A stretch of 64,000 bases of DNA, from positions 124,001 through 188,000 of the forward strand of contig JAQSCW010000002.1 in the NCBI GenBank assembly GCA_029945625.1, written 5' to 3'. This DNA comes from a bacterium (GTDB taxonomy: Bacteria > Bacteroidota > Bacteroidia > B-17B0 > Aurantibacillaceae). Below are positions 1-64,000 of this stretch, piece by piece (the first letter of the stretch is position 1; each line of letters starts with the position of its first letter). Below the pieces are notes generated by a model, which did not search any database, was not told the origin of the DNA, and saw only the letters and a list, made by a program, of their open reading frames with translations. Both the position numbers and the translations under genes were made by a program.

Positions 1-265
1 TATCGCCGGGCATAAGATCGGGTGTAAACTGGATTCGGTTGAACGACAAACCAAGGGCATCGGCAATGGTATTCACCAGTAGGGTTTTTGCCAAGCCCGG
101 CACCCCCACCAATAAACAATGTCCTCTACTAAATATGGAGATGAGCACATTTCTAACAGTATCCTCCTGCCCAACGATTACCTTCGCTATTTCGGTGTTG
201 AGTTCATGGTATTTGGAAACAAAGCCCAATACCGCTTCCGTATCATTTTTGAAAGTTAGTGACAT
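1..265 (-). CDS. MoxR-family AAA ATPase, N-terminal part (cut by window edge)
   Basis: The reverse strand from an ATG at 265 reads 88 open codons to the window edge. The Walker A/P-loop is GVPGLAKT at about residues 54-61, preceded by an IVGQEDTV segment (residues 30-37) and followed by RIQFTPDLMPGD. These are hallmarks of MoxR-type AAA+ ATPases, chaperone-like proteins that in Bacteroidota usually sit beside DUF58/VWA (Bat-type) genes. Those partners would lie outside this window. A perfect TAnnTTTG box lies 6 nt upstream of the ATG, so the gene seems to have its own promoter despite the TraB-like gene ending 32 bp upstream. Walker B and the sensor regions are not visible. The family call is firm; the biological role is not. 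Confidence 0.9.
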   Translation of the reverse strand, partial: MSLTFKNDTEAVLGFVSKYHELNTEIAKVIVGQEDTVRNVLISIFSRGHCLLVGVPGLAKTLLVNTIADALGLSFNRIQFTPDLMPGD

Positions 266-271
266 AGTTTG

Positions 272-279
272 CAAAGATA
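272..279 (-). promoter_or_regulatory. Bacteroidota -7 promoter box (TATCTTTG) for the MoxR gene
   Basis: The minus strand reads TATCTTTG, an exact match to TAnnTTTG. Only 6 nt separate it from the ATG at 265, which predicts a leader of about 4 nt. No convincing -33 TTG lies at the usual spacing. Confidence 0.5.
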
Positions 280-297
280 CATAAATAATCAAAAAAA

Positions 298-3200
298 TCA
301 GTCACCCGTATGACTTGAAGTTCCCACACGTTTTCTGAAAGTGAGTGCAAACTGTTCGGCTAATATGTTGATGTTTACTGATTCCGATTTCTTTGGATCG
401 GGGTAAAATGTGCTGTTTAAGATCTCTATCCTCGAACTTAGGTTGTTCGGCGTATTCTCCACAAAGACCGATGTCCAGAATTCTTCTTCACTTTTGGATT
501 TCACATTTTTGTAAATATAAAGCGTTCCTTCCTGGTATTTATTTTTGCCCTTTTGTTCGCGTAGAAGTAACAAACTGTCTTTGTTCCTGAAGTCTTTGTC
601 GGTATTGTAATATTGGTTCAATTGCTTTTGGCTTAGCAATACCGATTCATTGAGACTGCCCTGACTAAGATACTTTTTATCAAAATGTGACGTGAGCTTT
701 TCTTTCTCGAGTTCACTGTAAAAATAAGCACGGGTAAATTTGTTTTTGCTAAAATAAGTGATCATGGTGTCGTTTATGCTTATGTTTCGTTTTAAGAGAT
801 CTATGGTTACAGGCATGAAGATGTCCTGATTCCTAAACTTCGCGAGACGGACAAAAAATTGTTTTGTTTTTTCATCCGATTTGTAAAATGGTGAAAGCAC
901 ATATGCGTAATTTACTAATGGCTGGCGCGTGGCCGAAACAAGATTTTTAAGATAATCAGAACCTTTGTACAGATTATTATTGGCCAGCCCTTCAAGACTA
1001 CCCCTGATACTTTCGGCAAGTTCTCTCGAATTTTTTTCAAGATGATCAAAATTACTACGCTCTGAATTTCCCGACTGCTTCACGCCGAGGGTATTATAGC
1101 GTTTTGCTTCTAAACTTGCCTGTTCGAGAATATGTTCTTTTTGAGCAGCGTAACGCACAGGAGAAATTAGGTTATTGTGCACTAACTCGCCAAGTAGCGC
1201 GTACACGGCGTTTCGGTACTCATCGTATTTGGTGAGGGTAAGCATAGCCGGATAAAATTTGGCACAAAATTCAAGAGAATCGTGCAATACATTGAAGATA
1301 TCCGAAATAATTTGCTCATCTCCGACTAGGGGAGGTTCACTCAATAACAAATCGCTAAAGGCCGAAAATGAATTCTCCGTTTTTAAATAGGCTAGGCCCT
1401 TCAGGAGGCACAATTGAAGGTAAAAACTATCTGTATAGTGTTTGTATAAATTCTTATAGGGCTGGATAATAGTTTCACTGCCTAAAGTGCCTCCATTCAC
1501 AAATAACTGTGCTCTGCTTTCGTTATTCACTAAATGGATTCGTTGATCCGAAATAAATGTCACAAAATTTCGGGTAAAATCTTTATGCCAAACAAGTGCC
1601 GGCACTGATTTGTTGGCCCGCTGCCTAGCCGTTGTGTCGTTACTAGAGAGATCACGTAATAAAGTGCCAAATTTATTCTCAAAAATATTCTTTCCCACTA
1701 CCGAATCGAGGGGGCTAAACGACTCCATAAATTCTTTGGTCCATCCTCTTAGCCCAATGCTGGTATCGTAAGGAGCGGTGAGCTCGTGCATGGTTCCGTT
1801 CTTAAAGTACAATTGCACCTTTACTGCCCTGCTCGTGGCAGTATCTTTCAATGAAAACTGATAGTAAAATGAATTGCTGTCGGTCGTCAACTTCTTATTT
1901 GTTAACATCATGGTGCCTGATTCGGCAAATGCCCTGTCGATGCGTCCTTGCAACTCTTGTTGATTCCGGTAGTCGTAATCGTTATATTTTTCAAATACTA
2001 TTTTAATGTACTCCTTACTTGAGGGAGAATAATAGAATTTATCGCCCGACTTAAATGCAAAATCATTCTTAAGCGGGTCCGTTTTTTTCCGGGTTGCTTT
2101 GTAGGCACTGGCGTACGCCTCATTGAAGCGGCTCAATGCATCGTCTGTTACTTCGTCTTTTGCTGCAAATAAGAAATCCTTGTCGGTTATTTTCTTTATG
2201 GGATTTAGAAATTCAAAGTCGGTGAGTTTGAATGAATCTAAAAAACTAAAATCCGCCGTACTTCCCTTTTCATTTATTTGATAAACAAAATAATAATGAA
2301 CGCCTTTAATGATGATTCTTCCATCTATATAATCACCACGTGAATTCGTTGCATGAAACTGCACCGCAGGAAATTGTTGCGCTGTAGTAAGTGAGTATTT
2401 TAGGGATTCGTCAAAAGAATAATTGTGTAAGGTGTTTTTGGTGAATCTCACCAACTCAAATGAATCTACTTCCAAATAGTCAAAGTCGTTGTAAATGGCC
2501 TGTTGCACACCATAACATTGTTTTTTGAGTCCGTCGTAGGCAAAAAGATCTTCTGCCAATCCAATTGTTGAAATACCGTCGAAATGAAGGTAGTAATGCT
2601 CGGTAGGGATGTTTGCTACGAACCCTTTAGTAAGTGGTGCAAAAGTGGTAGTTGCAGCGGCCGGACTTTTGAACCTGATAGAACTAAAGAATCGGTCGGC
2701 TTCTTTTCCGCTCGCGTAATTGTGTTTCCCTCCTACTTTGAACAGAATCATCTCGGTATTTGTGAAAAAGATCCGATACCGCTGATCTTCGCCGGACCTG
2801 GTCGTGTTAACAATGTCTATGCCTTTAATTCCGGTATTGGAAACAATTTCCTTTTTTGATATGATTTTCCCGGGAATACTTTCAAACAGTAAGCTATCGA
2901 TCCTCAGCAGCATTTCGGAAGAACTAATATGAAAAACAGGCGCCGCATGATTGAGGCGAACAATGGTATAAAAATTCCCATTCACCATGTCGGCATGAAT
3001 GTAATAGTTAAGATCTCCCAATTCAACAATTGGGTAGAATTTTCCCGGAGCATCTACGCTAAAGGTTGAATCGGGGATGAACTGTTTTGAAAAGGCCACA
3101 GACTTACTCATCTCATCTAATTTTTCGCGGGTGGCCGTGCTTTTATTAGAAACTTTTGCCATCACCGGTTCTACTGAAAATCCCCTTTCACGCAACAATT

Positions 3201-4005
3201 CAATAACGCCATGAGGTCCGGGAAGATGTGCAGCACCAACACCGCTAAAAAGACTCTGCAGTTTGAGAACCGAATCGATGGTATGAACAAAAAAAACATT
3301 GCGATCTTCGATCAGGTATTTCTGAGTATTTGTGCTAGATGCCTGCTTACTGAGGCTATCGAGCATATCTAGATTACCATCGCGGTAAGCATCTTCAATT
3401 TTTGCGGTATGGTCATAGTAGTTGGAAGAATTGGTGGATGTCTCCGGCTCATCATCGGGAAGTGAAGACAAGCGGGCTTTGATTTCGGACTGTGCAAAAT
3501 TTTCGAGACTAATTACTTTTTTATTCAATTTAGAGGCCGATTGATAAATAAAGAGATCGATGTAGGTATTTTCTTCAAAATTCTCTTTGCTTCTGTTTTG
3601 TCGGTAAAGTAAACCGTTAATAATATCCGGGTCGTAGCTGAGGATGCCCTGCAACATTCCTTTTTCCGGATATTTGGGCCGGAAGGTGTATTTATAAAAA
3701 TCGGTTTGTGAAAGATCGGGACTGCGCACCTGACTCAATTCCTGCAGTTCACCTGTTTTCTCCATGTTCTCAAGCCATTCGCCCGGATTGGTCTCCAGCC
3801 CAACAACCTCCACACTTTTGAGAGCTTCAAAAAATTGCTCCGACAAATACCAGGCCACACGATTGCTCACATGCATGGTGCCATATAAGTAAGAGGGTTT
3901 TTTGATGCCATTCCCGGTGATCTTCCATAAGAGGCTGGGATATTTGTTTGCTGTTTGGGAGCAAAGGCAGAGAGGAAAAACAACAATTAAGAGAAATCGG
4001 TTCAT
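298..4005 (-). CDS. Long TraB/GumN-family exported protein
   Basis: The product has 1235 residues. A hydrophobic N-terminus (about residues 3-15) is a probable signal peptide. The first ~290 residues match the TraB/GumN (PF01963) pattern: LYGTMHVS with GTMH at residues 42-45 near the start, and GVGAAHLPGPHG with GAAH at 257-260 near the end of the domain. TraB-like domains are proposed to be membrane-associated metallo-hydrolases. Typical family members end at about 290-350 residues; here ~900 more follow without a domain I recognise. They contain two similar-looking segments, each with an F-x-V/I-x-x-P start (about 315-450 and 455-640), then a mostly helical C-terminus. The coding frame is intact. 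Whether the C-terminal part modifies substrate choice or is a separate module is unknown. Confidence 0.8.
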   Translation of the reverse strand: MNRFLLIVVFPLCLCSQTANKYPSLLWKITGNGIKKPSYLYGTMHVSNRVAWYLSEQFFEALKSVEVVGLETNPGEWLENMEKTGELQELSQVRSPDLSQTDFYKYTFRPKYPEKGMLQGILSYDPDIINGLLYRQNRSKENFEENTYIDLFIYQSASKLNKKVISLENFAQSEIKARLSSLPDDEPETSTNSSNYYDHTAKIEDAYRDGNLDMLDSLSKQASSTNTQKYLIEDRNVFFVHTIDSVLKLQSLFSGVGAAHLPGPHGVIELLRERGFSVEPVMAKVSNKSTATREKLDEMSKSVAFSKQFIPDSTFSVDAPGKFYPIVELGDLNYYIHADMVNGNFYTIVRLNHAAPVFHISSSEMLLRIDSLLFESIPGKIISKKEIVSNTGIKGIDIVNTTRSGEDQRYRIFFTNTEMILFKVGGKHNYASGKEADRFFSSIRFKSPAAATTTFAPLTKGFVANIPTEHYYLHFDGISTIGLAEDLFAYDGLKKQCYGVQQAIYNDFDYLEVDSFELVRFTKNTLHNYSFDESLKYSLTTAQQFPAVQFHATNSRGDYIDGRIIIKGVHYYFVYQINEKGSTADFSFLDSFKLTDFEFLNPIKKITDKDFLFAAKDEVTDDALSRFNEAYASAYKATRKKTDPLKNDFAFKSGDKFYYSPSSKEYIKIVFEKYNDYDYRNQQELQGRIDRAFAESGTMMLTNKKLTTDSNSFYYQFSLKDTATSRAVKVQLYFKNGTMHELTAPYDTSIGLRGWTKEFMESFSPLDSVVGKNIFENKFGTLLRDLSSNDTTARQRANKSVPALVWHKDFTRNFVTFISDQRIHLVNNESRAQLFVNGGTLGSETIIQPYKNLYKHYTDSFYLQLCLLKGLAYLKTENSFSAFSDLLLSEPPLVGDEQIISDIFNVLHDSLEFCAKFYPAMLTLTKYDEYRNAVYALLGELVHNNLISPVRYAAQKEHILEQASLEAKRYNTLGVKQSGNSERSNFDHLEKNSRELAESIRGSLEGLANNNLYKGSDYLKNLVSATRQPLVNYAYVLSPFYKSDEKTKQFFVRLAKFRNQDIFMPVTIDLLKRNISINDTMITYFSKNKFTRAYFYSELEKEKLTSHFDKKYLSQGSLNESVLLSQKQLNQYYNTDKDFRNKDSLLLLREQKGKNKYQEGTLYIYKNVKSKSEEEFWTSVFVENTPNNLSSRIEILNSTFYPDPKKSESVNINILAEQFALTFRKRVGTSSHTGD

Positions 4006-4146
4006 GTGCAGGAAAGGTAATTCAGCATAAACATAGTGAAATTAATGCCTTCTAACTTGAATTTATTTTATTGGCTGAATAAGTCGTGGCTACTATAAGG
4101 CACAAGAAGAAAAAACTTCTATTGGTTGAGTGAAAAATTTTTAGAT

Positions 4147-4401
4147 TTAGGAACCTTTAGTTCTAATAATATCATTGAACAAGATATTAATTGCTTCAAT
4201 GGCGCGCCCTTTTATTTCATTGATCTTATCATAATCAGCATGTTCAAGATCGATGAGCGAGCGTTTGTAATTAAGCAAGTCTGTCACAATTTTTTTTGTC
4301 CGATTAAACTCATCCAGGTGTTCAGATGTTTCTTCATGTGTTAATTTCGCGGAGATTGAATTTTCATGTGCGGCAGCACCGGCATTAACTTCTTTAACCA
4401 T
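4147..4401 (-). CDS. Small hypothetical helical protein (84 aa)
   Basis: I do not recognise a family. The 84-residue product is charged and probably all-helical (residues ~20-75 rich in E, K, D, L and I), with no signal peptide or membrane segment. It lies between the TraB-like gene and trxB on the same strand, with 114 bp to trxB upstream and 141 bp to the TraB-like gene downstream. An overlapping plus-strand reading frame at 4126-4344 is Phe/Cys/Ile-rich and looks like the shadow, so the minus-strand frame is preferred. No clear promoter box was found. It may be a small cytosolic accessory protein; no function is assigned. Confidence 0.55.
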   Translation of the reverse strand: MVKEVNAGAAAHENSISAKLTHEETSEHLDEFNRTKKIVTDLLNYKRSLIDLEHADYDKINEIKGRAIEAINILFNDIIRTKGS

Positions 4402-4515
4402 AAATTAAAGATTGAGATTTTTTTTCAATAAATCAAGAAAAATAACAAGCACTTCGATTACTTTAAGTAAACGACTTATTACACTGAAATATAATGAGTT
4501 ATTGAAAAAATACCA

Positions 4516-5472
4516 CTAATGAAGCGCGGCAGCACCTAAATATCTTTCTGCGTCTAAGGCTCCCATGCACCCACTTCCGGCTGCAGTTACGGCCTGACGG
4601 TAGGTTTTGTCGGCACAATCACCCACCGCAAAAACCCCTTCAATATTTGTTTTGGTACTTCCCGGAATAATTTGAAGGTATCCCAATTCGTCCATCGTGA
4701 GTTGCCCTTTAAAAATGTCGGTGTTAGGTTTATGACCAATAGCTACAAAAAAGCCGGTAATCTTAATTTCGCGTGAAGTTCCTGTTTTATTATTTTTAAT
4801 AATGGCCCCCTCTACTGCTTCTTTGCCTAGAATGTCGGCAGTTTCAGAATCCCACAAGATTTCAATATTTGCCGTATTACGCACACGGTGCTGCATGGCC
4901 TTGCTGGCCCGCATTTCTCCTTCTCCTCTGCGCACAATCATATACACCTTTTTACATAATTTTGAAAGGTAGGTGGCTTCTTCTGCGGCAGTATCGCCTG
5001 CACCAACTATTGCCACGTCTTGATTCTTAAAAAAGAACCCGTCGCAAACGGCACAAGCGCTTACTCCGCCGGCATTCATGCGTAAGCGGGTTTCATTTTC
5101 AATTCCCAACCACTTGGCGCTCGCTCCAGTAGAAATGATCACGGTATCGGCAGTTATTTCGGTAGTTTCATCGATCCACAACCGTTTGGGCGTAGCTTTT
5201 AAATCAGCCTTGGTTACCAAGCCAAATCGCACTTGTGTGCCAAATCGTTCGGCTTGCGCTTTCAGATCTTCCATTAATTCGGGTCCGGTTATTCCTTTCG
5301 GATAGCCCGGAAAATTATCCACTTCAGTTGTTTCGGTTAACTGGCCACCGGGGGTTAAACCGGTATACATAACAGGTTTAAGATCTGCCCTTGCTGCATA
5401 AATTGCAGCGGTATAGCCCGCCGGGCCGGAACCAATAATAAGACACGTAATATGTTCGGTGTTGCTGCTCAT
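4516..5472 (-). CDS. trxB: Thioredoxin-disulfide reductase
   Basis: This 318-residue FAD/NADPH flavoenzyme reduces thioredoxin. The FAD-binding GSGPAGYTAAIYAAR lies at residues 14-28, the redox-active CAVC at 140-143, the NADPH-binding GAGDTAAEEA follows at about 157-166, and the FAD-binding GVFAVGDCAD motif lies near the C-terminus. Length and motif order are normal for bacterial low-molecular-weight TrxB. The frame is open to a TTG at 5493, but a perfect TAnnTTTG promoter box covers that codon, so the ATG at 5472 (MSSNTEH) is the sensible start and gives an A/T-rich leader. It appears monocistronic. With BshA further along the window it belongs to thiol redox homeostasis. Confidence 0.97.
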   Translation of the reverse strand: MSSNTEHITCLIIGSGPAGYTAAIYAARADLKPVMYTGLTPGGQLTETTEVDNFPGYPKGITGPELMEDLKAQAERFGTQVRFGLVTKADLKATPKRLWIDETTEITADTVIISTGASAKWLGIENETRLRMNAGGVSACAVCDGFFFKNQDVAIVGAGDTAAEEATYLSKLCKKVYMIVRRGEGEMRASKAMQHRVRNTANIEILWDSETADILGKEAVEGAIIKNNKTGTSREIKITGFFVAIGHKPNTDIFKGQLTMDELGYLQIIPGSTKTNIEGVFAVGDCADKTYRQAVTAAGSGCMGALDAERYLGAAALH

Positions 5473-5490
5473 AACAAAAAAATTTGTGTG

Positions 5491-5498
5491 CAAAGGTA
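5491..5498 (-). promoter_or_regulatory. -7 promoter box (TACCTTTG) for trxB
   Basis: The minus strand reads TACCTTTG, an exact TAnnTTTG match, 18 nt before the trxB ATG at 5472. It overlaps the alternative TTG start at 5493 and therefore argues against that start. Confidence 0.55.
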
Positions 5499-5600
5499 AT
5501 CGTAGTGCCGGATTTTTGTAGTGAGAAACCTCATAATTTTAAACAATTTGTGAATTGTTCTTTCTCTTCTCCTAGCCGTTGCTTTTGGCAACATGTTAGA

Positions 5601-6008
5601 CTATGAATAGGAGGAGATGGACTCACGGAGAGAGTCGGTGATTGGCAGCTTTACTTTGTTGAGGTGATCAAATACCACCAACACATCCTCCCCTAGGGCA
5701 CTGATTTCGCCCGAACCATTGATGATCGCATGACCAAGTTTAAAACTCGTGTTTTTGACCCAGAGAACGTTGGATTGAACAAGGATGTCACCCGGGTATC
5801 GCAGCGGTTTTTTGAAATCGCAGTGACTGGAGGCCACCATAAAACTTGTTTGATTTTCATGCATCGAACTCAGCCCAATTCCCTCACAGAAGGCGATTCT
5901 AGCCGACTGCATGTACCGAAAAAAAGCCACGTTGTTTACGTGTCCGAACAAATCAAGATCGGCCCATTCAATTTTGATGATCAGTTTTACATCCCTTTGA
6001 TCTCCCAT
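5601..6008 (-). CDS. Acyl-CoA thioesterase, 4HBT hotdog fold
   Basis: The 135-residue protein carries the 4-hydroxybenzoyl-CoA thioesterase-like motif WADLDLFGHVNNVAFFRYMQ (about residues 15-34), with the Asp-Gly-His-x-Asn pattern of the YbgC/FadM branch, followed by ESAR-like SARIAF. Such proteins hydrolyse acyl-CoA thioesters in the cytosol. The exact chain length cannot be told from sequence. The length is typical. It lies just downstream of a transcription terminator that closes the stress-protein gene, so it needs its own promoter; only a weak TAATCTTT-like box was seen. It is followed by trxB 107 bp downstream on the same strand. Confidence 0.85.
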   Translation of the reverse strand: MGDQRDVKLIIKIEWADLDLFGHVNNVAFFRYMQSARIAFCEGIGLSSMHENQTSFMVASSHCDFKKPLRYPGDILVQSNVLWVKNTSFKLGHAIINGSGEISALGEDVLVVFDHLNKVKLPITDSLRESISSYS

Positions 6009-6035
6009 AAAAAGATTACTTTATTATGAATAAAA

Positions 6036-6063
6036 AAACCTCCGTGAACATTCGCGGAGGTTT
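6036..6063 (-). terminator. Rho-independent terminator of the universal stress gene
   Basis: A 9-bp perfect stem, AAACCTCCG at 6036-6044 and CGGAGGTTT at 6055-6063, encloses a 10-nt loop. On the minus strand it is followed by a run of seven T. It lies 19 bp past the stop of the minus-strand stress gene. Confidence 0.85.
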
Positions 6064-6081
6064 CTGATACAACATGGTATA

Positions 6082-6984
6082 TTAAGAACCGGAGGTATTG
6101 GGAATGGAACTTTCGGATTCTTCTACAAATAAATCTTCGGGTTTGATGGTAATCACCGGCACTTTACTTAAGTGAATTACTTGTTGAGAGTATGGTCCCA
6201 GAAAGAATCCACTTAGCTCAGCATCCTGATCGGTCATAATTACTATGAGATCGCCACCTATCTTCTCAACATATTGAACAGTCGCATTTGCCCTGTTCGA
6301 AACATGATCGAGGATCTCAAAACTGTATTTTGCACCTTTTTCTTTTGCAAGTGTTTCGATTTGATGAAGAATTACTTCCATAGCGGGCCTATCAAGACCT
6401 TCGGCATTACTCAATAAGCCCAGCGCGTGCAACGTAGCATCAAACTTTTTGGCAAACTCAATAGAGAAGTGAACCTTTTGCCGTGAGTTAACCGTATTAT
6501 CAATTGGTAAAACAATGGTATTATATCCACGATGCTCTGCGGCAGCACTCATGGCCATGGTGGGACAATGTGATTTTGTAATGACTTTGAGTGCCGTGCT
6601 TCCAATCACCAAATTTTCTAAAGGAGAATACCCGTGCGTTCCCATTACAATGATGGAAGCCCCAATATCTTTGGCAACTTTGCTGATCTCCACACTGGGA
6701 GAACCCACCCGCACGATGTTTTGCACCGTTACACCCCATTCTTCACTCACTTCAGCGGCCAGTTCTGCCAAACGTTCTGTTGCTTTTCGTTCAATCAAAC
6801 TCTGGTCGAGAGCCACCGACGGCAAAAACATATTTTGTGACACATACTGTGCACTTACTACATGCAGCAGGTAAACGCCGGCTCTGGTACTGTGGCCAAT
6901 GTACGCTCCGTGCTTTATTGCCAATAAAGAAGTATCGCTGAAATCAACAGGAATCAGAATTTTGGTGCAGTTAAAGTGAATCAT
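6082..6984 (-). CDS. Tandem-domain universal stress protein (UspA family)
   Basis: The 300-residue protein has two Usp domains. The first (residues ~5-145) begins KILIPVDFSDTS and has the full ATP-binding signature G115-x2-G118-x9-G128-S129 in GTHGYSPLENLVIGS. The second (residues ~155-285) begins NTIVLPIDNT, and its equivalent loop reads LSGFFLGPYSQQVI without the complete G-2x-G-9x-GS pattern. Probably only the first domain binds ATP well. Such cytosolic proteins are induced by starvation and other stresses in many bacteria; the ligand and partners here are unknown. The gene is closed by a strong terminator, and no promoter box was clear upstream. Confidence 0.92.
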   Translation of the reverse strand: MIHFNCTKILIPVDFSDTSLLAIKHGAYIGHSTRAGVYLLHVVSAQYVSQNMFLPSVALDQSLIERKATERLAELAAEVSEEWGVTVQNIVRVGSPSVEISKVAKDIGASIIVMGTHGYSPLENLVIGSTALKVITKSHCPTMAMSAAAEHRGYNTIVLPIDNTVNSRQKVHFSIEFAKKFDATLHALGLLSNAEGLDRPAMEVILHQIETLAKEKGAKYSFEILDHVSNRANATVQYVEKIGGDLIVIMTDQDAELSGFFLGPYSQQVIHLSKVPVITIKPEDLFVEESESSIPNTSGS

Positions 6985-7039
6985 AGATCTTAGTTTTAAT
7001 GTTTAAATATAAATAATTAATCCTTGAAATGAAATCGTT

Positions 7040-8734
7040 TTACACAGCCAACTTTTTGTAACGAGGGCGTTTTGGTTCCACATTGCCCAAACGCTTCTTC
7101 CGGTTTTCTTCATACTCACTGTACCCTCCTTCAAACCAATACACACTGCTATCCCCCTCAAAAGCGAGAATATGTGTACACACACGGTCTAAAAACCAAC
7201 GGTCGTGGCTAATGATTACGGCACATCCTGCAAAGTTCTCCAATCCCTCTTCCAAAGCCCTCAACGTATTTACGTCCAAGTCGTTGGTAGGCTCGTCGAG
7301 CAACAACACGTTTCCTTCTTCTTTTAAAGCCATGGCAAGGTGCAAACGGTTACGTTCACCACCCGACAATATACTTACTTTCTTGCCTTGATCGCTGCCA
7401 TTAAAGTTAAAACGTGAAATATAAGCTCTGGAATTCATTGCTTTTCCACCGAGATTGATGTTATCTAAACCGCCGCTAATCACATCGTATACCGTTTTAT
7501 TGGGATCAAGTTCTTTGTGATTCTGATCCACATAACTAATCTTTACAGTAGGTCCAACTTTAAATTCTCCCGTGCTGGGTTTTTCTTCAGCCATTATCAT
7601 TCTAAACAAGGTGGTTTTACCGGCACCGTTAGGGCCAATTATTCCCACAATACCTGCAGGTGGCAATTTGAAATTCAATTTCTCATATAACAAACGGTCG
7701 CCAAACGCTTTTGACACGTCATGGGCCTCTATGACCTCGTTACCCAGTCTGGGACCATTTGGAATATAGATCTCGAGGTTTTCTTCCTTCGATTTCACAT
7801 CCTCACCCAACATTTTTTCGTAATTATTTAAACGTGCTTTTTGTTTTACCCCGCGGCCTTTTACCCCTTGCCGGATCCAGTCTAACTCCCGTGCTAAAGT
7901 TTTTTGACGTTTGCTTTCGGTTTTTTCTTCCTGCTTTAAACGGGCGCCTTTTTGCTCGAGCCAGCTGCTGTAATTTCCTTTCCAGGGAATGCCCTCTCCC
8001 CTGTCGAGTTCAAGAATCCAGCCGGCCACATTATCAAGGAAATACCTGTCGTGCGTGACGGCGATGATGGTGCCCTTGTATTGTTTTAAATGTTGTTCGA
8101 GCCAATCCACACTTTCAGCATCAAGGTGATTGGTGGGCTCATCGAGTAAAAGAATATCCGGCTCCTGAAGTAACAAACGACATAAAGCCACCCTGCGCCG
8201 CTCACCACCTGAGAGCACTTTTACCGAAGCATTCGATTCGGGGCATCGCAGCGCATCCATAGAGCGCTCGAGGCGACTATCCAAGTTCCAAAGGTCGTGT
8301 TGATCGATTTGCTCCTGCAATTGAGCCTGGCGGTTAATCAACTTGTCCATCTTGTCGGGATCATTCAAAATCTCTTCATCTCCGAACTTCGTATTTACTT
8401 CTTCAAATTCGTTGAGAATATCCACGTATTTCTGCACGCCTTCACGTACAATTTCAATAACGGTTTTACTGTCATCAAGCTTGGGTTCTTGTTCCAGCAT
8501 GCCAATAGAATAACCCGGAGATTGGTGGATCTCTCCAATATAATCTTTGTCCATTCCCGCAATGATGCGCAGTAAGGTGGATTTACCTGAACCGTTCAAG
8601 CCCAGGACTCCAATTTTGGCGCCGTAATAAAAGGAGATATAGATGTCCTTCAATATTTGTCGTTGAGGAGGAATAATCTTCGACACATTAACCATGCTGA
8701 AAATGATTTGCCGTCCCTCTGGTGTTGCTGACAT
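7040..8734 (-). CDS. ettA: Energy-dependent translational throttle protein EttA (ABC-F)
   Basis: This 564-residue protein has two ABC ATPase domains and no membrane segment. The first Walker A is GLNGSGKST (45-53) with signature LSGGERRR; the second is GPNGAGKTT with LSGGERNR. Both are followed by LLLDEPTN Walker B segments. Length, the linker between the domains and the N-terminal phrase IIFSMVNVSKIIPPQRQILKDI fit the EttA branch of ABC-F proteins, which bind the ribosomal E site and gate the first steps of elongation according to ATP/ADP ratio. A near-consensus TACCTTCG box lies about 20 nt upstream (8754-8761). The gene is divergent from the DUF2779 gene across 230 bp. Confidence 0.95.
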   Translation of the reverse strand: MSATPEGRQIIFSMVNVSKIIPPQRQILKDIYISFYYGAKIGVLGLNGSGKSTLLRIIAGMDKDYIGEIHQSPGYSIGMLEQEPKLDDSKTVIEIVREGVQKYVDILNEFEEVNTKFGDEEILNDPDKMDKLINRQAQLQEQIDQHDLWNLDSRLERSMDALRCPESNASVKVLSGGERRRVALCRLLLQEPDILLLDEPTNHLDAESVDWLEQHLKQYKGTIIAVTHDRYFLDNVAGWILELDRGEGIPWKGNYSSWLEQKGARLKQEEKTESKRQKTLARELDWIRQGVKGRGVKQKARLNNYEKMLGEDVKSKEENLEIYIPNGPRLGNEVIEAHDVSKAFGDRLLYEKLNFKLPPAGIVGIIGPNGAGKTTLFRMIMAEEKPSTGEFKVGPTVKISYVDQNHKELDPNKTVYDVISGGLDNINLGGKAMNSRAYISRFNFNGSDQGKKVSILSGGERNRLHLAMALKEEGNVLLLDEPTNDLDVNTLRALEEGLENFAGCAVIISHDRWFLDRVCTHILAFEGDSSVYWFEGGYSEYEENRKKRLGNVEPKRPRYKKLAV

Positions 8735-8964
8735 AAAAAATGAATTTAGGCTTCGAAGGTAAATATTGTTTAAGAATTAAAAAACGATTATTAGTGAATG
8801 ATTGATAAATCTCATCTGCAGTGCTTTTACCATTTTCGTAACTTACTAACTTGTGTGTAATCCTTTCCCTTTTGAGGAACGGTACGTAAAAGTTTTTTTT
8901 GACCTTATCCCGCTCATCTCCCGAAACATACTAACTTCGTCGAATTAGGGCACTCACACAGCAC

Positions 8965-10428
8965 ATGAGCAAAACAGACTATTCAATCAGCAAAACATCC
9001 TTCTTAAAGTTTGAGCAATGCCATAAAGCATTTTTCCTTTACAAAAAACACCCTTATTTGCGCGACAAGGTGAGTACCGACAAACGCCTCACCTTCAAAC
9101 GCGGGCATGAGGTGGGGTTTTTTGCCAGAGAATTATTTCCCGGGGGCACAAATGTGGCGGCGTTGAGCAAAAACAGCTCAGAGGCCTTGGTGTTGACGCG
9201 CGAATTGATATTGGCCGGAACGCAGGTGATTTACGAAGCAACATTTGTGTATGAGGGGGTATTGATTATGATAGATATTTTGTGTTTTGAAGAAGAAAAA
9301 TACACGGCATATGAAGTAAAAAGTTCGCTCAAGATTTCGGAAACCTACTTAAAGGATGCGTGCCTGCAATACTACGTGATAAAGCATATTTTGCCCAATC
9401 TGGAGGACCTTTTTCTGGTGACGTTGCACCCCGACTATATACTTGAGAGCCCACTTGATGTAAGAAACCTATTTAGAAAGCGCAGTGTAAAATCGAAGGC
9501 TGAGGAAAATTTTACGTATTTCGAACACCAAATAAAAGAGGCGCATGAGGTAGTGGAAAAAAACGCGATTCCAAACATTGCCATTGGGAAACAGTGCTTT
9601 AAGCCCTATGTGTGCGACTTCTTTGGCACTTGCTGGAAGGATACCAGCCACGAGAATTCGGTTTTTAACCTACCATTTATTGACCGTGGCCAGCTCTTTG
9701 AGTGGCACAACAATGGCCTCCGATTCATAGAGCAGATCAGCGATGACATGATTGTAAAAGACCAATGGATCAAAATCAAAAACTCCTTCGTGGCCGGCAA
9801 AGCCATTGTGAACACTGATAAGATCAGGCAATTTATGGCCAACATCCGAAAACCGGCTATCGCCATGGACATGGAAATTTGGAGTCCGGCTATTCCCCAA
9901 TTACCCGGCGCCCGGTGCTTTGAACAGGTACCTTTTTTGGTTTGTTTTTTTGATGGCGCGGTGCATACGAGTTTTTTTACCGACCATCGACCCGATGGCA
10001 GAGAGGAATTTGCCAGGCAACTCATCCTTCTTTCTTCGGCTTATGAAAGTATTTTGGTGTACGACAAAACCATGGAGGTTTCGGCCATTAATGTTCTCAT
10101 ACAAAAGTTTCCACATTATAAAACCGAGCTCGAAGCACTAAAAAATAAGTTGGCCGATATTTTCGATATCTTCCTGAATTTGCATTATTACCACCCCGAC
10201 TTTAAGAGCAATTTCTCTCTCAAAACGGTTAGTTCGGTGCTTTTGAAGGATGTAAACTATTCCAAGATCACCTCGGGCCTCGAAGCCATGAACTTTTTTG
10301 AACAATACTTGCTCAATGACAATGAATTAGAACGCGATTTGCTAAGGAAGGACCTCACTGATTATTGTAATACCGATTGTACGGCAACATTTGAACTAGC
10401 GGGATTTTTGGCAAGGTTAGGGGAATAA
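8965..10428 (+). CDS. DUF2779 protein: Cas4-like PD-(D/E)XK nuclease joined to an exonuclease-like domain
   Basis: This is a 487-residue protein. The N-terminal half looks like a RecB/Cas4-type PD-(D/E)XK nuclease: D104 in MIDIL, E117-x-K119 in YEVKSS, and a later LQYYVI helix. Four cysteines, C19 plus three in CFKPYVCDFFGTC near residue 215, resemble the Fe-S cluster ligands of Cas4/AddB nucleases. The C-terminal half begins AMDMEIWSPAIPQLPG, the recognisable DUF2779 start of a DEDD-type exonuclease-like fold, and ends LTDYCNTDCTATFEL. Family members are uncharacterised; a role in DNA processing is inference. The gene stands alone, has no CRISPR or helicase neighbour, and ends in a terminator shared with the convergent lipoprotein gene. 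Confidence 0.8.
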   Translation: MSKTDYSISKTSFLKFEQCHKAFFLYKKHPYLRDKVSTDKRLTFKRGHEVGFFARELFPGGTNVAALSKNSSEALVLTRELILAGTQVIYEATFVYEGVLIMIDILCFEEEKYTAYEVKSSLKISETYLKDACLQYYVIKHILPNLEDLFLVTLHPDYILESPLDVRNLFRKRSVKSKAEENFTYFEHQIKEAHEVVEKNAIPNIAIGKQCFKPYVCDFFGTCWKDTSHENSVFNLPFIDRGQLFEWHNNGLRFIEQISDDMIVKDQWIKIKNSFVAGKAIVNTDKIRQFMANIRKPAIAMDMEIWSPAIPQLPGARCFEQVPFLVCFFDGAVHTSFFTDHRPDGREEFARQLILLSSAYESILVYDKTMEVSAINVLIQKFPHYKTELEALKNKLADIFDIFLNLHYYHPDFKSNFSLKTVSSVLLKDVNYSKITSGLEAMNFFEQYLLNDNELERDLLRKDLTDYCNTDCTATFELAGFLARLGE

Positions 10429-10430
10429 AA

Positions 10431-10459
10431 AAACCCTTAACGCCGGGCGCTAAGGGTTT
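10431..10459. terminator. Bidirectional terminator between convergent genes
   Basis: A 9-bp perfect stem, AAACCCTTA at 10431-10439 and TAAGGGTTT at 10451-10459, has a GC-rich inner part. A run of A on the left gives a T-tract on the minus strand. It serves the minus-strand lipoprotein gene and probably the plus-strand DUF2779 gene. Confidence 0.75.
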
Positions 10460-10478
10460 CTTAAGATCGTTGTCTCTC

Positions 10479-10745
10479 TTACTTCTTCTTTCCGCCTTTT
10501 TTGGTAGCAGCCAAAGAATCAGCAACACGTGTAGAGTCAGCAATTCTAGCAGCATTTGCTTCCATAGCCATTTTCTCAGCTTCAGCAGCAGACGCAGCAA
10601 TTGAATCTTGTTTTGCTTTTTCAACAGCAGCAATTGAATCTTGTTTTAATTGTTCGCGTTTTTCCATTTCTTCCTTAGATGGACCGCAAGACACAAATGC
10701 AACTGATAATGCAGCAATAGCAACAATTGATAATACTTTTTTCAT
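10479..10745 (-). CDS. Small Ala/Lys-rich lipoprotein
   Basis: The 88-residue precursor begins MKKVLSIVAIAALS and has a lipobox-like AFVSC with Cys20, so it should be cut by signal peptidase II and anchored as a lipoprotein. The mature part is a charged Ala-rich helix containing the segment KQDSIAA twice, 11 residues apart, and ends in KKGGKKK. No enzymatic domain is present. It could be a periplasmic or outer-membrane spacer, or an abundant structural lipoprotein like those seen in other Bacteroidota; no function is assigned. A perfect TAnnTTTG box and an A-rich, SD-less leader lie upstream, suggesting strong expression. Confidence 0.8.
   Translation of the reverse strand: MKKVLSIVAIAALSVAFVSCGPSKEEMEKREQLKQDSIAAVEKAKQDSIAASAAEAEKMAMEANAARIADSTRVADSLAATKKGGKKK
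10594..10647. repeat. 21-bp direct repeat inside the small lipoprotein gene
   Basis: The 21-nt sequence that begins GCAGCAATTGAATC and ends TTGTTTT occurs at 10594-10614 and again at 10627-10647. The 33-bp offset equals 11 codons, so it repeats the protein segment KQDSIAA in frame. Confidence 0.85.
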
Positions 10746-10776
10746 TTTTCTTTAATTTTATTTTTTAATTCGGGAG

Positions 10777-10784
10777 CAAAAATA
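10777..10784 (-). promoter_or_regulatory. -7 promoter box (TATTTTTG) for the small lipoprotein
   Basis: The minus strand reads TATTTTTG, an exact TAnnTTTG match, 31 nt before the ATG. The leader is A/T-rich and ends AAAGAAAAATG, as is common for highly translated Bacteroidota genes. Confidence 0.5.
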
Positions 10785-10890
10785 CATTTTTTTTATTTCA
10801 AAATGTAAAAAAACATAAATTTGTTCTGAAATTTTTCATTTTTCTTACTAGTTTTAGACGTAACAAGACAAAATCATCTACTTTTAACAA

Positions 10891-11913
10891 ATGTATCGCC
10901 TTCTCAAATTCTTCCTTTTTCTTTTTAACCCCGAGCGTGCCCATCATCTTACCTTCTTTTTTATTAGAATTCCGGGACTTTCAAAACTAATGAAACTCAG
11001 TGCGGTAAAGGCTCACCCGGCATTGCGTCGGACTGTTTTTGGCCTCGAATTTCAAAATCCGGTGGGATTGGCAGCCGGGCTCGACAAAGACGCCTTGGCC
11101 TTCAATGAACTTGGTGATCTGGGATTCGGTTTTATTGAAATTGGCACTGTGACACCAAAAGCGCAGCCCGGTAACACTAAACCCCGGTTATTTAGGTTGG
11201 TGCAGGACGAAGCCATTATTAACCGTATGGGTTTTAATAACAAAGGAGTTGAGGCCGCAGCACTGAAATTAAGGAAGAGAAAAGACAAGCGCCTTCTCAT
11301 AGGGGGAAATATAGGGAAGAACAAGTTGACTCCAAATGAAAAAGCTGTTGACGATTATGTGTTTTGTTTTGAAGCCCTGTTTGAGGTGGTGGATTATTTT
11401 GTGGTAAATGTGTCTTCTCCAAATACCCCAAACCTCAGAGAACTGCAGGAAAAAGAGCCCCTGACACGGCTGCTAAAAACACTCCAGGACCTAAATACTC
11501 GAAAAAGTAAACCTAAACCCATCTTATTGAAAATAGCTCCCGACCTCACCAATTCGCAGTTGAACGACATCATTGATATTGTTGCAACTACGGGTATTGC
11601 GGGAATAATAGCCACCAATACCACTGTTAGCAGAGAGGGGTTAAGCTACGACCAAAAAACGATTGAAACCTTTGGCGCCGGTGGTTTGAGTGGAAAACCC
11701 CTACGGAAAAGAAGCACTGAAGTGATCCGGTATCTGAAGGAGACCTCCAAAAACGCGTTCCCAATTATTGGTGTTGGCGGCATTCATAGTGCGGAGGATG
11801 CTATTGAAAAACTGGAAGCAGGGGCCGATCTCATTCAACTCTATACCGGGTTCATTTATGAAGGCCCCTTACTTATTAAAAAGATCAATAACAGACTGTT
11901 GGCTACATCATGA
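10891..11913 (+). CDS. pyrD: Quinone-dependent dihydroorotate dehydrogenase (class 2)
   Basis: This 340-residue FMN enzyme oxidises dihydroorotate to orotate in pyrimidine synthesis and passes electrons to quinone. Visible signatures are [12 protein letters not shown] near residue 55, the [20 protein letters not shown] segment, the NRMGFNNKG segment, [14 protein letters not shown] with the class 2 catalytic Ser, and the C-terminal [12 protein letters not shown] phosphate-binding loop. An N-terminal amphipathic helix ([12 protein letters not shown]) fits membrane association of class 2 enzymes. The stop overlaps the ATG of the next gene (ATGA), so the two are translationally coupled. Confidence 0.97.
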
Positions 11914-12767
11914 TCAAAATAACCGAGTGTCCGAGAGATGCCATGCAGGGCATCAAACAAATTATTCCTACCACATTAAAAGTAGAATACATCAATCAAC
12001 TCCTGCGTTGCGGATTCGACACCCTTGATTTTGGGAGTTTTGTGAGTGAGAAGGCCATTCCGCAAATGCGGGATACGGAAGAAGTATTAAAAAATCTTGA
12101 TCTAAGCACTTCTCAAAGCAAGTTGTTAGCAATTATTGCTAATGTACGGGGTGCCCAACAAGCATGCAGTTTTGAGGAAATTAGCTACCTGGGTTTTCCT
12201 TTTTCAATCTCTGAAACCTTTCAGCAAAGAAACACCAATTCTACTATTGAAGAATCGCTCAAGAGGGTCGAAGAAATCCATTTGCTTTGCGTAAAACAAA
12301 ACAAACAGTTGTTGGTGTATATTTCCATGGCCTTCGGAAATCCTTATGGAGACGAATGGCATCCGGATATCGCCATAAATTGGTGTCACCGCCTTCATCA
12401 ACTGGGCATTAACTATCTTTCCCTGGCCGATACCACAGGCTCATCCACCCCGCAAAGCATCACACAACTTTTCTCAGCCATCCAACCCCTGTCAGAACAA
12501 ATTCAGGTGGGAGCTCACTTGCATTCCACGAGAGAAAAATCGGCCAAAAAATTACAGGCTGCCTACGAGAGTGGTTGTCGCAGTTTTGATGTGGCCATCC
12601 ATGGTTTTGGGGGTTGTCCCATGGCAACCGAAGAGCTTACGGGAAACATTGCCACCGAAGAACTCGAACTTTTTGCTGCCCAACATCAACTTACACTCCG
12701 GTTAAATACGGCCGAATTGCTCAAAAGCTACGAACTGAGTTGGAAGATTTTTAATAAGTACCACTGA
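11910..12767 (+). CDS. Hydroxymethylglutaryl-CoA lyase
   Basis: The 285-residue protein is of the HMGL/DRE-TIM metallolyase family. It has [10 protein letters not shown] at the N-terminus (the catalytic Arg and the Asp metal ligand of the usual PRDGLQ motif), [11 protein letters not shown] in the middle, HLHSTRE metal-ligand histidines, and the Cys-containing [19 protein letters not shown] loop typical of HMG-CoA lyases. The enzyme splits HMG-CoA into acetoacetate and acetyl-CoA in leucine and ketone-body breakdown. It is slightly short compared with ~300-residue relatives. The start overlaps the pyrD stop by 4 bp; no metabolic link between the two is known to me, so the pairing may only be co-expression. 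Confidence 0.88.
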
Positions 12768-12841
12768 TATTTCGTAAATTTCTTGCGCAGATGCTGCAGA
12801 GATGTGTATCTTCAAAACAGTAATCCTAAGTCTTAATTGCT

Positions 12842-13699
12842 TTGAAAAAGAACTTCTCATTAAGTGTTATTGTTTTTTTGGCCCTCACCTGTAATTCTCA
12901 AAATGAGTTTGATAAATACGGCCCTTATGGATCAACGGTTTATAAAGATCTAAAAGAAGCCTTGAAGATTCAGAAAATGGTGTATAAGATGGATCTTAGT
13001 TATCAAGTTCTTGATCCCAAACTATACGAGCGTTTATCTGAACTCAGCGATTTACAGGCTTTGAAACTGAGTGGTAACAAACTGGTGGATTTTCCTGCCA
13101 ATTTTGAGAAACTTTTCAATCTTGTTTATTTTGCCTCCTACAATAACAAATTCAGGGGCTTTCCCCCTAATCTGAAACCCTTTCACAACCTGCAATACCT
13201 CGAGTTGCAGCATACAGTGATTGACAGTATTCCGGCACAGATCGCTTTTTTGAATAAGTTGCAGAGTTTTAAGTTTGGGAACACCGACGATACACTGCAT
13301 TTTCCCTCTACACTGGTATACCTTAAGAACTTAAAAGACCTTAGTTTGGAGAATTGCATTTTAGACAGTTTGCCCGCAGCTGTTTTTAAGCTCCCCGGAC
13401 TCTATTATCTCAACTTATCAAATACCAATACCTATTATTTAAGTAAACATTTCGAACGACTCCCAAATTTGGAAGTACTAATTGTAGAGAACAATCACCT
13501 GTCGAAGATTCCGTTTGACATTTATAAAGCTCAGAAACTACGGGTAGTGTCATTTCGAGGGAACCACCTCACTCATATTCCCGAAAGTATGTCGCAACTC
13601 GAAAATCTGACCATTCTTGATTTGCGTGGCAACTTGATTGATGAGGAAGAAATTGAGAAGTTACGCGTTCTATTACCCGGTTGCCAGGTTAAATTTTAA
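12842..13699 (+). CDS. Exported leucine-rich repeat protein
   Basis: The 285-residue protein begins with a TTG codon (TTG AAA AAG), followed by a hydrophobic signal segment ending near LTCNSQN. The Cys there could be a lipidation site, although Thr before it is not ideal for a lipobox. From about residue 55 to the end run roughly nine leucine-rich repeats of ~23 residues (LxxLxxLxLxxNxLxxFPxx type), similar to those of ribonuclease inhibitor-like and Ras-suppressor-like proteins. LRR solenoids bind proteins; the target is unknown. No catalytic domain is attached. The 3' end overlaps the convergent M23 gene by 11 bp, so the two mRNAs are complementary at their ends. Confidence 0.85.
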   Translation: MKKNFSLSVIVFLALTCNSQNEFDKYGPYGSTVYKDLKEALKIQKMVYKMDLSYQVLDPKLYERLSELSDLQALKLSGNKLVDFPANFEKLFNLVYFASYNNKFRGFPPNLKPFHNLQYLELQHTVIDSIPAQIAFLNKLQSFKFGNTDDTLHFPSTLVYLKNLKDLSLENCILDSLPAAVFKLPGLYYLNLSNTNTYYLSKHFERLPNLEVLIVENNHLSKIPFDIYKAQKLRVVSFRGNHLTHIPESMSQLENLTILDLRGNLIDEEEIEKLRVLLPGCQVKF

Positions 13700-14660
13700 G
13701 GCGCTGGCCAATTCTAAGTGTTGTGGTTGGCCTAATATGATTTTTGATGCAAAGCGACTTTATAGTGGTTTTGCTTTTTCGTGCAATAGCGCCTAATGTA
13801 TCTCCATTTTTTACTCTGTACGTGGTGCCTTTAGGAATGTAATATTTGCCGTTTTTGCCGCGCACCATACCCATGTCGCTCTTGTAGCGGGTATGCAAGG
13901 CCCTTAAGTCATACTTATTCTCCACATCGGCTTTTCTCAGGGTAAATGTGGAAGACTTGAGGTCTCCCTTTTCATAGTCAATAAAATCTTGAGTGTCAAG
14001 TGCCTGACCTAGGTACCGGATTTCAAAATGTAAATGACTTCCATAGGAGCGGCCCGTATTTCCACCCAAACCAAGAATTGAACCAGCCGCTACAACGTCG
14101 CCCGATTGCACTAGGATCTTAGAAAGATGAGCATATACCGTTTCAAGGCCGTTTTTATGGCGCACAATCACACAATTTCCATACCCGTGAAATGGTTTTG
14201 CCACCCGCACCATGCCATCAAAGGAAGATACCACGGTATCACCGGTTTCGAGGTTAATATCGGTACCATAATGAGGTCGGTATTTCCGCCATCCGAATAA
14301 ACTGGTTAAAGGTCCGCGAAATGGCATTACAAAACAATTATCGGTAGGTCCGGTGAGTTCAATCACCACGCTGTCTTCTTTAAAAGCTTCGTTGAATTTG
14401 TAGGGGTGAGCTACATCGGTATCCCAACTGGTGTAAAGATCATGACTTGGGAAAAAAAACTGAGTCGTGTCGGCACTTTCGTCCCCTTCTTCAGCTCCTA
14501 TAGCAACTGGGTCAACCACAAATTTAGTGGTATCTTCCCTTTTAGCTTTTGCCTTTTTGTCATCACCCGGCTTTTTTTCATCGGGAAACGCATAAAAGGA
14601 GGCACTAACATTAGCCGAACTAATGCAAAGTATTGATAATATGATAATTAACTTTTTCAA
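13689..14660 (-). CDS. M23 peptidoglycan endopeptidase with C-terminal LysM domain
   Basis: The 323-residue protein starts at a TTG codon (TTG AAA AAG), giving a clear signal peptide MKKLIIILSILCISSANVSA. After a charged linker with many Lys/Asp, an M23 (lysostaphin/NlpD-like) domain spans about 120-225, with HYGTDI and GSHLHFEIR supplying the zinc ligands. A LysM motif at about 278-323 (YRVKNGDTLGAIARKSKTT) binds glycan. It should cut or regulate cutting of peptidoglycan cross-links in the periplasm. All expected M23 ligands are present, so it may be active rather than an EnvC/NlpD-like activator. An AATCTTTG box lies 15 nt upstream. Confidence 0.93.
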   Translation of the reverse strand: MKKLIIILSILCISSANVSASFYAFPDEKKPGDDKKAKAKREDTTKFVVDPVAIGAEEGDESADTTQFFFPSHDLYTSWDTDVAHPYKFNEAFKEDSVVIELTGPTDNCFVMPFRGPLTSLFGWRKYRPHYGTDINLETGDTVVSSFDGMVRVAKPFHGYGNCVIVRHKNGLETVYAHLSKILVQSGDVVAAGSILGLGGNTGRSYGSHLHFEIRYLGQALDTQDFIDYEKGDLKSSTFTLRKADVENKYDLRALHTRYKSDMGMVRGKNGKYYIPKGTTYRVKNGDTLGAIARKSKTTIKSLCIKNHIRPTTTLRIGQRLKI

Positions 14661-14850
14661 AATTACTGCAGATTACAAAGATTGCATAAATCGCAAATAC
14701 GGCAAACCCTCCTACCCAAATAAGAGCCTAAGTTATTAACAATTTTGGTTTTTTTAAGAGTTTTGGCCTGTTTCATCGCTCGCTTTTGTAATAAGACAGG
14801 TTTTTGGGTAGTTACCCCCAATTTGATGGCAAATTGTTTGCCTTTGACCT

Positions 14851-15348
14851 TTAATTAGACGGAAACTCGAATCGCAGTTCTTTTTCGGGACAATTCACTT
14901 TTGAACTCTTTTTTGCACCATTTACCTCTAGTTGCACAATATTTGACTGATCTTTTATGAAGTCATATAATATGGAATTGTGTACTAGTATTTCTGTGGG
15001 AAAGGGGCAATTGTTCACTTGAACATACGACCAAATTGCCTCCTCTTCGTGCTCAAATCCCAACAGTTCATAAGAGTACTTCTTTTTATTAATAGTCAAA
15101 CTCAGGTGTTTTTCGAGATAATTCAACAGTATTTGTTTCAGTTTCAGGCTGTCTTTGGGATGGATGAGGTCAACCGGTGCACCGGTGGTTTTCCGAAGTG
15201 CGTTTTCCAAATCACTCGTAAAAATCTTCACATAACCCTGCAAGGCTCGCTCCTTTGGGTTGAATTTGAGGTCGGTCACACTCAGATAGAACGGGTGTCC
15301 AAATGACGTCATACAGAAAAGGGCCGCCAGTAAAAATAGTTTGTTCAT
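14851..15348 (-). CDS. DUF6702-family exported protein
   Basis: The 165-residue protein starts MNKLFLLAALFCMTSFGHPF, a signal peptide cleaved near the Gly-His. The body, beginning FYLSVTDLKFNPKERALQGYVKIFTSDLE, matches the DUF6702 family of Bacteroidota, small predicted beta-rich periplasmic proteins of unknown function. It is divergent from the HupE/UreJ gene, with the M1 peptidase beyond it; to my knowledge this trio recurs in Bacteroidota, hinting at a shared envelope or metal-related job, which is inference. A perfect TAACTTTG promoter box lies 16 nt upstream. Confidence 0.82.
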   Translation of the reverse strand: MNKLFLLAALFCMTSFGHPFYLSVTDLKFNPKERALQGYVKIFTSDLENALRKTTGAPVDLIHPKDSLKLKQILLNYLEKHLSLTINKKKYSYELLGFEHEEEAIWSYVQVNNCPFPTEILVHNSILYDFIKDQSNIVQLEVNGAKKSSKVNCPEKELRFEFPSN

Positions 15349-15364
15349 GTAATCTATACCTGAG

Positions 15365-15372
15365 CAAAGTTA
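15365..15372 (-). promoter_or_regulatory. -7 promoter box (TAACTTTG) for the DUF6702 gene
   Basis: The minus strand reads TAACTTTG, an exact TAnnTTTG match, 16 nt before the ATG at 15348. Confidence 0.55.
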
Positions 15373-15537
15373 ATGCAATAATTGAGCGAATGGCGCCAAT
15401 TAGTTGTACACGATTTCCCGAATTTAGACCCGACCAAATTCTTTTTCTTTACTTTACAAAAAAAAGCAAGTTTCCAAACAGAGCTGAATCTGTTTTAAGG
15501 TCAACCGAACCTTTGGGGCCTGCCTGTTTTGAAAAGG

Positions 15538-16125
15538 ATGAACGAGTTCATGGTATGGTTTGGCACGGGCATGGCGCATATCCTCAGCATGGGTGCTTAT
15601 GATCATATACTGTTTGTGACTTTGTTAGTGACCACATTTGCATTTCGCGACTGGCAGAAATTGCTTCTTGTAATTACGGCTTTTACAGTCGGACATTCCA
15701 TCTCTTTGGCAATTAGCACCCTTGGCTTCATTCGGATCTCGGCCCCACTTATTGAAGCATTAATTGCCACTACGGTGCTCGTGTCCTCCATTTATGCTAT
15801 TTTAAGCTGCAAGAAGCCCGACACGATGAAGTTATGGACGTTTGCCGCCGCCGTGGCATTTTTTGGTCTTATACACGGGCTCGGATTTTCCTTCCTTTTA
15901 AAAGCCATGTTGGGAAAAGAACAAAGCGTTTTTTTACCGCTCCTGTATTTTAACCTGGGATTAGAGTTAGGTCAGCTTATTATTGTACTTGTAGTTTTAG
16001 TATTTTCCTTACTTTTAGTCAAATTAATAAAATTATCACTCACTTCTTACAAACTCATCATCGCATGCTCAATTGCATTTATTGCCGCAAAAATCACCCT
16101 CGAACGTTTTTTGGAACTGTATTAG
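15538..16125 (+). CDS. HupE/UreJ-family membrane protein
   Basis: The protein has about 195 residues with five or six transmembrane helices. It shows conserved histidines typical of HupE/UreJ: AYDHILFV in the first helix, GHSISLAI in the third and LIHGLGFSFLL in the fourth. HupE/UreJ proteins are proposed nickel/cobalt or hydrogenase/urease accessory permeases. No hydrogenase or urease gene is visible here, so the substrate is open. The ATG at 15538 is chosen; a TTG three codons upstream (15529, TTG AAA AGG) is an equally plausible start in view of other TTG starts in this window. Its 3' end overlaps the M1 peptidase gene. Confidence 0.85.
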   Translation: MNEFMVWFGTGMAHILSMGAYDHILFVTLLVTTFAFRDWQKLLLVITAFTVGHSISLAISTLGFIRISAPLIEALIATTVLVSSIYAILSCKKPDTMKLWTFAAAVAFFGLIHGLGFSFLLKAMLGKEQSVFLPLLYFNLGLELGQLIIVLVVLVFSLLLVKLIKLSLTSYKLIIACSIAFIAAKITLERFLELY

Positions 16126-18440
16126 TTCTGCTAGCATCTTTTTCGTTTGCTCAGAACATTCAGAATAATCCCCAATCCAATCATGGAAATAAATTTGAGC
16201 AATTGGGTACCATTTTACCGAGCCCGAACGAATACCGCACTGCTTCAGGTGCCCCGGGCGCTAAGTACTGGCAGCAACGTGCAGATTATGACATTGATGT
16301 GACGCTTGACGAAAAGAACCTGAGTATTATAGGCACTGAAACGGTGACGTATCACAACAATGCTCCTGAAACTTTAAATTATCTTTGGTTGCAGCTCGAT
16401 GAAAATCAGCATGACCCTTCCAATGACGTGAATTATTTTGATGAAAATAAGATTGCTGAACCTCTCACCCAACAGTCACTTCGCTCGGTAGAAACTAAAA
16501 AGGTGCTGGAAGGATTGGGGGACAAAATTGACGCGGTAACAAGCGAAACAGGCGTGCATCTGCATTACACCATTAATGGGTCAATGATGCGGATCGATCT
16601 TCCAAAACCCTTGTCCGGAAAATCAACCTTCAAATTCAAGATCAAATGGCACTATAAAATGATTAACCGCACCGAATTGGGAGGCCGAGGGGGCTACGAA
16701 TATTTTCCGGAGGACGGTAATTATCTTTTTACCATGACACAATGGTTTCCCCGAATGTGTGTGTACAGTGACTTTCATGGCTGGCAAAACAAACAATACA
16801 CCGGTCGCGGCGAGTTCGCACTGGCCTTTGGCAATTATAAAGTTAAAATGACCGTACCGGCCGATCACCTTGTTTGCTCTACGGGGGAATGTCAGAACTA
16901 TCAGCAAGTATTAAGTCCCGCGCAATACACCCGTTGGCAAAAAGCGCAAACGGCAAAAGAACCTCTTGAAATAGGATTGTTGGAAGATGCGGTAGCCGCC
17001 GAAAAAAACAAATTGGCCGGTACCAAAACCTGGTATTTTAAGGCAGACAGTGTGCGTGATTTTGCCTGGGGCAGTTCGCGAAAATACATTTGGGATGCCA
17101 TGCCGGTTATGTGTGAGGGTAAACGTGTGATGTGTATGAGTTTTTATGGAAAAGAAGCCTATGGCTTGTACCGGAAGTATTCAACGAAAGTAGTGGCACA
17201 TACTATTAAGACCTATTCGAAATACTCTATACCCTATCCCTATCCTGTAGCGCAAAGCATTGAAGCCGCTAATGGTATGGAATATCCAATGATCTGTTTT
17301 AATTTTGGAAGAACCGAAAAAGACGGCACCTACTTGGAGGGGACTAAGAACGGCATGATTTTGGTGATCATTCATGAAGTGGGGCACAATTTTTTTCCCA
17401 TGATCATCAACAGCGACGAACGTCAGTGGAGTTGGATGGATGAAGGCTTGAATACGTTTGTGCAATTTTTAACCGAACGCGAATTCGATTCCAATTACCC
17501 ATCCCAAAGAGGGCCTGCTCACAAGATTGTGGATTATATGCGATTGCCAAAAAATCAACTGGAGCCCATCATGACTAACAGTGAAAATATTTATAATTTC
17601 GGAGCAAATGCTTACGGGAAGCCGGCCACAGCACTTACCATTTTGCGCGAAACGGTTATGGGCAGAGATTTGTTTGACTTTGCTTTTAAACAGTATTGTA
17701 GTCGATGGGCATTTAAGCATCCTGAACCTGCCGATTTTTTCAGAAGCATGGAAGATGCCAGCGCAGTTGATTTGGACTGGTTTTGGAGAGGATGGTTTTA
17801 TGATATAGATCCTGTTGATTTAGCAATAGACACCGTAAAATCTTATATGGTGAAAAAAGGAGAAAAAATACCGGTAAAAATGGACACCATTACTTCCAAG
17901 CCCCGACAGAATGACTTTGAGTTTATTACAACACTTCGAAACCGGCAAAGTGGTATCGTGCCTCTGGTGGATAGCGACACCACCCTTCGCGATTTCTACT
18001 TTCATTATAAACCTAAACCTGAAATCGTAAAAGAGGTGAAGAACCGCTACGAGAATCTTGAGGAGGTTCAGGACTCGGTGCTGTCCAATTATGCCGACAA
18101 GTTTATTTACGAGATTAAATTTTCAAATAAAGGAGGGCTGGTAATGCCCTTGATTGTTCAGTTCAATTACGCCGATGGCAGCAGCGATATTGAGCGAATT
18201 AGTGCTTATGTGTGGCGAAAAAACGAAAAAGAAGTCACCAAAACTTTTATGAAAAACCAGCGCGTTGTTTCAATTCAGCTCGATCCCTATAAAGAAACAG
18301 CCGATATTAACGAGAAAAATAATAGCTGGAACAGTTTTGAACAACCCAGCAAGTTTGACCTGTTTCGTACAAAAACTTCCAATGTACGGGGTCAAAGTAA
18401 AGGAGAAAACCCCATGCAGAAGGCTAGAAGCGGAAAGTAA
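16065..18440 (+). CDS. Exported M1-family zinc metallopeptidase
   Basis: The 791-residue protein is a gluzincin aminopeptidase-like enzyme. The zinc site is HEVGH at 437-441 with the third ligand E460 in WMDEGLNTF. The exopeptidase loop reads NGMEYPM instead of the classical GAMEN. The ATG at 16065 is the only one that provides the signal peptide (FFGTVLVLLASFSFAQ), and it lies 61 bp inside the HupE/UreJ gene, so the two are probably translationally coupled. The product should act in the periplasm or at the surface; no T9SS tail is visible. The C-terminal region (~600-790) is a beta-rich extension ending in a basic RGQSKGENPMQKARSGK tail. Confidence 0.9.
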   Translation: MLNCIYCRKNHPRTFFGTVLVLLASFSFAQNIQNNPQSNHGNKFEQLGTILPSPNEYRTASGAPGAKYWQQRADYDIDVTLDEKNLSIIGTETVTYHNNAPETLNYLWLQLDENQHDPSNDVNYFDENKIAEPLTQQSLRSVETKKVLEGLGDKIDAVTSETGVHLHYTINGSMMRIDLPKPLSGKSTFKFKIKWHYKMINRTELGGRGGYEYFPEDGNYLFTMTQWFPRMCVYSDFHGWQNKQYTGRGEFALAFGNYKVKMTVPADHLVCSTGECQNYQQVLSPAQYTRWQKAQTAKEPLEIGLLEDAVAAEKNKLAGTKTWYFKADSVRDFAWGSSRKYIWDAMPVMCEGKRVMCMSFYGKEAYGLYRKYSTKVVAHTIKTYSKYSIPYPYPVAQSIEAANGMEYPMICFNFGRTEKDGTYLEGTKNGMILVIIHEVGHNFFPMIINSDERQWSWMDEGLNTFVQFLTEREFDSNYPSQRGPAHKIVDYMRLPKNQLEPIMTNSENIYNFGANAYGKPATALTILRETVMGRDLFDFAFKQYCSRWAFKHPEPADFFRSMEDASAVDLDWFWRGWFYDIDPVDLAIDTVKSYMVKKGEKIPVKMDTITSKPRQNDFEFITTLRNRQSGIVPLVDSDTTLRDFYFHYKPKPEIVKEVKNRYENLEEVQDSVLSNYADKFIYEIKFSNKGGLVMPLIVQFNYADGSSDIERISAYVWRKNEKEVTKTFMKNQRVVSIQLDPYKETADINEKNNSWNSFEQPSKFDLFRTKTSNVRGQSKGENPMQKARSGK

Positions 18441-18493
18441 CCTGAATATTTATATATGCGGAAAGACGCTTATTCGACTGAGACTAAAAAAAA

Positions 18494-21400
18494 CTATTTC
18501 ACCAAATTAACATTCCCGGTACGGGAATAGAGTTTTCGATTTAATCCCTTGTAAGATATTACATAGGTGTAAACGTCTACTTTGCACCCTTCGCCTTTGT
18601 ATCGCCCGTCCCATCCAATTTTCACGTCGTTCGACTGAAACACGCGCGTGCCCCATCGGTCGTAGATTTCCATGGATACCGATGATATGTTTTCTCCAAA
18701 AATCAGAAAAACATCATTTAAACCATCGTTGTTGGGACTAAAGGTATTTGGTATGTAAAAAGTAAAGTCTTCTGTAACTTGAATACAAATATCATCGGTG
18801 GCCGTGCAACCAAACTCATTTACTGCCCGCACCAAATAACATCCCGAACGCGAGGGATACACCTGTGTTTCAGGACAATCGCGGCACAAGATTCCTTCCC
18901 CCGCTACCCACATAAGGGTGCCGGTGCCAATTGCCTTTACAAAGATGGATTCGTTCAAATTAAAAACGGTATCGCGGCCCGCAAAAACTGAAGGTCGGTC
19001 GTAAACGTCAACCTGTACGGTGCCGTTCGTACCACAAAACGTATTTTGTGACACATGAACTGTATATATGGTACTAATTTTTGGAGAAGCAACAACCCCC
19101 GAACCGTCAGTAACGTTGAGTCCTGCCGAAGGTGACCAGCTAAAGGTATTTCCTCCTGAAGCATACAGCGTTATTTTGTCACCCACACAAATTTGTTGGT
19201 TCCCTGAAATCTTAGGCACCACCAGAGGCACTACTATTACACTGTAGCTCAGCTGTTGTAAACACGAAACCGTACCAAGAGAATTTGACCCAACTACGGT
19301 GTAATTAGTTGTTGTGAGAGGCGCGGCGATAACAGACGTGTCGGAGCCGTTAAAATACAAACCACTTTTGGGGATCCAGGTATACGATTGGGCGCCTCGC
19401 ACGGTAATGGGTAGAGAAGACCCCTTGCAAATCTGATTTTCGGAGGCCAGAATGGTCATTTCGGGTAATTTTACGGTAACAATATCGATGGTAGTGGAGC
19501 CGGTGCAAATCCCATTATAACCCTTAACGGTATACGTCATATTTTGATTGGGAGCAGAAATCACGGCATTTCCGGATGCCTGATTCAAATAGGAGCTCGG
19601 AAACCACAAATAAGAAGAAGCACCTTGAACTTCCAAAATGGTGGTAGCACCTCTACACACAGTATGATTATTAGCAGAGGCTGTAATTACAGGGATTTGA
19701 ATTGCGGAAACGGTTGCCACCGCCATGTTGCTGCAGGTATTAAGAGTTCCCACCACCGTATAAGTTTGTGTTGTAAATGGACTAGAGGTAACAGTTGCTC
19801 CGTTAATGGCGGAAAGTGCTGTAAGCGGCCACCACGAATAGGTTGCTGCATTCCCTTCGGCCACTAAATTAACGGCACTACCGGCACAAACGGTGGATGT
19901 TTTTGGCGTGATTGAAACGCTGGGCACCGGAAGAACAACCAAAACAGCATTTTTTGTATCACTTTTACATCCCGCACTTGAGCCGAATACCGAGTAAAAA
20001 CTAGTAATGGAGGGATTTGCGACGATAGCATTGGAAGCTGCTAAACTATAATTGAGTGCAGGAAGCCAGCTGTAAGTAGTGGCACCGCTGGCTACAAAGA
20101 GTTGGGAGGCTCCCGGACAAATACTTGTGTTTGTTGGAACAATAGTTAAAATAGGATTGGGTACCAGCGTGACACTTTGTGTCAATTGTACGGTACATAC
20201 ACTGCTTCTACCAATTAAAGTTGTGGTAAGAACTGTAGGTGCAGGCGGGGAAGGTCCTATGGGAATTAGCCCCATAACCGGTCCGTTGGCATTTGCGATC
20301 ATAACATTACTGCCGCCAAGTAAGGTGTAACTAGCAGCGCCTGTAGGTGCAAAACTAATGGAGTTAGGTGAGCCATTGTAATTTTGAGAACAAAGGGAGG
20401 AATTGCTTAGTGCCAACGATAGTACTGGAGGCTGCACAATAGTGACCATGGCAGTTGCCGTGTTTTGACAAGAATTTAGATCACCCACCACAGTGTACAC
20501 TTGTGTGCCCGGCGGAGAAGCAGTCACGCTTTGCCCTGTGGTGGAGGATAAACCCACCGATGGGCTCCAGAAAAAACTAGTTGCATTTCCAAGAACAGTG
20601 AGGGTAATCGTTGATCCCAAACAAATTGTGGAACTTTGGGGGGCAATGGATACCGCGGGAATGGGGAGAATAATAACTGTTGCCGTTTGAAAACTACTAT
20701 TACATCCGTCACTACTTCCCATCACACTGTACACGGAATTAGCAGAAGGACTTGAAATCACATTGGAGCCAACATAGGTATTAAGGCCCGGGCTGCCCGT
20801 CCAAACATAGTTTATTGCACCGGAGACCGAAAAAGCTTGACTGCCACCGGGACAAACAGAACCCAGTGTGGAAGAAATACTGATGCTCGGGTTTGGAACA
20901 ATTGAAAATGACGTCACCGCGGTGTCGGTACAAAAGGACGTTCTCCCAATTAGAGTGCCTGTTGCCAATGGCGAGGTATTCCCTGTAAAATTAACGTAAT
21001 AGCAGGGAATCAAAGGTCCATTTGGCGACGTAGTGGAGAAATTGGTACTGGTTAAAAACGTATAATTAGAGGCGCCAAAAGGGGTGATTGTAATAGAAGC
21101 GGGAGAACCGTTTGTGTTTTGAGCACATAAGGAATTGTCACTTAAGGCCAAACTCACAGAGGGGCTATTGGCTACATTCACCATATCAATGCCCACGCAG
21201 CCATTAAAAATATCTGTTACCTGCACCGAATAAGTGCCCGAAAACCCAACTATTAGTGTATCGGGTCCCGGAAAAGGCGTTAATCCGGGTCCGCTCCACA
21301 CCACCACATCGGAAGTAGCTGAATGGGCCACTACTAATTGCACACTGCCGTTGGCAGGTAGGCAAATATTTCCTGAAGGGGTAATGGACGCCATAACCAC

Positions 21401-22399
21401 GGTTGAATTGGTGAGAACAGAAGTGGTGAGTGTTATTTGAGAAGGTGGGCAACCTCCCGCACTCAACGAACAGGTATATACACCGGGTACATTTGCTGCA
21501 ATTACCGATCCGTTGGTTGCCCCCAGAATTCCGGGACCGCTCCAGGCATAACTCACAGGACTTGCTGTGGTTGTGACAACCAAGCCGGCAGTGGGAATCG
21601 TGCAACCTAGAAGTCCGCCCGAAATACTTACTCCCGAAAGGCTGAGTGGCGCATAACAAACGGGACAAGATGCAAAATCTCCGGGACTACTGTTGAAGCC
21701 GTTAACAGCCGTAAATGTAATATTGGATCCGCTGATGTTACCGATGTAAAAGCCGGGAGATCCATTATTTTTCAAATAGAGGGTATTACCCACAATTGCA
21801 AAACCACCTCCTGCTGAAGCACTGGGTAAGCCTGTTAAAGAATAAGAACACATGGTTGATCCACTCGGACTGTACATGGTGAGATTCTGATTCGGGGTGG
21901 TGGTTTTAAGAACATAAAAATTGCAGTTGCAATCGGTCACCAAATCGTAGGGTCCTCCCCCATTGAAGCCGGAAATTGTGGTTAGGAGCGTGCCGGTACC
22001 CGTTCCATTGTAGGAGTAGATTTGGCCTGTTCCACCTACAATATTATAAAGCGCACCGGCGCATCCCGCTAAGTTCACGGCCGAAGCATTGCCGGTAGAG
22101 TGACCTGTATTTATCCATGTGACGCCGTTCCAATACCAATAATTACCCCCAGAAGTGGTGTAAAAGGTAGGCGTTAAGGTGCCTCCGTTAATATTGGGCA
22201 TCAAGGTTAAACCACTGCCAAACGTGGGAATATTAAGTGTATTTGGATTTGTTGCGGTGAGTGGTAAACCGGGATCATAGTATTTGATAAAAGCCCCACC
22301 ATCCATGTAAACATAAGGACTCGGACAGGTTGGCGTTTGGGCAAAGAACACCATTTCCTGCAAAAGGAAAAACAGGCCGATGGTGAGTTTACGTTTCAT
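18494..22399 (-). CDS. Giant Ig-repeat surface protein with T9SS type B sorting domain
   Basis: The ATG at 22399 (MKRKLTIGLFFLL) gives a clean signal peptide and a product of about 1301 residues; the frame stays open 18 codons further up without improving it. The N-terminal ~250 residues resemble a propeller-like segment with repeated YxxxNGTG and GNTLYLKN patterns. Then come about ten Ig-like/PKD-like repeats of ~75 residues (SYxWxPxxxLxxxxGxxVxAxPxxTxxYTVxG). The final ~85 residues are the 'gliding motility-associated' type B signal: FYIPNTFSPNNDGLND, MEIYDRWGTRVFQ, GWDGRYKG. The protein should cross the outer membrane by T9SS and stick to the surface as an adhesin. It is divergent from the helicase gene. 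Confidence 0.9.
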   Translation of the reverse strand: MKRKLTIGLFFLLQEMVFFAQTPTCPSPYVYMDGGAFIKYYDPGLPLTATNPNTLNIPTFGSGLTLMPNINGGTLTPTFYTTSGGNYWYWNGVTWINTGHSTGNASAVNLAGCAGALYNIVGGTGQIYSYNGTGTGTLLTTISGFNGGGPYDLVTDCNCNFYVLKTTTPNQNLTMYSPSGSTMCSYSLTGLPSASAGGGFAIVGNTLYLKNNGSPGFYIGNISGSNITFTAVNGFNSSPGDFASCPVCYAPLSLSGVSISGGLLGCTIPTAGLVVTTTASPVSYAWSGPGILGATNGSVIAANVPGVYTCSLSAGGCPPSQITLTTSVLTNSTVVMASITPSGNICLPANGSVQLVVAHSATSDVVVWSGPGLTPFPGPDTLIVGFSGTYSVQVTDIFNGCVGIDMVNVANSPSVSLALSDNSLCAQNTNGSPASITITPFGASNYTFLTSTNFSTTSPNGPLIPCYYVNFTGNTSPLATGTLIGRTSFCTDTAVTSFSIVPNPSISISSTLGSVCPGGSQAFSVSGAINYVWTGSPGLNTYVGSNVISSPSANSVYSVMGSSDGCNSSFQTATVIILPIPAVSIAPQSSTICLGSTITLTVLGNATSFFWSPSVGLSSTTGQSVTASPPGTQVYTVVGDLNSCQNTATAMVTIVQPPVLSLALSNSSLCSQNYNGSPNSISFAPTGAASYTLLGGSNVMIANANGPVMGLIPIGPSPPAPTVLTTTLIGRSSVCTVQLTQSVTLVPNPILTIVPTNTSICPGASQLFVASGATTYSWLPALNYSLAASNAIVANPSITSFYSVFGSSAGCKSDTKNAVLVVLPVPSVSITPKTSTVCAGSAVNLVAEGNAATYSWWPLTALSAINGATVTSSPFTTQTYTVVGTLNTCSNMAVATVSAIQIPVITASANNHTVCRGATTILEVQGASSYLWFPSSYLNQASGNAVISAPNQNMTYTVKGYNGICTGSTTIDIVTVKLPEMTILASENQICKGSSLPITVRGAQSYTWIPKSGLYFNGSDTSVIAAPLTTTNYTVVGSNSLGTVSCLQQLSYSVIVVPLVVPKISGNQQICVGDKITLYASGGNTFSWSPSAGLNVTDGSGVVASPKISTIYTVHVSQNTFCGTNGTVQVDVYDRPSVFAGRDTVFNLNESIFVKAIGTGTLMWVAGEGILCRDCPETQVYPSRSGCYLVRAVNEFGCTATDDICIQVTEDFTFYIPNTFSPNNDGLNDVFLIFGENISSVSMEIYDRWGTRVFQSNDVKIGWDGRYKGEGCKVDVYTYVISYKGLNRKLYSRTGNVNLVK

Positions 22400-22571
22400 G
22401 AGCAAAAATGCATTAGTATAAATATAGCCAACAATAACGGCTTTTGCATACAAACAGAGTAAGAAGGCATTATATTTATTAAATGTGGGTTATTACTGAG
22501 TGAATGGGGGGTGTTAAAATCTTCTCGAAATACCCCTCCTTAAAATTCAAAAAAATGAGCAACTTTAGAGG

Positions 22572-24950
22572 ATGGATCATTATTTGAACGAACTTAATAC
22601 GATACAAAGAGCAGCCGCAAAAACAACGGAGGGGCCGGTTATGATCATTGCAGGTGCGGGCTCGGGAAAAACTCGGGTACTCACTTATCGAATCGCCCAT
22701 ATTATGGAAAAGGGAGCCGATGCATTTAATATTCTTGCACTCACTTTTACCAATAAGGCAGCCAAGGAAATGAAGGAGCGAATTGCAAAGATTGTGGGCG
22801 AAAAAGAAGCTAAGAATTTATGGATGGGAACTTTTCATAGTGTATTTGCAAAGATTCTCAGGATTGAAGCTCAGAAACTCGGTTACCCTCATAACTTCAC
22901 CATTTACGATACAGATGACAGCAAAGGCGTAATTAAGGAAATATTAAAACAGTTTAATCTGGATGACAAAATTTATAAACCTTCACTGGTACTCAACAGA
23001 ATCAGCGATGCAAAGAACAAATTGGTATCGGCAGCCCAGTACCTGAATAACCCGGTCACGCAGCAAGAGGATTTCAGCAGCCGCAAGCCCTTATTAGGAA
23101 AGATCTATGAAGCCTATCAACGACGCAATTTTAAGGCCGGCGCGATGGATTTTGACGACCTCCTCTACCAAACCAATATTTTATTGCGTGATTTTCCGGA
23201 TGTATTGCTTAAATATCAAAATAAATTCAGATTCATTTTGGTTGATGAGTACCAGGACACCAATTTCTCGCAGTACCTGATCATTAAACAATTGGCCGCC
23301 CGTTTCCAGAATATTTGTGTGGTGGGCGACGATGCGCAGAGCATTTATGCCTTCCGAGGAGCAAACATTCAAAATATTTTAAATTTTGAAAAAGACTATC
23401 CCGACCTAAAAACCTTTAAGTTAGAACAAAATTACAGGAGCACTAAAACCATTGTAGGAGCTGCTAATCAGATCATTGCCAACAACAAGGACCAATTTAA
23501 AAAAACGGTTTTTACTGAAAACGAAGAAGGTCAAAAACTGAGGGTGGTGAAATCGGGAAGTGATAATGAAGAAGGGCAGAAAACGGCCAACTCCATCTTC
23601 GAAACCAAAATGCAAAATCAGGCTGCGAACAGCGATTTTGCCATACTCTATCGAACTAACGCACAGTCGCGCTCGTTTGAAGAGGCCCTGCGAAAGTTGA
23701 ATATCTCTTACAAAATATATGGTGGCATAAGTTTTTATCAGCGAAAAGAAATAAAGGATGTGCTGTCGTACTTTCGTTTATCCATCAATACAAACGACGA
23801 TGAAAGTCTGCGCCGGATCATCAATTACCCGGCAAGAGGTATCGGGCAAACTACTATGGACAAGATTACGGTGGCAGCAGCAGAGCATGATATCAGCATG
23901 TGGACCGTAGTGAGCAATTTGAAGGACTTTCAACTGGGAATAAATTCGGGAATTAGTTCGAAAATCGCGGACTTTGTGACTCAAGTAAAATCGTATAGTC
24001 TATTATTGCCTTACAAAGACGCCTACGAAATGGGAAATCACATAGCCGTGAACAGTGGTATTGTGAGAGAATTATATTCAGACAAGACCCCTGAAGGCGT
24101 AAGTCGCTACGAAAATATCCAGGAGTTACTCAATGGCATGAAAGATTATGTGGAGCAGGCACGAACGCCTCAAGAAGAAGAACTGAGCACACTTATTAAG
24201 CCAAGTCTGCTTTCGGAGCAAGAGGCAGCAGTGCAGCACAAACCCGAGGGTGACTTAAAAACGCTGGATGAATTTATGCAAGAGATCACGTTGCTTACCA
24301 GTGTTGATAAGGAAGATGAGAAAGATGAGAACAGAGATAAGGTGAGCTTGATGACAGTGCACGCAGCAAAGGGACTCGAGTTTCCTTATGTTTACATAGT
24401 GGGCTTGGAGGAAAATTTATTTCCTTCGCAACTTTCTATCAACAGCAGGGCCGACCTTGAGGAAGAGCGCCGGCTGTTTTATGTGGCAGTAACCAGAGCA
24501 AAAACGCAGGCTACATTGAGTTTTGCTACCATGCGCTACCGCTTTGGAAATGTGAACTATTGTGAGCCAAGCCGATTTATTGATGAAATAGACAGTAATT
24601 TTCTGGACTATCCGGAGGAAAGTAATCCTGCGGGTTTTTCAAATGCTACATTTGATAAATTCAGGGAGAACTACAGTTCGGTAAAAAGTACAACCGGCAC
24701 TTTGAATTTTGACCCAAAACCAAAGAAATTAATCCGTTTGGGCAGCTTCCCTCCCACTTCAGGAAGCAAGGTAGATGTGGCGATGAACAAATCTCTGCAG
24801 CAAGGCGATTTGGTGATGCACGAAAAATTCGGGTCAGGCCAAATTCTGGCTTTGGAGGGCGTATGGCCCGAAACGAAGGCCATGATTAAATTTACAAATT
24901 CCGAAACAAAAAGTTTACTTCTAAAATTTGCACGGCTTACAAAGATTTAA
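22572..24950 (+). CDS. ATP-dependent DNA helicase, UvrD/PcrA family
   Basis: The 792-residue superfamily 1A helicase moves 3' to 5' on DNA. Motif I is AGAGSGKTRVLTYR near residue 27, motif Ia TFTNKAAKEMKERI, motif II VDEYQDTN, motif III VVGDDAQSIYAFRGA, motif IV NYRSTKTI, motif V VSLMTVHAAKGLEFPYVY and motif VI EEERRLFYVAVTRAK. The tail ends with a Tudor-like segment, GDLVMHEKFGSGQILALEG, typical of PcrA/UvrD and used for RNA polymerase or DNA repair contacts. The length is normal. The call as UvrD/PcrA rather than Rep rests on this C-terminal domain. It stands alone, divergent from the type B adhesin gene. Confidence 0.95.
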   Translation: MDHYLNELNTIQRAAAKTTEGPVMIIAGAGSGKTRVLTYRIAHIMEKGADAFNILALTFTNKAAKEMKERIAKIVGEKEAKNLWMGTFHSVFAKILRIEAQKLGYPHNFTIYDTDDSKGVIKEILKQFNLDDKIYKPSLVLNRISDAKNKLVSAAQYLNNPVTQQEDFSSRKPLLGKIYEAYQRRNFKAGAMDFDDLLYQTNILLRDFPDVLLKYQNKFRFILVDEYQDTNFSQYLIIKQLAARFQNICVVGDDAQSIYAFRGANIQNILNFEKDYPDLKTFKLEQNYRSTKTIVGAANQIIANNKDQFKKTVFTENEEGQKLRVVKSGSDNEEGQKTANSIFETKMQNQAANSDFAILYRTNAQSRSFEEALRKLNISYKIYGGISFYQRKEIKDVLSYFRLSINTNDDESLRRIINYPARGIGQTTMDKITVAAAEHDISMWTVVSNLKDFQLGINSGISSKIADFVTQVKSYSLLLPYKDAYEMGNHIAVNSGIVRELYSDKTPEGVSRYENIQELLNGMKDYVEQARTPQEEELSTLIKPSLLSEQEAAVQHKPEGDLKTLDEFMQEITLLTSVDKEDEKDENRDKVSLMTVHAAKGLEFPYVYIVGLEENLFPSQLSINSRADLEEERRLFYVAVTRAKTQATLSFATMRYRFGNVNYCEPSRFIDEIDSNFLDYPEESNPAGFSNATFDKFRENYSSVKSTTGTLNFDPKPKKLIRLGSFPPTSGSKVDVAMNKSLQQGDLVMHEKFGSGQILALEGVWPETKAMIKFTNSETKSLLLKFARLTKI

Positions 24951-25045
24951 TACTAACCATTGATTAAGAATTGAATTCGATGGAGTAGTGATTTTTTTAT
25001 GTTACATTTATGTTTTATTTTAGTTCCATTAAATTTCTAATTCAC

Positions 25046-27325
25046 ATGACTACTAAATTACATTTCTTTTGCCTCCTTGTGCTAAGTTCATTTTGTTTGA
25101 ACGCACAAGATCTTCCAACTACTAAGAACAGTTGTGGAAACGGGGCGCCTTCGCAACAATGGGAAAACTGGTTTCAGGGGCAGGTACTGAAATACGTGAC
25201 GGAGCAGCAGGCACAAAAAAAACTCGTAACTCACACCATTCCTGTAATTGTGCACGTAGTTCACTTTGGAGAAGTTATCGGGGTATACCCGAACATCGAT
25301 TCCAATCAGATAAAATCACAAATTGTGGCTTTAAATAATGATTTTGCGGGGGTGGGCTTAAATTCTTCCACAGTTGTTCCCTCTGCTTTTGCGGCACTCA
25401 AATCTAATACGGGTATCAAATTTTGTTTGGCTGCCAGAAATCAGCAGGATAATCCCATTAATCCGAAAGGAATTGATCGTGTGAGCGCGGCAACCAACAG
25501 TTGGTTGAGTCCTGCCACTCCTACTCTCGATTTAAAAACTTACATGAACACGGTGATCATGCCTGCCACTATTTGGGATCCCGCCAAATATCTGAATATA
25601 TGGGTGAGTGATAAACCACCGGGATATCCCATGAATGGCTTTGCAACTTATCCTGCGGGGACGGGTCTTACGGGTATATTCGGAAATGATTTTGGGACCG
25701 CTACCAATGATGGAATTTGGGTTTGGGCAAAAGCTTTTGGTACAGTGGGTACACTGCTAGCCCCTTTTGATCAGGGGCGAACTGCCACTCATGAACTTGG
25801 ACACTGGCTGGGATTGCGTCACATTTGGGGCGACGGAAATTGTTTGTCGGATTACGTAAATGATACACCCTGGTCAAAACAGGCACATTATGGTTGTGTA
25901 ACTGTGCCCACAGCTCCTGATTTATGTGGTGTAAATACTGCACCCAATGGTGAAATGCCTCAGAATTTTATGGATCGCAGCGATGATGCGTGTATGTATA
26001 TGTTTACCAATGAACAAAACGTGCGGATGCAAACTGCCTTAAGTCAATGTGTGTACCGATATCAATTAGGCACGCATAATAAGTGCACCGGTTTGCCTGT
26101 TCTAAGTCCCTCACCAGCGGTGGCATCTTTTAATTTAGGTTCCACACAATGCCTTAATTCTCCTTTTATTCCTTTTAATACCTCAAGTGGTTTCCCTTAC
26201 CCTACTTTTGTATGGAGTGCCACGCCTGCGGGTGTTATTAGTCCAAATAGTGCTATTGCAAATCCGGCCATTACAATCAGTAATCCGGGAACCTACACCA
26301 TTAGTTTGGTATGCACCAATAGTTTAAGTTCCTCAACCGCCTCTATGGTCATTACAGTTACCGGAACTTGCCCGGTTAATTCGTTTTGTATCGACACACT
26401 TAGATCTATCAAGAATGTTGATACACTAAAGACCTACAAAGCTCCAAACTCCACAGTATCGGGATGTACCAGCGGATTTGTGGGATACATGGCGGGAACT
26501 AATTGTTATAAGGATAAAGAATTTGCACAATATTTTTCCCCGCTTTCCTATACAAGCACTCCATTTCCACAAGTTAACAGCGTCATCGTATTATTTGATA
26601 GTATCGGCACCATTGCAACGAATCCCGCCACACAGATTGTATGTAAAATATACGGTGGGGGCGGCGCACAGGGCCCTGTGGGCTACATTGGTCAGAAAAG
26701 CGATAGCATTGGAAAAATTGTGAGTACCAAAAAAGTACTCTCCATTGGTTATGTGGGAAAACCCGGCTTGAGTCCCTTGTCTGGAACAAAAATTATTCCA
26801 TTTAAGTATGATTTTTTAACACCACTCATTATTAACAACACTTCCGGATTTTATGCCGCCATCGTTTGTCCTAATAGTTCACCTTTGGATTCAATCAATA
26901 TATTTTCCAACACCATTTACAATACGTCGGTGGATTCAAGCTCCTGGTTTTTACAGTACAGCAACAACTGGCGTACCTTCCGTTATAACCGCGGTGCAAA
27001 AATTCATTTGGCGATTATCCCTCAAATAACTTGCAGTCCCGCTGTAGGTATATGGGAGAACCCCTCGGTGTTAAACGCTAATATTACGGTGATGCCCAAC
27101 CCGGGCACCGGTGTGTACAATTTGATTTTCACGTTGCCAAAGGAGCAGGAGTTGAATCTCACCGTGTTTAATTCCCTTGGGCAGGAAGTGGTGAGAGGGA
27201 GCTTAAAAAATGTGATGAACAACGTTGTGAAACTTGATCTTACCGAACAACCGGATGGTATTTATTTTGCTGAGATCTCAAATGGGCAAGACAAAACTGT
27301 GAAAAAGATTGTTCTTACGCACTAA
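25046..27325 (+). CDS. Secreted M43 (pappalysin-like) metalloprotease with T9SS type A tail
   Basis: With the ATG at 25046 the product has 759 residues and a normal signal peptide ending LNAQ; 12 further codons are open upstream but would spoil it. The metzincin zinc motif HELGHWLGLRH occupies 249-259, and the downstream NFMDRSDD segment supplies the Met-turn. An Ig/PKD-like domain lies around 365-450, and a following ~200 residues form an adhesin-like beta domain. The last ~75 residues, beginning VMPNPGTGVYNL and ending IYFAEISNGQDKTVKKIVLTH-like, are a type A T9SS sorting domain. A released or surface-bound protease is expected. A strong terminator follows. Confidence 0.92.
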   Translation: MTTKLHFFCLLVLSSFCLNAQDLPTTKNSCGNGAPSQQWENWFQGQVLKYVTEQQAQKKLVTHTIPVIVHVVHFGEVIGVYPNIDSNQIKSQIVALNNDFAGVGLNSSTVVPSAFAALKSNTGIKFCLAARNQQDNPINPKGIDRVSAATNSWLSPATPTLDLKTYMNTVIMPATIWDPAKYLNIWVSDKPPGYPMNGFATYPAGTGLTGIFGNDFGTATNDGIWVWAKAFGTVGTLLAPFDQGRTATHELGHWLGLRHIWGDGNCLSDYVNDTPWSKQAHYGCVTVPTAPDLCGVNTAPNGEMPQNFMDRSDDACMYMFTNEQNVRMQTALSQCVYRYQLGTHNKCTGLPVLSPSPAVASFNLGSTQCLNSPFIPFNTSSGFPYPTFVWSATPAGVISPNSAIANPAITISNPGTYTISLVCTNSLSSSTASMVITVTGTCPVNSFCIDTLRSIKNVDTLKTYKAPNSTVSGCTSGFVGYMAGTNCYKDKEFAQYFSPLSYTSTPFPQVNSVIVLFDSIGTIATNPATQIVCKIYGGGGAQGPVGYIGQKSDSIGKIVSTKKVLSIGYVGKPGLSPLSGTKIIPFKYDFLTPLIINNTSGFYAAIVCPNSSPLDSINIFSNTIYNTSVDSSSWFLQYSNNWRTFRYNRGAKIHLAIIPQITCSPAVGIWENPSVLNANITVMPNPGTGVYNLIFTLPKEQELNLTVFNSLGQEVVRGSLKNVMNNVVKLDLTEQPDGIYFAEISNGQDKTVKKIVLTH

Positions 27326-27341
27326 TCAAACCTCTTTTCTA

Positions 27342-27370
27342 AAAACCCGCGACTAAGGCGGGTTTTTTTT
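27342..27370 (+). terminator. Rho-independent terminator after the M43 protease gene
   Basis: The stem AAAACCCGC (27342-27350) and GCGGGTTTT (27358-27366) is a 9-bp perfect match with a 7-nt loop, followed by four further T. It sits 17 bp past the stop codon. Confidence 0.92.
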
Positions 27371-27403
27371 ATTGTTATACAGCAATTTATTAAATTTAAT
27401 AGC

Positions 27404-28246
27404 ATGAATCTTTATTCAATAAACACTGGGCATTTTAAACTGGATGGCGGCGCCATGTTTGGCGTAGTGCCAAAAAGTATTTGGCATAAATTAAATCCGG
27501 CCGATGAGAACAATATGTGCAGTTGGGCCCTCCGTTGTTTGCTGGTGCAGGAAGGTAACCGCCTCATTCTGATAGATAACGGCATGGGTGAGAAACAGGA
27601 TGCAAAATTTTTTGGATATTATTATTTGCATGGTAACGATACCCTTGAAAAATCGCTCAATAAATATGGATTTACGCGGGATGATATTACGGACGTTGTA
27701 TTGACGCATTTGCATTTTGACCATTGTGGGGGAAGTATCACCTACAACAGTGATAGAACAAAATTAGAGCCCGCGTTTAAGAACGCACTCTTTTATTGCA
27801 ACGAAAAGCACTGGGAATGGGCCACGGTTCCGAATGCACGCGAAAAAGCCAGCTTTTTAAAAGAGAATATATTACCTATTAAAGAAAGTGGGCAACTCCA
27901 ATACATAAACTCTGCTTCTGAAATAATACCTGGATTTACCTTTTTGGAAGTGAATGGACACACACAGGGAATGATGTTACCGGTGATAAAACACGATAAA
28001 GGTACAATAGCGTATATGGCCGATCTCATCCCCAGCGCTGCGCACTTGCCCCTACCCTATGTGATGGCTTACGATACCAAACCACTTGAGACATTAAAAG
28101 AAAAGGAAATTATACTTAATAAAGCCATGGAAAATAACTGGGTGTTATTTTTTGAACACGATCCTGCGGTTGAATGTATAGCCCTTGAGCGCACAGAAAA
28201 AGGGATTCGAAAAAAAGAGAGTTTTTCATTGCATGAAATCTGGTAG
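27404..28246 (+). CDS. MBL-fold metallo-hydrolase, lactonase-like
   Basis: The 280-residue cytosolic protein has the metallo-beta-lactamase zinc motif HLHFDHCGG, a later GHTQGMMLP histidine, the bridging Asp in AYMADLIPS and a C-terminal FFEHDP His. The order and spacing match the N-acyl homoserine lactonase/glyoxalase-II branch of the superfamily. The substrate is not evident: lactone hydrolysis or another ester hydrolysis are both possible. It starts 34 bp after a terminator, so it should be transcribed independently; a TAAATTTA box lies 5 nt before the ATG. Confidence 0.85.
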   Translation: MNLYSINTGHFKLDGGAMFGVVPKSIWHKLNPADENNMCSWALRCLLVQEGNRLILIDNGMGEKQDAKFFGYYYLHGNDTLEKSLNKYGFTRDDITDVVLTHLHFDHCGGSITYNSDRTKLEPAFKNALFYCNEKHWEWATVPNAREKASFLKENILPIKESGQLQYINSASEIIPGFTFLEVNGHTQGMMLPVIKHDKGTIAYMADLIPSAAHLPLPYVMAYDTKPLETLKEKEIILNKAMENNWVLFFEHDPAVECIALERTEKGIRKKESFSLHEIW

Positions 28247-28416
28247 GTTTGCCTTTGAAGTAATGCTTTAGGGGATCGCTGGAAATAAGTGCCGGTAAAC
28301 AATTACCTAATTATTTAACCTTCTATTTTATTACAATAAAGTTGAAATCTCGCATTTCCTTTTTTAAAAAATATTCCGTAAATTCATTGGTCTGCTTATA
28401 TTAGTTCAGGCATAAC

Positions 28417-31400
28417 ATGAAAAACTGCTTCAAAAGAGCTATTGTATTTTTATTGTGTTTATACTCTACTTTTTCGTTTGCCCAAAACGAGACAAAAAAA
28501 TGGTATTTCGGAAACACAGCCGGATTGGATTTTATGACTCCAACTCCCTCTGTTCTTACCAATGGTGCGATGTCTGCCTTCTATTCCTGTTCAAGCATGG
28601 CTGATGCTGCAGGGAACTTGCTTTTTTATACCGATGGTGCTACCGTATATAATTCCAGTCATGTAGTAATGGCGAATGGTACCGGTCTTTTTGGAAACGG
28701 TGGATCAAACAGTTCACAGGGGAGTATTATTATTAAAAAACCGGGCAGTACTATTTTGTATTATATTTTCACTACAGCCGGTGCATGGAATACTACAGTG
28801 GGATTTAATTATTCTATTGTTGATATGAGTCTTGCTTCCGGCCAGGGTTCAGTTACTGTAAAGAACCAAAACTTATATACCGGATACGCATCGGGAAGAT
28901 TGACGGCCACCAGGCACTGTAATGGAGTAGATGTGTGGGTTCTTACCAAGGATTGGTTTTATCAGAATACCAATTTATCGGGTACTGTGACACCAAATTA
29001 CAGGGCTTATTTATTGACTAGTACCGGAGTTAACACTACTGCTGTGATTTCCCCGGCAAGCACTATTACTTACACAAATGGGACGTGGTATGATTGGGGC
29101 TGTATGAAGATATCTCCAAACGGGCAAAAATTAGGAGTGGCAAATTATAATTACAATTGGAATATGTTGAGTTTGAATCCTATGTTCGAGCTATATGACT
29201 TTAATAACTCAAACGGCGTGGTATCAAATCAACTGACTTTGGTTACAAATAATATTTCCAACTTTTGGTGGGGGGGATGGGGTTGCGAATTTTCTCCGGA
29301 TGGTACAAAATTTTATGGATCGCGGTATTATGTGAATAGTGACCTGTTGCAATGGAACTTGTGTGCCGGAACTCCCAGTATGATTGCAGCATCACTTTAT
29401 TCCATTACTTCAACAGGTCAGGTGGGAAGTTTGCAATTGGCAGCCAACGGGAAAATTTATTGCTCTCGCTGGAACCAAACTGATCTAGGTGTTATTAATA
29501 ATCCAAATGCCTCCGGCTCTGCCTGCAATTATTCCATAACCGGCCAATCGCTTTCTCCCAAAGCATCATGGTGGAGTTTACCCAATTTTATGTCAAGTTA
29601 TTTTATTCAGCGACCCCCACCCACCCCATTTACGTATTCAGTTAATAACGCTTTTGGATGTCAGACGGCTTCATTTAACACAACATATAATCCAAGTATC
29701 ACCATTGTTGGTTGCGCTGCGAGTGGCTACTCACTTAATGCTCTGCAATGGAATTTTGGAGACCCTGGTTCAGGCTCTGCAAATTATTCATCGCTCAACA
29801 GTCCCACACACGCTTTCCCAACTCTGGGAACTTATACCGTTCAATTAGTATTGTATTATAGTTGCGGAGGCGGCACTGACACTCTTAAGCAGGTTGTGAA
29901 CATCAATCAACCATGCATAACAGTGAGTAGTACTTCCATTACCTGCGCAAACCTTGGATCGGCAACGGTAGCTGCCTTGGGTGGCACTGGTCCGTTTTCA
30001 TATACCTGGATGCCTACTGCCCAAACTAGTTCTGTAGCCACAGGTTTGAGTCCGGGTACATACACCATCACTGTTTTTGATTTTGGAAATAATTTTACTT
30101 ATACCGCCACAACTGTATTTACTTCCCTAATTCCACTCACAGGAAGTATATCCATGACCGGCAGTGTTACGTGCAATGGTGCAAGTACCGGAACGGGCAA
30201 TGTTACCAATCTTGCTGGGGGATCAGGTTCTCAATTATTTTTCTGGTACAATGGAAGCACTACACTCGCAACCGCTTACACGAATTCACTCAGTGCGGGT
30301 ATATGGAGTGTTAATGTGACGGATGCTTTAACGGGATGTCAGATTAACCAATCTTTTTTTGTCTCGCAGCCTCCGCCTTTGTCGCTGATACTTTCGGCTA
30401 ACACCCCCAGTGCCTGCGTGGGGACAACGGTGAACGTTAGTGGCAGCACTTCTGGGGGAACTCCGGGATATACGTATTCCTGGAGTACGGGGCCCACGAA
30501 TTATTCAACCAATGTTTCTCAGGCAATTCCGGGAATTTATGTGTATACATTAAGTAGCCTTGATACAAATGCCTGTTTAAAAACCAATACCATTTCAATT
30601 GACTTTATCACGAATCCGGTACTAACGGTTAGCAATGTGTCGATATGCCCTTTAAAAACGGGCACACTTTCGGTTTCGGGAGCAAGCTCCTATACCTGGA
30701 ATGCTTTAAGTTCGTTTAGTACCACGGGCACTTCTTTTACCTCTTCTCCAATACTTACCACTCAATATAATGTGCTTGGTTCAGCTCTAGGATGTACTTC
30801 CATAGCTACTGCGTCTATCATCCTACATCTTCTACCCTCACCGGCCTTTAACTCCAACAGCCCGGTTTGTAACGGCCAACAATTACAATTATATGGTGGC
30901 GGGGGTGCTACTTATTTATGGACAGGGCCACTTGGTTTTAATGCCGGCAATCAATTTCCTGTGGTGAATTTAGCTGCTCCAAATAATAGCGGTGTCTATA
31001 ACTTAACGGTTACTACCATCAACAATTGCACAGCTTCCACCACTGCTTCGTTACTGGTGAATCCTACTCCTGCGCTTTCGGCAACAGGAAGTACAGTATG
31101 CAGCAATGGGGTTTTTAGTTTGGGAGCGAACTCAATTCCGGGGGCCCTCTACTCATGGGCTGGTCCCCTGGCTTTTATTTCCCCGCTTCAAAATCCAACA
31201 TATGTCTCTCCGGCACCCAACCGATCAGGTATTTACACAGTTACTGCTACTAGTCCTGTGGGTTTCACCAACACTGCTATTGCACATGTAACGGTTACTT
31301 TATTGCCGAGCCCAACCGCCATAAACGATGGACCTAAATGCGCGGGAACATTGATCAACTTTATAGGAAACGGAGGAGATTTTTATTCCTGGGCCGGCCC

Positions 31401-33024
31401 TAATTCGTTTAGTAGTGTGCAACAAAATCCTACAATAAATTTTGTACAAACCACCGCAGGGGGAATATATACGCTTACTGTTACAAGGGGCCCTTGTGTT
31501 AATTCGACCACACAATCGCTCACGGTTTGGGCCTTGCCTGTTCCTACAGCATCTAATACAGGGGCGGCCTGCCAAACAAAGACCCTTCAGTTGTTAGCTA
31601 GTACAATAAATACCGTTACTAATTATTATTGGTTTGGTCCTTTCTTTAGCAGCACTCTAAAAAATCCGGTGCTTGATTCCTGCAAAATATCCTATTCCGG
31701 GGTTTATACCCTCACGGTATTGGATTTTCATACGTGCCAGGCTTCGGCAAACACTACAGTGACTGTTTTACAAAATCCAATTGTGACGGCAAGCGGCGCC
31801 ACAGTATGCCTTAATCAACCAGCCACACTTTCAGCAACAGGGGCTGTTACTTATTTTTGGACGGGACCAAAATATTATCAGGGCAACACGGCAAATCCGC
31901 TTATTCCTTCGGTAACAATTGATAGGAATGGAACTTATACCGTGGTGGGAACTGCTGCAAATAATTGTACGGCCACCACAAAAGTGTTGGTAGCCACCAA
32001 ACAATTACCGGTGCCCACCGTAACTGTTATTCCAAATACAAGGGTCTGCCAAAACGAGGTGGTAACATTGAATGGAGGAGGAGGACAATCGTACACCTGG
32101 TATGGACCTAACGATATAATGTATGAAGGAAGCATTGTCACCTTTACAGCCGGTACCAACTGGTATGGTGGAACTTATACCTTGATTGTATCAGATGGTA
32201 TTGGTTGCAGTAATTTTACCACCACCCCACTCTATATCGAACAATTGCCTTCGGGAAGTTTGGCTGGAATTTTGGAAGGCTGTGCACCACTTTGCAGCGA
32301 TTACCGTTTCAGTTCAAATGGTTTAGGCGGTTCATTTATTCAAAGCAGCTGGCAGATCAACAAACAAATAATTGGCAGTGAAAATTTTTACTATTGTTTT
32401 GACCGGGCGGGAACCTTTACAATTAACGGTTCTTTGTTTGATACAAAAACGGCTTGTACAAATTTGGTAGATTTCGAAGTGACTGTGCACCCAAAACCGG
32501 AAGCGGATTTTCAATATTCACCCTTGAAACCTGTTGAAAAACTGGATGAGGTTTTCTTCACAAATACATCGAGAGGAGAACAACAAAAACAATGGACTTG
32601 GTTTTTCGACAACAATAAGGGAAACAAGGAAAGAACTGAGAATACATCACATTTGTATCCTGATGCCGGCCAGTTCCCGGTAGTACTGGTGGTGAGAAAT
32701 AAATGGGGATGTACGGATACCCTGATGAAAGTTATTATTGTTGAGCCCGATTTTGCGATATATGTGCCAAATGCATTTACCCCAAATGAGGATGAGCGCA
32801 ATGAAGTATTTATGCCGGTGATTAGAAGCGCAAAAAATTACAATATAAAAATTTACGATCGATGGGGTGAGCAGATTTTTGAAAGTTCGGATTTATTAAA
32901 AGGATGGGATGGAACTTATAAAGGTGCATCGTGCAAACAGGATGTTTATAACTGGAAGATTGTTGTTTCTGCTGCCAATGGGGAACAGCGAATTCTGACG
33001 GGAAGTGTTTTGTTGATGCGGTAG
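28417..33024 (+). CDS. Giant PKD/Ig-repeat surface protein with T9SS type B sorting domain (paralogue 1)
   Basis: The 1535-residue product has a signal peptide ending SFAQN. The N-terminal ~400 residues begin KKWYFGNTAGLDF and continue with LLFYTDGATVYNS, the common Bacteroidota 'WYFG' propeller-like module. A PKD domain follows (WNFGDPGSGS...HAFPTLGTY), then SprB-type repeats (SYTWMP...GLSPGTYT) and about eight Ig-like repeats of ~80 residues. A final PKD domain precedes the type B tail YVPNAFTPNEDERNE...YDRWGEQIFE...GWDGTYKG...VLLMR. It should be a T9SS-exported adhesin. Its last 534 bp align without gaps to the 3' end of the gene at 36246-41531, and the middle SprB-like repeats are also close. 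Confidence 0.92.
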   Translation: MKNCFKRAIVFLLCLYSTFSFAQNETKKWYFGNTAGLDFMTPTPSVLTNGAMSAFYSCSSMADAAGNLLFYTDGATVYNSSHVVMANGTGLFGNGGSNSSQGSIIIKKPGSTILYYIFTTAGAWNTTVGFNYSIVDMSLASGQGSVTVKNQNLYTGYASGRLTATRHCNGVDVWVLTKDWFYQNTNLSGTVTPNYRAYLLTSTGVNTTAVISPASTITYTNGTWYDWGCMKISPNGQKLGVANYNYNWNMLSLNPMFELYDFNNSNGVVSNQLTLVTNNISNFWWGGWGCEFSPDGTKFYGSRYYVNSDLLQWNLCAGTPSMIAASLYSITSTGQVGSLQLAANGKIYCSRWNQTDLGVINNPNASGSACNYSITGQSLSPKASWWSLPNFMSSYFIQRPPPTPFTYSVNNAFGCQTASFNTTYNPSITIVGCAASGYSLNALQWNFGDPGSGSANYSSLNSPTHAFPTLGTYTVQLVLYYSCGGGTDTLKQVVNINQPCITVSSTSITCANLGSATVAALGGTGPFSYTWMPTAQTSSVATGLSPGTYTITVFDFGNNFTYTATTVFTSLIPLTGSISMTGSVTCNGASTGTGNVTNLAGGSGSQLFFWYNGSTTLATAYTNSLSAGIWSVNVTDALTGCQINQSFFVSQPPPLSLILSANTPSACVGTTVNVSGSTSGGTPGYTYSWSTGPTNYSTNVSQAIPGIYVYTLSSLDTNACLKTNTISIDFITNPVLTVSNVSICPLKTGTLSVSGASSYTWNALSSFSTTGTSFTSSPILTTQYNVLGSALGCTSIATASIILHLLPSPAFNSNSPVCNGQQLQLYGGGGATYLWTGPLGFNAGNQFPVVNLAAPNNSGVYNLTVTTINNCTASTTASLLVNPTPALSATGSTVCSNGVFSLGANSIPGALYSWAGPLAFISPLQNPTYVSPAPNRSGIYTVTATSPVGFTNTAIAHVTVTLLPSPTAINDGPKCAGTLINFIGNGGDFYSWAGPNSFSSVQQNPTINFVQTTAGGIYTLTVTRGPCVNSTTQSLTVWALPVPTASNTGAACQTKTLQLLASTINTVTNYYWFGPFFSSTLKNPVLDSCKISYSGVYTLTVLDFHTCQASANTTVTVLQNPIVTASGATVCLNQPATLSATGAVTYFWTGPKYYQGNTANPLIPSVTIDRNGTYTVVGTAANNCTATTKVLVATKQLPVPTVTVIPNTRVCQNEVVTLNGGGGQSYTWYGPNDIMYEGSIVTFTAGTNWYGGTYTLIVSDGIGCSNFTTTPLYIEQLPSGSLAGILEGCAPLCSDYRFSSNGLGGSFIQSSWQINKQIIGSENFYYCFDRAGTFTINGSLFDTKTACTNLVDFEVTVHPKPEADFQYSPLKPVEKLDEVFFTNTSRGEQQKQWTWFFDNNKGNKERTENTSHLYPDAGQFPVVLVVRNKWGCTDTLMKVIIVEPDFAIYVPNAFTPNEDERNEVFMPVIRSAKNYNIKIYDRWGEQIFESSDLLKGWDGTYKGASCKQDVYNWKIVVSAANGEQRILTGSVLLMR
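32491..33024 (+). repeat. Copy 1 of a 534-bp homologous 3' gene segment
   Basis: This segment aligns gap-free with 40998-41531. It contains a 58-nt exact match (32894-32951 with 41401-41458) and another exact stretch of about 29 nt (from 32863). Encoded proteins are nearly identical through the PKD and type B sorting domains. This points to a recent duplication or gene conversion between the two adhesin genes. Confidence 0.9.
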
Positions 33025-33241
33025 GGTACTTATCTTTTTTAACACTGAGGGCACAGAGGTTCAAACGGAGGGCACTGAGAAGAACAAAATATCTCTATGA
33101 ACCAATAAAAGATTTCCTGGTGGAGATAGCCTTCACCAAGATGAGCCTTTGGGAACCTTTGTTTTAATCAACAGTCCAACAATACAAAATGCTATTTTGA
33201 AGACTCATACCCCAAATACTAATAGCTTGCTGATACGAAAG

Positions 33242-33892
33242 TTATCCGTTTAGTAAACTTTGCCTATTCAAAAAATCTATTAGTTGTTGTCTCGACTGTG
33301 ATTTTGTTTTGGAATATATGCTGCGGATGTGAGTGCGAACCGTATTTGCGGAGATACCGAGTAACACAGCGATCTCTTTTTGCATTTTCCTCGCCGACCA
33401 GAGTTTTGAAACCTCGATTTCGCGAGTAGTGAGAGAAATGTATAATGCTTTGTGTTCTTTTTCATTAAATTGTTTGCTCTCACGCAGCGAATCCACAAAG
33501 TTTGAATTCTTCAAATTATTTTTGGGATCCGCAGAATTTAGCTTTATAATAAAGCCTTTTTCATCTGCATTCTTTTCTAAAATTATGTTCACTCCCGCTC
33601 GCATTAATTCACCAATAAATTCTAGTCCTAAATCATGATCTATAAGTACGATTTTTAGTGCAGAGTAATTTTTTCTGATAGTGAAAATAAATTCCTTATC
33701 CGCAGGCATTGATGCAGATGTACCTGCCATTACTAAACAATCAAAATCTTTTAGTTTTAAAATCTCCAACGCCTCATTTTTGTTCGAGGCTTCTGATGCT
33801 TCAAATTTGGAATGCCATTCTAAAATCCTCCTTAGGCCCCTGCGGAACAAGTTTACAGGCTCAACAATTAAGACCTTTTGTTTGGGTTTCAT
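33242..33892 (-). CDS. LuxR-type DNA-binding regulator with degenerate receiver domain
   Basis: The 216-residue protein has an N-terminal receiver-like fold (residues ~5-120) and a C-terminal LuxR/FixJ helix-turn-helix (residues ~150-210, LTTREIEVSKLW...GISANTVRTHIRSIYSKT). In normal NarL-type receivers an Asp pair sits near residue 11 and the phosphoacceptor Asp five residues after the D of 'DvvllD'. Here those positions are E11-P12 and A56 (D51-C-L-V-M-A56). Phosphorylation as usual is therefore unlikely; it may be a pseudo-receiver controlled by ligand, dimerisation or expression. It is divergent from a secreted-protein gene across a repeat-rich 320-bp region, and lies between two giant adhesin genes, which makes them candidate targets. 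Confidence 0.88.
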   Translation of the reverse strand: MKPKQKVLIVEPVNLFRRGLRRILEWHSKFEASEASNKNEALEILKLKDFDCLVMAGTSASMPADKEFIFTIRKNYSALKIVLIDHDLGLEFIGELMRAGVNIILEKNADEKGFIIKLNSADPKNNLKNSNFVDSLRESKQFNEKEHKALYISLTTREIEVSKLWSARKMQKEIAVLLGISANTVRTHIRSIYSKTKSQSRQQLIDFLNRQSLLNG

Positions 33893-34212
33893 GAATTTTC
33901 AGTATTAAATCTTAAATGATATTGAATTATACGTTGAAATTTAACATAGGTTAAATTTAAGCATGAACATGTTTATGTTTTAGACCAAAGGACGCAAAAA
34001 GCTCATGAACATGGACTTTTCACTCTTTATCTTGTTTTTCTGTTGAAATGGTCTAGCTCAAAATGGTCTAGACCATTCACTCATAATGATCTAGTCCCTT
34101 GTGTTTGCTTGGGTGAGATGATGTTATTTGGCCACAATAGCGATTTATATTTGTTGAAGTAAACATTTACAAAAAATTCAATTTTTTATTAACCTTTAAA
34201 AATCAATCAAAA
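33893..34212. promoter_or_regulatory. Divergent regulatory region with three families of repeated motifs
   Basis: This 320-bp gene-free stretch lies between the LuxR-type gene (minus) and a secreted-protein gene (plus). It holds a perfect 9-bp inverted repeat AAATTTAAC/GTTAAATTT (33937-33945, 33950-33958). It also holds two copies of CATGAACATG (33962-33971, 34004-34013) exactly 42 bp apart, the first extended to a near-palindrome by TTTATG. Third, there are three AATGRTCTAG copies (34047-34056, 34062-34071 within the 16-bp palindrome AATGGTCTAGACCATT at 34062-34077, and 34085-34094). These look like operators for one or more dimeric regulators, perhaps including the adjacent LuxR-type protein. 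No classical TAnnTTTG box stands out for the plus-strand gene. Confidence 0.6.
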
Positions 34213-36009
34213 ATGAAAACAATCAAATTCGTCTTGGCGCTATGCGCGCTCACAGTGTCATTATTTTCCCAGCCTTATGGCGTTGCAAAGTACCCACGAA
34301 CAAATTCGTGGCTGAGCTCGGGGACTGTCACAACTCAAAATCCAGGATTCCTAATGGCGGGCACCGAGCTTACCACTACCAATTTTAATTTTAGTTTAGA
34401 TAGAGTTGGGCCAGGAGGGGTGCCAGCAGGTAACGCATGGAATTTTCAAAATGGGTATACCCTTTCTGGGGGAGGCTCCGGATGTGGCGCTTCGGCAGTT
34501 ATTAATAATTGTGTGGGTGTAACAGCGATCGAGTCCTATAACCCCTCTAACCTTACAACCGTTTCCCCTAATGTGGTTGTTGGGGCGGTAGGATATTGTT
34601 GCTTCTTTGCAACTTTAGACAATGGGGGAAATGTTGTTAACACCACCTCTTATGTTTTTCCAGGCTCTACTCCAAACAGTGTCTCTAAACCACTAATTAC
34701 ACCGTCATTAAAAAATCCAAATCAATATTTCATAGTTGGTTCTTTCGATGGTAAAATGTATATGCTCAGAGTTGACAGCGTAGGAGCAATCCAACAGAAC
34801 TTTACGTGTGACTTGCCCAATTCCAGTTCCACATTTTATGTAGAACCTCGTGCAATAATAGAATCGCCTTATGGTAACAAAGAGTTAACGATAGTAGGTT
34901 GGATTTCAAATACTCCTAATGGGAATGACGGTTTCTTTTACCAAATTCCGGGCAATTTTCCTGCAGGCGGAGCTACCGTTTTTAAACGGTATGATATTAC
35001 AAAAAACCTTACAAGTTTTGACAATAACGAATTCACTTCGATAGCAGTTGAGAATAATAACGGAGGCTTTCTTATTGGTGGCGCAAGTGTGGCAGGTATC
35101 AACTCACATCAAGGCAACGCCTGGATGTTGACCTTAAGCTCCAGTGGTGCTGTTTGCGGAAGCTGTTGGAGTACCGTTATTGACGGTACGCAGGATCCAA
35201 CATCTGGTAAAATACTGGGGGTAATTGAGCGAACAAGTACTAGCTATGGGTATCATTACTTTGGGGCCTGCGCAGCGAACTCCGGGATTACCGTATATAA
35301 ATTAGATAATTTGGGGAACGCTTTTACAGCCTCTTGGCCGGGAACAAATGATGAAATCATATATAATAATAATTCAATAAATGCTACCTGGCCCACAAAT
35401 ATAACCTACCTTGATAACGGAGGAAACGCCGACATTGGTTTACACATTTACGGGAACAGAGATAATACCGGACCCGGCAATCATTATTTTGTTGAAGCTT
35501 ATTTTAACGGAGTAGCCGGATGCGAGCAACTTGGCAACATTGCTCAGGTGGATAACACTTCGCCAACCCCTAATAATGTCTCTGACAATCCAGGAGCACA
35601 AGTTACGAATTGTTCTGTTTTTTCAATTGCTGTGACAAATAATGCACCTTACACTGCCCTCTGCGGGCCAAGCAATTCGATAGGAGGAGGAAGTAATCTT
35701 AAGGGAGCTCCACTAGGAGTGAATAAAATTGCTAATGAGAAGAAGGTTTTCTCAGTGTATCCAAATCCCGTTTGTGATAGAACTGTGATACACTATCAGC
35801 CATCAAAATCCGCCACCATGGAAATAGAAATTTATGATAATTTTGGTCGTCAAGTATTTTCTAAAAGAGGAGTTGATGTTGAAAAAAATCATGATTATAA
35901 AATTGAGCTAAATTTAGAGGACATGAAATTGACAAAGGGGATCTATTTCTTAAGAATGTTTGGCGATGGTGAAATACTGCAGGAGAAAATAGTATATGAA
36001 GGAAATTAA
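34213..36009 (+). CDS. Secreted protein with T9SS type A sorting domain
   Basis: The 598-residue product has a signal peptide (MKTIKFVLALCALTVSLFSQ) and a large Gly/Asn/Ser-rich beta body of ~470 residues with no enzyme motif I recognise. It contains scattered cysteines (for example GSGCGASAVINNC, GYCC, CGSCW) that could form disulfides after export. The last ~80 residues begin VYPNPVCDRTVIHY and continue IEIYDNFGRQVFSKRG and KGIYFLRMFGDGE, a clear type A T9SS signal. It is probably surface-anchored or released. The 5' region is the repeat-dense regulatory stretch shared with the LuxR-type regulator, suggesting tight control. The A-rich leader ends ATCAATCAAAAATG. Confidence 0.85.
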   Translation: MKTIKFVLALCALTVSLFSQPYGVAKYPRTNSWLSSGTVTTQNPGFLMAGTELTTTNFNFSLDRVGPGGVPAGNAWNFQNGYTLSGGGSGCGASAVINNCVGVTAIESYNPSNLTTVSPNVVVGAVGYCCFFATLDNGGNVVNTTSYVFPGSTPNSVSKPLITPSLKNPNQYFIVGSFDGKMYMLRVDSVGAIQQNFTCDLPNSSSTFYVEPRAIIESPYGNKELTIVGWISNTPNGNDGFFYQIPGNFPAGGATVFKRYDITKNLTSFDNNEFTSIAVENNNGGFLIGGASVAGINSHQGNAWMLTLSSSGAVCGSCWSTVIDGTQDPTSGKILGVIERTSTSYGYHYFGACAANSGITVYKLDNLGNAFTASWPGTNDEIIYNNNSINATWPTNITYLDNGGNADIGLHIYGNRDNTGPGNHYFVEAYFNGVAGCEQLGNIAQVDNTSPTPNNVSDNPGAQVTNCSVFSIAVTNNAPYTALCGPSNSIGGGSNLKGAPLGVNKIANEKKVFSVYPNPVCDRTVIHYQPSKSATMEIEIYDNFGRQVFSKRGVDVEKNHDYKIELNLEDMKLTKGIYFLRMFGDGEILQEKIVYEGN

Positions 36010-36116
36010 ACACTTAATTTTCCTTAAACTCCCATTTAAATGAAAAATACTTGAAACAGTAGTTCTTTTAAGCTTGAGATCAAGGTTTAGATTGTTAATT
36101 AATATACCAGATCGAC

Positions 36117-36151
36117 ATAAACCCTTGCAATGAGCAGGGGTTTATTCGTTT
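36117..36151 (+). terminator. Terminator-like hairpin downstream of the type A secreted protein
   Basis: ATAAACCCTTGC (36117-36128) pairs with GCAGGGGTTTAT (36134-36145), 12 bp with one G-T wobble and a 5-nt loop, followed by TCGTTTTT. It lies about 108 bp after the stop and ends transcription before the next adhesin gene. Confidence 0.7.
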
Positions 36152-36245
36152 TTCCTAAATTTATTTATTACCTTTAATGAGTTACTTTATTCCGAATAAA
36201 ATAGCCAGGAGGGAATCAACTTAAACTGTTTTGTAGGTTCTTTAT

Positions 36246-39200
36246 TTGAAAAGGAAAATAAAATATCATTTTGTTTATTTCCTCATTTTAGTGAGTTGCG
36301 TTTGTTTTGGGCAAACCACTGCTCAGATTAATCCATCAGATAATTCAGCAACCGGCAATAAATCTTCATTTGTTTCTCAGGGTGATATATTTGGCACCCG
36401 TGTTTTCATAGAAAATAAGGGGCAGTTTAATGACAAACTCCCCGGGGGAGAAAAAGTACTTTTTGTTTATGATTATGGGGGAGAGAAAATATATTTCACC
36501 AATGAGGGTCTGGTGCATGAATTTGTGAGGCAATTCTCTTCAACTGAACAACAGACCGGTTCGAAAGAACGAAGTGAACAAACAAATGTAAATCCTGCAA
36601 AAACCTCGTTCGTAAAAATGAATTGGATCAATTCAAGGCAAACGACAGAGGTGGAGGGAAGGGAAAAACAAAATCATTATATTACTTATGGAAGTGCGGA
36701 CCTGAATTCAAGAACATTCAAAAAAATACTTTACAAAAATGTGTACAATGATATAGACATCGAATATGAGATACCTGAAAATAAAGCCTATGGGGTTAAA
36801 TATTCTATTATTCTGCACCCCGGATCTAAGGCAGAGGATATAAAAATTGCTTATAGCGGGGATGTCACTCAAATTAAGCTGGATAAAGCAGGAAACCTTG
36901 AGGTTCATTCCTCCGCGGATAAAATAATGGAACACGCCCCTTCCAGCTTTTACCGGGGTGGAGATAGTCTGCCTTCCGGTTTCGTGTTAAATGAGAATTT
37001 TGTTTCATTTTTGCTGCCCAAAAATTATAAGAATGACAAGACAGTGATCATTGATCCCTGGGTGACTGCCATTTCAACTTTCTCTGTATATCTCACTAAT
37101 TCAAATGGTGGTTATGACATTGACCATGATAATTTTGGTAATACATATGTTTATGGAGCAACCGGACAATTTAAAGTTGCAAAATATAATTTATCCGGTA
37201 TACTGCAGTGGACCTTTTCCGGGATTGTTGCATCACCGTTTTGGGATTCCGGGATAGGTCCTCCATCCGGCATCCTCGTCAATAAGCTTACCTCACAAAT
37301 TTATGTGGCACATAAGCTTTGGGGACAAAAAGTAATGAGACTTGATGGGAATGGGAATTACGACAATTTTATTAGTACAGCAATCAGTAATCCCGGTGTA
37401 GGCATTCCTTGGTGGGCACAATCCGTAAGTTCAGATATGGATTTTACGTGTACAGGCGACATTGCAATATTTGGGTCCAGTGATGCTGCAGGTCAGATGA
37501 TAAGTACAACAACCGGCTCAACTTATATTTCTACATATTTTCAACTATTTCCTCAGTCAGCATCAGTGGTAGGGAATGCAAGGGATGAACTTGGAAATTT
37601 TTTTGTTTACTTTTGGCAATGGGGCTCTCTACTTAATGTAGGTTATTATAATTATGTGGCCTCAGTCGCGCCTTCGTTCACTACTTTGACTTGGAATCAA
37701 CCAAGCACATTTTCAGTGTTCAATGGAAATAATGGGGTGTCATTTCCAGTGGGACCAATAAGTCAGGCGTGGTTCAAGTGCCTGGCGGTTAATATGAGTT
37801 ATCTATATTACTATGACGGTTATAATGTGGCCGCTTTTAGTAAAAGTACCGGGTCAATAGTTGCCAGCACTACGGTGCCTCTGAATGCGAGGGAACAAGG
37901 AGGAATTGCCGTTGATGGATGTAATAATGTTTATGTGGGGGGAGTAGGATCGGTTTTGTGTTTTAATTTTAATGGTACCAGTTTTAGTACCTTAACGCCA
38001 ATTCCGCTTAATGCCGGCACTACATACCAAAATGTTTATGACTTGCAATTGGACAGGATTACAAAAACCTTGTACGTAACAGGCTCCGGTTTTGTTGGAA
38101 CTTATTCGGCCATTAATAGCTTAAGCTGCAACATTGCAAACCAATGCGCCTGCGTGCAGCCCATTGTGTCTGTAAATACTAACTCAACTAATTGTGCCAA
38201 TGTGGGAACATCTACCATTAGCATTATTGGAGTTCCCGGCCCTTATACCTATTCGTGGACGCCCGGAGGAGTAACAGGTTCGGTGGTAGGTGGAGTGAAC
38301 CCCGGCACCTATACTGTTTCTGTGACCAGTACATCCTGTAATGTCACTGCAAGTGCTATTACTATTTATACTGCGGCTTTGCCCCCCTACTCATTAACTG
38401 TAAATAGCACATCTATTACATGTGCTAATCTTGGATCTGCAAGTGTGAGCATCAATGGGATCCCGGGTCCCTTCTCTTATACCTGGATGCCCAGCGCGCA
38501 GACCAATTCAATTGCCAGTGGCTTGAGTCCGGGAATTTATACCCTGAATGTTTTTAGCCCAGGATGCAATACAACTTTTTCAACCACTACTATTTTTACT
38601 TCGCTCATTCCCCTTACCGGAAATGTGGCGAATAGTACTAGCGTTCTATGCAACGGGGCAAGTACCGGCACAGGAGTGGTGACAAATCTTTCCGGCGGTT
38701 CCGGCAATCAGAGTTATATTTGGACAAATGGCACTTCTACTAGCACAGTGCCCAACCCTACGAATTTAAGCGCCGGCATTTGGAGCGTGAATGTGACGGA
38801 CGCATTAACGGGTTGCCAGATCAATCAAAGTTTTTTTATTTCTCAGCCACCACTATTGGTGCTAAACCTTTCTTCTAACACTCCAACAACATGTGCGGGT
38901 ATGAATATTGCTATTAGCGGCACAAATTCAGGTGGTACAGGAGGGTATACTTATACCTGGACAGCAGGGCCTGCCTTAAATACGCAAACCGTTTCGCAAG
39001 GTATTGCAGGAATTTACATTTACACTCTCAATAGTACAGATGCTAATAATTGTTTAACGAGTAATACCATTGCAATCGGATTTATTCAAAACCCGGTTTT
39101 AAGTGTGAGCGATGTGAGTATTTGTCCGCTAACTGTTGGTACCTTGACGGTGAGCGGGGCAAGTAGCTATACCTGGAATGCTGCGATTAGCCTCAGCGTG

Positions 39201-41531
39201 CAGGGGATCTCGTTTACAGCATCTCCGGTGGGCAGTCAGCAGTATACAGTGGCAGGAACAGCGCTGGGATGCACAGCGGCTGTCACAGCAAGCATTATTT
39301 TGCATCCTTTACCAATACCATTTCTCACAAGCAACAGCCCTCGTTGCAATGGTGATATTTTACAATTAAACGCAGGAGGCGGTGTTTCTTTTTTGTGGAC
39401 GGGTCCGCTTGGATTTAGTTCAAGCACACAGAACAGTTTTGTAAATCCTGCTTCTCCTTCAAACAGCGGGGTTTATAATCTCACCGTCACTTCGGTAAAT
39501 GCTTGCACGGCCTCAACTTCTGCTTCTCTTATTGTAAATCCTACTCCTACTCTTTCTGCCTTGGGAAGCACGGTATGTACCACGCAATCGATGACTTTAA
39601 ATGGTTTTGCAGATCCGGGTTCCTCGTATTTTTGGTCAGGACCCATTGGATATTCTTCTAATCAACAAAATCCTGTTTTGCAAAATCCTTCCTTAACAAG
39701 GTCAGGAGTTTATCTTTTAAAAGTAAGCAGTGCTGTAGGATGCACCAATGTGGCCACTGCCACTGTAAGTGTTATCCCACCACCTTCTCTTACAGTTGCA
39801 TTGAGTAGTCCTTCACTGTGTTATCAGGCTTTTAATGGTTCGCCCAATTCAATTACATTAACTTCAGGTGGAGCTAATACCTATACCTTGTTTACTCCCA
39901 ATTTAATAGGTTCTTCACAAATGGGTGGGGGCACAGCATCCCTTGTGAGTGTGCCTCCACCGGGCACTTCTATTACCATTGGCACCGCAACTTTAATGGG
40001 CTCGAATGGAGTTTGCGCTTCTTCTGCAACCAGTACCTTTGCAGTGATCCCAAACCCAACGGTAGGAATTAATTCTTATACCCCCGTAATTTGCGCGGGT
40101 CAGAGTTTTACTTATACCAGCTTTGGCGCTCAGAGTTATACCTGGAGTCAAACAACACCCGGACTTACAACCTATACCACTTACATGACGGTGGCCAATC
40201 CAACAGTAACTAGTATTTACTCTGTGTATGGGGGAAGTATTGGCTGTAATAGTCCAACTCAAACCACTACCATAACGGTTTACCCCTTGCCAACTTTAAC
40301 TTTGAGTCCAATTAATCCGAAAATTTGTTTAAACGATAAAATTACCTTGAGTGCAAACGGAACCGGGACTTCTTATTCGTGGCTTCCTGTTATTGCAATA
40401 AGTAATTCTGCGGGGACCAGTGTGGTTGCAAACCCTTTAAGCGCTATGAATTATTCAGTGATTGCAAGCGCCAACAATTGTACAACAATGGCTAAAATTA
40501 CTGTTTCGGTTTTGCCCTTGCCAATTCCAACCATAACGGCTTTAAGTCAGAGTATCTGTCTAAATGAAATAATCAATCTGGAAGGATTTGGAGGGGTGTA
40601 CTATAATTGGAAAGGTCCGGGAGAAATAACATTTGAAGGAAAAACTGTGAACCTTTTAGCAAGTAATTTAGTTTACGGAGGCATTTATACTTTAACGGTG
40701 CAGGACATTAATACTTGCAGGAATAGTACAAGCATTCCAATTACGGTAAATAATTTACCAAATGGAGCATTGCTGGGATTAAAAGAAAACGGATGTGTAC
40801 CGCTTTGTTCGAATTATGAATTTAGTCCGAACGGATCAACTCAAATCAGCAGCAGCTGGGAGATCAACAAGCAAATAATATCAGGAAGTAAATTTTCATA
40901 TTGTTTTAATCAAGCCGGCACCTTTACCATCACCGGCAGACTTTATGATCCACAAAGCACTTGCAAAAATAACATTGATTTTTATGTGACTGTAAAACCA
41001 AAACCTGAGGCTGATTTTCAGTATTCGCCACTCAAACCAATTGAAAATCTTGATGAGGTGATTTTTACAAATACCTCAAAAGGCGAAAAACAAATTCAGT
41101 GGAATTGGTACTTCAATGACAACAGAGGTTACAAATCAAAAACTGAAAATACATCCTACCTGTATGCAAATGCTGGCGAATACCCTGTGGCATTCATTGT
41201 AAGAAACACGTGGGGTTGCATGGATACAGTGATGAAAACCATCGTTGTGGAGCCTGACTTTGCAATTTATGTGCCGAATGCGTTTACACCAAACGAAGAC
41301 GATCGCAATGAAGTATTTATGCCCGTGATTCGAAACGCCAAAAATTACAATATTAAAATTTATGATCGCTGGGGTGAGCAGATTTTTGAAAGTTCGGACC
41401 TATTAAAAGGATGGGATGGAACTTATAAAGGTGCATCGTGCAAACAGGATGTTTATAATTGGAAGATTGTGGTTTCTGCAACCACGGGAGAACAGAGGGT
41501 GATGACCGGGAATGTGATGTTGATGCGGTAG
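36246..41531 (+). CDS. Giant DUF7948/Ig-repeat surface protein with T9SS type B sorting domain (paralogue 2)
   Basis: The 1761-residue product starts at TTG (TTG AAA AGG), giving a signal peptide ending CFGQ. The N-terminal region around residues 55-275 begins FIENKGQFNDKLPGG and has the DUF7948 layout usual in front of SBBP-type propellers; a propeller-like segment continues to about 630. SprB-like repeats follow, two starting TNC/TC-AN-G (SYTWMP, GLSPGIYT), then about nine Ig-like repeats, a PKD domain (WNWYFNDNRGY) and the type B tail YVPNAFTPNEDDRNE...DRWGEQIFE...GWDGTYKG. It should be an exported adhesin. The C-terminal third is closely related to paralogue 1 while the N-terminal modules are unrelated: shared anchor, different head. 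Confidence 0.92.
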   Translation: MKRKIKYHFVYFLILVSCVCFGQTTAQINPSDNSATGNKSSFVSQGDIFGTRVFIENKGQFNDKLPGGEKVLFVYDYGGEKIYFTNEGLVHEFVRQFSSTEQQTGSKERSEQTNVNPAKTSFVKMNWINSRQTTEVEGREKQNHYITYGSADLNSRTFKKILYKNVYNDIDIEYEIPENKAYGVKYSIILHPGSKAEDIKIAYSGDVTQIKLDKAGNLEVHSSADKIMEHAPSSFYRGGDSLPSGFVLNENFVSFLLPKNYKNDKTVIIDPWVTAISTFSVYLTNSNGGYDIDHDNFGNTYVYGATGQFKVAKYNLSGILQWTFSGIVASPFWDSGIGPPSGILVNKLTSQIYVAHKLWGQKVMRLDGNGNYDNFISTAISNPGVGIPWWAQSVSSDMDFTCTGDIAIFGSSDAAGQMISTTTGSTYISTYFQLFPQSASVVGNARDELGNFFVYFWQWGSLLNVGYYNYVASVAPSFTTLTWNQPSTFSVFNGNNGVSFPVGPISQAWFKCLAVNMSYLYYYDGYNVAAFSKSTGSIVASTTVPLNAREQGGIAVDGCNNVYVGGVGSVLCFNFNGTSFSTLTPIPLNAGTTYQNVYDLQLDRITKTLYVTGSGFVGTYSAINSLSCNIANQCACVQPIVSVNTNSTNCANVGTSTISIIGVPGPYTYSWTPGGVTGSVVGGVNPGTYTVSVTSTSCNVTASAITIYTAALPPYSLTVNSTSITCANLGSASVSINGIPGPFSYTWMPSAQTNSIASGLSPGIYTLNVFSPGCNTTFSTTTIFTSLIPLTGNVANSTSVLCNGASTGTGVVTNLSGGSGNQSYIWTNGTSTSTVPNPTNLSAGIWSVNVTDALTGCQINQSFFISQPPLLVLNLSSNTPTTCAGMNIAISGTNSGGTGGYTYTWTAGPALNTQTVSQGIAGIYIYTLNSTDANNCLTSNTIAIGFIQNPVLSVSDVSICPLTVGTLTVSGASSYTWNAAISLSVQGISFTASPVGSQQYTVAGTALGCTAAVTASIILHPLPIPFLTSNSPRCNGDILQLNAGGGVSFLWTGPLGFSSSTQNSFVNPASPSNSGVYNLTVTSVNACTASTSASLIVNPTPTLSALGSTVCTTQSMTLNGFADPGSSYFWSGPIGYSSNQQNPVLQNPSLTRSGVYLLKVSSAVGCTNVATATVSVIPPPSLTVALSSPSLCYQAFNGSPNSITLTSGGANTYTLFTPNLIGSSQMGGGTASLVSVPPPGTSITIGTATLMGSNGVCASSATSTFAVIPNPTVGINSYTPVICAGQSFTYTSFGAQSYTWSQTTPGLTTYTTYMTVANPTVTSIYSVYGGSIGCNSPTQTTTITVYPLPTLTLSPINPKICLNDKITLSANGTGTSYSWLPVIAISNSAGTSVVANPLSAMNYSVIASANNCTTMAKITVSVLPLPIPTITALSQSICLNEIINLEGFGGVYYNWKGPGEITFEGKTVNLLASNLVYGGIYTLTVQDINTCRNSTSIPITVNNLPNGALLGLKENGCVPLCSNYEFSPNGSTQISSSWEINKQIISGSKFSYCFNQAGTFTITGRLYDPQSTCKNNIDFYVTVKPKPEADFQYSPLKPIENLDEVIFTNTSKGEKQIQWNWYFNDNRGYKSKTENTSYLYANAGEYPVAFIVRNTWGCMDTVMKTIVVEPDFAIYVPNAFTPNEDDRNEVFMPVIRNAKNYNIKIYDRWGEQIFESSDLLKGWDGTYKGASCKQDVYNWKIVVSATTGEQRVMTGNVMLMR
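40998..41531 (+). repeat. Copy 2 of a 534-bp homologous 3' gene segment
   Basis: This segment is the gap-free counterpart of 32491-33024, with the 58-nt exact match at 41401-41458. Similarity continues past the stop codon into the intergenic bases (GCGGTAGG-TACT then TTTTTAACAC). Confidence 0.9.
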
Positions 41532-41972
41532 GATACTGCTATTTTTAACACAAAGGGCACGGAGAAGAGCGAAGAATTATGAGAATTAGTGTGGAGGGGT
41601 AATGAAAATAATTAAACTTTAATTGTGCATGCACGGATTGGCTGGCACACAGGCGAAGGCACAAATCCGCGCAATCGGGTGCGGTAGGGTAAGCTTATTT
41701 TACCACAAAGGACACAAAGGATTACACAGAGGTCACAAAGTAGGACATACCCCCCTCTGTGTCCTTTTTGTCGGCAGGCAGACAGATGGGCAGGTCTAAC
41801 TTTGTGTCCTTTGTGCCCGTCCGAACGGCATAAAATGATTTTTGTTCTGGCCGGGCGGGTTTTCTGCCTCTACGACCCTGCCCGACCTATTGAATACATT
41901 TGGTAGTTCAGGCGGGCGCAAAGGTCGCAAGAGGAAATCGCAAAAGTTGCAAAGAAAAAAATCCACATCAAA
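41532..41972. repeat. Gene-free spacer with CACAAAGGACACAAAG-type inverted repeats
   Basis: No credible gene is present in these 441 bp. The clearest structure is a 16-bp perfect inverted repeat, CACAAAGGACACAAAG at 41704-41719 and CTTTGTGTCCTTTGTG at 41800-41815. A second arm pair, ACACAGAGG (41724-41732) and CCTCTGTGT (41754-41762), nests inside it. A partial copy of the same family, AACACAAAGGGCAC, lies just after the adhesin stop (from about 41548), and a related copy follows the other adhesin (about 33041-33075). GC-rich pieces such as GGCAGGCAGACAGATGGGCAG and CGGGCGGG-type runs are also present, and a weaker hairpin lies near 41630-41675. This looks like accumulated intergenic repeat elements. 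Confidence 0.7.
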
Positions 41973-42569
41973 TCAACCGGAAACAAAAATACGTTTAATC
42001 GTCCTGAAAATGATTTTCAAATCGGTAACTAAACCGGCCTCCACTATATACTTTTTATTCAGTTCTAATTTAGCCGGCATTATTTCGGTGAGATAGGTTT
42101 TTTCAGGGTCGGATGATTTGGCCAGAAGTTCGTTTTCACTGAAGTATTCTAAGGAGGCATAGTCGGTGATACCGGGTTGTACAAGCAGTACTTCTTTTTG
42201 TTCATCTGTATATTTATCCACGTATTTTCGCACTTCGGGACGAGGTCCCACCAGACTCATGGTACCAAACAAAACGTTCACTAATTGGGGGAGTTCATCG
42301 ATTTTGTATTTTCGAATAAAATATCCAATAGATGTAATTCGCGGATCTTTTCCCCCAATGGTGAGTAGTCCATTTTTTTCTGACTCCACAAACATGGTCC
42401 TGAATTTTAAAAGATCAAAATCATGGTTATTTAATCCCACCCTCTTCTGAACAAAAAAAACTCCGCCCTTTGAAGTAAAGCCAACAAGGATAGCTACGAT
42501 TATAAAGAGCGGAGAGAGCAGACATAGTCCCAGCAGAGAACATAAAATATCTAAAGTCCGTTTTAGCAT
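41973..42569 (-). CDS. Bacterial sugar transferase (undecaprenyl-phosphate phosphoglycosyltransferase)
   Basis: The 198-residue monotopic enzyme of the PF02397 family transfers a sugar-1-phosphate to undecaprenyl phosphate, the first membrane step of glycan or exopolysaccharide assembly. One N-terminal hydrophobic re-entrant helix (LDILCSLLGLCLLSPLFIIV) is followed by KRVGLN, LLKFRTM, RKYKIDELPQL and SLVGPRPE, the core motifs. The short, PglC-like size lacks the extra membrane helices of WbaP-type enzymes. The ATG overlaps the stop of the upstream DegT-type gene by 7 bp, so the two are co-translated. No other polysaccharide gene is adjacent, so the sugar is unknown. Confidence 0.93.
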   Translation of the reverse strand: MLKRTLDILCSLLGLCLLSPLFIIVAILVGFTSKGGVFFVQKRVGLNNHDFDLLKFRTMFVESEKNGLLTIGGKDPRITSIGYFIRKYKIDELPQLVNVLFGTMSLVGPRPEVRKYVDKYTDEQKEVLLVQPGITDYASLEYFSENELLAKSSDPEKTYLTEIMPAKLELNKKYIVEAGLVTDLKIIFRTIKRIFVSG

Positions 42570-43768
42570 ACCGTATTAATGGCCTTGAAAACTGCTTTAA
42601 CCACTGTGTGAATTTGCTCATCGCTCAAATCATAATACAATGGCAATGAAATTTCGCGGCTAAAATTATCGCAGGTTACCGGATAGTTTTTGACCTTGTA
42701 TCCCAGATTCGCATAAAAACTCATGGCAGGAACCGGGATAAAATGTACGTTTACACTCACGTCTTCATCGAAAATCTTTTGAATGATCTGATCCCGCTGA
42801 ACCTCAGTGATCCCCTTGACACGCAATGGAAATAAATGGAAACAACTTCGTTTAGTTTCCGTTTCAAATACAGGGAGCTGGATGCGGGAGTCGGATTTTA
42901 GCAATTGAGAATAAAGATCTACGATGTGTTTGCGTTTTAACAAGGTGTCGTTATCATAACGGTCTAATTCCACCAGTCCAATAGCAGCGCTTAGATCTGT
43001 CATGTTACACTTATACCCCGGTTCAACGATGTCGTATTTCCAATTGCCTTTTTGTGTTTTGGCGAGTGCATCTTTATTTTGGCCGTGCAAAGTTTTTACA
43101 CACAGGGCTTTGTAAATTTCCACATTATCAAAGGGTACAGGCAAATTCAGGGCCACTGCCCCACCTTCAGCAGTGGTGAGGTTTTTGACGGCATGAAACG
43201 AAAAGACGCTAACATCGGTTAAGGCCCCAGCCTTTTTCCCTTTATAGTTAGCGCCGAAAGAATGTGCCGAATCACTCAATACAAGAATGCGTCCGAGTCT
43301 TTTTTGAATTTCATTTGCGGCAATAAATTTAGTCGCGTGTTTTAAAACAAGTGCGTTAATTTCAGTATAATCGCATGGCATTCCTCCAAAATCGACCGGC
43401 ATGATCACCTTAGTTTTAGCGCTAATGGCTTTTTCAATTTCAAGAGCAGAAATATTAAAGTCATCGGCATTCACATCCACAAATACCGGAGTGGCTCCGC
43501 AATGCATAACCACATTGGCAGTTGCAGAATAGGTATAAGCAGGCAAAATAACTTCATCACCGGGCCCTACTCCAAACCAGCGCAGCATAATCTCTAAACC
43601 AGCAGTAGCTGAATTAAGACAGATGGTGGCTTTATTTCCGCAATAGGCGCTGATCTTTTTCTCGAATTCTTTTGTACGCGGTCCGGTAGTGATCCAGCCA
43701 CTTTTTAGTGCTTCCACTACGGCGTTGCAGATTTTATCGTCGATGTGAGGTGGGGAAAAAGGTATCAT
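42563..43768 (-). CDS. DegT/DnrJ/EryC1/StrS-family PLP sugar aminotransferase
   Basis: The 401-residue enzyme converts a nucleotide keto-sugar to an amino-sugar. Family features include SGWITTGPRTKEFE near the N-terminus, NSATAGLEI, the GDEVILPAYTYSATAN segment, DSAHSFGA and the PLP-binding Lys in SFHAVKNLTTAEGG. It overlaps the sugar transferase gene by 7 bp, the classical pairing that makes and attaches an amino-deoxy-sugar for protein glycosylation or surface polysaccharide. The specific sugar cannot be read from sequence. It lies 54 bp downstream of the Smr-domain gene; whether it has its own promoter is unclear (a weak TACCTTGT box). Confidence 0.93.
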   Translation of the reverse strand: MIPFSPPHIDDKICNAVVEALKSGWITTGPRTKEFEKKISAYCGNKATICLNSATAGLEIMLRWFGVGPGDEVILPAYTYSATANVVMHCGATPVFVDVNADDFNISALEIEKAISAKTKVIMPVDFGGMPCDYTEINALVLKHATKFIAANEIQKRLGRILVLSDSAHSFGANYKGKKAGALTDVSVFSFHAVKNLTTAEGGAVALNLPVPFDNVEIYKALCVKTLHGQNKDALAKTQKGNWKYDIVEPGYKCNMTDLSAAIGLVELDRYDNDTLLKRKHIVDLYSQLLKSDSRIQLPVFETETKRSCFHLFPLRVKGITEVQRDQIIQKIFDEDVSVNVHFIPVPAMSFYANLGYKVKNYPVTCDNFSREISLPLYYDLSDEQIHTVVKAVFKAINTVC

Positions 43769-43822
43769 ATAAGTTTTGTTGTAGACAAGGTAAGAAATTC
43801 TTAATTTAATGCAGAGCCGCGT

Positions 43823-44815
43823 TTATAAAATATTAACCTGGGTAGCTCCATAACCATATTCTTTATATGAAGCGTCGTGATAGGTAATTCCCCTTGTGGT
43901 TTTGAGCAAGGCGATAATCTCTTGCTTCAAACGACCGTTCCCCACGCCATGAATAAAGACGATCTTCTTCATGTGTTTCTCAATGGCGGTATCCAGTTCC
44001 TTCGAAAAACGTTCCAATTGAATGTTGAGCATTTCAAAATTGCTCAAGCCACTTGTATTATCCATCAACTCTTCAATATGAAGGTCCACTTCCTTTTCTA
44101 ATGTTTTTAAATACTCCCGGTTCGATTTGGAGGTCTTCTCCGCCGATTTAAATTCCTTAATACTCTTCAGTTTTTCAATATCAAGCAGACTCAATTCGGC
44201 TTCCACGTTCTGCTGCGTATAAAACTCATCCTTGAGTAAAAAAGCAAATACCGGATGTTTAAACTCATCGTGTTTGATCTTTTTTGAATTTTTTAGAGTA
44301 GCTGAAGTAATGTGCAGCACTTCCGAAATTGGCGTCTGCGCCTTAAAAAAGGAGTTTTTAAAAAATAAACATTCCACCTTATGATAAAAATACTCAGTAA
44401 AGAACTGCATTTTTACCTGTCGGATCAGTACCTTCTGATACGGACCTACTTCTCCGTGTTTGAGGGTCTGAAAGTACTCATCGTCCTTTATAGAGTACGA
44501 GAACATGAGGTTAAAAGAGGAGGCGTTAAAGAGGTAGATCTTATAGTCGCTGATGAGTGAAGCAAGTTCATGATCGGGTTCCAGCACAAAGTAAACGGCG
44601 TCGTTTAGTTGGGCTTCCGGATTCATTTCAATATTATCGGCGTCCTTGTGAAGGATAAGCTCAGTATGAATAGGCACCAATTGGCTCTCCTGAAAAGGAA
44701 TTTCAAACCCATCCTGCATTTCCACAAATACGGTGAGTTTATCTTTGATGCGTGACACAACTCCTTCGCCTACTTCGTTTAAGAACCGTACTTTATCCCC
44801 AATTCGTAATTTCAT
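43823..44815 (-). CDS. DUF2027/Smr-domain protein
   Basis: The 330-residue protein begins with a DUF2027-type beta domain (KLRIGDKVRFLNEVGEGVVSRIKDK, residues 2-50) and a central beta region. It ends in a Smr domain (about 235-330) with EVDLHIEELMD and IHGVGNGRLKQEI, the LDxH and HGxGxG motifs of Smr nuclease-like folds. In Bacteroidota this architecture is common and uncharacterised; Smr domains elsewhere nick branched DNA or cleave RNA at stalled ribosomes. It is likely cytosolic. The gene starts 15 bp after comEC and is probably in one operon with it. Confidence 0.88.
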   Translation of the reverse strand: MKLRIGDKVRFLNEVGEGVVSRIKDKLTVFVEMQDGFEIPFQESQLVPIHTELILHKDADNIEMNPEAQLNDAVYFVLEPDHELASLISDYKIYLFNASSFNLMFSYSIKDDEYFQTLKHGEVGPYQKVLIRQVKMQFFTEYFYHKVECLFFKNSFFKAQTPISEVLHITSATLKNSKKIKHDEFKHPVFAFLLKDEFYTQQNVEAELSLLDIEKLKSIKEFKSAEKTSKSNREYLKTLEKEVDLHIEELMDNTSGLSNFEMLNIQLERFSKELDTAIEKHMKKIVFIHGVGNGRLKQEIIALLKTTRGITYHDASYKEYGYGATQVNIL

Positions 44816-44830
44816 AATTTGTGCATGCTT

Positions 44831-46861
44831 TTACTTAAACGAAAGCAAAAAAGCCCCCTCTCGTTTCGTGTCATAAAAACCAAGGCCAAATTTACGACAT
44901 AATTCCTCAGTATTCTTGCAGTTTGAGCGGTTATTTGAACCATCGCTTACTACGAGGCGAAGATTTTTAAAACGAAGAAGTTCCGCCGCATGCAATCTTG
45001 AATTGTTAATCAGAATGAGGGTGCTGATACGTTCGATATTCTCGCGGGGCCAAAAACCGGTGGAATCTAAAATAAAAATTGCCTCATTATTCAATTCAAT
45101 GTAATTAATCGTTTTATTTGAAATGGCGTTATAATTGAAAGTTATAAGATGTGGTTTCACACTGTACTCATATCCTTGCTTTGTTGAACTCACAAGGGTG
45201 GTGCGGTCCTTATTTTTGATTGAAACAGTACTTCCGTTTTTGATTTGGTACAGGGTGATCAGTTTCTGCTCTTTGGCCAAGTAGCTCTGACAAAGTGCGG
45301 TTAATTGCCATGCCAGTACAAGTAACAAACCGAGTGCTGCATGTTTGTACGATCTGTCGCGTAAAGCACCTGAAAGAACGACGATCAGGAGGCTTAAAAA
45401 AATCGCATCGGTGTTTGTAAAATCGATCATATCAATATAACCGCCTTTTTTCGAATCAAAAAGGTGTATAAAAAAAATCAAACTACTGATCAAATAATTA
45501 ATGAGTAATGGTACACCGCTGATATTGATTACCACAAGAACTGCCAGAAGCAGAACCGCAAAAGTTACCGGCACCACAACCAGGTTACAGATAAAGAACC
45601 AAATGGGAAAAGTTTTAAAAAGCAACAAGGTGATGGGCAAGGTGCTTAAAGTGGCCGAGAAAGAGGCCGTTACACTCAGCCAAATGTATTTTAGAATAGC
45701 ATTATCGGGATGCAGTAAGCCGCTCAATTTAGGTTGAAAATAAATGAGGCCAATCATGGCAAAGTAGCTTAATAGAAATCCCACATCGGTCATCCACCAG
45801 GGGTTATAGCTTAACAACATAAAGGCAGAAACAAGTAACACATTCAGTTGATTTCGGGAACTGTTCCTAAAATAGATCTTTCCAAGTCCCATGAGGTTAA
45901 ACATAATCACCGCTCTTAACACCGGTGCCGAAAAGCCGGCTAATAAAGCAAATCCCCAAAGGGAAATAGTGATGAAAAGGAATCTTGCCGTTTTTTTACG
46001 CTGTTTGGTGTCGATCAGGTTAAACAAGTAATTAAGCACCAAATAAATCAAACCGGTATGGAGTCCGGATACCGACAGCACATGAAGTGTTCCGGAATGG
46101 GAAAAAGCATCCATCACGGGTTTTTCAATATCATCGTCATACCCCGTTAGAAGTGCTGCGCAGATCGAATACGCCTCAAATGAAAGTTGTGAATTTTTGA
46201 GTTTTTTAAGTACCAGTGATTTGCAACTCAAACCTGCTTCCCATATTGGATTGAGTATACCTGCGTTGTTGATGAACACAAACGAAGTGGAATCCAAAAA
46301 AATAGTATGAAAGATTTGTTTCCGTTGCAGATACGTTTTGTAGTCGAATTCATTGGGATTCATGGGGGCCTGAATGGCCTGAAATTTGCCGTGCATAAAA
46401 ACGGTGGACCCGGGTTTGAGAGCCAGAGCTGCTTGTGACCTTTTGAAATAAACGAGAACAGAACCTGAAGTAGGCACATACTTTGTGCCTGACTTCACCC
46501 CCAACACATTCATTGAGCATTTAACCGATCGCTTTTTTGGTATGGGAACATCGTTTATAACCCCAATAAAATAGGTGCTCGAATCGGACTTAATATAGTT
46601 TCCATAAAAATCACCTTTCTTCGACACATCGGTATAATGAATAAGTGCGGCGCCAAGAAAAAAGAGGAAGACATCAAGCGTAAACAAATAGGTTCTTTTT
46701 TGTTTTTGATTTGTTGGAAACAAACGTATGACCATGGCTACCAGCAGAAATGCCGCCATGTACCAAAGTTCAACATCAATACCGGTACTGATGGCAAGGA
46801 GGATTCCAGTTATAAATGGCAGACTTAGTCTTAGGAAAGGAATTGATGAAAATGATTTCAT
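44831..46861 (-). CDS. ComEC/Rec2-family DNA uptake channel protein
   Basis: This 676-residue polytopic inner-membrane protein has an N-terminal DUF4131-like region with helices, an OB-like soluble part (~90-200), the diagnostic HVLSVSGLHTGLIYLVLNYLF and ~10 membrane helices of the Competence domain, then a C-terminal soluble segment (~525-676). That segment lacks the HxHxDH zinc motif of the metallo-beta-lactamase domain of Bacillus ComEC, as is usual for many Bacteroidota homologues. It probably carries transforming DNA across the inner membrane. No other competence gene is in this window. The downstream Smr gene is 15 bp away. Confidence 0.9.
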   Translation of the reverse strand: MKSFSSIPFLRLSLPFITGILLAISTGIDVELWYMAAFLLVAMVIRLFPTNQKQKRTYLFTLDVFLFFLGAALIHYTDVSKKGDFYGNYIKSDSSTYFIGVINDVPIPKKRSVKCSMNVLGVKSGTKYVPTSGSVLVYFKRSQAALALKPGSTVFMHGKFQAIQAPMNPNEFDYKTYLQRKQIFHTIFLDSTSFVFINNAGILNPIWEAGLSCKSLVLKKLKNSQLSFEAYSICAALLTGYDDDIEKPVMDAFSHSGTLHVLSVSGLHTGLIYLVLNYLFNLIDTKQRKKTARFLFITISLWGFALLAGFSAPVLRAVIMFNLMGLGKIYFRNSSRNQLNVLLVSAFMLLSYNPWWMTDVGFLLSYFAMIGLIYFQPKLSGLLHPDNAILKYIWLSVTASFSATLSTLPITLLLFKTFPIWFFICNLVVVPVTFAVLLLAVLVVINISGVPLLINYLISSLIFFIHLFDSKKGGYIDMIDFTNTDAIFLSLLIVVLSGALRDRSYKHAALGLLLVLAWQLTALCQSYLAKEQKLITLYQIKNGSTVSIKNKDRTTLVSSTKQGYEYSVKPHLITFNYNAISNKTINYIELNNEAIFILDSTGFWPRENIERISTLILINNSRLHAAELLRFKNLRLVVSDGSNNRSNCKNTEELCRKFGLGFYDTKREGAFLLSFK

Positions 46862-46899
46862 AAAACCCCTATGATTTTGGGTAATCTAAATTAAAAAAA

Positions 46900-46927
46900 A
46901 ATCCCGGTAGAAAAAACTACCGGGATT
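46900..46927 (-). terminator. Rho-independent terminator after the second M43 protease gene
   Basis: AATCCCGGTAG (46900-46910) pairs perfectly with CTACCGGGATT (46917-46927), 11 bp with a 6-nt loop. On the minus strand it continues in a long T run. It lies 20 bp past the stop of the minus-strand protease and in front of comEC. Confidence 0.92.
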
Positions 46928-46947
46928 AAAAAATATAATAAAAGGAT

Positions 46948-49122
46948 TTATTGTACGATTAACTTGCCCGACATGGTTGCGCCGTTCACAGAAAGATTCA
47001 CAAAATAGATCCCTTTTTGCAACTCGTTGTGCTGATTAAAGCTGATAGTTTGTTCACCGACAGGATATGTTTGATCAGTTACATCTAAAACTTCTTTTCC
47101 AAGTATATCCAGTACGCTGATTTTCACAGCCGAGGCATTACTTAAATTAAAGTGTACGTTGGCACCCGAAGCAGTGGGATTAGGATACATACTAAACGAA
47201 ATACTTTTTGTTAATTCGTTTACACCAAGTAAATTGTAATAATTCACTGCGTCTACAAAAATATTATTTCCATAACCTGCGCTACCTTCCACAAAGTTTA
47301 AGCGAACAAGAACGCTGCTGGAGTTAAGGTAACTGCTCCAGTTAGGGTGTGATGAAATTGTATACACTTTCCATTCACCCGGATTTGGGAAAAATTGACC
47401 TGAACCCATTCCGCCACTACCGTTAGCCATTGTGGCCGCCGACAAATTGTAAATGTCCTGCCAGCTGCCTCCGCAATCTCTTGATCCCTGAATCTTCAAT
47501 TGATCATTTTGTGTGGTGGTTTGTTGTCTGAATGCATATGCAAATTCAAATACATTGCCTGCATTATTCTTTACATCCATCATTGGCATGATCAATTGAT
47601 CTGACCCATTTGCCGGCAACACACTGCCATCAATAAAGTAGCAATAATTTTGATCGTAAGCAACCTGACCGGTTTGTTGCCAGGTGTAGCCATCATTGTT
47701 TGCGTCAAAAATGGACCAATAAGGTGGTAATCCTTGATTTTCGAAACTCTCAAAAGCCGGACCTGTAATAGCTGCAGAACCATCCAGTACATATACGGTG
47801 CGAATTTTTGAGCTTGAACCTTGCGAATTTGAAACGGTAAGTGTAACGTTTGTGGTTCCAACAATTGGAAAGTTAATGGCAGTTTGGGCACCGGAAGAGG
47901 AGGTAATACTAGCCATATTATCGGCTGCCCACTGGTAGGTAGTAACGGTGCCATTGGATGAAATATCTTTCATGGTGAGGTTTCCGCCGGCACAAACGGT
48001 ATATGAGCCTGAAACGGACAAGAACTCGGCAATTGGAGCGCAGGTTAAATTTGTACCAACTCCTGTAAACACCATATTGGCCGGCTGCCACAAATTTTGG
48101 CGACCTGCCACTGTTGATGAAAGCAGGGTTCTCATGGCATTAGTTTGGCCGGAGGTGAAGTTTCGGGCACAATTTGAATAATCCATGATGTTCTGCACAT
48201 TCTGGTAATAGTCGGCGGGGTTCCCCGGGTTTGGCGAAGAACAAACGTAATTGGTATTTGTGGAGGAAGGAGGACAGGTTGAGAAATTACCTTTGGTAAC
48301 CGGCGTATCGGAAATTCCGTCGTCACCGCACACAAAACCGGGATTATTGGTATTTCCAAAAGTATGTGGAAGACTCAACCAGTGACCAATCTCATGAGAA
48401 AGAGACCTTGAATCGGGACCCGGAAAACTCACCCCAATGTAACTGTACACATAAATGATCACATCCTTCGCGCTGCCTGTAAAATTTTGGCCCGGGAGGT
48501 TGGTATAACCTTGAATTGTAATGTTTGTTGACGGAGTACCATTCGCGGTGATGAGAGAGACAAGATACACATTCAGGTATTTAGTGGGATCCCAGGTATA
48601 GGTATGGTAAGAAGGTTGTTGAGCGGCGGTTTGGTTCCAGTTAAGCCCTTTTGGATCCAAATGTTTCACAATGCCATTTGTGCAATTTCCCTGCGGATCT
48701 TTTTTTGCCAACATAAATTTTATATCGGAGGGGATGTACAGATTTTTAAATGGCGTAAAGATGGATGCGGTGTCCTGACTTTGTCGGGCATAATCCTTAT
48801 TAATTTGGTCTACTGCTGCAATAACAGATGCCTCAGAAATATTCTCAGGTCCGCCCATATGAAGCACGTGAAATACAATGGGCACAGTGTATACTACAGC
48901 AGAAGGTTTTGCTCCCGCGTTTGCAACTTCGGCAGCCAGGCGCTCTTGTTTTAAATAATCTTGTGTTTTTTCAAAATTTTTACGAGCTTCGGGATGAGCC
49001 GTAAAATACTGTTCCATCGCTTCATCGGTGTAGCAGCGAATAACTTTTTTTTCCTGTGAGAACAGGGCAACAGAAGTGAAAATTGCGAGAACAAGGGTGA
49101 TCGTTGATACGTGTTTTTTCAT
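46948..49122 (-). CDS. Secreted M43 metalloprotease with T9SS type A tail
   Basis: The 724-residue precursor has a signal peptide (MKKHVSTITLVLAIFTSVALF, then SQ). The zinc motif HEIGHWLSLPH is at 243-253 and the Met-turn region is NIMDYSNC. An Ig/PKD-like domain (about 360-445) and a jelly-roll-like MAM/carbohydrate-type segment (about 455-640) follow. The last ~80 residues, from SMYPNPTASGANVHF to KGIYFVNLSVNG, form a type A sorting domain. It is a pappalysin-like protease exported by T9SS. It starts only 3 bp after the SPFH gene stop, so the two are probably co-transcribed, an unusual combination. The catalytic half is similar in layout to the M43 protease at 25046-27325. Confidence 0.92.
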   Translation of the reverse strand: MKKHVSTITLVLAIFTSVALFSQEKKVIRCYTDEAMEQYFTAHPEARKNFEKTQDYLKQERLAAEVANAGAKPSAVVYTVPIVFHVLHMGGPENISEASVIAAVDQINKDYARQSQDTASIFTPFKNLYIPSDIKFMLAKKDPQGNCTNGIVKHLDPKGLNWNQTAAQQPSYHTYTWDPTKYLNVYLVSLITANGTPSTNITIQGYTNLPGQNFTGSAKDVIIYVYSYIGVSFPGPDSRSLSHEIGHWLSLPHTFGNTNNPGFVCGDDGISDTPVTKGNFSTCPPSSTNTNYVCSSPNPGNPADYYQNVQNIMDYSNCARNFTSGQTNAMRTLLSSTVAGRQNLWQPANMVFTGVGTNLTCAPIAEFLSVSGSYTVCAGGNLTMKDISSNGTVTTYQWAADNMASITSSSGAQTAINFPIVGTTNVTLTVSNSQGSSSKIRTVYVLDGSAAITGPAFESFENQGLPPYWSIFDANNDGYTWQQTGQVAYDQNYCYFIDGSVLPANGSDQLIMPMMDVKNNAGNVFEFAYAFRQQTTTQNDQLKIQGSRDCGGSWQDIYNLSAATMANGSGGMGSGQFFPNPGEWKVYTISSHPNWSSYLNSSSVLVRLNFVEGSAGYGNNIFVDAVNYYNLLGVNELTKSISFSMYPNPTASGANVHFNLSNASAVKISVLDILGKEVLDVTDQTYPVGEQTISFNQHNELQKGIYFVNLSVNGATMSGKLIVQ

Positions 49123-49125
49123 TGT

Positions 49126-50064
49126 TTATTTTTTGTTATTTGTGTTTTGATTTAATTGATTTAATGCGATCATGTCTTTCATGGTTTTTTGCATTCCCTC
49201 CACACTGCCATCTAAAAAGATCACATTGCCTTTACCCTCTTGCGCAAAATTCTTTACGGCCTCGGTCCACATACTGAACAGTATCAGCGAGGCATCTAAA
49301 TTGGCCTCCTGCATCTCTTTAGCGGCGCCGGCCATACCTTTGGCCACTTCCTGACGAAACAGAGCGATTCCTTGTCCTTTTAACTGCGAGGCGTCCTTTT
49401 CGGCCTGAGCGGAGATTTTAATAAAATTACCCTCTGCTTCAGCGGCCTTGGTACGGGTTATCAATAAAGCCTGACCCTCGTTTTCGGCTGCCGAGCGCAA
49501 GTTATTACTTGCCACCACTTTTGCCATCGAACGCATGACTTCTTCATCGAAGGTGATGTCGTTAAGTTGTAGATCGATCAAATGATAACCCCAACCCTCG
49601 AGGGTCCGATCCAATTGATCCTTTACCGCCTCTACGATGTCTCTGCGCAGGATCAGTACTTCCGATTGTTTTTTGGTAGCAACAAATGCTCTCACCGAAC
49701 CTTCAACCGATCGCACAAGGGCTTGCATAAAATTACGCTCATCCACAAACTTAAAGGCCACATTTTTTATGGTCTCTTCATCGCTGTTAATAACGGAATA
49801 AAGGAGCATCGCGGTGAAGTTAACGTTCGCTTGATCAACCGTAACAGCTTGAAAACCAAGTTCTGAACTCCTATTTTGAACAGATATTTTTTTAAATACT
49901 TTTTCAATAAAGGGGATTTTGAAATTAAGACCGGGACGCAAACTACGGCTGAACTTTCCGAAGATGGTAGTGACGGCAATGGTGCCTTGTTGAACCGTAA
50001 CGTACGAAAGCAATACCGTTACCAAAATAAATGCCAGAATTAGCATCGTCGCAATTGAAAACAT
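49126..50064 (-). CDS. SPFH/band 7 membrane protein (stomatin/QmcA-like)
   Basis: The 312-residue protein has one N-terminal membrane segment (residues ~4-22), then the SPFH domain starting VQQGTIAVTTIFGKFSRSLRPGLNFKIPFIE and ending near residue 185. A long Ala/Glu-rich coiled-coil (ENEGQALLITRTKAAEAEGN...) leads to a C-terminal oligomerisation tail. Such proteins form ring assemblies on membranes and scaffold proteases or microdomains. The usual NfeD partner is not adjacent; instead a T9SS-exported protease gene follows 3 bp downstream. A TATCTTTA box lies 18 nt before the ATG. It is divergent from the TPR gene over 59 bp. Confidence 0.9.
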   Translation of the reverse strand: MFSIATMLILAFILVTVLLSYVTVQQGTIAVTTIFGKFSRSLRPGLNFKIPFIEKVFKKISVQNRSSELGFQAVTVDQANVNFTAMLLYSVINSDEETIKNVAFKFVDERNFMQALVRSVEGSVRAFVATKKQSEVLILRRDIVEAVKDQLDRTLEGWGYHLIDLQLNDITFDEEVMRSMAKVVASNNLRSAAENEGQALLITRTKAAEAEGNFIKISAQAEKDASQLKGQGIALFRQEVAKGMAGAAKEMQEANLDASLILFSMWTEAVKNFAQEGKGNVIFLDGSVEGMQKTMKDMIALNQLNQNTNNKK

Positions 50065-50123
50065 AAGGATTATATTTGTATAAAGATACTGATTTTATTC
50101 TCGTTTTTATAAAGGTAAATTAA

Positions 50124-51206
50124 ATGTTGAGCCCTTTTTACAAGTGGTTATTAGTGATGGGTATGTGGCTGACGATTGGCAGAATTATGGCACAGGAAGC
50201 GGTCGCGGACACTATTACCCCTCAGGAAGTATTGTATAGTAAGGCCTCCAAATTAATTGATTCGGCGAAATACAAGGAGGGGGTGGTTCTTTTGAAAAAA
50301 GCAATTAAACTTAGGCCCGATTATTGGGAAGCTTTTAACAAAATGGCTTTTGCTAAAATAAAGTTAAAAGATTATAAAGGAGCAGAAAAGGACCTGTTGA
50401 AAGCCGAGGAGATTGCACCCTTAAACTATGAAACCATCAAGCTTAAAGGGATAAACTTCTTTTTGAGCGGCAATTACAAAGAAGCCAAAACCATGCTGGA
50501 TACCGCTCTTTATGTGCTGACGGAGGAAAAGATAGAAGATGCTGAACTTTATTATTACAGAGCACAATTGATGTTTTTAGGGAAAAGTTATAAAAGTGCG
50601 CTCGAGAATTGTGAAGTGGCGCTCGACTATAGGCCAAATTACCCCGAGGTGCAATTGTTAAAAGGTCAGATTCGATTTGCACAGAAGGAGTACAATCATG
50701 CGGTGAGGGAACTGAGCACTGCCATTGATAAGATGCCGGAAACAAACCGGGAGTACCTTGCCTACGAACTGAGGGCAAAATCAAAATTTGAACTGGGGGA
50801 TTATAAAGGTGCCGTGAGCGACTGGAATGTATATATTGAAGGTATACCCGGAGAAGAACAATCTCTCATCTCACGTGCAGCCGCCAAAATAAATACCGGT
50901 GAAAATACAAGTGCTATTATTGATTTAGACGATGCTATTAAATTGAACGGCAAGAATCCGGTAAGTTACTGTTACAGGGGTGTAGCAAAAGGTGGAAACA
51001 AACAGTATGTGGAGGCCTTAAAAGATCTTGATTTTTCTATCAAACTAAAATTTGATTATGCGGCAGCATACGTAAACCGGGCAGCCATAAAAATGGCAAG
51101 TAAAGACAAGCGTGGTGCCTGCGCCGATCTTGAAAAAGCAGATGGTTTGGGAGATGAGTTGGCAATTAAATTAATAGAACAGTATTGTAGGGATAGTAGG
51201 AATTAA
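50124..51206 (+). CDS. Exported TPR-repeat protein
   Basis: The 360-residue protein begins with a signal peptide (LLVMGMWLTIGRIMAQE). The rest is about eight to nine tetratricopeptide repeats of 34 residues (pattern ...A...l...P...eA...k...), for example YWEAFNKMAFAKIKLKDYKGAEKDL and NPVSYCYRGVAKGGNKQYVEALKDL. TPR solenoids bind partner proteins; no catalytic domain is present. It would act in the periplasm or outer membrane. It is divergent from the SPFH gene with only 59 bp between the starts, so promoters must overlap. The 3' side ends in an AT-rich repeat (AATTAAGAATT-type) before the apaG gene. Confidence 0.88.
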   Translation: MLSPFYKWLLVMGMWLTIGRIMAQEAVADTITPQEVLYSKASKLIDSAKYKEGVVLLKKAIKLRPDYWEAFNKMAFAKIKLKDYKGAEKDLLKAEEIAPLNYETIKLKGINFFLSGNYKEAKTMLDTALYVLTEEKIEDAELYYYRAQLMFLGKSYKSALENCEVALDYRPNYPEVQLLKGQIRFAQKEYNHAVRELSTAIDKMPETNREYLAYELRAKSKFELGDYKGAVSDWNVYIEGIPGEEQSLISRAAAKINTGENTSAIIDLDDAIKLNGKNPVSYCYRGVAKGGNKQYVEALKDLDFSIKLKFDYAAAYVNRAAIKMASKDKRGACADLEKADGLGDELAIKLIEQYCRDSRN

Positions 51207-51293
51207 GAATTGAAAATTAAGAATTAAGAACCGAGAATCACAAACTAAAGAGAACCACAACTTGCGCGGAATAAACTCAATTAAATCAAAACA

Positions 51294-51680
51294 CTAATTA
51301 AGTTTTGCGGGGACGATGAGGTCGAATTTGGGAATCTCCACATTAAATTCTTTACCGTCCATTAACTTCAAAAGCGTGTAGTGACCTTTCATAAAGCCCA
51401 TTTCGCTAGAGAGGTTACAGCCACTGTTGTATTCAAATTTTTGTCCGGGTTCCAATACCGGTGTTTCTCCCACAACTCCGTCTCCGTCTACCGCCCCGCG
51501 ATCGCCAATACTGTCAAAAATATCCCAATGGCGACGCAACAACTGAACCGAGACATCACTTTTGTTTTGAATGGTGATGAAATACACAAAAAAATAATGA
51601 TTTTCTTTTGGCATGCTATGCTGTGGCCAGTATTTCACTTCCACTGAGATTTCAATATTATGCGTGCTAATCTTTACCAT
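51294..51680 (-). CDS. apaG: ApaG-domain protein
   Basis: This 128-residue beta-sandwich protein carries the complete ApaG/F-box-like fold: EVKYWPQHSMPKENHYFFVYFITIQN, LLRRHWDIFD, GVVGETPVLEPGQKFEY and GFMKGHYTLL. ApaG proteins are small and of uncertain function; in enterobacteria the gene is near apaH/ksgA and has been linked to cobalt/magnesium phenotypes. Here no apaH is adjacent. The ATG at 51680 (MVKIST) is preferred over an upstream GTG at 51689 that adds only three residues. It lies 65 bp downstream of bshA on the same strand? No: bshA (51746-52885) is upstream of it in transcription order, so both may share an mRNA. Confidence 0.93.
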   Translation of the reverse strand: MVKISTHNIEISVEVKYWPQHSMPKENHYFFVYFITIQNKSDVSVQLLRRHWDIFDSIGDRGAVDGDGVVGETPVLEPGQKFEYNSGCNLSSEMGFMKGHYTLLKLMDGKEFNVEIPKFDLIVPAKLN

Positions 51681-51745
51681 TGCCAACACTAAATTAGATG
51701 GTTTATTTCGAATAAAGCAAGGTTAGGGTTTTTTTAACATTTGAG

Positions 51746-52885
51746 TTAGCCCGTTACGATTTCTTTCAAAACCACCTCATTATATAGCTTTTCATACAAA
51801 GGCAATATTTTTTGCACATCGAATTTCTGAGCTTGCTCAAAGGCACTCTTGCGAAATTGTTCCAGGAGCTTTTCACTTTTTAAAAGCTTCAAGGCGTTTT
51901 CCGACATATCTTTAACATCTCCGATATTACTTAAAAAACCCGTTTTGCCATGAATGTTCACTTCCGGTAGACCGCCGGTATTGGTGCTGATCACCGGCAC
52001 CCGCATGGCCATGGCTTCAAGAGCAGCCAACCCAAAACTTTCTGTTTCGGAAGGTAATACAAACAAGTCGGCTACACTTAATATTTCTCGTGGATCGGTA
52101 ATTTTACCCAAGTGTATAACATCGTGATGAAGATCTAATTGGCGAGTGAGTTGCTCAATGGCAGTTTTTTCAGGTCCGTCGCCCACAAAAATAAGTTTGG
52201 CGGGAACTTCTTTTCTCACGCTATCGAAAACATGTACCACATCTTCAACACGCTTCACTTTTCTGAAATTACTAATATGAACAAGGATTTTCTCCCCTTT
52301 TGGTGCGTATTTGCGTTTCACGCAGTATTCCTTTACCGTTTCGTAATCTTTCATATTAATGAAATTGGGAATCACGGTAATTTTATTGTCGATCTTAAAC
52401 GTCTTAAGTGTGTCTTTTTTCAGACTTTCGGACACGGAAGTAATAGCATTACTGTGGTTGAGCGAAAACCGAATAACCGGCTCAAAGGCCGGATCACGGC
52501 CCACCAGTGTAATATCGGTGCCATGCAAGGTGGTGATATAGGGCAGACTAATTTTTTTAGATTTTAAGATTTGCTGGGCCATATAGGCCACCGAGGCGTG
52601 GGGAATGGCATAGTGCACGTGCAGCACATCAAGGTGCTCGTACATGGCTACATCCACGATCTTGCTGGCCAGCACACTTTCATAGGGTTGGTATTCAAAA
52701 AGCGGGTAATCGTTCACGCTGAATTCATGAAAAAACAGATTCTCGTTAAATAAATTGAGACGAAAGGGCTGACTGTACGACATAAAATGCACTTTATGTC
52801 CTTCGTTTGCCAGTGCAATTCCGAGTTCAGTAGCTACCACACCACTCCCACCGTACGTGGGAAAACAAACCATTCCAATATTCAT
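51746..52885 (-). CDS. bshA: N-acetyl-alpha-D-glucosaminyl L-malate synthase
   Basis: The 379-residue GT4 glycosyltransferase links GlcNAc to L-malate in the first step of bacillithiol synthesis. Diagnostic features are IGMVCFPTYGGSGVVATELG at the start, HVHYAIPHA and TTLHGTDITLVG in the first Rossmann domain, and the UDP-sugar site PSETESFGLAALEAMAMRVPVI in the second. Bacteroidota commonly use bacillithiol, and with trxB this gene supports thiol redox balance. BshB and BshC are not in this window. A near-consensus TAATTTTA box lies 6 nt before the ATG. The apaG gene follows on the same strand. Confidence 0.95.
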   Translation of the reverse strand: MNIGMVCFPTYGGSGVVATELGIALANEGHKVHFMSYSQPFRLNLFNENLFFHEFSVNDYPLFEYQPYESVLASKIVDVAMYEHLDVLHVHYAIPHASVAYMAQQILKSKKISLPYITTLHGTDITLVGRDPAFEPVIRFSLNHSNAITSVSESLKKDTLKTFKIDNKITVIPNFINMKDYETVKEYCVKRKYAPKGEKILVHISNFRKVKRVEDVVHVFDSVRKEVPAKLIFVGDGPEKTAIEQLTRQLDLHHDVIHLGKITDPREILSVADLFVLPSETESFGLAALEAMAMRVPVISTNTGGLPEVNIHGKTGFLSNIGDVKDMSENALKLLKSEKLLEQFRKSAFEQAQKFDVQKILPLYEKLYNEVVLKEIVTG

Positions 52886-53011
52886 AGGATATAAAATTAC
52901 AAATAATAAAATTGAAAATGCCCCCCCTACTTCAGCTTACAAATGCTAAATAATCAGAAATATCCTGTGTCATTTTGTTCCCATTAATGCCCTCCATTCG
53001 GGTCTTTCTGA

Positions 53012-53019
53012 TACCTTTG
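53012..53019 (+). promoter_or_regulatory. -7 promoter box (TACCTTTG) for queE
   Basis: An exact TAnnTTTG match lies 6 nt before GTG 53026. It lies within the longer open frame, arguing that codons before 53020 (including the ATG at 52987) are not the start. Confidence 0.5.
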
Positions 53020-53025
53020 TTGCCT

Positions 53026-53679
53026 GTGAATTACAAATTACATAGTCTTAAACCCGAACACGAGCAAGATCTCAAAGAAGGGCTGCTTCTGCCACTGATG
53101 GAGGAATTTTACACCATACAGGGCGAAGGCTATAATACAGGAAAAGCTGCCTACTTCATCCGCATCGGTGGCTGTGATGTGGGCTGTCATTGGTGCGATG
53201 TAAAAGAAAGTTGGGATGCCAATGTTCATCCTCTTACCTCCATCCACACAATAGTTGAACACGTGCAAGAACAAAAAGCGGGCAGCGTGGTGGTTACTGG
53301 AGGCGAGCCACTCATCTATAACATGAACGCGCTCAGCTCCCTGTTGAAAGAAAAAAAAATTGAGACGTTTATTGAAACATCAGGGGCATACCCTCTAAGT
53401 GGCATCTGGGATTGGATCTGCCTCTCCCCAAAAAAAACAATGCCTCCTCTTACTAAAGTCTGTGAATCTGCCAACGAATTAAAAGTGATCATTTTTAATA
53501 AACACGACTTTATTTGGGCCGAAGAGCAAGCGGGACGTGTCAGCAAAAACTGCTATTTATATCTTCAGCCCGAATGGAGCAAACACGAACAACTCTTACC
53601 CGAAATTATTGACTACGTAAAGACACATCCCAAATGGATGATCAGTTTACAAACGCACAAATACATGCATATTCCATAG
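53026..53679 (+). CDS. queE: 7-carboxy-7-deazaguanine synthase (queuosine pathway)
   Basis: The radical SAM enzyme converts 6-carboxy-tetrahydropterin to 7-carboxy-7-deazaguanine. The product from GTG 53026 has 217 residues, with the canonical [4Fe-4S] motif C50-x3-C54-x2-C57 (GGCDVGCHWC), the substrate loop EEFYTIQGEGYNTGKAAYFIR just before it and VVTGGEPLIY after it. This start fits Bacteroidota homologues, which have ~25 residues before LPLMEEFY, and lies 6 nt after a perfect promoter box; the frame is also open to ATG 52987 and TTG 52975, giving longer versions. It is convergent with the amidase gene and has no que neighbours. No riboswitch-like structure was seen upstream. Confidence 0.93.
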   Translation: MNYKLHSLKPEHEQDLKEGLLLPLMEEFYTIQGEGYNTGKAAYFIRIGGCDVGCHWCDVKESWDANVHPLTSIHTIVEHVQEQKAGSVVVTGGEPLIYNMNALSSLLKEKKIETFIETSGAYPLSGIWDWICLSPKKTMPPLTKVCESANELKVIIFNKHDFIWAEEQAGRVSKNCYLYLQPEWSKHEQLLPEIIDYVKTHPKWMISLQTHKYMHIP

Positions 53680-53725
53680 TGGTCTTATTTGAAACTAGGC
53701 ATTGATCTTGAATCATTCTCGGATT

Positions 53726-55006
53726 CTATTTAATTTCAAAAAAATTCATGAGGGCTTCATAGTAACTAATGGCCACTTTATTTAGTCGCTCGTTCGTCTT
53801 TATACCGTAAAGGTCAATGTCAGATTTCATTAGTAGATGTGATTCCTTTTCATTGTCCTGATACAAACTCTCTCCATACACCAACGGCGAATTGATCTTG
53901 CGGCAAAGTGCGAGATTGCGGCAATACACGCCGGCACAATTTGTTGAGATGCAATTATCTCTCAAATACGTGGCATCACATGTTTTTGCTATATCAATAT
54001 CAAGGTACTTATGGAAATTAGCAACGGTCTGTTCCGCCAAACTCGCCGAACGATTTAACTGATTGCTTACCAAAAGGCGCAAGAAGCTTAATTTGCCTTC
54101 GGTCCTGGCCATATTATCCGACGTAAATGCACCGGGAATAAACGCCATTGAAAAGTTCTTATTGGTATGTTTGGTCCAGGGCACATTTTTTTCATCCACA
54201 TTATAATGTATAATAGCAGTTACCTGTGGATGAAAGACATTGATTTTGGCTGCTCTATTTGCGAGATCAAAGTCCCTGAAAAAATTCCAGAAAAAATCCA
54301 CCTCGTTGCTTTTTAGCAAAGAATTTCCTTTTGTAGGACTTAAGGATCCGATTTTTACAAGGCTGTCCAAAGTGCGCCCCTTGTGCCGGCGCATCCAATC
54401 GCTATAGGTGCAGTTGAAGGAAGTGAAATCGCTTTTATCGCGACTTAAAAATACAGTGGCTCCCTGTGCCTCGAGCATGGCCTTAACTAAAGATGCGGTA
54501 TTAAATGTGAGCTGACTTTCGAAGATCTTTACAGAGTCCTGTAATGCGGAACCGGCCGGCAAAAAATACAAATATTTTTTCTCCACAAAAGCTTCTCCAA
54601 GTGAGGTGGCAAAGTGTCCGGGGTCAAGGGCTATTTTGAAACCCTTTAGTGGCATTTGGCCCTTTTCCTTTTTAACAGTAATAGGACTAGGGTTATCTTT
54701 TACAAGACTGTCCAACTCTCTTTTGCTCAGGCGTCGGAGTCCTTTTTTGCTGATAAGTTCCACTTGTTTTTTTTGAGAACCAAATTCAAAAAGTGCCGCA
54801 AGAGCTGGGATTTCCTCTTCGTACAAAGCTAATTCTGTTTTTCCACCGGGGCCCATCAGGTACATCACATCCTTTTCAAATCTCATATAAGAACTTACAG
54901 AACCTCTAAAATTGAGGTATTTATCAAATCGTTCTTTACACGATGCGATATTCTGTGAAATGGCCAGGTCGGTCATCAAACAAAACACTATGCATAACTT
55001 TTTCAT
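53726..55006 (-). CDS. N-acetylmuramoyl-L-alanine amidase (Amidase_3), exported
   Basis: The 426-residue protein has a signal peptide (MKKLCIVFCLMTDLAISQ) and ~115 residues of N-terminal domain. The Amidase_3 domain follows with zinc ligands H131 in IALDPGHF, E163 in IFESQLTFN and a later His in AIIHYN; the catalytic Glu is in VYGESLYQDN. It should remove stem peptides from glycan strands in the periplasm. The domain is long for the family (about 300 versus ~200 residues): it contains a large insertion after the second ligand and a Cys-rich segment near residues 345-370 (DNCISTNCAGVYCRNLALC). A perfect TAAATTTG box lies 5 nt before the ATG. Confidence 0.85.
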   Translation of the reverse strand: MKKLCIVFCLMTDLAISQNIASCKERFDKYLNFRGSVSSYMRFEKDVMYLMGPGGKTELALYEEEIPALAALFEFGSQKKQVELISKKGLRRLSKRELDSLVKDNPSPITVKKEKGQMPLKGFKIALDPGHFATSLGEAFVEKKYLYFLPAGSALQDSVKIFESQLTFNTASLVKAMLEAQGATVFLSRDKSDFTSFNCTYSDWMRRHKGRTLDSLVKIGSLSPTKGNSLLKSNEVDFFWNFFRDFDLANRAAKINVFHPQVTAIIHYNVDEKNVPWTKHTNKNFSMAFIPGAFTSDNMARTEGKLSFLRLLVSNQLNRSASLAEQTVANFHKYLDIDIAKTCDATYLRDNCISTNCAGVYCRNLALCRKINSPLVYGESLYQDNEKESHLLMKSDIDLYGIKTNERLNKVAISYYEALMNFFEIK

Positions 55007-55011
55007 CTCCT

Positions 55012-55019
55012 CAAATTTA
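55012..55019 (-). promoter_or_regulatory. -7 promoter box (TAAATTTG) for the amidase gene
   Basis: The minus strand reads TAAATTTG, an exact TAnnTTTG match, only 5 nt before the ATG at 55006, predicting a leader of about 3 nt. Confidence 0.5.
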
Positions 55020-55071
55020 CCTTAATGCCTTGCATTAAATTAGTAATTTCAAAGGGAATATCAAAGGAGAT

Positions 55072-55482
55072 ATGTTAACAGAAGAACAGATAAAAAAAAT
55101 TCTAAAAAGTGAATTGAGTTTTCAAACTTCCCGTTCCGGTGGTAAGGGCGGCCAGAATGTAAATAAGGTTGAAACCAAAGTGGAAATTGCTTTTGATGTG
55201 GAGGCTTCAGAAGCATTAAGTGCCTTTCAAAAACAAGTGATTTTTAGAAAATATCACGATTTTGTTGATCGCTCCCTCATCAAAATTACGGGGAGCAGGT
55301 ACCGCTCTCAACTCGAAAATAAGGAGGAAGCACGTGAAAAATTAATCACACTAATAAATAAATTACTTAAACCTGTTAAGAAACGGGTTCCTACTAAGCC
55401 GGGCAAAGCGGCAAAGCAGAGGAAACTGCAAAACAAAAAACACCAGAGCGAGAAAAAGACGCTGCGACAAAAACCACATTAA
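55072..55482 (+). CDS. arfB: Peptidyl-tRNA hydrolase ArfB (ribosome rescue)
   Basis: The 136-residue protein has the release-factor GGQ motif at residues 26-28 within SGGKGGQNVNKVETKVE, and a strongly basic C-terminal tail (KKRVPTKPGKAAKQRKLQ and onward) that enters the empty mRNA channel of stalled ribosomes. Size, the GGQ context and the tail identify ArfB/YaeJ rather than a full RF1/RF2. It releases peptides from non-stop ribosomes in the cytosol. The next gene begins 6 bp after its stop on the same strand, suggesting one mRNA. It is divergent from the amidase across 65 bp. Confidence 0.95.
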   Translation: MLTEEQIKKILKSELSFQTSRSGGKGGQNVNKVETKVEIAFDVEASEALSAFQKQVIFRKYHDFVDRSLIKITGSRYRSQLENKEEAREKLITLINKLLKPVKKRVPTKPGKAAKQRKLQNKKHQSEKKTLRQKPH

Positions 55483-55488
55483 ACGGAT

Positions 55489-56988
55489 TTGATTCCCTTT
55501 CTAATATATTCCCTTGTTTTTCTCTTACTTATCTATTACAATGGGTTTTTTGGCCTGTTTAAAGACGAGCAGATAAATCCGGCTCAGTACACCTTACTGT
55601 TGCTCGGAAAGATTTTGGCTGTTCCTGTATTTTATGTCACTTACAAACAGTTGTATGGCGGCATTCAGAATTTTGATACCGGAAAATTTTACAACGATGT
55701 GCAAGTGATCACTCATTTTGCAAAAACAGATCCTGGCTTTTATTTCCGACTTATATTTGGATTGCAGGACGATGCTCCGGGCTCCTATGATTTTGAAAAT
55801 TGTTTAAAATATACCCTCAATTGGGACAATGGCACCGTAAAAGATTATCTCTATAATGATAACCGAGTGGTGATACGCATCCATACCCTACTCGATTTTT
55901 TGACCTTTGGGTCGTATCTTACTCATTCTCTTTTTAATTGTTTCCTCAGTTTTGTGGGGATTCACTTTCTATATAAGAGCTTTAAAGATCAATTTAGCGG
56001 GAAAGAGATTGGGGTACTGCTGATCCTCTGTTTTTTCCCTGCCTTATGGTTTTACACCGGCGCTTTATTAAAAGAGGGATTATGCCTGTTTGTGATGGGT
56101 TGCAGTGCTTTTCAGATTAAACAGCTAAGTGAAAGAAGGTATGGATGGAAGCGTTTTCTTTTTATGGTCGCACTCCTTTACCTTTCTTTTTTGCTTAAAC
56201 CTTATTTACTTTTATTTTTTATTTTGTGTTTTGGTTTGTACTTTTTTATTCAAAGGTCCACTGTCGTTACACGGAAAATTGGGATGTACCTTGCAATTAT
56301 TGCCGGTTTTGTGATTATTGCCAACACCCTGTCGCTGGCGCTAAAAAAGAGGTCCTTTGTTACAGCGGTACTTGAGCACCAGCGGCGTTTTGAAGCAGTT
56401 TCGAAGGGAGGAGTTTTTTTAACAGATTCTTTAAATTACATGCAATTGAAACCTGATACAACACTGATAAAAAGAACTTCAAAGAAAAATTGGGTGACCA
56501 TTCGCCCGGGGGTTCCTTATATGTATTGGGAACCGAATCGTCCACTGGATACACTTTATTGTCTGTCAAATGAAGATACGCTGAGCTCCTATCAACTTAT
56601 TTACTTCATTCCCCAAAGTGGATCCAATATCCTCTTAAATAAGACAAATGCCTTGACCCTTATACTGTCTTCATGGTACTACAGTCTCATGCATCCTTTC
56701 TTCCTACATACCAAAAATAGTCTGCAAAAGTTGGCTTCTCTCGAAAACTTTCTTGTTCTCATTTCTCTACTCATCACTTTTTGGGGACTCCTTGGCGGTA
56801 AAAAGGACAATTTTCTGCCGGTTGTGTTTCTGTTTTTCTCTCTCACGCTGAGTTTGGTAATCGGCTTAAGTGCCCCAAATAGCGGAGCCATCTTTCGTTA
56901 CAGGGCTCCGGCCTTGATTTTTGTTGTCATGGCCGCACTTTATTTTCTTGATCTTTCAAATTTCAGGCGAAGGGGGATTGATCCTTAA
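55489..56988 (+). CDS. Polytopic membrane protein of unknown function
   Basis: I do not recognise a family. The 499-residue product has about ten predicted transmembrane helices, with soluble loops at ~55-130 and ~285-385. The arrangement (a large N-terminal extracytoplasmic loop, a conserved-looking FFPALWFYTGALLKEG helix-loop, and a C-terminal helix bundle ending RYRAPALIFVVMAALYFL) resembles GT-C glycosyltransferases or O-antigen-processing proteins, but no catalytic DxD or similar motif is evident. It starts at TTG 55489, 6 bp after arfB. A role in surface glycan assembly would be a guess. Confidence 0.7.
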   Translation: MIPFLIYSLVFLLLIYYNGFFGLFKDEQINPAQYTLLLLGKILAVPVFYVTYKQLYGGIQNFDTGKFYNDVQVITHFAKTDPGFYFRLIFGLQDDAPGSYDFENCLKYTLNWDNGTVKDYLYNDNRVVIRIHTLLDFLTFGSYLTHSLFNCFLSFVGIHFLYKSFKDQFSGKEIGVLLILCFFPALWFYTGALLKEGLCLFVMGCSAFQIKQLSERRYGWKRFLFMVALLYLSFLLKPYLLLFFILCFGLYFFIQRSTVVTRKIGMYLAIIAGFVIIANTLSLALKKRSFVTAVLEHQRRFEAVSKGGVFLTDSLNYMQLKPDTTLIKRTSKKNWVTIRPGVPYMYWEPNRPLDTLYCLSNEDTLSSYQLIYFIPQSGSNILLNKTNALTLILSSWYYSLMHPFFLHTKNSLQKLASLENFLVLISLLITFWGLLGGKKDNFLPVVFLFFSLTLSLVIGLSAPNSGAIFRYRAPALIFVVMAALYFLDLSNFRRRGIDP

Positions 56989-57110
56989 CTCATAATAGCA
57001 AAATCCCTGCTTGAGACGTTTATCGAATCGCACTATAATAAAATGGTTGTGCACAATTAGTCGCCGGGTTATCAACAATAAAAAAGGAAGTTCCTCGTTA
57101 AAATAAAGTC

Positions 57111-57138
57111 TTGAATTGATATTTTTATTTTAAATTTA
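57111..57138 (+). promoter_or_regulatory. Candidate promoter of the PorV-like/PorU-like operon
   Basis: TTG (57111-57113), 17 nt, then TAAATTTA (57131-57138, 7 of 8 to TAnnTTTG), followed by 9 nt to the ATG at 57148. It is the best -33/-7 pair in the 150 bp upstream. Confidence 0.4.
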
Positions 57139-57147
57139 GTGCTAATT

Positions 57148-58230
57148 ATGTACAGGTCCATCTGCCTTCTTTTTTGTGTTTTCACCATGGCCATGCAGGC
57201 TCAAACCCGTAAATACAGCAATGAATTTTTGAATATTGGTGTTGGCGCGCGTGCGCTGGGAATGGGAAATGCCAATGTGGCCTCGGTGGAAGGGGTACAT
57301 GCGGGGTACTGGAATCCGGCGGGATTATTAAAGCAGCAAAATGACATTGAAGTGGGTTTGATGCATGCCGAGTATTTTGCCGGAATTGCCAAATACGACT
57401 ACATGGCCGCGTCTAAACGAATTGATTCGAACAGTGTGGCAGGCATCTCGATTTTGCGATTTGGTGTCGACAATATTCCGAATACCCTCGATCTCGTTGA
57501 TGCAAACGGAAATGTGGATTATAACAGGATCACCACGTTTAACGCCGTTGATTTTGCGGCCCTTCTTAGTTATTCACGAAAACTGGTACAACTAAAGGGA
57601 ATTGATTTGGGAGGTAATTTTAAGATTATTCGCCGCAAATTGGGCGATTTTGGTGGAGCTTGGGGCTTTGGGCTCGATTTGGGAGCAAAGTACACGCATA
57701 AAAAATGGATTTTTGCAGCAATGGGCAGGGACATCACGGGTACCTATAACGCCTGGAGCTTTAATCTGGATCAGAAACAAATTGCCACCTTCATACAAAC
57801 AGGAAATGAGATTCCGAGCTCCTCCTTAGAAGTGACAACGCCAAAAATTATTTTAGGAGTTTCAAGACAGTTTTCATTTTGGGAAGATAAAATAACTGTT
57901 TTAGGGGAAGCGGATCTCATAAATACTTTTGACGGGAAACGGAATACGGTGATTAAGACAAACCTGTGGAGTGCAGAGCCCGCATTTGGTGTGGAAATTG
58001 GCTATAAAGGTTTTGTTTATTTGAGAGGGGGCCTCGGAAATATTCAAAAACAACTCAATGACAGAGCCACTATTTACATCACCACGGTTCAACCTAATTT
58101 TGGAGTTGGTGTGAAATACAAGATTTTTTCCCTTGATTATGCGTTAACGGATATTGGCGACAGGTCGGTAGCATTGTATTCAAATATTTTTTCATTAAAA
58201 ATTGATATCAACAAAAAGATGAACAAGTGA
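57148..58230 (+). CDS. PorV/PorQ-family outer-membrane beta-barrel protein
   Basis: The 360-residue precursor has a signal peptide (CLLFCVFTMAMQAQ) and a FadL-like barrel. The family start YSNEFLNIGVGARALGMGNA is followed by GVHAGYWNPAGL, the PorV/PorQ hallmark, and alternating beta-strand sequence to the end (IFSLKIDINKKMN). PorV proteins shuttle T9SS cargo to the PorU sortase at the outer membrane. The stop overlaps the GTG start of the PorU-like gene (GTGA), so barrel and sortase are co-translated, strong contextual support for a T9SS role. The ATG at 57148 is preferred over GTG 57139, which abuts the promoter box. Confidence 0.9.
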   Translation: MYRSICLLFCVFTMAMQAQTRKYSNEFLNIGVGARALGMGNANVASVEGVHAGYWNPAGLLKQQNDIEVGLMHAEYFAGIAKYDYMAASKRIDSNSVAGISILRFGVDNIPNTLDLVDANGNVDYNRITTFNAVDFAALLSYSRKLVQLKGIDLGGNFKIIRRKLGDFGGAWGFGLDLGAKYTHKKWIFAAMGRDITGTYNAWSFNLDQKQIATFIQTGNEIPSSSLEVTTPKIILGVSRQFSFWEDKITVLGEADLINTFDGKRNTVIKTNLWSAEPAFGVEIGYKGFVYLRGGLGNIQKQLNDRATIYITTVQPNFGVGVKYKIFSLDYALTDIGDRSVALYSNIFSLKIDINKKMNK

Positions 58231-61200
58231 GAAACGTACTTGTTGGTGGCATAGTTTTTCTATTGGCGCTCACTTGCGGCGCTCAGCGTTATGGCAACGA
58301 GTGGATCAATTATTCTCAACAGTATTTTAAATTCCCTGTATATAAGGAAGGTGTTTACCGAATCGACTCCACTACGCTTTCAAAATACTACAACCTTAAC
58401 AGTACTAATCCAAAAAACTTCCAACTTTATTTAAAAGGCAAAGAACAATTTCTTTTTATCAAAGGAGAATCAGACGGATTGGTAAATGGCGGCGACTATC
58501 TTGAATTTTACGCCAACAGTTTTATGGGCGAGGTAGATTCATTGATCTACACCAATATTAAATACGTTCCGAACCCTTACGCGCCTTTGTTTAACGACAC
58601 CATTTACGCGTTTCTCACCTTAAGTAATTCGCTAAACAACAAGCGCTATGTTCTTGAAACCGATACCAATACTGTTGCATACCCACAAGCCGATTATTTT
58701 TATGCCGAAGCAGTGCACGTGCAGCCGGTGGATTATAATTTTGGAGCTACTTATTTGGAATTGGGTCTTGTCACCGATCCTCATTATACACAGGAGGAAG
58801 GAATAGGTACCCCTTTTCAAAATGGCAATTCCCTCATCACAGCCTTTCCCCCGCTATTGACCTATACGGCCTCTCCGACTTTACCATTTTACCTCACCCT
58901 CAATTATGCGGGAAACAGCAAGGATAATTTAATTCAGCCCGACCATCGGATCCAATTATTTCATCAAGACCAAAACAATGCCATGGTGATGCTTAGTGAT
59001 ACTATATTTTCGGGTTTTGCTCCTATCCGAAAAAGTTTCGCTCTTAATCCCCAAACTATTTCTCCGACTAGCAATTTCACGCTGACTTCGCTTTCTGTTC
59101 CCAGCTTTACGGGCACCAACTCCACCATGTTGAGTTTTGCCAAGATTTTTTATCCGCATACTCTCAATATGAATTCGCAGTCCAAATTTAATTTAACCCT
59201 TAATGGTAGTCCGGGCACCAAGAGTTTCTACAATTTTTTTAATCTCGCAACCGGTGCATCCACCACTATTCTGTTGTTCGACCTGAGTGCCGGAAAGAAA
59301 ATAAACACCGTGTTAAACGGCCAATACATTCGTGCCGTAGTTCCCGGAACCGGCAACAGCAAGTATTTCATCACCACTGAAACATATACGATTCCAATCA
59401 CCTCTTTAGTAAAAGTAAATGAGACCGGTTATTTCAATTATTTTAAAAAAAATGTAGGGAACCGTCCTTATATTCTCATATACCATCCCAAACTGGCCAC
59501 TTCGGCCATTCAGTACCGCGACTATCGGAAGACCGTGCAGGGTGGCAGTTTTGATGTCATCACAGCCACAACGTCTGAACTATACGAACAGTTTGGTTAC
59601 GGCGTTAATAAGCATCCCATTTCCATTCGTAATTTTCTTAAATATTTAAACGACAGTTTGTCTCAAAAACCCGCCTATGTATTTTTAATTGGCAAAGGAA
59701 TTAACGCACGGGAAGTGGGTCCGAGTTCTCAAACTGTAAATCTAATCCCCACCATGGGGTCACCCAGTTGCGATAATTTGTATCCGGCAGAATTATCAGT
59801 TCCAAATAATGGCCGGCAAGAAATCCCCATTGGAAGAATTGCAGCTTCAACAAATAAACAAGTAAACGATTATTTGTTGAAGGTGCAGGAGCACGAAGGA
59901 TCGGGTGCTGATGATTGGAAAAAACGAGTTTTGCATTTTGTGGGAGGAGATGATGAAACCTTATCAAACAGATTATCCTCCTATATGCAAGTATATGAGA
60001 GAACGATAAAAGACACCTTGTTTGGGGCAGAAGTATTGACATTTAAGAAAAATACCACGGCTCCCATTCAGATTAATATCAGCGATAGTATTCGCAACAT
60101 TATTAATAACGGGGCTGCGCTTATCAACTTTTTTGGGCATGGGTCTGATCAGGGGTTCGATCAGGCCATCGACGATCCGGGCATGTATAATAATAAAGGC
60201 AAATACCCTTTTGTGATTGCGAATTCTTGCTTTTCAGGAAATATTCATTTGCAAGACAGAACATCGGTGAGTGAAAATTTTGTATTCGCCAGTGAAAAAG
60301 GAAGTATTGGATTTTTGGCCACTACCTCATTCGGTTACGATAATTCGCTGCATGATTTTACCACCGGTTTTTACAAAGCTTTGAGCGTAACTCGCTATAA
60401 TCGCGGAATTGGAGATGTCATAAAAGAAGCCACTAACCAAAATGCCCTGTCAACAGACAAAGCCACCACTTTTGTAGGTCTCGATATGACCTTGCACGGC
60501 GACCCCGCCATAATAATTTCTAACGGAGGGCTCCCCGACTATGAAATAAGAAATAGTGATATTTCCTTCGACTTGACTAAAAATACCGATTCCCTTGGCA
60601 TGAAGATTAAGCTCGTGAATCACCAAAAAGCCGTTCACGATTCTATTTATGTAAAGATTGAGCGGCTTTTCCCCAATGGCGATTCGCTCACCATTATGAA
60701 AGGAATTGCGGCTCCTTATTATAGAGACAGCATGCAGGTGAATATGGCAATTGATTTTGACAGAGGAATTGGTTTAAATAAATTTAAGGTGAAGATTGAT
60801 TTTACCAACCGTGTTTTTGAAAGCAATGAAACTAACAATGCTACTATAGGTACCGTTGACGTGTTTGTGCCAGGTGGCGACGTGATGCCGGCTTATCCAT
60901 TTAAATATGCCATAGTACGAAAGTCGAGTACCATCACCCTTAAAGCATCTACTACCGATCCATTTGCACCTTATACCACCTACCGCTTGCAACTCGATAC
61001 CAACGATCTGTTTCTCAATCCTGTCACAAGCACCCTTATTAGCACCAAGGGCGGCGTGTTGGAGTGGTTGGTGAATTTACCATTTCCCGATAGTACTGTT
61101 TTTTTCTGGAGAGTGAGCCGCGACAGTATTTCTCCACAAAAATCGTTTGTGTGGCGCCAAAGTTCGTTTCAAATGATAGAAGGAAAAAGAGGATGGGGAC

Positions 61201-63230
61201 AATCGCATTTTAATCAATTTAAGAACGATAATTTCCAATTTGTAACCTACAAAAAAGACCTCAGAAAATTTGTATTTGAGAATTCAAGGTACAGTGTAGG
61301 AGCACGAAGCGGCATTTTTCCGAATCTCTTTCTCACCAGCTTCAATTCATTTTTCAATAATTACATGCTGGATGCCTGGTCGGCAACGTTCGACGGTTGG
61401 AATTTTGCCGTATTTGATTCCATCAGTGGTCAGCCCTGGAAGGCCATTGCCATCAATACCCCTTCTCCCGGTTCAGGAATATATAATAATTGTGCCAGTC
61501 AGGGTGGTCGCAATGTGTTTTCATTCGGACCTGTGAGTGAATGTGGTGCTCAGCCATGGCTGCAGGACATGCGGAATTTTTTGAATGCGCTTCCGCCTTC
61601 CAATTATGTACTTGGATATACAACAGGGGCCTTTGATCCCAAATATTCGCAGCTGAGTACTTACAGCAATGCGCTTTATACTGCCTTCGAAAGCGTTGGG
61701 CTGGGAAGCATTCGCAGCACTCCGGATACAGTTGCCTATATTTTCTTTGGCCGAAAAGGTATGATTGCGGGACAGGCGAGAGAACTAATTGGTAAAAACA
61801 AAAAGGAGATCATTTATTTAGAAGACAGTATTAAAACTACGTGGCGCGACGGATATATTGCTTCGGAAGTGGTGGGTCCTTCAAAAAAATGGAATAGTTT
61901 ACACTGGCGGGTAAAGCCCCTTGAAACAAGTGCCGGCGACACTACTTTGCTCAAATTAGTAGGTATAAAAGCGAATGGACAATTGGATACCTTGCAAACA
62001 TTTAAAGAAGACAGTACCGATATTTATGCACTTTCAAATTACATAGACGCAGGCACCTATCCTTTTTTAAAGTTAGTGGCTTTTATGCGTGATAATGTGC
62101 ATCGCTCTGCCCCTCAGTTAAAACGCTGGCAAGTGCTGTTTGAGGAGGCCCCCGAGTGTGCCATTAATCCTTTAAAAGGATTTGCAAGTATAAACGATTC
62201 GCTGCAGGAAGGTGATGTAGTCACATTCCGTTTTCCAATTGAAAACATTGGTGTTAAAAATTTTGAAGACAGTTTGGTAGTGACTTATTGGATCGAAGAC
62301 AATCAGCGAACTAAACAATTGCTTCCCGCCTCGCTCAAAGCAAGGCCATTTAAAGCGGGGCAAGTGATCGTTGACACTGTAAAGATCAATAGTTATCAGC
62401 TTAAAGGAAATAACACACTTTGGATTTATGTGAACCCCATCCAACACCCGCGTTATCAATACGAACAATTACAATCCAACAACATTGGTCGTTATGCCTT
62501 TACTGTTCACGGCGACATCACCAATCCCTTGCTGGATGTGACCTTTGATGGCGTTCGAATTTTGAATGGGGATATCGTGTCCGCGAAACCGAATATTTTG
62601 ATCACCTTAAAAGATGAAAATAAATTCCTGGCCCTCAACGATACTTCTGCTTTTTCAGTTTTCCTTCAGACCCCCAATCAAAGTCTTCAACAACGCATTT
62701 ATTTTGCTCAGGGTTTGCAATTCACTCCGGCTCAGTTGCCCAAAAACAGTGCGAGCATTACTTACCAACCGGTATTGCAAGTGGATGGAAAATACACGCT
62801 GATGGTGCAGGCAAAGGATCGGAGTCGGAATGCCTCGGGTGCCAGTGATTACCGGGTTCAATTTGAGATTAATTCAAAACCCAGCGTGACCTCGGTTTTA
62901 AATTATCCCAACCCATTTAGTACCAGTACCCGGTTTGTATTTACGCTCACGGGAAGTGAAATTCCTGAAGTGTTCACGATTCAAATCATGACCATTACCG
63001 GCAAGATAGTGCGGGAGATCACGCGTTCTGAACTGGGCTATATGCACATTGGGCGCAATATAAGCGAATACGCCTGGGATGGGCGTGATAATTATGGTGA
63101 CCGACTCGCCAACGGGGTATATTTGTATAGGGTAATTACGAAATTAAACGGCGAAGACATAGAAAAAAACAGCACTTCTGCCGACAAGTTTTTTGTGAAA
63201 GAATTCGGAAAGATGGTATTGATGCGTTAG
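58227..63230 (+). CDS. C25-family T9SS sortase, PorU2-like
   Basis: The 1667-residue protein has a signal peptide (LVGGIVFLLALTCGAQ) and, after an N-terminal beta domain, a gingipain-like C25 cysteine peptidase domain (~430-760). The catalytic pair is H638 (FFGHGSDQG) and C668 (FVIANSCFSG). PorU removes T9SS signals and attaches cargo to the cell surface. Classical PorU is about 1100-1300 residues; this size, with ~750 further residues of CARDB/Ig-like domains and a type A/FlgD-like end (VLNYPNPFSTSTRFVF...NGVYLYRV), corresponds to proteins annotated as putative sortase PorU2. It starts at GTG overlapping the PorV-like stop. Whether it is the only sortase of the cell cannot be told from this window. 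Confidence 0.88.
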   Translation: MRNVLVGGIVFLLALTCGAQRYGNEWINYSQQYFKFPVYKEGVYRIDSTTLSKYYNLNSTNPKNFQLYLKGKEQFLFIKGESDGLVNGGDYLEFYANSFMGEVDSLIYTNIKYVPNPYAPLFNDTIYAFLTLSNSLNNKRYVLETDTNTVAYPQADYFYAEAVHVQPVDYNFGATYLELGLVTDPHYTQEEGIGTPFQNGNSLITAFPPLLTYTASPTLPFYLTLNYAGNSKDNLIQPDHRIQLFHQDQNNAMVMLSDTIFSGFAPIRKSFALNPQTISPTSNFTLTSLSVPSFTGTNSTMLSFAKIFYPHTLNMNSQSKFNLTLNGSPGTKSFYNFFNLATGASTTILLFDLSAGKKINTVLNGQYIRAVVPGTGNSKYFITTETYTIPITSLVKVNETGYFNYFKKNVGNRPYILIYHPKLATSAIQYRDYRKTVQGGSFDVITATTSELYEQFGYGVNKHPISIRNFLKYLNDSLSQKPAYVFLIGKGINAREVGPSSQTVNLIPTMGSPSCDNLYPAELSVPNNGRQEIPIGRIAASTNKQVNDYLLKVQEHEGSGADDWKKRVLHFVGGDDETLSNRLSSYMQVYERTIKDTLFGAEVLTFKKNTTAPIQINISDSIRNIINNGAALINFFGHGSDQGFDQAIDDPGMYNNKGKYPFVIANSCFSGNIHLQDRTSVSENFVFASEKGSIGFLATTSFGYDNSLHDFTTGFYKALSVTRYNRGIGDVIKEATNQNALSTDKATTFVGLDMTLHGDPAIIISNGGLPDYEIRNSDISFDLTKNTDSLGMKIKLVNHQKAVHDSIYVKIERLFPNGDSLTIMKGIAAPYYRDSMQVNMAIDFDRGIGLNKFKVKIDFTNRVFESNETNNATIGTVDVFVPGGDVMPAYPFKYAIVRKSSTITLKASTTDPFAPYTTYRLQLDTNDLFLNPVTSTLISTKGGVLEWLVNLPFPDSTVFFWRVSRDSISPQKSFVWRQSSFQMIEGKRGWGQSHFNQFKNDNFQFVTYKKDLRKFVFENSRYSVGARSGIFPNLFLTSFNSFFNNYMLDAWSATFDGWNFAVFDSISGQPWKAIAINTPSPGSGIYNNCASQGGRNVFSFGPVSECGAQPWLQDMRNFLNALPPSNYVLGYTTGAFDPKYSQLSTYSNALYTAFESVGLGSIRSTPDTVAYIFFGRKGMIAGQARELIGKNKKEIIYLEDSIKTTWRDGYIASEVVGPSKKWNSLHWRVKPLETSAGDTTLLKLVGIKANGQLDTLQTFKEDSTDIYALSNYIDAGTYPFLKLVAFMRDNVHRSAPQLKRWQVLFEEAPECAINPLKGFASINDSLQEGDVVTFRFPIENIGVKNFEDSLVVTYWIEDNQRTKQLLPASLKARPFKAGQVIVDTVKINSYQLKGNNTLWIYVNPIQHPRYQYEQLQSNNIGRYAFTVHGDITNPLLDVTFDGVRILNGDIVSAKPNILITLKDENKFLALNDTSAFSVFLQTPNQSLQQRIYFAQGLQFTPAQLPKNSASITYQPVLQVDGKYTLMVQAKDRSRNASGASDYRVQFEINSKPSVTSVLNYPNPFSTSTRFVFTLTGSEIPEVFTIQIMTITGKIVREITRSELGYMHIGRNISEYAWDGRDNYGDRLANGVYLYRVITKLNGEDIEKNSTSADKFFVKEFGKMVLMR

Positions 63231-63693
63231 TTAAGTGAAGGAACAAAATGTCAACTGTGAAGTTACAAAAAATCGAGCAAAAGCAAAACAAAAAAATGTC
63301 CGCGACTTGCCCTGAGGCCGCCGAAGGGAGCGGGCCTTAATTTAATTTGCTTTTGCAAGCACTAATGTCCGGGCTGGCGCCAATGCGCTGTTATAAGTAT
63401 GTGCGCCCACATACAGTATTTGAGCGTGGCTGCCTGTCCGAGATTCTGTCGACCGAAATGCCAATGCCTGAAACGTTTTTGTGTTTTTGTTGTGAGGTGG
63501 CTGTCCTTTAGGCGGTTAGGTGCGGGAAATTTTGCAAGCTTATTTGGCGCCACTATGAATTATTTGCTTTGAAAGGAAGCGCCAAATGTGCTTGTAAAAT
63601 GTGCGGTGGACTCCCCAAGTATTAATCGGGTTTCTGCTTGCACACAACGGTTATGGTAATTTCTCATAGTACATAAAGAAGTTTAAGATTAAA
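63231..63693. other. Gene-free, structured non-coding stretch
   Basis: No credible gene is present in these 463 bp; a 63-codon minus-strand frame at 63362-63553 looks random. The stretch from about 63340 to 63655 is GC-richer than flanking coding DNA and holds several inverted repeats. One is a 24-nt arm pair with 20 matches (63527-63550 and 63579-63602, core ATTTGGCGC/GCGCCAAAT). Another is a perfect 7-bp hairpin GTATGTG-CGCC-CACATAC (63397-63414). The outermost is the 8-mer pair TGCAAGCA/TGCTTGCA (63354-63361, 63635-63642). It may be an intergenic repeat element, a structured RNA or the remains of a mobile element. Confidence 0.55.
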
Positions 63694-64000
63694 TTATCTC
63701 AGAAGAAGTACAGATCCTGTCTTAGAAATATTACCGGAAACGGATGACGATTGAAGGGTCCACGTATAAATGTCGCTTTTGCTTGGTTCGCCTTTGTACG
63801 TTCCATCCCAACCCGTTTCATAGTTTGCTGTTTCAAATATCAAGGCACCCCATCGGTCGTAAATATTTAATTTGTATTTTTTTGAACCAGTTATTATCGG
63901 TTTAAATATATCGTTCAAACCATCTTCGTTTGGAGTAAACGAATTGGGTACATATATTCCTCCTTCTGCAATAACTGTAACCGCCTTTGTAATGGTATCT
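63694..64000 (-). CDS. T9SS type B sorting domain, C-terminal end of a protein cut by the window edge
   Basis: The minus-strand frame is open from the window edge to the stop at 63694, giving the last 102 residues. They contain IYVPNSFTPNEDGLND, KLNIYDRWGALIFET and GWDGTYKGEPSKSDIYTW, the complete 'gliding motility-associated C-terminal domain'. Residues before it (DTITKAVTVIAEGG) look like the end of a PKD domain. The protein is therefore another T9SS cargo, probably a large adhesin whose body lies outside the window. The sequence differs clearly from the near-identical tails of the two paralogues, so it is not part of that recent duplication. Confidence 0.9.
   Translation of the reverse strand, partial: DTITKAVTVIAEGGIYVPNSFTPNEDGLNDIFKPIITGSKKYKLNIYDRWGALIFETANYETGWDGTYKGEPSKSDIYTWTLQSSSVSGNISKTGSVLLLR

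Follow-up and report, generated by a model that had tools for sequence, protein, structure and literature searches.

The window analysed here, a 64,000-nucleotide stretch of genomic DNA, contains a 320-bp spacer (33893-34212) that separates a regulator gene from a divergent gene for a T9SS cargo protein. The cargo gene (34213-36009, forward strand) codes for a 598-aa protein of type A, whose C-terminal sorting domain is recognised both by Por_Secre_tail (40.3 bits, cut-off 27) and by TIGR04183 (41.9, cut-off 23). The preliminary description of this DNA had placed a regulator gene back to back with that of a secreted protein. This arrangement is supported, and the spacer between the two genes is rich in palindromes. 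An all-beta, propeller-like body is predicted for the cargo protein, in a model of moderate quality (pLDDT 67.6), and its propeller-type structural matches have low TM-scores; these predicted matches imply no function.

Genes for two T9SS type B cargo proteins are found on the same strand as the type A cargo gene. In several species, relatives of the first one (28417-33024; 1535 aa) are neighbours of homologues of the type A cargo gene. The second one (36246-41531; 1761 aa) is located downstream of the 34213 gene, and a relative of it follows the cargo homologue in genome G017 and also, as a fragment at a contig end, in genome G004. Just downstream of the window, the same genome carries a second relative of the 34213 cargo gene (L081:6787-8701, i.e. 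~190.8-192.7 kb of G000:C2), oriented divergently to a gene related to that at 28417. This second relative comprises two overlapping reading frames, of 329 and 324 aa, and is probably a broken copy. The spacer that follows the 36246 gene (41532-41972) contains repeats of a different kind, namely repeated ACAAAGG/CACAAAG units with inverted copies. A terminator-like inverted repeat with 11-bp arms and a 6-bp loop is present between two genes at 46900-46927.

The regulator gene (33242-33892, reverse strand) codes for a protein of 216 aa. Pfam identifies an N-terminal receiver domain (Response_reg, PF00072; 35.1 bits, cut-off 30.2), which is degenerate, and a C-terminal GerE (LuxR/NarL-type) helix-turn-helix domain (PF00196; 49 bits, cut-off 23.5). 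The protein had been described as LuxR-type; it does have a GerE domain, but it is better called a response regulator of the NarL/FixJ type whose receiver is degenerate. Among the NCBIfam profiles, NarP gave the best match to it, MctR and NarL came next, and all three scores are far below the equivalog cut-offs (58.3 vs 343 bits for NarP and 42.3 vs 250 bits for NarL). In an alignment with 23 relatives, the phospho-accepting Asp, which is conserved in all of them, is replaced by Ala (A56), the Thr or Ser residue present in 22 relatives is replaced by Asp (D85), and the second acidic residue, an Asp in 16 relatives, is replaced by Pro (P12). E11 and K107 are retained. Because the phospho-accepting Asp and other catalytic residues have been lost, this regulator is not a canonical, phosphorylation-controlled member of the NarL/FixJ subfamily. 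Pseudo-receivers, or atypical response regulators, are defined by the loss of at least one of the five conserved receiver residues, and those in which the Asp is absent are called aspartate-less receivers, according to the available text of PMC12632262. This definition makes the predicted protein a pseudo-receiver, and the loss of its Asp places it among the aspartate-less receivers.

No kinase domain was detected among the 14 proteins encoded between 18494 and 50064, the regulator included (Pfam, E ≤ 0.001). The regulator is thus an orphan, with no sensor kinase adjacent to it among the proteins scanned. Across 60 related genomes, the match with the best score shows 28% identity (G021), or 31% outside the genus (G047). 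A contig scan with six short peptides, which is sensitive to close relatives only, found no such relatives. The single-sequence structure model of the regulator was useless (pLDDT 39.8).

All the motifs of the preliminary description were located in the spacer at the coordinates that it gave, and the set covers 158 bp, in agreement with the ~160-bp cluster that had been announced. The inverted repeat of 9+9 bp, AAATTTAAC-ATAG-GTTAAATTT, is indeed perfect. It covers 22 bp (33937-33958, with 4 bp between the arms), and a distance of 45 bp separates its left end from the regulator start codon at 33892. Its core, TTTAACA-TA-GGTTAAA, fits a 7-2-7 arrangement, with six of seven pairs. It is followed by a near-palindrome of the same 7-2-7 geometry, CATGAAC-AT-GTTTATG (33962-33977; 6/7 pairs), to which the first copy of CATGAACATG (33962) belongs. 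The second CATGAACATG copy (34004-34013, forward strand) starts 42 bp after the start of the first. AATGRTCTAG occurs three times, with starts at 34047, 34062 and 34085, and the middle copy is part of a perfect 16-bp palindrome, AATGGTC-TA-GACCATT (AATGGTCTAGACCATT; 34062-34077; 7-2-7 with 7/7 pairs), as reported. This palindrome has two near-copies in the spacer, AATGGTCTAGCTCAAA (34047-34062; 12/16 matches) and AATGATCTAGTCCCTT (34085-34100; 13/16 matches); a 12/16 match to it is also reached at five further places in the 64-kb window.

The part of chance in this pattern was assessed with dinucleotide-preserving shuffles of the 320-bp spacer (n=1000 for the five P values given first). All these statistics are post hoc, because the dense look of the region was the reason for which it was picked. 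A perfect 16-bp palindrome has a P value of 0.02, a 9+9 inverted repeat with at most 6 bp between its arms has a P value of 0.023, and the two of them together have a P value of 0.003. For a three-member family of 10-mers with at most one mismatch, and for any exact pair of 10-mers, the values are 0.17 and 0.147, respectively. In a larger set of 4000 shuffles, a perfect 16-bp palindrome arose in 59, accompanied in a single one of them by one extra copy with at least 12 of 16 matches within 40 bp, and in none by two such near-copies. The spacer contains six inverted heptamers of the 7-2-7 type with at least six of seven pairs, vs a mean of 1.2 in the shuffles (P 0.004); a single A/T run holds two overlapping members of this set, and another two share bases with each other.

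The spacer was also ranked in a set of 57 spacers with a minimum length of 150 bp, obtained with mechanical gene calls from the window and from 220 kb of the same genome (11 sampled 20-kb stretches). None of the other 56 has more than one perfect palindrome, whereas this spacer has three, one of which is an A/T run. Families of at least three 10-mers are present in 12 of the 57 spacers, and exact 10-mer pairs in 14 of them. When the counts are summed, one longer spacer (L129:3300-3944) outranks that of the regulator gene, and a sliding repeat count over the window yielded three higher-scoring places (starts of the 320-bp intervals: 41461-41701, 47381-47481 and 35861-35881). Hence, the claim of a motif density far above that of any other spacer holds for palindromes but not for repeats. 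Similarly, the 42-bp spacing of the CATGAACATG pair is present as claimed, but its phasing over four helical turns had to be rejected as evidence, given how often exact pairs arise in shuffles and in other spacers. It follows from these comparisons that the palindromes and the AATGGTC cluster merit attention and that the 42-bp pair does not.

The motifs had been proposed to cluster upstream of T9SS cargo genes. In the whole genome, the 22-bp palindrome pattern has a single occurrence, and the 16-bp palindrome is found at a single place even with up to two mismatches. AATGRTCTAG gives 12 strand-hits (four of them in the spacer) vs 16 for the reversed control. Outside the spacer, six of its eight hits fall within mechanically called genes; by eye, one of the two intergenic sites is beside a glycosyltransferase-like gene, and the other is between two genes in which no T9SS features are obvious. 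For CATGAACATG, the 13 strand-hits (two in the spacer) exceed the 5 of its control, and eight of the 11 hits located elsewhere are within mechanically called genes. A relaxed form of the palindrome, AATGGTCNNGACCATT with at most two mismatches, occurs at 27 places vs 18 for the reversed control. We therefore rejected the idea of a T9SS-cargo regulon or operator family, because the full palindromes are unique, the other half-sites are mostly intragenic and none of them precedes the 10 homologous cargo genes described below. The suggestion that several cooperating or competing regulators act on this spacer was not supported either. The single genomic occurrence of the full palindromes is what is expected for a local regulator.

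The family of the 34213 cargo is uncommon, with members in six of 395 genomes of the class (E ≤ 1e-40) and in 19 of 87 genomes of the family (E ≤ 1e-60). Its closest homologues are those of G017 and G004 (both 46% identical) and of G022 (41%). We inspected what lies upstream of 33 genes of this family, including that of the window, with mechanical gene calls at the comparison loci; the gene of G062:C144, which starts at a contig end, was left out. A receiver protein is encoded directly upstream of six of the 33 cargo genes, the window included, and for four of the 33, in three genomes, the directly upstream gene codes for a response regulator with a detected DNA-binding domain. In the window, this protein is divergent and has a GerE domain. 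The G004 regulator also has a GerE domain and is preceded by a histidine kinase; this genome has only two GerE-domain genes, one of which adjoins the cargo homologue. In G027, two copies of a LytTR regulator are found upstream of two cargo copies, with a histidine kinase seen at one of them. The regulator copies are 96% identical over 169 residues, the contig of the second one starting inside the gene, and the cargo copies are 76% identical to each other. The G009 regulator has a receiver domain and is preceded by a histidine kinase, and Pfam detected no DNA-binding domain in it, even at E values up to 5.

Directly upstream of the cargo homologues of G004 and G009 is a three-gene unit (L068:5794-7878 and L076:3050-5165) coding for a membrane-like protein of 212-224 aa with no Pfam match, a kinase and a response regulator. 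In G021, the cargo homologue has as its divergent neighbour a single-domain receiver in which no DNA-binding domain was found (L140:3396-3806). Upstream of the cargo homologue of G022:C162, the contig ends in what appears by eye to be the ATPase part of a histidine kinase (L078:3785-4183).

In the six genomes that were checked, the number of receiver domains ranges from 10 to 46, or by our estimate approximately one per hundred genes. Because receiver domains are so sparse, response regulators are found beside cargo homologues more often than expected. Two of the three closest cargo homologues (those of G017 and G022) have no adjacent response regulator, and seven of the 33 adjoin an ATP synthase beta gene (by eye) and form an orthologous group without such a regulator. 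The regulator of the window is 25% identical to that of G004 and 16% identical to that of G009, and the three proteins have different positions in a quick tree computed without support values. As they are not orthologous, this is at most a recurrent arrangement and not one conserved system.

The comparison with related species revealed no conserved motif. Both 10-mers (with at most one mismatch) and the palindromes are absent upstream of 10 cargo homologues, and 6-7-base pieces of the motifs (TAGACC, GAACATG and TTTAAC) are present in six of these 10 regions. Sites that are missing where the regulator is also missing are not strong evidence against a function, yet the best available support is gone. 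A palindrome with P<0.05 was found within positions -260 to -61 of three of five homologues linked to a response regulator, vs none of 14 unlinked ones (19 of the 33 genes in total), in a contrast that was seen first and then tested on partly the same loci, with two of the five linked genes being copies in one genome and two of the 14 unlinked rows (G060:C19 and G030) having a wrongly set start. The palindromes that precede linked homologues do not share a sequence, and outside the window they are rich in A+T. That palindromes may accompany linked response regulators is thus a lead only. A broader scenario, which we regard as speculative and rather unlikely, is that this cargo family repeatedly gains its own dedicated regulator. 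The cases would be the GerE kinase-regulator pair of G004, the LytTR pair of G027, the pair with an unrecognised output of G009 and the kinase-less regulator with a dead receiver in the window. Palindrome-rich spacers would then be cargo-specific switches superimposed on general T9SS control, and the version found in the window would have been converted to phosphate-independent, dose-driven autoregulation.

We also searched the spacer for promoter elements. A candidate promoter of the regulator gene, TTAACC-N17-TATAAT (33926-33954, reverse strand), has its first hexamer inside the 22-bp palindrome; matches of this type are no better than in shuffles, with five in the scanned region vs a mean of 4.2. 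On the cargo side, TATATTTG (34146-34153, forward strand) is the only exact match found in the spacer to TAnnTTTG, the consensus of the flavobacterial -7 box (PMC9723704). No TTG corresponding to a -33 box is present 17-23 nt upstream of it. The TATATTTG box sits 46-99 bp downstream of the AATGGTC cluster, a distance open to activation, though the -33 box is missing.

Several known systems offer points of comparison. The PorX/PorY two-component system controls the T9SS and is thus, like the present locus, a case of response-regulator control tied to this secretion system. PorX is part of the control of the system as a whole, whereas the regulator of the window is local, beside one cargo gene. 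With NarL and NarP of Escherichia coli, the regulator shares the order of the receiver and GerE domains, NarP being its best NCBIfam profile, and the spacer shares 16-bp inverted heptamers with a 2-bp spacing, more than one per promoter region. The differences are that the heptamers of the spacer are unlike the NarL consensus, TACYYMT, that the regulator scores far below the cut-offs and has lost its phosphorylation residues, and that none of the 14 proteins scanned in this region has a kinase domain. Sites of the 7-2-7 type are a known form for NarL dimers, and NarL sometimes uses single 7-base elements as well (PMC7419079). BldM, an atypical NarL/FixJ response regulator, binds a 16-bp palindrome, TCACcCg-nn-cGgGTGA, as a homodimer. 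BldM and WhiI of Streptomyces belong to the NarL/FixJ subfamily, have no adjacent kinase and are thought to be free of phosphorylation control, as described in the available text of PMC4125116. They are global developmental regulators with many targets, unlike the situation in the window, where the full palindromes occur once in the genome and a partner protein is not known.

The 7-2-7 geometry, the parallel with BldM, the spacing to the -7 box and the promoter overlap lead us to favour a local, autoregulated switch. Thus, the spacer could well be, although we hold this view tentatively, the region through which an atypical response regulator with a single target region governs both its own gene and its cargo neighbour. 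The dense symmetric sites are most simply read as the regulator's own putative landing sites. A dimer of the regulator would bind the 16-bp 7-2-7 palindromes. The perfect site (34062-34077), together with the two weaker sites that flank it, would control the T9SS cargo gene, more likely by activation, and the palindrome at 33937-33958 would limit the expression of the regulator itself, as its overlap with the candidate regulator promoter would suit autorepression. To judge from these sequence features, the regulator would activate one side and repress the other. With a receiver that would have lost the usual route of phosphorylation, the protein would depend for its activity on how much of it is present, on a partner or on a ligand, and not on phosphate.

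Other readings of the spacer were considered. The sites might be genuine operators used by one or several unlinked transcription factors, in which case the divergent regulator would act at other loci or be inactive. That one spacer holds three different palindromes is compatible with this possibility, as is a regulator that has lost its phosphorylation residues, might be decaying and has no close relative in the related genomes or in the contig scan. However, the GerE domain scores well above its cut-off, and a factor with many targets should not have its full palindromes nowhere else in the genome and their relaxed form near the control level, which makes this reading unlikely. We also consider it improbable that the pattern mostly arose by chance in an A+T-rich spacer, was picked by eye from a 64-kb window and has no regulatory meaning. 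The frequent 10-mer pairs and families of other spacers, P values of approximately 0.02 for the single palindromes in a region selected for its dense look and the lack of motif conservation before the 10 homologues are what such an origin predicts. In contrast, it accounts poorly for the joint P value of the two palindromes, for a perfect palindrome flanked by two near-copies, which no shuffle reproduced, and for a spacer that is alone among the 57 in having at least two perfect palindromes.

The inverted repeats might also work in RNA or in recombination, as a leader hairpin, a terminator or an invertible promoter, rather than as operators. Part of the spacer is indeed flanked by inverted repeats, such as 33975-33987 with 34064-34076 (13 nt, 85% complementary). 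Nevertheless, an Rfam search of 33000-34400 gave no match up to E = 1, no terminator-like site was found in the same interval, the 16-bp palindrome has no loop and known invertible promoters have longer flanking repeats than those present here; such a role is hence very improbable.

The locus is thus a plausible but ordinary local regulator, an ordinary type of bacterial switch in an uncommon form, and its novelty is modest. In the open-access literature searched, as far as its available text goes, we found no report of a T9SS cargo gene with a local response regulator next to it. Response regulators with pseudo-receivers are common, and their mode of switching is unknown according to the available text of PMC12632262. 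If the local switch favoured here is real, a single target marked by palindromes next to the regulator's own gene would provide a compact system for studying how pseudo-receivers switch, and the locus would illustrate the local control of an individual T9SS cargo.
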